The position numbers were made by a program, and so were the translations under genes. From assembly GCA_017645485.1 (NCBI GenBank), contig JAGCOI010000209.1:1-12814 (forward strand): a stretch of DNA of 12,814 nt. Reading direction: 5' to 3'. The notes under the pieces are model-generated. The model was not told the origin of the DNA and did no database searches. It saw nothing but the letters and a program-made list of their open reading frames with translations. Below are positions 1 to 12,814 of the stretch, piece by piece. The stretch's first letter is position 1; each line of letters begins with the position of its first letter. Origin of the DNA: Alphaproteobacteria bacterium. GTDB lineage: Bacteria > Pseudomonadota > Alphaproteobacteria > RF32 > CAG-239.

Positions 1-1
1 A

Positions 2-1351
2 AAAATTTTACATCAACAAGGTGTCGATTATGTTGTGAGTGTTGCCGGTTACAGTCTGCTCGGCGGACAAGGTGAAAATGTTGCCATGGCCGTTATCGGA
101 CTTAAAAATTGGAAAGAACGTACATCAAAAAATCTTTCGGCGGAATCGTTGATTCAAAAATTTTCTTTTGAATTTAAGAATACTCAAAATGCCGATATCA
201 ATTTTTTTGCCCCACCATCTATTCCGGGGATAGGCCAATCCGGCGGATTATCGTTTGAACTGCTTGCGTTAAACGGAGCAATAACACCGCAAGAACTGTA
301 TCAAAATTTACAATCTTTACTTCAAAAATTAAATACCTCACCCGAGTTTTCTTATGCTTTCAGCACATTTACTGCCGACACACCGCACATTTATCTTGAT
401 ATAGACCGTAGAAAACTTGAGGCAATGAATGTACCCGTATCTAACTTATTTGAAACATTGCAAAACAATTTAGGCTCGAGATATGTTAATAACATTGCCT
501 TAAACGGACAAGTCAATAAAGTAATTGTTCAGGCGGATTTTGATTACAGACATAATTTGGATGATGTTGAAAATTTATATGTTACGGCCCTAAACGGTTC
601 TCAAATAAAACTGAAAAGCTTTGCAAACATTCATACCGATATCAGTCCGAAAATTATTTCAAGATATAATTTATACACCTCAGCCGCCATCAATGCTCAA
701 AGTGCGGAAAATGTACCAAGCGGCACGGCAATTGATAAAATTTTAGAAATTACCGACCAATTTTTACCGAAAACATTTCGTATTGCATGGACCGGTCTTT
801 CTCTGCAAGAAGTTGAAGCACGCGGATTAGCCGGTATTTTAATTGTGATGGCACTTATTTTTTGTTATTTATTTCTTGTTGCTTTATATGAAAGTTGGAT
901 GTTGTCATTTGCCGTTATGTTTTCAACCGTATTTGCCATTTTAGGTGCATTCCTCGGTTTGCATATTATGGGCGAAAGTCTTAGCATATACGCACAACTC
1001 GGATTAATTATGCTTATCGGCCTGGCTGCTAAAAATGCTATCTTAATTGTTGAATTTACAAAAAATTACCGCAAAGCCGGCTATTCTATTTTAGAGGCTT
1101 CTCAAAAAGGAGCGGGTGAAAGATTCAGAGCTGTTTTGATGACTGCCCTGACATTTATTTTAGGTATTTTCCCGATGCTAATCGTGAAAGGAGCCGGTGC
1201 GGCTTCTCAACGCGCAATCGGTACATCGGTTTTTTTCGGTATGATTGCGGCAACTTTTATCGGTATTATTTTTATTCCGGCATTATTTGCCCTTTTTGAA
1301 ACAATTACGGAAAAATCCACAAAAAAAAGGAATACAAAAAATGAATTATAG
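2..1351 (+). CDS. RND family efflux transporter permease (AcrB/MexB-like), C-terminal part; 5' end outside window
   Basis: Inner-membrane proton-driven pump of the hydrophobe/amphiphile RND family, working with a periplasmic adaptor and an outer-membrane channel. The reading frame is open to base 2 and the residues before the GTG at 35 already match the family, so the gene starts upstream; 449 residues are visible, about the last 43% of a usual ~1040-residue protein. The visible part has the periplasmic porter/docking region (for example [20 protein letters not shown], like the AcrB 'YVNDF..GR...V.VQ' stretch), then five membrane segments equivalent to AcrB TM8-TM12. TM10 keeps the relay lysine in [12 protein letters not shown], and [12 protein letters not shown] precedes TM12. 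The TM4 aspartates lie in the missing half. The stop overlaps the next gene by 11 bases, so translation is probably coupled. Family certain; substrate unknown. Confidence 0.95.
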
Positions 1352-2741
1352 TCTGTTTATTGTTCTTTTGACCGTTACGGCGTGTTCCGTCGGTCCCGAT
1401 TATAAAACAAGAAATGTGTTTGAGGACAGCCAAATTGCCGAGAGTCTTAATTTGAAACATGTGGGGCATCAAATATCTCCAAAATGGTATAGAAATTTTA
1501 ATGATGAAAATCTCAACATATTGATTGAACAATCATTAACTTCAAACACCGATGTTTTAAGTGCTATTGAAAAATTAAGGCAAGCACGTACGTTGATTAA
1601 AATATCCGAAAAGCAATATTTTCCGATGCTGAATCTAACAGGCGGATATGATTACAGTAAAGCTTCAAAAAATATCGGTTTAAGTGCTGACACCGATTAT
1701 TTTGCCGTCGGATTTGACAGTGACTGGGAAATTGATATTTGGGGTAAGGGACGACGTTTAAATGAACAACGCAGAGCACAATTTTATGCATCATATTACA
1801 CACTGCAAAATATTAAAAATGTTATCACGGCCGAAGTTGCCAATACTTATTTTTCTTTAAAAACACTTGAAGAACAAAAACGTATTGCATTGGAAAATCT
1901 TAAATTACAACAAGATATTTTTAAAACCGTTCAAAACAAATATCAATCCGGTATTGCCGATGAAAGCGCATACAGACAAAGTGCTTATTTGGTTGAAAAA
2001 ACAAAATCTTTGATTCCTTCTTTGGAAACGCAAATTATCGCACAGAAAAATGCTCTTTTAATGTTGACCGGGCGTTTGCCCAATACGGATGATTTTCTTT
2101 TTAAAACACAAAAAAATCCTATAAGGCAAGCTTATCAATACGACTTAAAAAATCTAACGGATTTACCTGTTGATATTATTCGTACCAGACCTGATGTGAA
2201 AGCGGCCGAAAATGATATGATTGCTCAAAATGCTGCTATCGGTCAGGCTGTGGCTTCACTCTATCCGAACATCAGTTTAAGTGCCTTATTTTCTTTACAA
2301 TCAACAAAACTTTCAAATCTTTTTGATCATTCCAGCAAATCTTATGGTTATCAACCGTCTCTGTTGTTACCGATTTTCCATTGGGGGATTTTGGAAAACA
2401 CCGTCAATCTCGAAAAACAAAAGATGGAAGAAACCTATCAAAATTATCGCAAAGCAATATTAACAAGTGTGGAAGAACTTGCCAATACCATAACAGACCT
2501 TAAAAACGAATATCAAACAAATCGTGCAACTCGAAACGGAACATATAATCTGCAAAAAGCCTATCAAGCCATGAAACAAAAGTATAACAGCGGTCTTATA
2601 GAATATTCTTCCCTTTTAGAGATTCAGGAGGATTTATTGCAATCACAAACAGCCTTGGCTCAATCCGACGGAGCGATATTAAAAAAAATTATCGCTTTTT
2701 ATAAAGCAACAGGCGGCGGTTATAATAACGTATTGCCTTAA
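1341..2741 (+). CDS. Outer-membrane efflux lipoprotein, NodT/OprM family (RND partner)
   Basis: TolC-type outer-membrane channel for the RND pump encoded just upstream. I chose ATG 1341, giving 466 residues, although the frame stays open to 1245: from 1341 the protein starts with a short lipoprotein signal peptide ([15 protein letters not shown], lipobox V-T-A-C, lipidated Cys15), and AAGGAA lies about 8 bases upstream. The next residues, SVGPDYK, are the hallmark N-terminus of NodT-type factors. Two outer-membrane-efflux repeats follow; the second opens with the conserved [10 protein letters not shown] and continues with the LYPNISLSA stretch. The length is normal (450-490). It overlaps the permease gene by 11 bases, as is usual for the last gene of an adaptor-permease-channel operon. 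No clear intrinsic terminator follows. Which compounds leave through it cannot be read from the sequence. Confidence 0.95.
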
Positions 2742-2760
2742 CAAATTTCATTGCTTTTTT

Positions 2761-2769
2761 TGATATAAT
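2761..2769 (+). promoter_or_regulatory. Extended -10 promoter for the acyltransferase gene
   Basis: TGATATAAT is a perfect extended -10 element (TGn followed by TATAAT at 2764-2769). No convincing -35 hexamer lies 16-18 bases upstream, which extended -10 promoters tolerate. Transcription would start near 2776, giving a leader of about 37 bases before ATG 2813. It lies 20 bases after the efflux stop codon, so the acyltransferase is probably a separate unit. Caveat: AT-rich DNA makes such matches by chance. Confidence 0.5.
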
Positions 2770-2812
2770 TTGATATATGTACAAATCAAGATGACTAGTA
2801 CGGAAATATCAA

Positions 2813-3967
2813 ATGACCTTTAAAAAAAGCTTTTCTTTGAAAAATATTACAAATAACAGAATATCTTGGATAGACGGCTTAAAAGGGCTTGCTATGTTGC
2901 TTATTTTAATGATGCATACCGGCTCGGATAAAGGTGTTCATATTTTTGGAATGTATACGGATAAGTTCTTTTTAAGGCTAGGCGGTAACGGCTGGATAGG
3001 TGTTGTACTGTTTTTTCTTCTTTCAGGCTTTTTATCATATCACAGTTTATATGCTTATTTTAAAAACGCTGATTATTCTCTTAAAACCGTTACGGCTTGG
3101 ATAAAATACAGATTTATACGATTGATACCTTTATTTTATTTGGCTGTATTGATTGGTTTTTTGTGGCATGAGCATTATCTTTGGCTTGGCAGTCTCGGAT
3201 ATCCCAAAATTAAAAATTTAATCATAAATCTTTTATTTATTCACGGATTTTTTCCGAATTATTGTGCCAATATTTTAGGCATAGAATGGTATGTCGGCGT
3301 GTTGGCAATTTTTATATGTTTGGTACCGTTCATCTTTAAGATTGTCAATTCATTAAATAAAAGTTTGGTACTGTTTGCCATATCTGTTGTTATAACATAT
3401 TTTATGAAACAATATCTCAATTCGTTAACCCCGGTCGGAATACATCTTCCCGTATATAAAAATTTTGTAAATGCTTTCAGTATTATTGAAAATTTTTCAA
3501 CATTATGTCTGGGCATTGTCTTGTTTTATCTATATCAATACATAACGAACCTATCCGTTTGCCATAAAATCGGTATTTCTTATGTTTTAATGATGGTAAG
3601 TTTTGTTTTATTGTATCAAAATTTATATGCTCAAAGCACTTTTTTATTGATGAATACTCATACCGTATGGGCTCTTTGTTTTGCTTTACTTATCATCTCA
3701 CAAATGATACATGAAAATTTTTTAATTTGTAATCTTGTATTCAAATTTATCGGACGCTATTCATGGCCTATTTATTTGTTTCATTTCTTCTTAATTGATT
3801 TATACAGAAAAAACATAGCCGTCAAAACAAATTATCCGATGGTTAATTGGGTTATCGAATTCGTTTTTATAGTGGTGTGTTGTTGCTTATTGTCTTTTGT
3901 TTTGACTAAATATATTGATCGTCCGCTTATTTCTTTCTTATCTCGTCATTCAAACGCTCATAAATAA
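2813..3967 (+). CDS. Acyltransferase 3 family membrane protein (OafA/NodX-like)
   Basis: Predicted integral-membrane O-acyltransferase of the Acyl_transf_3 family (384 residues, normal for a stand-alone domain), which moves acetyl or similar groups onto surface glycans or other exported molecules. The N-terminus carries the family signature WIDGLKGLAMLLILMMHTG (residues 19-37). The R-X10-H motif of OafA-type enzymes appears as K24-X10-H35. NGWIGVVLFFLLSGFLSYHS (about 59-78) matches the conserved 'W.GV..FF.LSGF' block, and YRFIRLIPLFY follows. About ten hydrophobic segments run to the end, with a short cytoplasmic tail. GGA at 2802-2804 serves as ribosome binding site. No glycan cluster surrounds it, so the acceptor is unknown. 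It is notably rich in A, T and hydrophobic codons. Confidence 0.88.
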   Translation: MTFKKSFSLKNITNNRISWIDGLKGLAMLLILMMHTGSDKGVHIFGMYTDKFFLRLGGNGWIGVVLFFLLSGFLSYHSLYAYFKNADYSLKTVTAWIKYRFIRLIPLFYLAVLIGFLWHEHYLWLGSLGYPKIKNLIINLLFIHGFFPNYCANILGIEWYVGVLAIFICLVPFIFKIVNSLNKSLVLFAISVVITYFMKQYLNSLTPVGIHLPVYKNFVNAFSIIENFSTLCLGIVLFYLYQYITNLSVCHKIGISYVLMMVSFVLLYQNLYAQSTFLLMNTHTVWALCFALLIISQMIHENFLICNLVFKFIGRYSWPIYLFHFFLIDLYRKNIAVKTNYPMVNWVIEFVFIVVCCCLLSFVLTKYIDRPLISFLSRHSNAHK

Positions 3968-3995
3968 ATTCGGTATTTTGTAAAAAATCTTTTAC

Positions 3996-4035
3996 TTGCT
4001 TTATAAACAAAATCAGAGTATATAGATTGTATACT
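3996..4035 (+). promoter_or_regulatory. Weak promoter candidate with an inverted repeat upstream of the GalU-like gene
   Basis: TTGCTT (3996-4001), 17 bases, TATATA (4019-4024) is a weak sigma70-like match. TATACT (4030-4035) is a second possible -10 without a good -35. AGTATA (4017-4022) and TATACT (4030-4035) form a perfect 6-base inverted repeat separated by 7 bases, which could be an operator, but AT-rich DNA makes chance repeats likely. Confidence 0.3.
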
Positions 4036-4061
4036 ATTATTTTTTTGTAGGAGAATTTGAA

Positions 4062-4949
4062 ATGTTTGCCAAACCCGAAGTTTGTATTTTACCCGTTGCC
4101 GGACTTTCAACGCGCAACTTACCGGCCACAAAGGTTTTACATAAAGGCTTTTTAACCCTAAACAATTTACCGATTATTTCATATGCCGTTGATTGTTGTA
4201 AACAGATAGGTATTAAGGAAATCGTGTTTATATACAGCGACCAGTCATGCAAACATTTATACGAGCAATATTATGCACCCTACCCGTTTTTGGAAAATTA
4301 CTTAAAAGAAAAAAATAAGCTTGATTTATTAAAGCTTTTACAAGATGCCATTCCCGAAGGCATGAAGTTTTCTTTTGCTTTACAGGAAAAGCCTTTAGGT
4401 AACGGTCATGCCATTTTAATGGCTAAAGAAATTGTCGGCAAACGTAATTTTATTGTGATGTGGCCTGATGATGTGTATATCAATTTTAACGGTCCGTGTG
4501 TTTTACAAGAGCTCGTTGATGTTTATCAAAAAACAGGCGGTGTTGTTGAGAATATTATGGAATTTAAACGCGAAGAAATGGTGCGTTACGGTGCCTTGGT
4601 TGATGCCAAACGTGATGGAAATATGGTTCATGCCAAAGGTTTGGTTGAAAAGCCGGCTTTAGAAGAGGTGCCGTCTAATTTTGCAAGCATGGGGCCCTAC
4701 ATTTTGCCGAATGTTGTGATGGATTTATTACCGATTGTAAAAAAAGGCAATAACGGTGAAATCAATTTGACCGATGCAATTAATTTGGCTGTGCAACAAG
4801 GTGAACCTTTAACAGGCGTTTTATGCAAAGCAGAACGTTTTGATTGCGGTACCAATAAGGATTTAGCCAAGGCTAATCTTAAACTGACTTTAATACAAAA
4901 CCCTGACATGCGCGCCTACGCTAAAGAAATTTTGAAAAATTTGGATTAA
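4062..4949 (+). CDS. galU: UTP-glucose-1-phosphate uridylyltransferase family protein (GalU-like)
   Basis: Cytoplasmic nucleotidyltransferase that makes UDP-glucose from UTP and glucose-1-phosphate for envelope polysaccharides. The 295 residues match the GalU length. Motifs in order: nucleotide-binding loop LPVAGLSTRNLPATK (10-24), QEKPLGNGHAILMA (108-121, family 'GLGHAV'), WPDD metal site (134-137), VEKP sugar-phosphate contact (195-198), PSNFASMGPYIL (204-215, family 'PSNLAIVGRYVL'), GEINLTDAI (232-240) and FDCGT (260-264). Several normally strict positions differ: GLGTR is GLSTR, PKEMLP is HKGFLTL, GLGHA is GNGHA and GRY is GPY. So the fold and family are clear, but the exact sugar or nucleotide is less certain, and this could be a divergent paralogue. 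ATG 4062 has GGAG about 8 bases upstream. It converges on the ZIP gene with 5 bases between stops. Confidence 0.83.
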   Translation: MFAKPEVCILPVAGLSTRNLPATKVLHKGFLTLNNLPIISYAVDCCKQIGIKEIVFIYSDQSCKHLYEQYYAPYPFLENYLKEKNKLDLLKLLQDAIPEGMKFSFALQEKPLGNGHAILMAKEIVGKRNFIVMWPDDVYINFNGPCVLQELVDVYQKTGGVVENIMEFKREEMVRYGALVDAKRDGNMVHAKGLVEKPALEEVPSNFASMGPYILPNVVMDLLPIVKKGNNGEINLTDAINLAVQQGEPLTGVLCKAERFDCGTNKDLAKANLKLTLIQNPDMRAYAKEILKNLD

Positions 4950-4954
4950 AGGTG

Positions 4955-5746
4955 TTATTCGCCCAAAACCATAAATAAATAACTCATTACGATAAAACCG
5001 GTAAATACGGCAAAGGCTGATTTATCTGTTTCTTTATAACCGTATGTTTCCGGCAAAATTTCGTTAATAACAACAAAAAGCAATGTGCCGCCGGCCATAG
5101 CCATGGCAAGAGGAATAAGCGATTGAGAAACACCGATAAATAAAAGACCTATCAACGCACCTAACGGTTGAATCATACCGATGGCAATAGATGTGCATGC
5201 CGACTTAAATTTTGAAACACCGGCGGCCACAAGTGAAATCGCAATTGTTAATCCCTCAGGAATATTATGTAAGGCAATACCGATTAATAAACTCATCGGA
5301 TTAATAAACTCTTCGGCACTATACGCCACACCGACGGCCAACCCTTCCGGAAATTTATGAAGTGATATGGCAATTATAAAAAGCCATGCCTTTTTCAAAT
5401 CAAATTTTGCGCCGTGACGTACCATATTGTTATGTTCATGCGGCAATACGGCATTTAATATCCAAACCAAAGCCACACCGACAGCAACAGCACCGCAATA
5501 AGCAAAACCCGCAACATGAATATCTGAATAAAAAGTAATCAGTTGAGACATTGCCGGAACGAGCAATGCAAAAAACGAGGCCGACAGCATAACACCTGCG
5601 GCAAGATTAAGTAAAACATTGATATTTGTTTGCGTATATTTACGTTTTAAAAAAATAGAAAAACCGCCCACACCGGTAAACAAACCGGCAATCAGCGCAC
5701 CTAAAAAACCATGTACAAAATTAATATTTGAAAAAACATCACTCAT
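4955..5746 (-). CDS. ZIP family divalent metal transporter (GufA/ZupT-like)
   Basis: Inner-membrane importer of Zn2+ or similar divalent cations; 263 residues with about eight membrane segments, the normal size for bacterial ZIPs. Both metal-site signatures are intact: H130-KFPEG in TM4 and H160-NIPEG in TM5. A short histidine-containing cytoplasmic loop (PHEH, 102-105) lies between TM3 and TM4, and GGTLLFVVINEILPET (219-234) matches the conserved TM7 region. ATG 5746 is preceded by AGGA about 10 bases away. The start codon lies inside the previous gene (8-base overlap), so it is the last, probably translationally coupled member of the gatCAB operon. Zn2+ is the likeliest substrate, but bacterial ZIPs also carry Fe, Mn and Co. 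No metal-responsive operator is visible, because the gene lacks its own promoter. Confidence 0.92.
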   Translation of the reverse strand: MSDVFSNINFVHGFLGALIAGLFTGVGGFSIFLKRKYTQTNINVLLNLAAGVMLSASFFALLVPAMSQLITFYSDIHVAGFAYCGAVAVGVALVWILNAVLPHEHNNMVRHGAKFDLKKAWLFIIAISLHKFPEGLAVGVAYSAEEFINPMSLLIGIALHNIPEGLTIAISLVAAGVSKFKSACTSIAIGMIQPLGALIGLLFIGVSQSLIPLAMAMAGGTLLFVVINEILPETYGYKETDKSAFAVFTGFIVMSYLFMVLGE

Positions 5747-6707
5747 TATTTTCTTTTCCTTTTGAACGTTTCAAATGATCCATCGAAATCGTTTTTGTTT
5801 CTAATTTTTCCTTAAAAATTTCACAAAATTTATCTCGCATCAGCTGTGCATTTTCAACATCGGCAAACGAAATATTGGCAGAACAGTTGTCATCTTTTTG
5901 AATGCTACCGCCGCAAGCTTTAAATAACCCATCAATCAGACAAAGGGTTGAAAGCATATCATAAGCCATTGTTGTCGGATTTTCGGCATCTTTTAAAAGC
6001 ATCAATTCTTGATAAACCGGATTTCTGCTTTTAGAAATATTATCAAGGCAACCGTAATCCATTTCAAGATGTTCGGCACATAAAGCCGGAACAATCGTCA
6101 TACGCAAACCTTTGTTTTGTGCGTAATCAAACAAATATTTTGCGGCATCTTGACAATATTTAAAATTATAACACTCCAAATTCGGTAAATAATATCCGTG
6201 TTCATCTTTGTTTTGTAAAACACTGCCCATTACAACAACTTTTTTGATTTTTTTCAAAACCGTATCATGCGTGGCTTTAATATATTTAACAAAATCATCA
6301 AAAGGTGCATTCAAGAGAATATATACATTTTTATCTTTAACGGTTTTCATATATTCCTGCAAAAAAATCGTGCCGCTTCTGTGAACGGTAACACCGGCAT
6401 TTTCGATAATACCCGTAAAATCATTTTCAATATAATGATTTTCCAACTCTTCGTTTTGAATATCATAATCGCCGCCCGGAACAGCCCTTACAAACGGATA
6501 GCCGAGATGCGCCATGGCACCTTTTGCAAAAATAGCACGGCGACGACGAACTTCATAAGTTCCGAGTTGTGTTATAATACCGCGGATATTGATAAGCTTT
6601 AAGTCAGCCAAATAAGCCAAAATCACCAGTGAAGCCAAATCGTCCGAATAATTATTGATATCCGTCCACACCAAGACTTCGGGTATTTTTTTCTCTTTTT
6701 TAGGCAT
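5739..6707 (-). CDS. Nucleoside-hydrolase-like protein (IUNH/DUF1593-type fold), substrate unknown
   Basis: Probable cytoplasmic member of the inosine-uridine nucleoside N-ribohydrolase superfamily (322 residues, normal length; no signal peptide). The N-terminal strand and aspartate cluster VLVWTDINNYSDDLASL (11-27) resembles the Ca2+-binding DTDPGxDD motif but has two extra residues. KKVVVMGS (155-162) matches 'rvVvMGG', and NLECYNFKYCQDAAKYLF (176-193) matches 'aEfN...DpeAA..vf'. MAYDMLSTL (247-255) sits where family members have HDPLA, so Asp250 is kept and the active-site His is Tyr249. The GPLTN stretch is NAPFDD. The degenerate motifs make ordinary nucleoside hydrolysis uncertain; another N-glycosidic substrate, or a non-catalytic role, is possible. 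It starts 3 bases after the gatB stop, with AAGG close to ATG, and overlaps the ZIP gene by 8 bases. Confidence 0.7.
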   Translation of the reverse strand: MPKKEKKIPEVLVWTDINNYSDDLASLVILAYLADLKLINIRGIITQLGTYEVRRRRAIFAKGAMAHLGYPFVRAVPGGDYDIQNEELENHYIENDFTGIIENAGVTVHRSGTIFLQEYMKTVKDKNVYILLNAPFDDFVKYIKATHDTVLKKIKKVVVMGSVLQNKDEHGYYLPNLECYNFKYCQDAAKYLFDYAQNKGLRMTIVPALCAEHLEMDYGCLDNISKSRNPVYQELMLLKDAENPTTMAYDMLSTLCLIDGLFKACGGSIQKDDNCSANISFADVENAQLMRDKFCEIFKEKLETKTISMDHLKRSKGKENNE

Positions 6708-6710
6708 ACC

Positions 6711-8168
6711 TTACTTATCCAATTTATCTTTCAGTAATTGATTAACCATTTGAGGATTTGCCGAACCTTTTGAAGCCTTCATCACCTGCCCGACAAACCA
6801 TCCGAACAAATTCGTTTTTCCGCTTTTATAAGCTGCTAAATTATCTGCATTCGAAGCAATCACTTCATCAACGATTTTTTCAATTTGAGAAGAATCGGTA
6901 ACCTGTTTTAAGCCTTTTTCTTCAACAATTTTGATAGGAGACTGACCTGTTTCAAACATCAATGCAAAAACATCTTTTGCAATTTTACCGCTGATGGTGT
7001 TATTTGTGATTAAATCAACCAACTGACCGATCATTTCAGGCTTAATCGGCGACTGTTCAAGTGTTAATTTGTCTGCATTTAAGCGTGCAAAGAAATCACC
7101 CAAAATCCAGTTAGCAACCTTTTTGCCGTCATGACCTTTAGCCGCTTTTTCGAAGAAATCGGCCGTCTCGCGTGATTCGGTTAACAAATCCGCGTCATAA
7201 GCCGTTAAGTTAAAATCTCTCATAAAGCGCTCTTTTTTTGCATCAGGCAATTCAACCATTTGAGCTCTGATATTTTCAATATATTCATCCGTTAAATCAA
7301 GCGGCGGTAAATCCGGCTCCGGAAAATAGCGATAATCATCGGCATATTCTTTTTTGCGCATAAATTTTGTTTGTCCTGTTGCTTGGTCAAATCGACAGGT
7401 TTGCTGTTCAATCGTTCCGCCTTGTTCATATACTTCAACTTGGCGTTTAGCTTCGCTTTCAATGGCCTGCATTGCAAATTTAACGGAGTTCACATTTTTG
7501 ACTTCGGCACGTTCGCGCAAGCCCTGTTCTCCTTTTAAGCGAACGGAAATACTTGCATCACAACGCATGGAGCCTTCATCCATATTACCGTCACAAGTGC
7601 CTAAATAACGCACAATCGAACGTAACTTTTTCAAAAAAGCACCGGCTTCTTCAGGCGATCTGAAATCCGGTTCTGTCACGATTTCCATTAAACCAACCCC
7701 TGCTCTGTTAAAATCCACATAGGTTTTTTTAGGGTTTAAATCATGTATGGATTTGGCCGCATCCTGTTCAATATGAATACGTGTAATACCGATATTTTTT
7801 GAGGTGCCGTCAGATAAATCAATTTTGACATTGCCTTTGCCGACTATCGGGTATTCGTATTGCGTAATTTGGTAGCCGTTCGGTTGGTCGGCGTAAAAAT
7901 AGTTTTTACGTGAAAAAACGGAGTGTTTATTGATTTGAGCATTTAAACCCAATCCGGTCTTAACGGCCTGACGTACACACTCTTTATTTAAAACCGGAAG
8001 CATTCCCGGCATACCGGCATCAATAAACGACACATTCTCATTGGCATCATCGCCGAATTCTGTTGATGCACCCGAAAAGATTTTAGATTTTGAAATAATT
8101 TGGCAGTGAATTTCCAAACCGCAAACAATTTCCCATTCGTTTTTTTCTGTTTTAATGGTGTATGTCAT
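6711..8168 (-). CDS. gatB: Aspartyl/glutamyl-tRNA(Asn/Gln) amidotransferase subunit B
   Basis: tRNA-binding and kinase subunit of GatCAB. It phosphorylates mischarged Glu-tRNA(Gln) (or Asp-tRNA(Asn)) with ATP and receives ammonia from GatA to make Gln-tRNA (or Asn-tRNA). The 485 residues give full length. Visible signatures: WEIVCGLEIHCQ (12-23), the RKNYFYADQPNGYQITQYEY block (family 'RKNYFYPDLPKGYQISQ'), GVGLMEIVTEPDF, and CDGNMDEGSMRCD in the catalytic cradle. The C-terminal YqeY-like tail domain ends in PQMVNQLLKDKLDK. ATG 8168 has AGAGGAA about 7 bases upstream and lies 2 bases after the gatA stop. Together with a complete gatC and gatA, it indicates that the organism relies on indirect tRNA amidation. 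Confidence 0.98.
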   Translation of the reverse strand: MTYTIKTEKNEWEIVCGLEIHCQIISKSKIFSGASTEFGDDANENVSFIDAGMPGMLPVLNKECVRQAVKTGLGLNAQINKHSVFSRKNYFYADQPNGYQITQYEYPIVGKGNVKIDLSDGTSKNIGITRIHIEQDAAKSIHDLNPKKTYVDFNRAGVGLMEIVTEPDFRSPEEAGAFLKKLRSIVRYLGTCDGNMDEGSMRCDASISVRLKGEQGLRERAEVKNVNSVKFAMQAIESEAKRQVEVYEQGGTIEQQTCRFDQATGQTKFMRKKEYADDYRYFPEPDLPPLDLTDEYIENIRAQMVELPDAKKERFMRDFNLTAYDADLLTESRETADFFEKAAKGHDGKKVANWILGDFFARLNADKLTLEQSPIKPEMIGQLVDLITNNTISGKIAKDVFALMFETGQSPIKIVEEKGLKQVTDSSQIEKIVDEVIASNADNLAAYKSGKTNLFGWFVGQVMKASKGSANPQMVNQLLKDKLDK

Positions 8169-8170
8169 GT

Positions 8171-9625
8171 CTATTTCCTCTTAAATGCGGCATCTTTTTC
8201 CAAAGCATAAGCCGTTTTGAAAATTGTTTCTTCATCAAATGCTTTACCAATCAGTTGCATACCGAGCGGCAATCCTTTGGAATCTAACCCGACAGGCAAA
8301 CTGAGCGCCGGCAATCCCGCTAAGTTCACAGAAACCGTGAACACATCATTTAAATACATATTAATCGGATTTTCCTGCATGCTTTCATCACCGATTTTGA
8401 ATGCCGAAACAGGAGATGTCGGTGTTAAAATAACATCACATTTTTCAAAAGCTTTTTCAAAATCTTGTTTAATTAAACGACGCACCTTTTGAGCTTTAAC
8501 ATAATAAGCATCAAAATAACCGGCAGATAAAACATATGTACCAATCATAATACGGCGTTTAACTTCCGTTCCGAAACCTTCGGTGCGCGTATTGATATAT
8601 AAGTCATCTAATTTTTCGCCTTTAACGCGTAAACCGTAACGAATACCATCATAACGTGCTAAATTGGAAGAGGCTTCAGCCGGCGCAATAATGTAATATA
8701 CAGGCAAAGCATACGGTGTATGCGGCAAATTGATATGAACAATTTCGGCACCTCTGCTTTGAAGCATCTGAGCGCTTTTATCCCATAAACCCGAAATTTC
8801 TTTATTTAAGCCGTCAGGTCTGTATTCTGATGGAATACCGATTTTCAAACCTTTAATATCCTGCCCTAAAACCTGTTCAAAATCAGGTACTTTCATATCA
8901 ACCGAAGTTGAATCTTTTGCATCATATCCTGCCATGGCGCGAAGCATAATTGCACAATCACGCACATCTTTTGCCATCGGACCGGCCTGATCCAAAGAAG
9001 AAGCAAATGCCATAATACCCCATCTGGAACAACGGCCGTATGTCGGCTTAATACCCGTAATACCGCAAAAAGCGGCCGGTTGGCGAATGGAACCGCCGGT
9101 ATCCGTACCTGTTGCACCGGCACATAAATGCGCTGCAACGGCTGCTGCCGAACCACCCGAAGAACCGCCTGCAACAAGCGGTTCGCTTGAAGACCACGGA
9201 TTAACCACCGGACCATAATAACTTGTTTCATTACTACCGCCCATGGCAAATTCATCCATATTAAGTTTGCCTAAGAAGCTTGCACCGGCATTAAGTAAAT
9301 GTTGCGTAACCGTTGATTCATATTGCGGCACAAAACCATCTAAAATGTGCGAACAAGCCGTTGAGCGAATACCTTTGGTGCAAAACAAATCCTTAATACC
9401 GAGCGGAATACCCTCTAAAGCGCGATTTGTGCCGTTTTTGTAATGCTCATCGGAAAGACGTGCCTGCTCTAAGGCAACCTCGGGCGTTTCTAAAACATAC
9501 GCGTTATATTCGCGCGTATTTTCCATTTTTTGGATATACGCATTTGTCAGTTCTGTTGCACTGAATTCTTTATTTTTAAGGCTTTTTAATGCCTCAGCGA
9601 TTGTCAGTTCCGTTAAATCAGTCAT
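8171..9625 (-). CDS. gatA: Aspartyl/glutamyl-tRNA(Asn/Gln) amidotransferase subunit A
   Basis: Amidase-signature subunit of GatCAB; it hydrolyses glutamine and channels the ammonia to GatB. I set the start at ATG 9625 (484 residues), although the frame is open to 9682: GGAG lies about 8 bases before 9625, the protein then begins [16 protein letters not shown] as in other GatAs, and the extra 19 residues would overlap gatC and look unlike the family. The Ser-cisSer-Lys triad is intact: Lys78 in LGIKDLF, cis-Ser155 in [11 protein letters not shown] and Ser179 in [27 protein letters not shown] and LDQAGP follow as expected. It lies 4 bases after gatC and 2 before gatB, so the three are surely one operon. 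Confidence 0.98.
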
Positions 9626-9629
9626 CTTT

Positions 9630-9917
9630 TTACTCCACCACTTTCGGTACGGCAAAATAGCCGAATTCCTGCATCGGCGCATTTTTCAAAATTTCCGTTT
9701 TCAAATTGCCGTCCGTCACATCATCTTCTCTTAAAGGTAATGTTGTATCATTAACCGAAACCAAAGGTTCAACATTTTCGGTGTTGACTTCGTTTAATTG
9801 TTCCACCCAATTTAAGATTTTATTAAATTCGTCTTTGGTTTGTTCCACCTTAGAATCTTCCACTTTTAAGCGTGCTAAAAATGCCACTTGCTTAACCGTA
9901 TTATTATCCACTGCCAT
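9630..9917 (-). CDS. gatC: Aspartyl/glutamyl-tRNA(Asn/Gln) amidotransferase subunit C
   Basis: Small linker subunit that wraps between GatA and GatB and stabilises the amidotransferase. The 95 residues are the normal length. It begins with the conserved helix [12 protein letters not shown] (family 'V..iA.LArL.l'), then [20 protein letters not shown] with the 'L..ve.L.e.dt..v.P' pattern, then LREDDVTDG (family 'lReD.v'), and ends with a tail ([12 protein letters not shown]) matching the family's 'f.VPkvie'. ATG 9917 is preceded by AGAGGT at a good distance. It is first in the five-gene minus-strand operon. Its own promoter is not obvious: the upstream bases 9926-10010 give only weak -10/-35 matches on this strand. 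Confidence 0.96.
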
Positions 9918-10008
9918 AACGACCTCTTATGATTTTTACTGCTGGAATGTTTTTAACAACAACTTTATTCAAATGCAAGGAATTTTTTTGTAATGCCCCG
10001 CTTTTTGC

Positions 10009-10037
10009 TTGCAAAAAAAACAAATATACGTTATCAT
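10009..10037 (+). promoter_or_regulatory. Sigma70-like promoter for the structured leader / LRR_5 gene
   Basis: TTGCAA (10009-10014), exactly 17 bases, then TATCAT (10032-10037, 5 of 6 to consensus). Transcription would start near 10044-10046, immediately before the first perfect hairpin (10046-10067). The fit between predicted start and the beginning of the RNA structure supports the call. It would give a 5' leader of about 278 bases before ATG 10323. Confidence 0.55.
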
Positions 10038-10045
10038 AATTGTCA

Positions 10046-10170
10046 GATATGCCAATGGTTGCATATCCAGTGTCTTGGTTGGGCACGGGGTTTTAAAAGA
10101 ACCTTCAAACTGTAGGCAGTGAGGATAACACTGTCAAAAGTGCTGTCTTTTTTTGTTTTAAAGAAAGCAC
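10046..10170 (+). ncRNA. Tandem hairpin array; 5' part of leader or separate small RNA
   Basis: Plus-strand helices in order: 10046-10052/10061-10067 (7 perfect pairs); 10070-10074/10082-10086 (5 pairs, one G-U); 10089-10092/10100-10103 (4 pairs); 10115-10121/10129-10135 (7 pairs, one G-U); 10140-10150/10160-10170 (5+5 pairs around one mismatch). CAGTGT at 10068-10073 is also perfectly complementary to ACACTG at 10128-10133, an alternative enclosing helix that excludes two of the hairpins. A run of seven T at 10148-10154 could end a short RNA of about 105 bases, but no strong hairpin abuts it. I recognise no family: the hallmark motifs of SRP RNA, RNase P RNA and tmRNA are absent. Whether this is an independent RNA or the start of the mRNA leader is open. 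Confidence 0.5.
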
Positions 10171-10177
10171 ACATTAT

Positions 10178-10300
10178 CCCCGATATTTGGTCGGGGAGCC
10201 GATGGCGGATGTCCAAGGATTTTTCCTAAAGGCTATCGGAGTCATTTCCTACAGTATGATTCTTTTACTCTCCGACCGCCTTTCCAAAGCGGTCTTTTTT
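10178..10300 (+). promoter_or_regulatory. Candidate riboswitch/attenuator: three-way junction overlapping an intrinsic terminator
   Basis: P1: GGTCGGGGAG (10189-10198) pairs with CTCTCCGACC (10268-10277), 10 pairs with one G-U. P2: CCGATGGC (10199-10206) pairs with GGCTATCGG's 8 partner bases at 10232-10239 (one G-U), capped by AGGA/TCCT (10216-10219/10224-10227). P3: 10240-10245 pairs with 10256-10261 (6 pairs, one G-U) around a 10-base loop. P1-P2 and P2-P3 abut with no spacer, and 6 bases join P3 to P1, so it forms a compact three-way junction. The 3' strand of P1 shares GACC with the 5' arm of the terminator at 10274-10300. The 5' strand of P1 can instead pair with CCCCGA (10178-10183/10191-10196, 6 perfect pairs). 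Formation of P1 would prevent termination, so ligand-stabilised P1 would switch the gene on. No known riboswitch class recognised. Confidence 0.6.
10274..10300 (+). terminator. Intrinsic terminator just upstream of the LRR_5 gene
   Basis: GACCGC (10274-10279) and GCGGTC (10289-10294) form a perfect 6-pair GC-rich stem with a 9-base loop, followed directly by six T (10295-10300). It ends 22 bases before ATG 10323. There is no space for a promoter between it and the gene, which suggests that expression depends on readthrough (attenuation). Alternatively it ends a stand-alone small RNA. Confidence 0.85.
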
Positions 10301-10322
10301 AATGATTTTTGGGAGAAGAGAG

Positions 10323-10919
10323 ATGAAACAGAAAAGTTTTATTTTATTTATGGCATTAATGGCTTTTTCTTTTGAAACACAGGCTGAAACACAAACATTT
10401 CAGTGTGGTGATAATTGCACGGCAACCCTTGATGATAATGGTGTCATGCGTGTTTCGGGAACGGGACAAATGTGGGGATATGATAACAATGAAAGATGGC
10501 ATACGCCTTGGTATTCTCAAAACCCCAAAATCAAACACCTCATTATTGAAGATGGCATTACAAATGTGGGAAAAAATGCTTTTTTTCTGGCTTATAAAAT
10601 AGAAAAAATTGAATTGGCACAAACTGTGCAAACAGTTGATATAGGTGCCTTTGACGAGGTTGATTCGGTTAAAAGTATGACCATCTATGATTCAACGGTT
10701 TTCAAAGATCAAGACGATTTTATGGCGTATGGAAAATATGAAAATTTTAAGGTAAATTGCTACGGCAATTTGGAAACGTGCAAACAAAATTTAACATCCA
10801 AATCCCCAAAAATAAAGGCTATACCTCAATTTAATTACAAAGGCAAACGCATCTATACCGTTGAAGAAGCCAATATGGTAACCGGCAAAAAAAACAAAGT
10901 GATGATAAGATATAAATAA
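10323..10919 (+). CDS. Secreted BspA-like (LRR_5) leucine-rich repeat protein
   Basis: Small exported protein, 198 residues. I chose ATG 10323 rather than 10302: GGGAG at 10311-10315 gives a good ribosome binding site, and the protein then opens with a signal peptide, MKQKSFILFMALMAFSFETQA, likely cut after T-Q-A (residue 21). The mature part begins with the block seen before BspA-like repeats: CGDNCTATLDDNGVMRVSGTG, then PWYSQNPKIKHLIIEDGITN (63-82, one residue after W-H-T). Two LRR_5-type units follow around NVGKNAFFLAYKIEKIELAQ and TVQTVDIGAFDEVDSVKSMT. Four cysteines (28, 32, 146, 153) could make two disulfides. The basic C-terminal tail KGKRIYTVEEANMVTGKKNK may be a separate module. Role unknown; such proteins often serve in adhesion or surface contact. 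The structured leader and terminator upstream probably control it. Its stop is 7 bases from the sppA stop on the other strand. Confidence 0.75.
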   Translation: MKQKSFILFMALMAFSFETQAETQTFQCGDNCTATLDDNGVMRVSGTGQMWGYDNNERWHTPWYSQNPKIKHLIIEDGITNVGKNAFFLAYKIEKIELAQTVQTVDIGAFDEVDSVKSMTIYDSTVFKDQDDFMAYGKYENFKVNCYGNLETCKQNLTSKSPKIKAIPQFNYKGKRIYTVEEANMVTGKKNKVMIRYK

Positions 10920-10926
10920 AAGCGGT

Positions 10927-12690
10927 TTACATCTTTATCATCATCGGCGGTAAAATTGCATCATGTTTAAGGCGATATAAAACCTTAAATTCTTCCATAT
11001 CCGATAAAACTTTCATCATCGGCAGATTGCCGCCGTTTTCAATAAACTTTGTAAGCTTTTCCTGGAAGGTTTCACGGCGCGGATAATATTGCAAAACAAA
11101 CTTATCTTCCGCATGAATTCCGGCCAATTCTTTGGCTTTTGCAATGGCGTGTTGCAAACCGCCGAGTTCATCCACCAAATGATTTTGCACGGCATCAATT
11201 CCAAGCCAAATACGTCCGCGAGCCAATCTGTCCATCTCACTGATGTCGATATGACGCACTTCGGAAACTTTTGTTGTAAAATCTTGATACACTTCATCCA
11301 AAGATTTTTCAAAAACCTGCTTTTCCGTTTCGGAAAATTTATGATTCATGCTTAAAATACCGGCATTTTGACCATATTTAACCTCACCGAAATGAATACC
11401 GAGTTTATCTGTTAAACCGCTTAAAACAAATTTTCCGCCAAACACACCGATAGAGCCTGTAATTGTTGAAGAATCTGCCATAATATAATCACCTGCCAGC
11501 GAAATAAAATAGCCTCCGGATGCCGCATAGGTGCTCATAGATACAACAATTTTAATATTCTTTTGTTTTTTTAGATTAACTAAAGCGGCCCTGATTTCAT
11601 CGGAGGCGGCATAACTTCCGCCGGGGCTGTTGATACGCAAGACAAGCGCCTTTAAGTTTTCAATATCTTTTAATTCTTCTATTTGCTTTAAAACACTTTC
11701 GGAACCGATAACCGCATCACTGACCGGATTGTTGGAACTTTCACCGTCTTCTATCACACCTTCCAACACCAAGAAAGCCACCATAGGCAATTTCTTTTCC
11801 GTATTTTCGCCCATATGCGCCATATAATCCGTCATTGCATAGTTTTTGGCATGATATTTTTGATATAAACTCTCGTTCATTTCAAAACGATAACCGATAT
11901 GGTCAATCAGCTTCATGTTTAATGCATCTCTTGCACAAACAGGCGCCATATCAACGGCACGCAACACATCACTTTCACTCAACTTTCGGTTAGAGGAAAT
12001 GATTGTGGTATATTGTTTATTTAAACCACCGGCTAATTTTTCGATTTCTTCTTTATATGTCGGTGTAAAATCAGAATTTAAAAGCGATTCAACAGCCGTT
12101 TTATATTCATAACGTGCATAAAATTCCGGCTCAACACCTATTTTTTCCAAAGTATTTTTGAAAAACGGCACTTCGACGGCAACACCCGTTATACCGACAT
12201 CCGAAACCGGTTGCATCCAAATTTCATCAAAAAATGAAGCTAAATAATATTCTTTTGTGCCTTGCCCGAATGAACCGAGCCCCGTCGAATATAAATAAGC
12301 TTTTTTGCCTTTAGATTGAAAATATCTTAAAGCGGATGCCACATCTTCGATTTGTGCCGTACTTAAACCCGTTGTATTTAATGTGGCGGATATTGCTTTA
12401 ATTCTGTCATCCGTACCGGCAACATTAATTGCGCGAATTAAATCAAACACACTGTATGCGGATTGTTTTGTAAATTCCGCAAACAAATCATCCTGACGCA
12501 TTTCGGCATATGCTAAATTAAAGTCAATATTTAATATGCTGTTATCCGGAATACGACCGAGCGTTGATTTCGGGTTCATCAAAGAAAGAACGCCTAAAAG
12601 CACCAGAATAAAGATAATTCCGAAACCGGCAAACGTATAAACAATCGTTTTTCCGATAAGTTTAAAAGCTTTCTTTTTTTTCTCGTGCAT
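10927..12690 (-). CDS. sppA: Signal peptide peptidase SppA, 67K type (protease IV)
   Basis: Membrane-anchored serine peptidase that degrades cleaved signal peptides on the periplasmic side of the inner membrane. At 587 residues it is the long, tandem-domain form (E. coli about 618). A basic N-terminus (MHEKKKKAFK) precedes one membrane anchor (about 13-37). The N-terminal domain supplies the general base Lys197 in YEYKTAVES (E. coli K209 region 'YKSAVEP'). The C-terminal domain supplies the nucleophile Ser391 in STYAASGGYFISL, preceded by LVLRINSPGGSYAASDEI (349-366) and followed by ITGSIGVFGGK (410-420), all conserved. Both catalytic residues are present, so it should be active. ATG 12690 is preceded by GAGGT. 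It has its own promoter and looks monocistronic; the convergent LRR_5 gene ends 7 bases from its stop. Confidence 0.97.
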   Translation of the reverse strand: MHEKKKKAFKLIGKTIVYTFAGFGIIFILVLLGVLSLMNPKSTLGRIPDNSILNIDFNLAYAEMRQDDLFAEFTKQSAYSVFDLIRAINVAGTDDRIKAISATLNTTGLSTAQIEDVASALRYFQSKGKKAYLYSTGLGSFGQGTKEYYLASFFDEIWMQPVSDVGITGVAVEVPFFKNTLEKIGVEPEFYARYEYKTAVESLLNSDFTPTYKEEIEKLAGGLNKQYTTIISSNRKLSESDVLRAVDMAPVCARDALNMKLIDHIGYRFEMNESLYQKYHAKNYAMTDYMAHMGENTEKKLPMVAFLVLEGVIEDGESSNNPVSDAVIGSESVLKQIEELKDIENLKALVLRINSPGGSYAASDEIRAALVNLKKQKNIKIVVSMSTYAASGGYFISLAGDYIMADSSTITGSIGVFGGKFVLSGLTDKLGIHFGEVKYGQNAGILSMNHKFSETEKQVFEKSLDEVYQDFTTKVSEVRHIDISEMDRLARGRIWLGIDAVQNHLVDELGGLQHAIAKAKELAGIHAEDKFVLQYYPRRETFQEKLTKFIENGGNLPMMKVLSDMEEFKVLYRLKHDAILPPMMIKM

Positions 12691-12729
12691 TTTTAACCTC
12701 GCGTATCTGTCTTTGTTTTGAATAGGGAC

Positions 12730-12758
12730 AATATATTGTATTTGCTTTTGAAACGCAA
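12730..12758 (-). promoter_or_regulatory. sppA: Sigma70-like promoter of sppA
   Basis: On the minus strand, TTGCGT (12758-12753), 17 bases, TATATT (12735-12730, 5 of 6 to consensus). Predicted start near 12723, giving a leader of about 32 bases that includes the GAGGT ribosome binding site. A perfect 12-base palindrome, ACAATATATTGT (12728-12739), covers the -10 and could be an operator, although AT-rich palindromes arise easily. Confidence 0.6.
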
Positions 12759-12764
12759 CTTTTT

Positions 12765-12794
12765 AAACCAAGTTATTGACTGATGGTTTTTTAA
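12765..12794. repeat. Imperfect inverted repeat near the window end
   Basis: AAACCA and TGGTTT are inverted copies separated by 13 bases, followed by further T and A runs. It might be a weak terminator for something beyond the window or an upstream element of the sppA promoter. The stem is short and AT-rich, so little weight can be given to it. Confidence 0.25.
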
Positions 12795-12814
12795 ACAAAT
12801 TTATTGTTTTAAAA

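Follow-up and report, generated by a model that had tools for sequence, protein, structure and literature searches.

The window, that is, the whole stretch of 12,814 nucleotides analysed here, carries on its forward strand an open reading frame for a secreted LRR_5 (BspA-like) protein, which matches Pfam family PF13306 above the cut-off (E 1.9e-7). The Pfam scan began at an in-frame ATG at 10302; the start of the gene is placed at 10323 because of the ribosome binding site GGGAGAAG. The gene and its leader stand alone between gat-like and sppA-like neighbours on the opposite strand (6711-9917 and 10927-12690), whose ORFs resemble gatB, gatA, gatC and an sppA-like signal peptide peptidase.

A first-pass annotation had described a possible undescribed riboswitch or attenuator at 10178..10322, and its structural elements are all found in the sequence. 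P1 (10189-10198/10268-10277) has 10 pairs, one of them G-U; P2 (10199-10206/10232-10239) has 8 pairs, also with one G-U; P3 (10240-10245/10256-10261) has 6 pairs and abuts P2 without spacer. The terminator GACCGC/GCGGTC shares GACC (10274-10277) with the 3′ strand of P1, the competing hairpin CCCCGA/TCGGGG (10178-10183/10191-10196) overlaps the 5′ strand of P1, and the ATG at 10323 lies 22 nt past the U run. The proposed interval contains the junction and the terminator but leaves out the 5′ part from 10089. Because the P3 loop and the P3-P1 linker pair with 5′ strands, the leader RNA would extend from about 10089 (or 10046) to 10300, as a pseudoknotted RNA of about 210 nt. Its parts, and the gene that it precedes, are as follows.

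10046..10067, + strand: 5′ hairpin GATATGC/GCATATC, from the sequence; outermost candidate part, with a similar hairpin seen by eye in another copy (L005)
10070..10086, + strand: 5′ hairpin GTGTC/GGCAC, from the sequence; analogous hairpins in other copies by eye
10089..10103, + strand: hairpin HA, GGTT/AACC, with X1 in its loop; a 4-5-pair stem surrounds X1 in 100 of 103 copies (raw count, without shuffled control)
10094..10099, + strand: X1 strand TAAAAG, partner of 10262-10267 in pseudoknot 1; from an inverted repeat and a self versus non-self test
10109..10116, + strand: X2 strand ACTGTAGG, forming pseudoknot 2 with the P3 loop 10248-10255; from an inverted repeat and self versus non-self tests
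10117..10133, + strand: hairpin H1, CAGTG AGGATAA CACTG, from the sequence; counterpart in other copies by eye
10140..10170, + strand: hairpin H0, GTGCT..AGCAC, from the sequence; variable hairpins at the equivalent site elsewhere, by eye
10178..10196, + strand: anti-P1 hairpin P0, CCCCGA (10178-10183) with TCGGGG (10191-10196); from the family count and an RNAalifold consensus
10189..10198, + strand: 5′ strand of P1, pairing with 10268-10277; compensatory changes
10199..10239, + strand: P2 (10199-10206/10232-10239) with the internal loop ATGTYCA..CTAAAG; compensatory changes
10217..10219 with 10224..10226, + strand: P2a, inside P2; compensatory changes
10240..10261, + strand: P3 hairpin (10240-10245/10256-10261), whose loop 10248-10255 pairs with X2; compensatory changes
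10262..10267, + strand: X1′ strand CTTTTA; joint pseudoknot test
10268..10277, + strand: 3′ strand of P1, its final GACC common to the terminator; covariation and terminator overlap
10274..10300, + strand: intrinsic terminator GACCGC/GCGGTC with a loop of 9 and six T (arms 10274-10279/10289-10294, then TTTTTT at 10295-10300); from the sequence and the family count
10311..10318, + strand: ribosome binding site GGGAGAAG, from the sequence
10323..10919, + strand: gene of the secreted LRR_5 (BspA-like) protein, putatively controlled by the leader; ORF and Pfam match

Folding calculations gave a z-score of -3.94 for 10188-10277, with none of 200 shuffles as good, and of -2.49 for 10150-10330, with 2 of 200 shuffles as good. 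The minimum-energy fold of 10174-10277 is the P1 junction (-35.1 kcal/mol) and that of 10174-10300 is P0 together with the terminator (-42.3). The leader is predicted by these calculations to be bistable, with the P1 junction formed before the terminator is synthesized and P0 plus the terminator formed afterwards. An automated terminator scan of 9800-11000 reported none; its loop limit is 8, and the loop of the window terminator is 9.

Occurrence of the RNA

By plain DNA search, the window's own 1.16-Mb draft genome yielded five strong copies; among 57 genomes (this one and its relatives), 26 gave matches. A covariance model built from 25 copies (R1), used at E ≤ 1e-3, matched 43 of the 49 sampled genomes of the window's family. 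The window's genome has 8 copies and two congeners have 61 and 71; the 1.6-Mb genome G026 has at least 79, a lower bound since it is the number of candidates scored. Across the class, R1 at E ≤ 1e-4 matched 43 of 385 sampled genomes and 35 of 277 genera. A second model built from 105 copies (R2) was used across the phylum, where 37 of 398 sampled genomes were positive; 16 of these 37 lie outside the class and have one copy each, or two in one case. In named genomes, a degenerate pattern pointed, among the matches listed, to Rhizobium, Shinella, Agrobacterium, Methylobacterium, Paracoccus, Nitratireductor, Acidocella, Sphingorhabdus and others. R2 at E ≤ 1e-3 confirmed 83 of 87 loci from the named genomes and the phylum scan. 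The other four (L217, L230, L250, L273) gave no R2 match at this threshold, and three of them are labelled as coming from outside the phylum (Acidimicrobiaceae, Intestinimonas, Saprospiraceae). One locus labelled Acidobacteriaceae, whose contig binning is uncertain (L229), matches R2.

The RNA also occurs on plasmids: blastn with a Ti-plasmid copy matched 173 of 72,556 plasmid records, of which 143 are typed conjugative. Spread by phages was considered as well. One leader had no match among 50,697 phage records and another had 2, so that phages appear not to be the main carriers; one pattern search led to one viral contig.

Many copies, carriage on plasmids and a position before accessory genes would also be expected of a mobile or recombination element acting as DNA, of the attC or MITE kind. 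Such an element would not account for the G-U pairs, the overlap with a terminator and the narrow same-strand distance to a start codon, and this explanation is scarcely credible.

The junction and its two pseudoknots

The pairs of P1, P2 and P3 that had been proposed from the window are kept in related copies with compensatory changes. Of the 27 junction pairs, 13 show changes on both sides in the first 25 copies; in 105 copies the number is 25 (reached by 0 of 500 shuffles), and in another 94 distinct rows it is 20. The last two alignments were fitted to the model, and the sets may overlap under other labels. All 8 pairs of P2 change on both sides in each of the three sets; for P1 the counts are 1, 9 and 5 out of 10, and for P3 they are 1, 5 and 5 out of 6. 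In the further 94 rows, 97.5% of the cells are paired and covariation is 0.669 versus 0.178 after shuffling; the count of both-side pairs is reached by 19 of 500 shuffles, the other four measures by none of 500. Three unpaired segments (ATGTYCA and CTAAAG in P2, AAC ahead of the 3′ strand of P1) show strong conservation across the 25 copies and across most of the wider set; the internal loop ATGTYCA is replaced in L085, L087, L102-L106 and L111. The alignments indicate a P1-P2-P3 fold that covaries and is conserved in 5′ leaders.

Two further pairings connect the junction to the 5′ part of the RNA. About 130 nt upstream of the P3 loop lies a strand complementary to it (X2); immediately 5′ of X2, a small hairpin carries in its loop the complement of the P3-P1 linker (X1). 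The pairing sequences vary between copies and match inside each copy; in the window they were found as inverted repeats (10094-10099/10262-10267 and 10109-10116/10248-10255). In a first test, restricted to a single helix and to the 165 copies left after identical ones had been removed, 61% of the self pairings exceeded the 95th percentile of the non-self pairings. The value was 33% for the 45 copies outside the window's family, a shortfall probably due to bad placement of the fixed 38-nt P3 window. This test was replaced by a joint test of X1 and X2, which left out 2 of the 105 copies having less than 140 nt upstream. Both pairings occurred in order in 102 of 103 copies; 97 copies exceeded the 95th percentile of 1545 non-self pairings, 90 the 99th percentile and 73 the non-self maximum. 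Non-self pairings gave some joint match in 91.7% of trials; therefore, it is the score and not the presence of a match that discriminates. The 4-5-pair stem flanking X1 is built from many different sequences.

The joint test was extended to 57 plasmid, named-genome and phylum-scan copies, none of which had to be left out. Of these, 49 were matched and 42 exceeded the 95th percentile of 855 non-self pairings; the other eight, the loop cut from the alignment being three bases, were scored as misses. All 39 Bartonella-type copies (see below) were matched, 23 exceeding the 95th percentile and 5 the 99th. These copies separate less because they resemble each other. Comparison of the copies thus shows a junction joined through the P3 loop and the P3-P1 linker to two 5′ pseudoknot strands and flanked by P0 and a terminator, both overlapping P1.

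Genes behind the RNA and the output stage

Among 124 entries of the window's family (at least two copies, that of the window included, appear twice), P0 has at least 6 pairs in 119 and a terminator overlaps the 3′ strand of P1 in 111, by at least 3 bases in 104 (raw counts, without shuffled control). Outside the family, P1-overlapping terminators with a T run were found at 20 of 86 class or phylum loci, at none of 18 plasmid loci and in none of 39 Bartonella-type hits, giving 20 of 143 in total. The plasmid copies (L325-L341) have, judged by eye, a conserved hairpin of the type GCGGGGGCGYACCGC 3′ of P1, which replaces the T-run terminator. Rarity of T-run terminators outside the family and the presence of this hairpin instead indicate that the output stage has diverged. 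Many Bartonella-type copies (L343-L361) have, also by eye, a hairpin TGCGAGGGCGCTCGCA 3′ of P1 without a T-run terminator.

Downstream genes were defined as the longest ORF starting 5-140 nt past the end of the model. By this rule an ORF follows 111 of 120 family copies; the 9 copies without one, out of 165, are all in this family. For 88 of these 111 ORFs the start codon is 35-59 nt from where the model ends. By a simple rule, 62 of the 111 downstream proteins look secreted, versus 20 of 70 nearest upstream genes. Pfam scans took ORFs of at least 60 aa (107 of 111 in the family, 43 of 45 at class level). The 107 family proteins gave Bundlin 18 times, PilS 15, LRR_5 13, glycosyltransferase 2 8, HTH_3 7 and OMP_b-brl 5, in a sample steered by 20 copies from G026. 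In that genome every sampled copy (L132-L151) is followed by a gene with a pilin motif, GRSMIEMLGVLAIIGVLS; the motif GRSMIEMLG was found behind 20 of 20. With these pilin targets and at least 79 copies, G026 may therefore hold dozens of leader-controlled pilin paralogues.

In the window's genome, LRR_5 genes stand behind 4 of the 8 copies; the genes behind the other four are, by resemblance, one YpsA/SLOG-like, two glycosyltransferase-like and one lipoprotein-like. LRR_5 domain matches preceded by the RNA amount, among those listed, to 22 of 70 in G001, 12 of 71 in G002 and 3 of 9 in G000 (70 of 82, 71 of 88 and 9 of 12 domain matches, respectively, having been taken in). Conversely, RNAs with an LRR_5 match within 900 nt amount, among those listed, to 21 of 33 in G001, 12 of 35 in G002 and 3 of 8 in G000, with 33 of 61 RNAs taken in for G001 and 35 of 71 for G002. 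The first-pass annotation had regarded a surface protein as an unusual target. It is in fact an ordinary one, because secreted or surface proteins commonly follow the RNA in the window's family.

LRR_5 and pilin genes form large paralogous families with which many leaders travel along. It may then be imagined that the leader is a fixed, unregulated 5′ untranslated region, spread with duplicating genes, the terminator of which just lowers expression. The junction and the pseudoknots are, however, kept by compensatory change before unrelated genes in many bacterial families, and P0 and the terminator persist in 119 and 111, respectively, of the 124 family entries. These observations make a passive leader very improbable.

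Away from the family the targets change. The 43 class-level proteins fall into 23 Pfam families, few of them recurring (HTH_3, 4 times). A set of 54 proteins from plasmid, named-genome, phylum-scan and Bartonella-type loci, hand-picked from 80 ORFs after repeats and doubtful frames had been dropped, gave HTH_3 19 times, TraM 9, RovC_DNA-bd 9, AntA 3, P22_AR_N 2 and Rha 2. RovC_DNA-bd (PF10074) is the former DUF2285, which includes QseM. On 8 of 18 plasmids the RNA immediately precedes either traM or a "transcriptional regulator" gene next to traR. It directly precedes an HTH gene on 3 of the 18, a DUF2285 gene on one and, on another one, a hypothetical gene weakly like TraM. On pTiS4, p1METDI and pOC167 no annotated same-strand gene was found close behind the RNA in a plasmid gene table that is incomplete, and 2 of the 18 records carry no annotation. 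Two Ti plasmids have a ProQ/FinO family gene directly 5′ of the RNA and traM (L330, 2072-2404; L331, 2073-2318).

Two other groups of genes were noticed behind the RNA. In G042 and G198, all five copies fetched (L091, L098-L101) are followed by members of one family of 97-104-aa proteins. The L091 protein, the only member scanned singly, had no Pfam match, and the family could be an unrecognised antiactivator. Phage-type regulators with Rha, AntA or P22 antirepressor domains follow the RNA at L083, L092, L203-L209, L344 and L354; their occurrence in several genomes suggests use of the RNA by prophages.

Related RNAs, mechanism and candidate signals

None of the 4227 families of Rfam 15 matched the window at the gathering cut-off, and at E up to 10 only chance-level hits, far below the cut-offs, were obtained around the element. 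On 14 further loci, Rfam returned Atu_Ti1, rRNA and tRNA only, none of them at the element. Atu_Ti1 (RF02506) is, like some copies, a Ti-plasmid RNA, but it lies elsewhere on those plasmids. Another Ti-plasmid RNA, the sRNA QfsR (Diel 2019, as cited in PMC7912708), is linked to transfer in PMC7912708; it might be identical to the traM leader. The term "undescribed" used in the first-pass annotation agrees with Rfam and is probably too strong with regard to Bartonella, where the Brt RNAs most likely form a branch of the same RNA (PMC5387305, from the accessible part of that article).

As far as the accessible part of that article goes, Brt1-9 of B. henselae are RNAs of 194-203 nt, each upstream of an XRE HTH gene, one of these being a pseudogene. 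In RNA-seq, brt is abundant and trp poorly transcribed, and a riboswitch was proposed; the RNAs were termed genus-specific to Bartonella on BLAST evidence. Table 1 of that article gives copy numbers of 2 for quintana, 7-9 for henselae and 8 for vinsonii; for B. tribocorum the number given is 33-34 (PMC5387305). According to the sections seen of a later review, deletion of the brt1 3′ stem-loop raises trp1, expression of gfp placed behind brt1 goes up when heme declines, and temperature and pH have no effect on the brt1 reporter (PMC8070961).

R2, which contains no sequence labelled genus g294, matched 25 of 40 g294 genomes at a best E ≤ 1.2e-5 and 26 of 40 at E ≤ 1, with 39 hits of 36.7-56.6 bits in 20 loci. 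Of the 20 loci retrieved, 17 include at least one copy with an XRE-type gene behind it; antirepressor-like genes are found at two, and the remaining locus is masked. The Bep C-terminal domain was found in 6 of 8 g294 genomes. Copy numbers are 2 (1.6-Mb genome), 8 (1.9-Mb) and 9 (1.8-Mb); among four genomes of 2.6-2.7 Mb, three have no copies and one has 14, a poorer fit to B. tribocorum. Because of the Bep domain, the XRE genes and some of the copy numbers, genus g294 is nearly certainly Bartonella. Since R2, built without g294, finds the RNA there before XRE genes, the Brt RNAs are most likely one branch of the class-wide RNA, linked to it by context and model match.

Like the Brt RNAs, the window copy is a structured RNA of about 200 nt just upstream of a start codon (10089-10300, then 22 nt). 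They differ in their targets, XRE HTH for Brt and LRR_5 in the window, HTH_3 proteins being found behind 7 of 107 family copies, 4 of 43 class-level copies and 19 of 54 in the plasmid, named-genome, phylum and Bartonella-type set. They also differ in the T-run terminator, which overlaps P1 in the window and in 0 of 39 Bartonella-type hits. Finally, Brt was published as restricted to Bartonella, whereas the window RNA spans family, class, phylum scan and plasmids. A literature search conducted largely outside subscription journals found no work that connects Brt with the traM leaders and with leaders in other alphaproteobacteria; Bartonella seems to be the only genus for which related RNAs have been described.

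The attenuation logic put forward in the first-pass annotation is backed by covariation in two sets of copies, by the start-codon spacing and by the P1-overlapping terminators of 111 of 124 family entries. Our main reading, to which we give a probability of roughly 0.78, is that 10089-10300 is a copy of a class-wide leader of about 210 nt acting in cis as a transcription attenuator, ON when P1 is formed, with Brt most likely a branch. A signal would stabilize the pseudoknotted junction, so that P1 would hold the GACC of the terminator and RNA polymerase would read through into the LRR_5 gene. Without such stabilization, P0 would capture the 5′ strand of P1, the terminator would form and transcription would end 22 nt before the gene.

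A mechanism in cis is likely, and the work on Brt1 also bears on another one. In the accessible part of the report, antisense knock-down of Brt1 raised badA, and it was proposed that Brt1 acts on badA (PMC5387305); the terminated leader would then be a trans-acting sRNA and read-through a side effect. Start codons are found at a short and narrow distance (88 of 111 within 35-59 nt) before varied targets, which a pure sRNA would not need. This argues against an sRNA-only function, which we hold to be improbable; a role in trans may coexist with attenuation.

The switch of the cis-acting attenuator might alternatively be driven by a protein or by another RNA, for instance by a ProQ/FinO or Hfq-type chaperone acting on the junction. 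A protein partner is possible, given that on two Ti plasmids a ProQ/FinO gene immediately precedes the traM leader and that TraM protein is lower in an Agrobacterium hfq mutant (PMC4201532). In the other annotated plasmid stretches examined, however, no ProQ/FinO gene lies near the element, and the conserved unpaired ATGTYCA, CTAAAG and AAC are reminiscent of ligand pockets. A partner of that kind would be rather unlikely as the main driver, while deserving more weight than the sRNA.

Attenuation by a ligand would bring the window RNA close to the attenuation riboswitches. It shares with them a conserved junction, the mutual exclusion of P1 and terminator and an anti-P1 hairpin, but differs in having no Rfam match and in reaching at least 79 copies in one 1.6-Mb genome. 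Among known classes, c-di-GMP riboswitches precede surface and adhesion genes and are present many times per genome. The window RNA resembles them in this respect and, unlike them, has no Rfam match. Of 14 genomes tested in the window's family, 13 contain GGDEF domains. The remaining one (G013) gave no GGDEF match and has six strong matches to the RNA model (E < 1e-18) plus nine weaker ones, which weakens c-di-GMP as a universal signal. For heme, a further candidate in view of the brt1 reporter, a search for ferrochelatase was negative in all 13 genomes examined (window family and Bartonella type), the control search being positive in 8 of 14 well-known genomes; this absence fits a lack of heme synthesis in those 13 genomes.

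A broader and tentative proposal, which we would put at somewhat under even odds, is that all these leaders form one ancient alphaproteobacterial riboswitch class with a single ligand. It would control, in one lineage or another, the gates of horizontal transfer (TraM, DUF2285/QseM-type antiactivators, phage antirepressors and XRE regulators) and the choice among dozens of paralogous surface proteins, one small genome having at least 79 copies. A large double-pseudoknotted RNA without match in Rfam 15 is widespread in a well-studied class, including on Ti and symbiosis plasmids. It offers a handle on what the Bartonella Brt RNAs sense, on a further control of TraM and related conjugation antiactivators and on the regulation of dozens of paralogous LRR and pilin genes in gut alphaproteobacteria. 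The question of the ligand can now be approached in convenient laboratory bacteria.

At some loci a second match to the RNA lies close by (L088, L160, L118, L122, L345, L347); in L088 the two matches are within about 120 nt.
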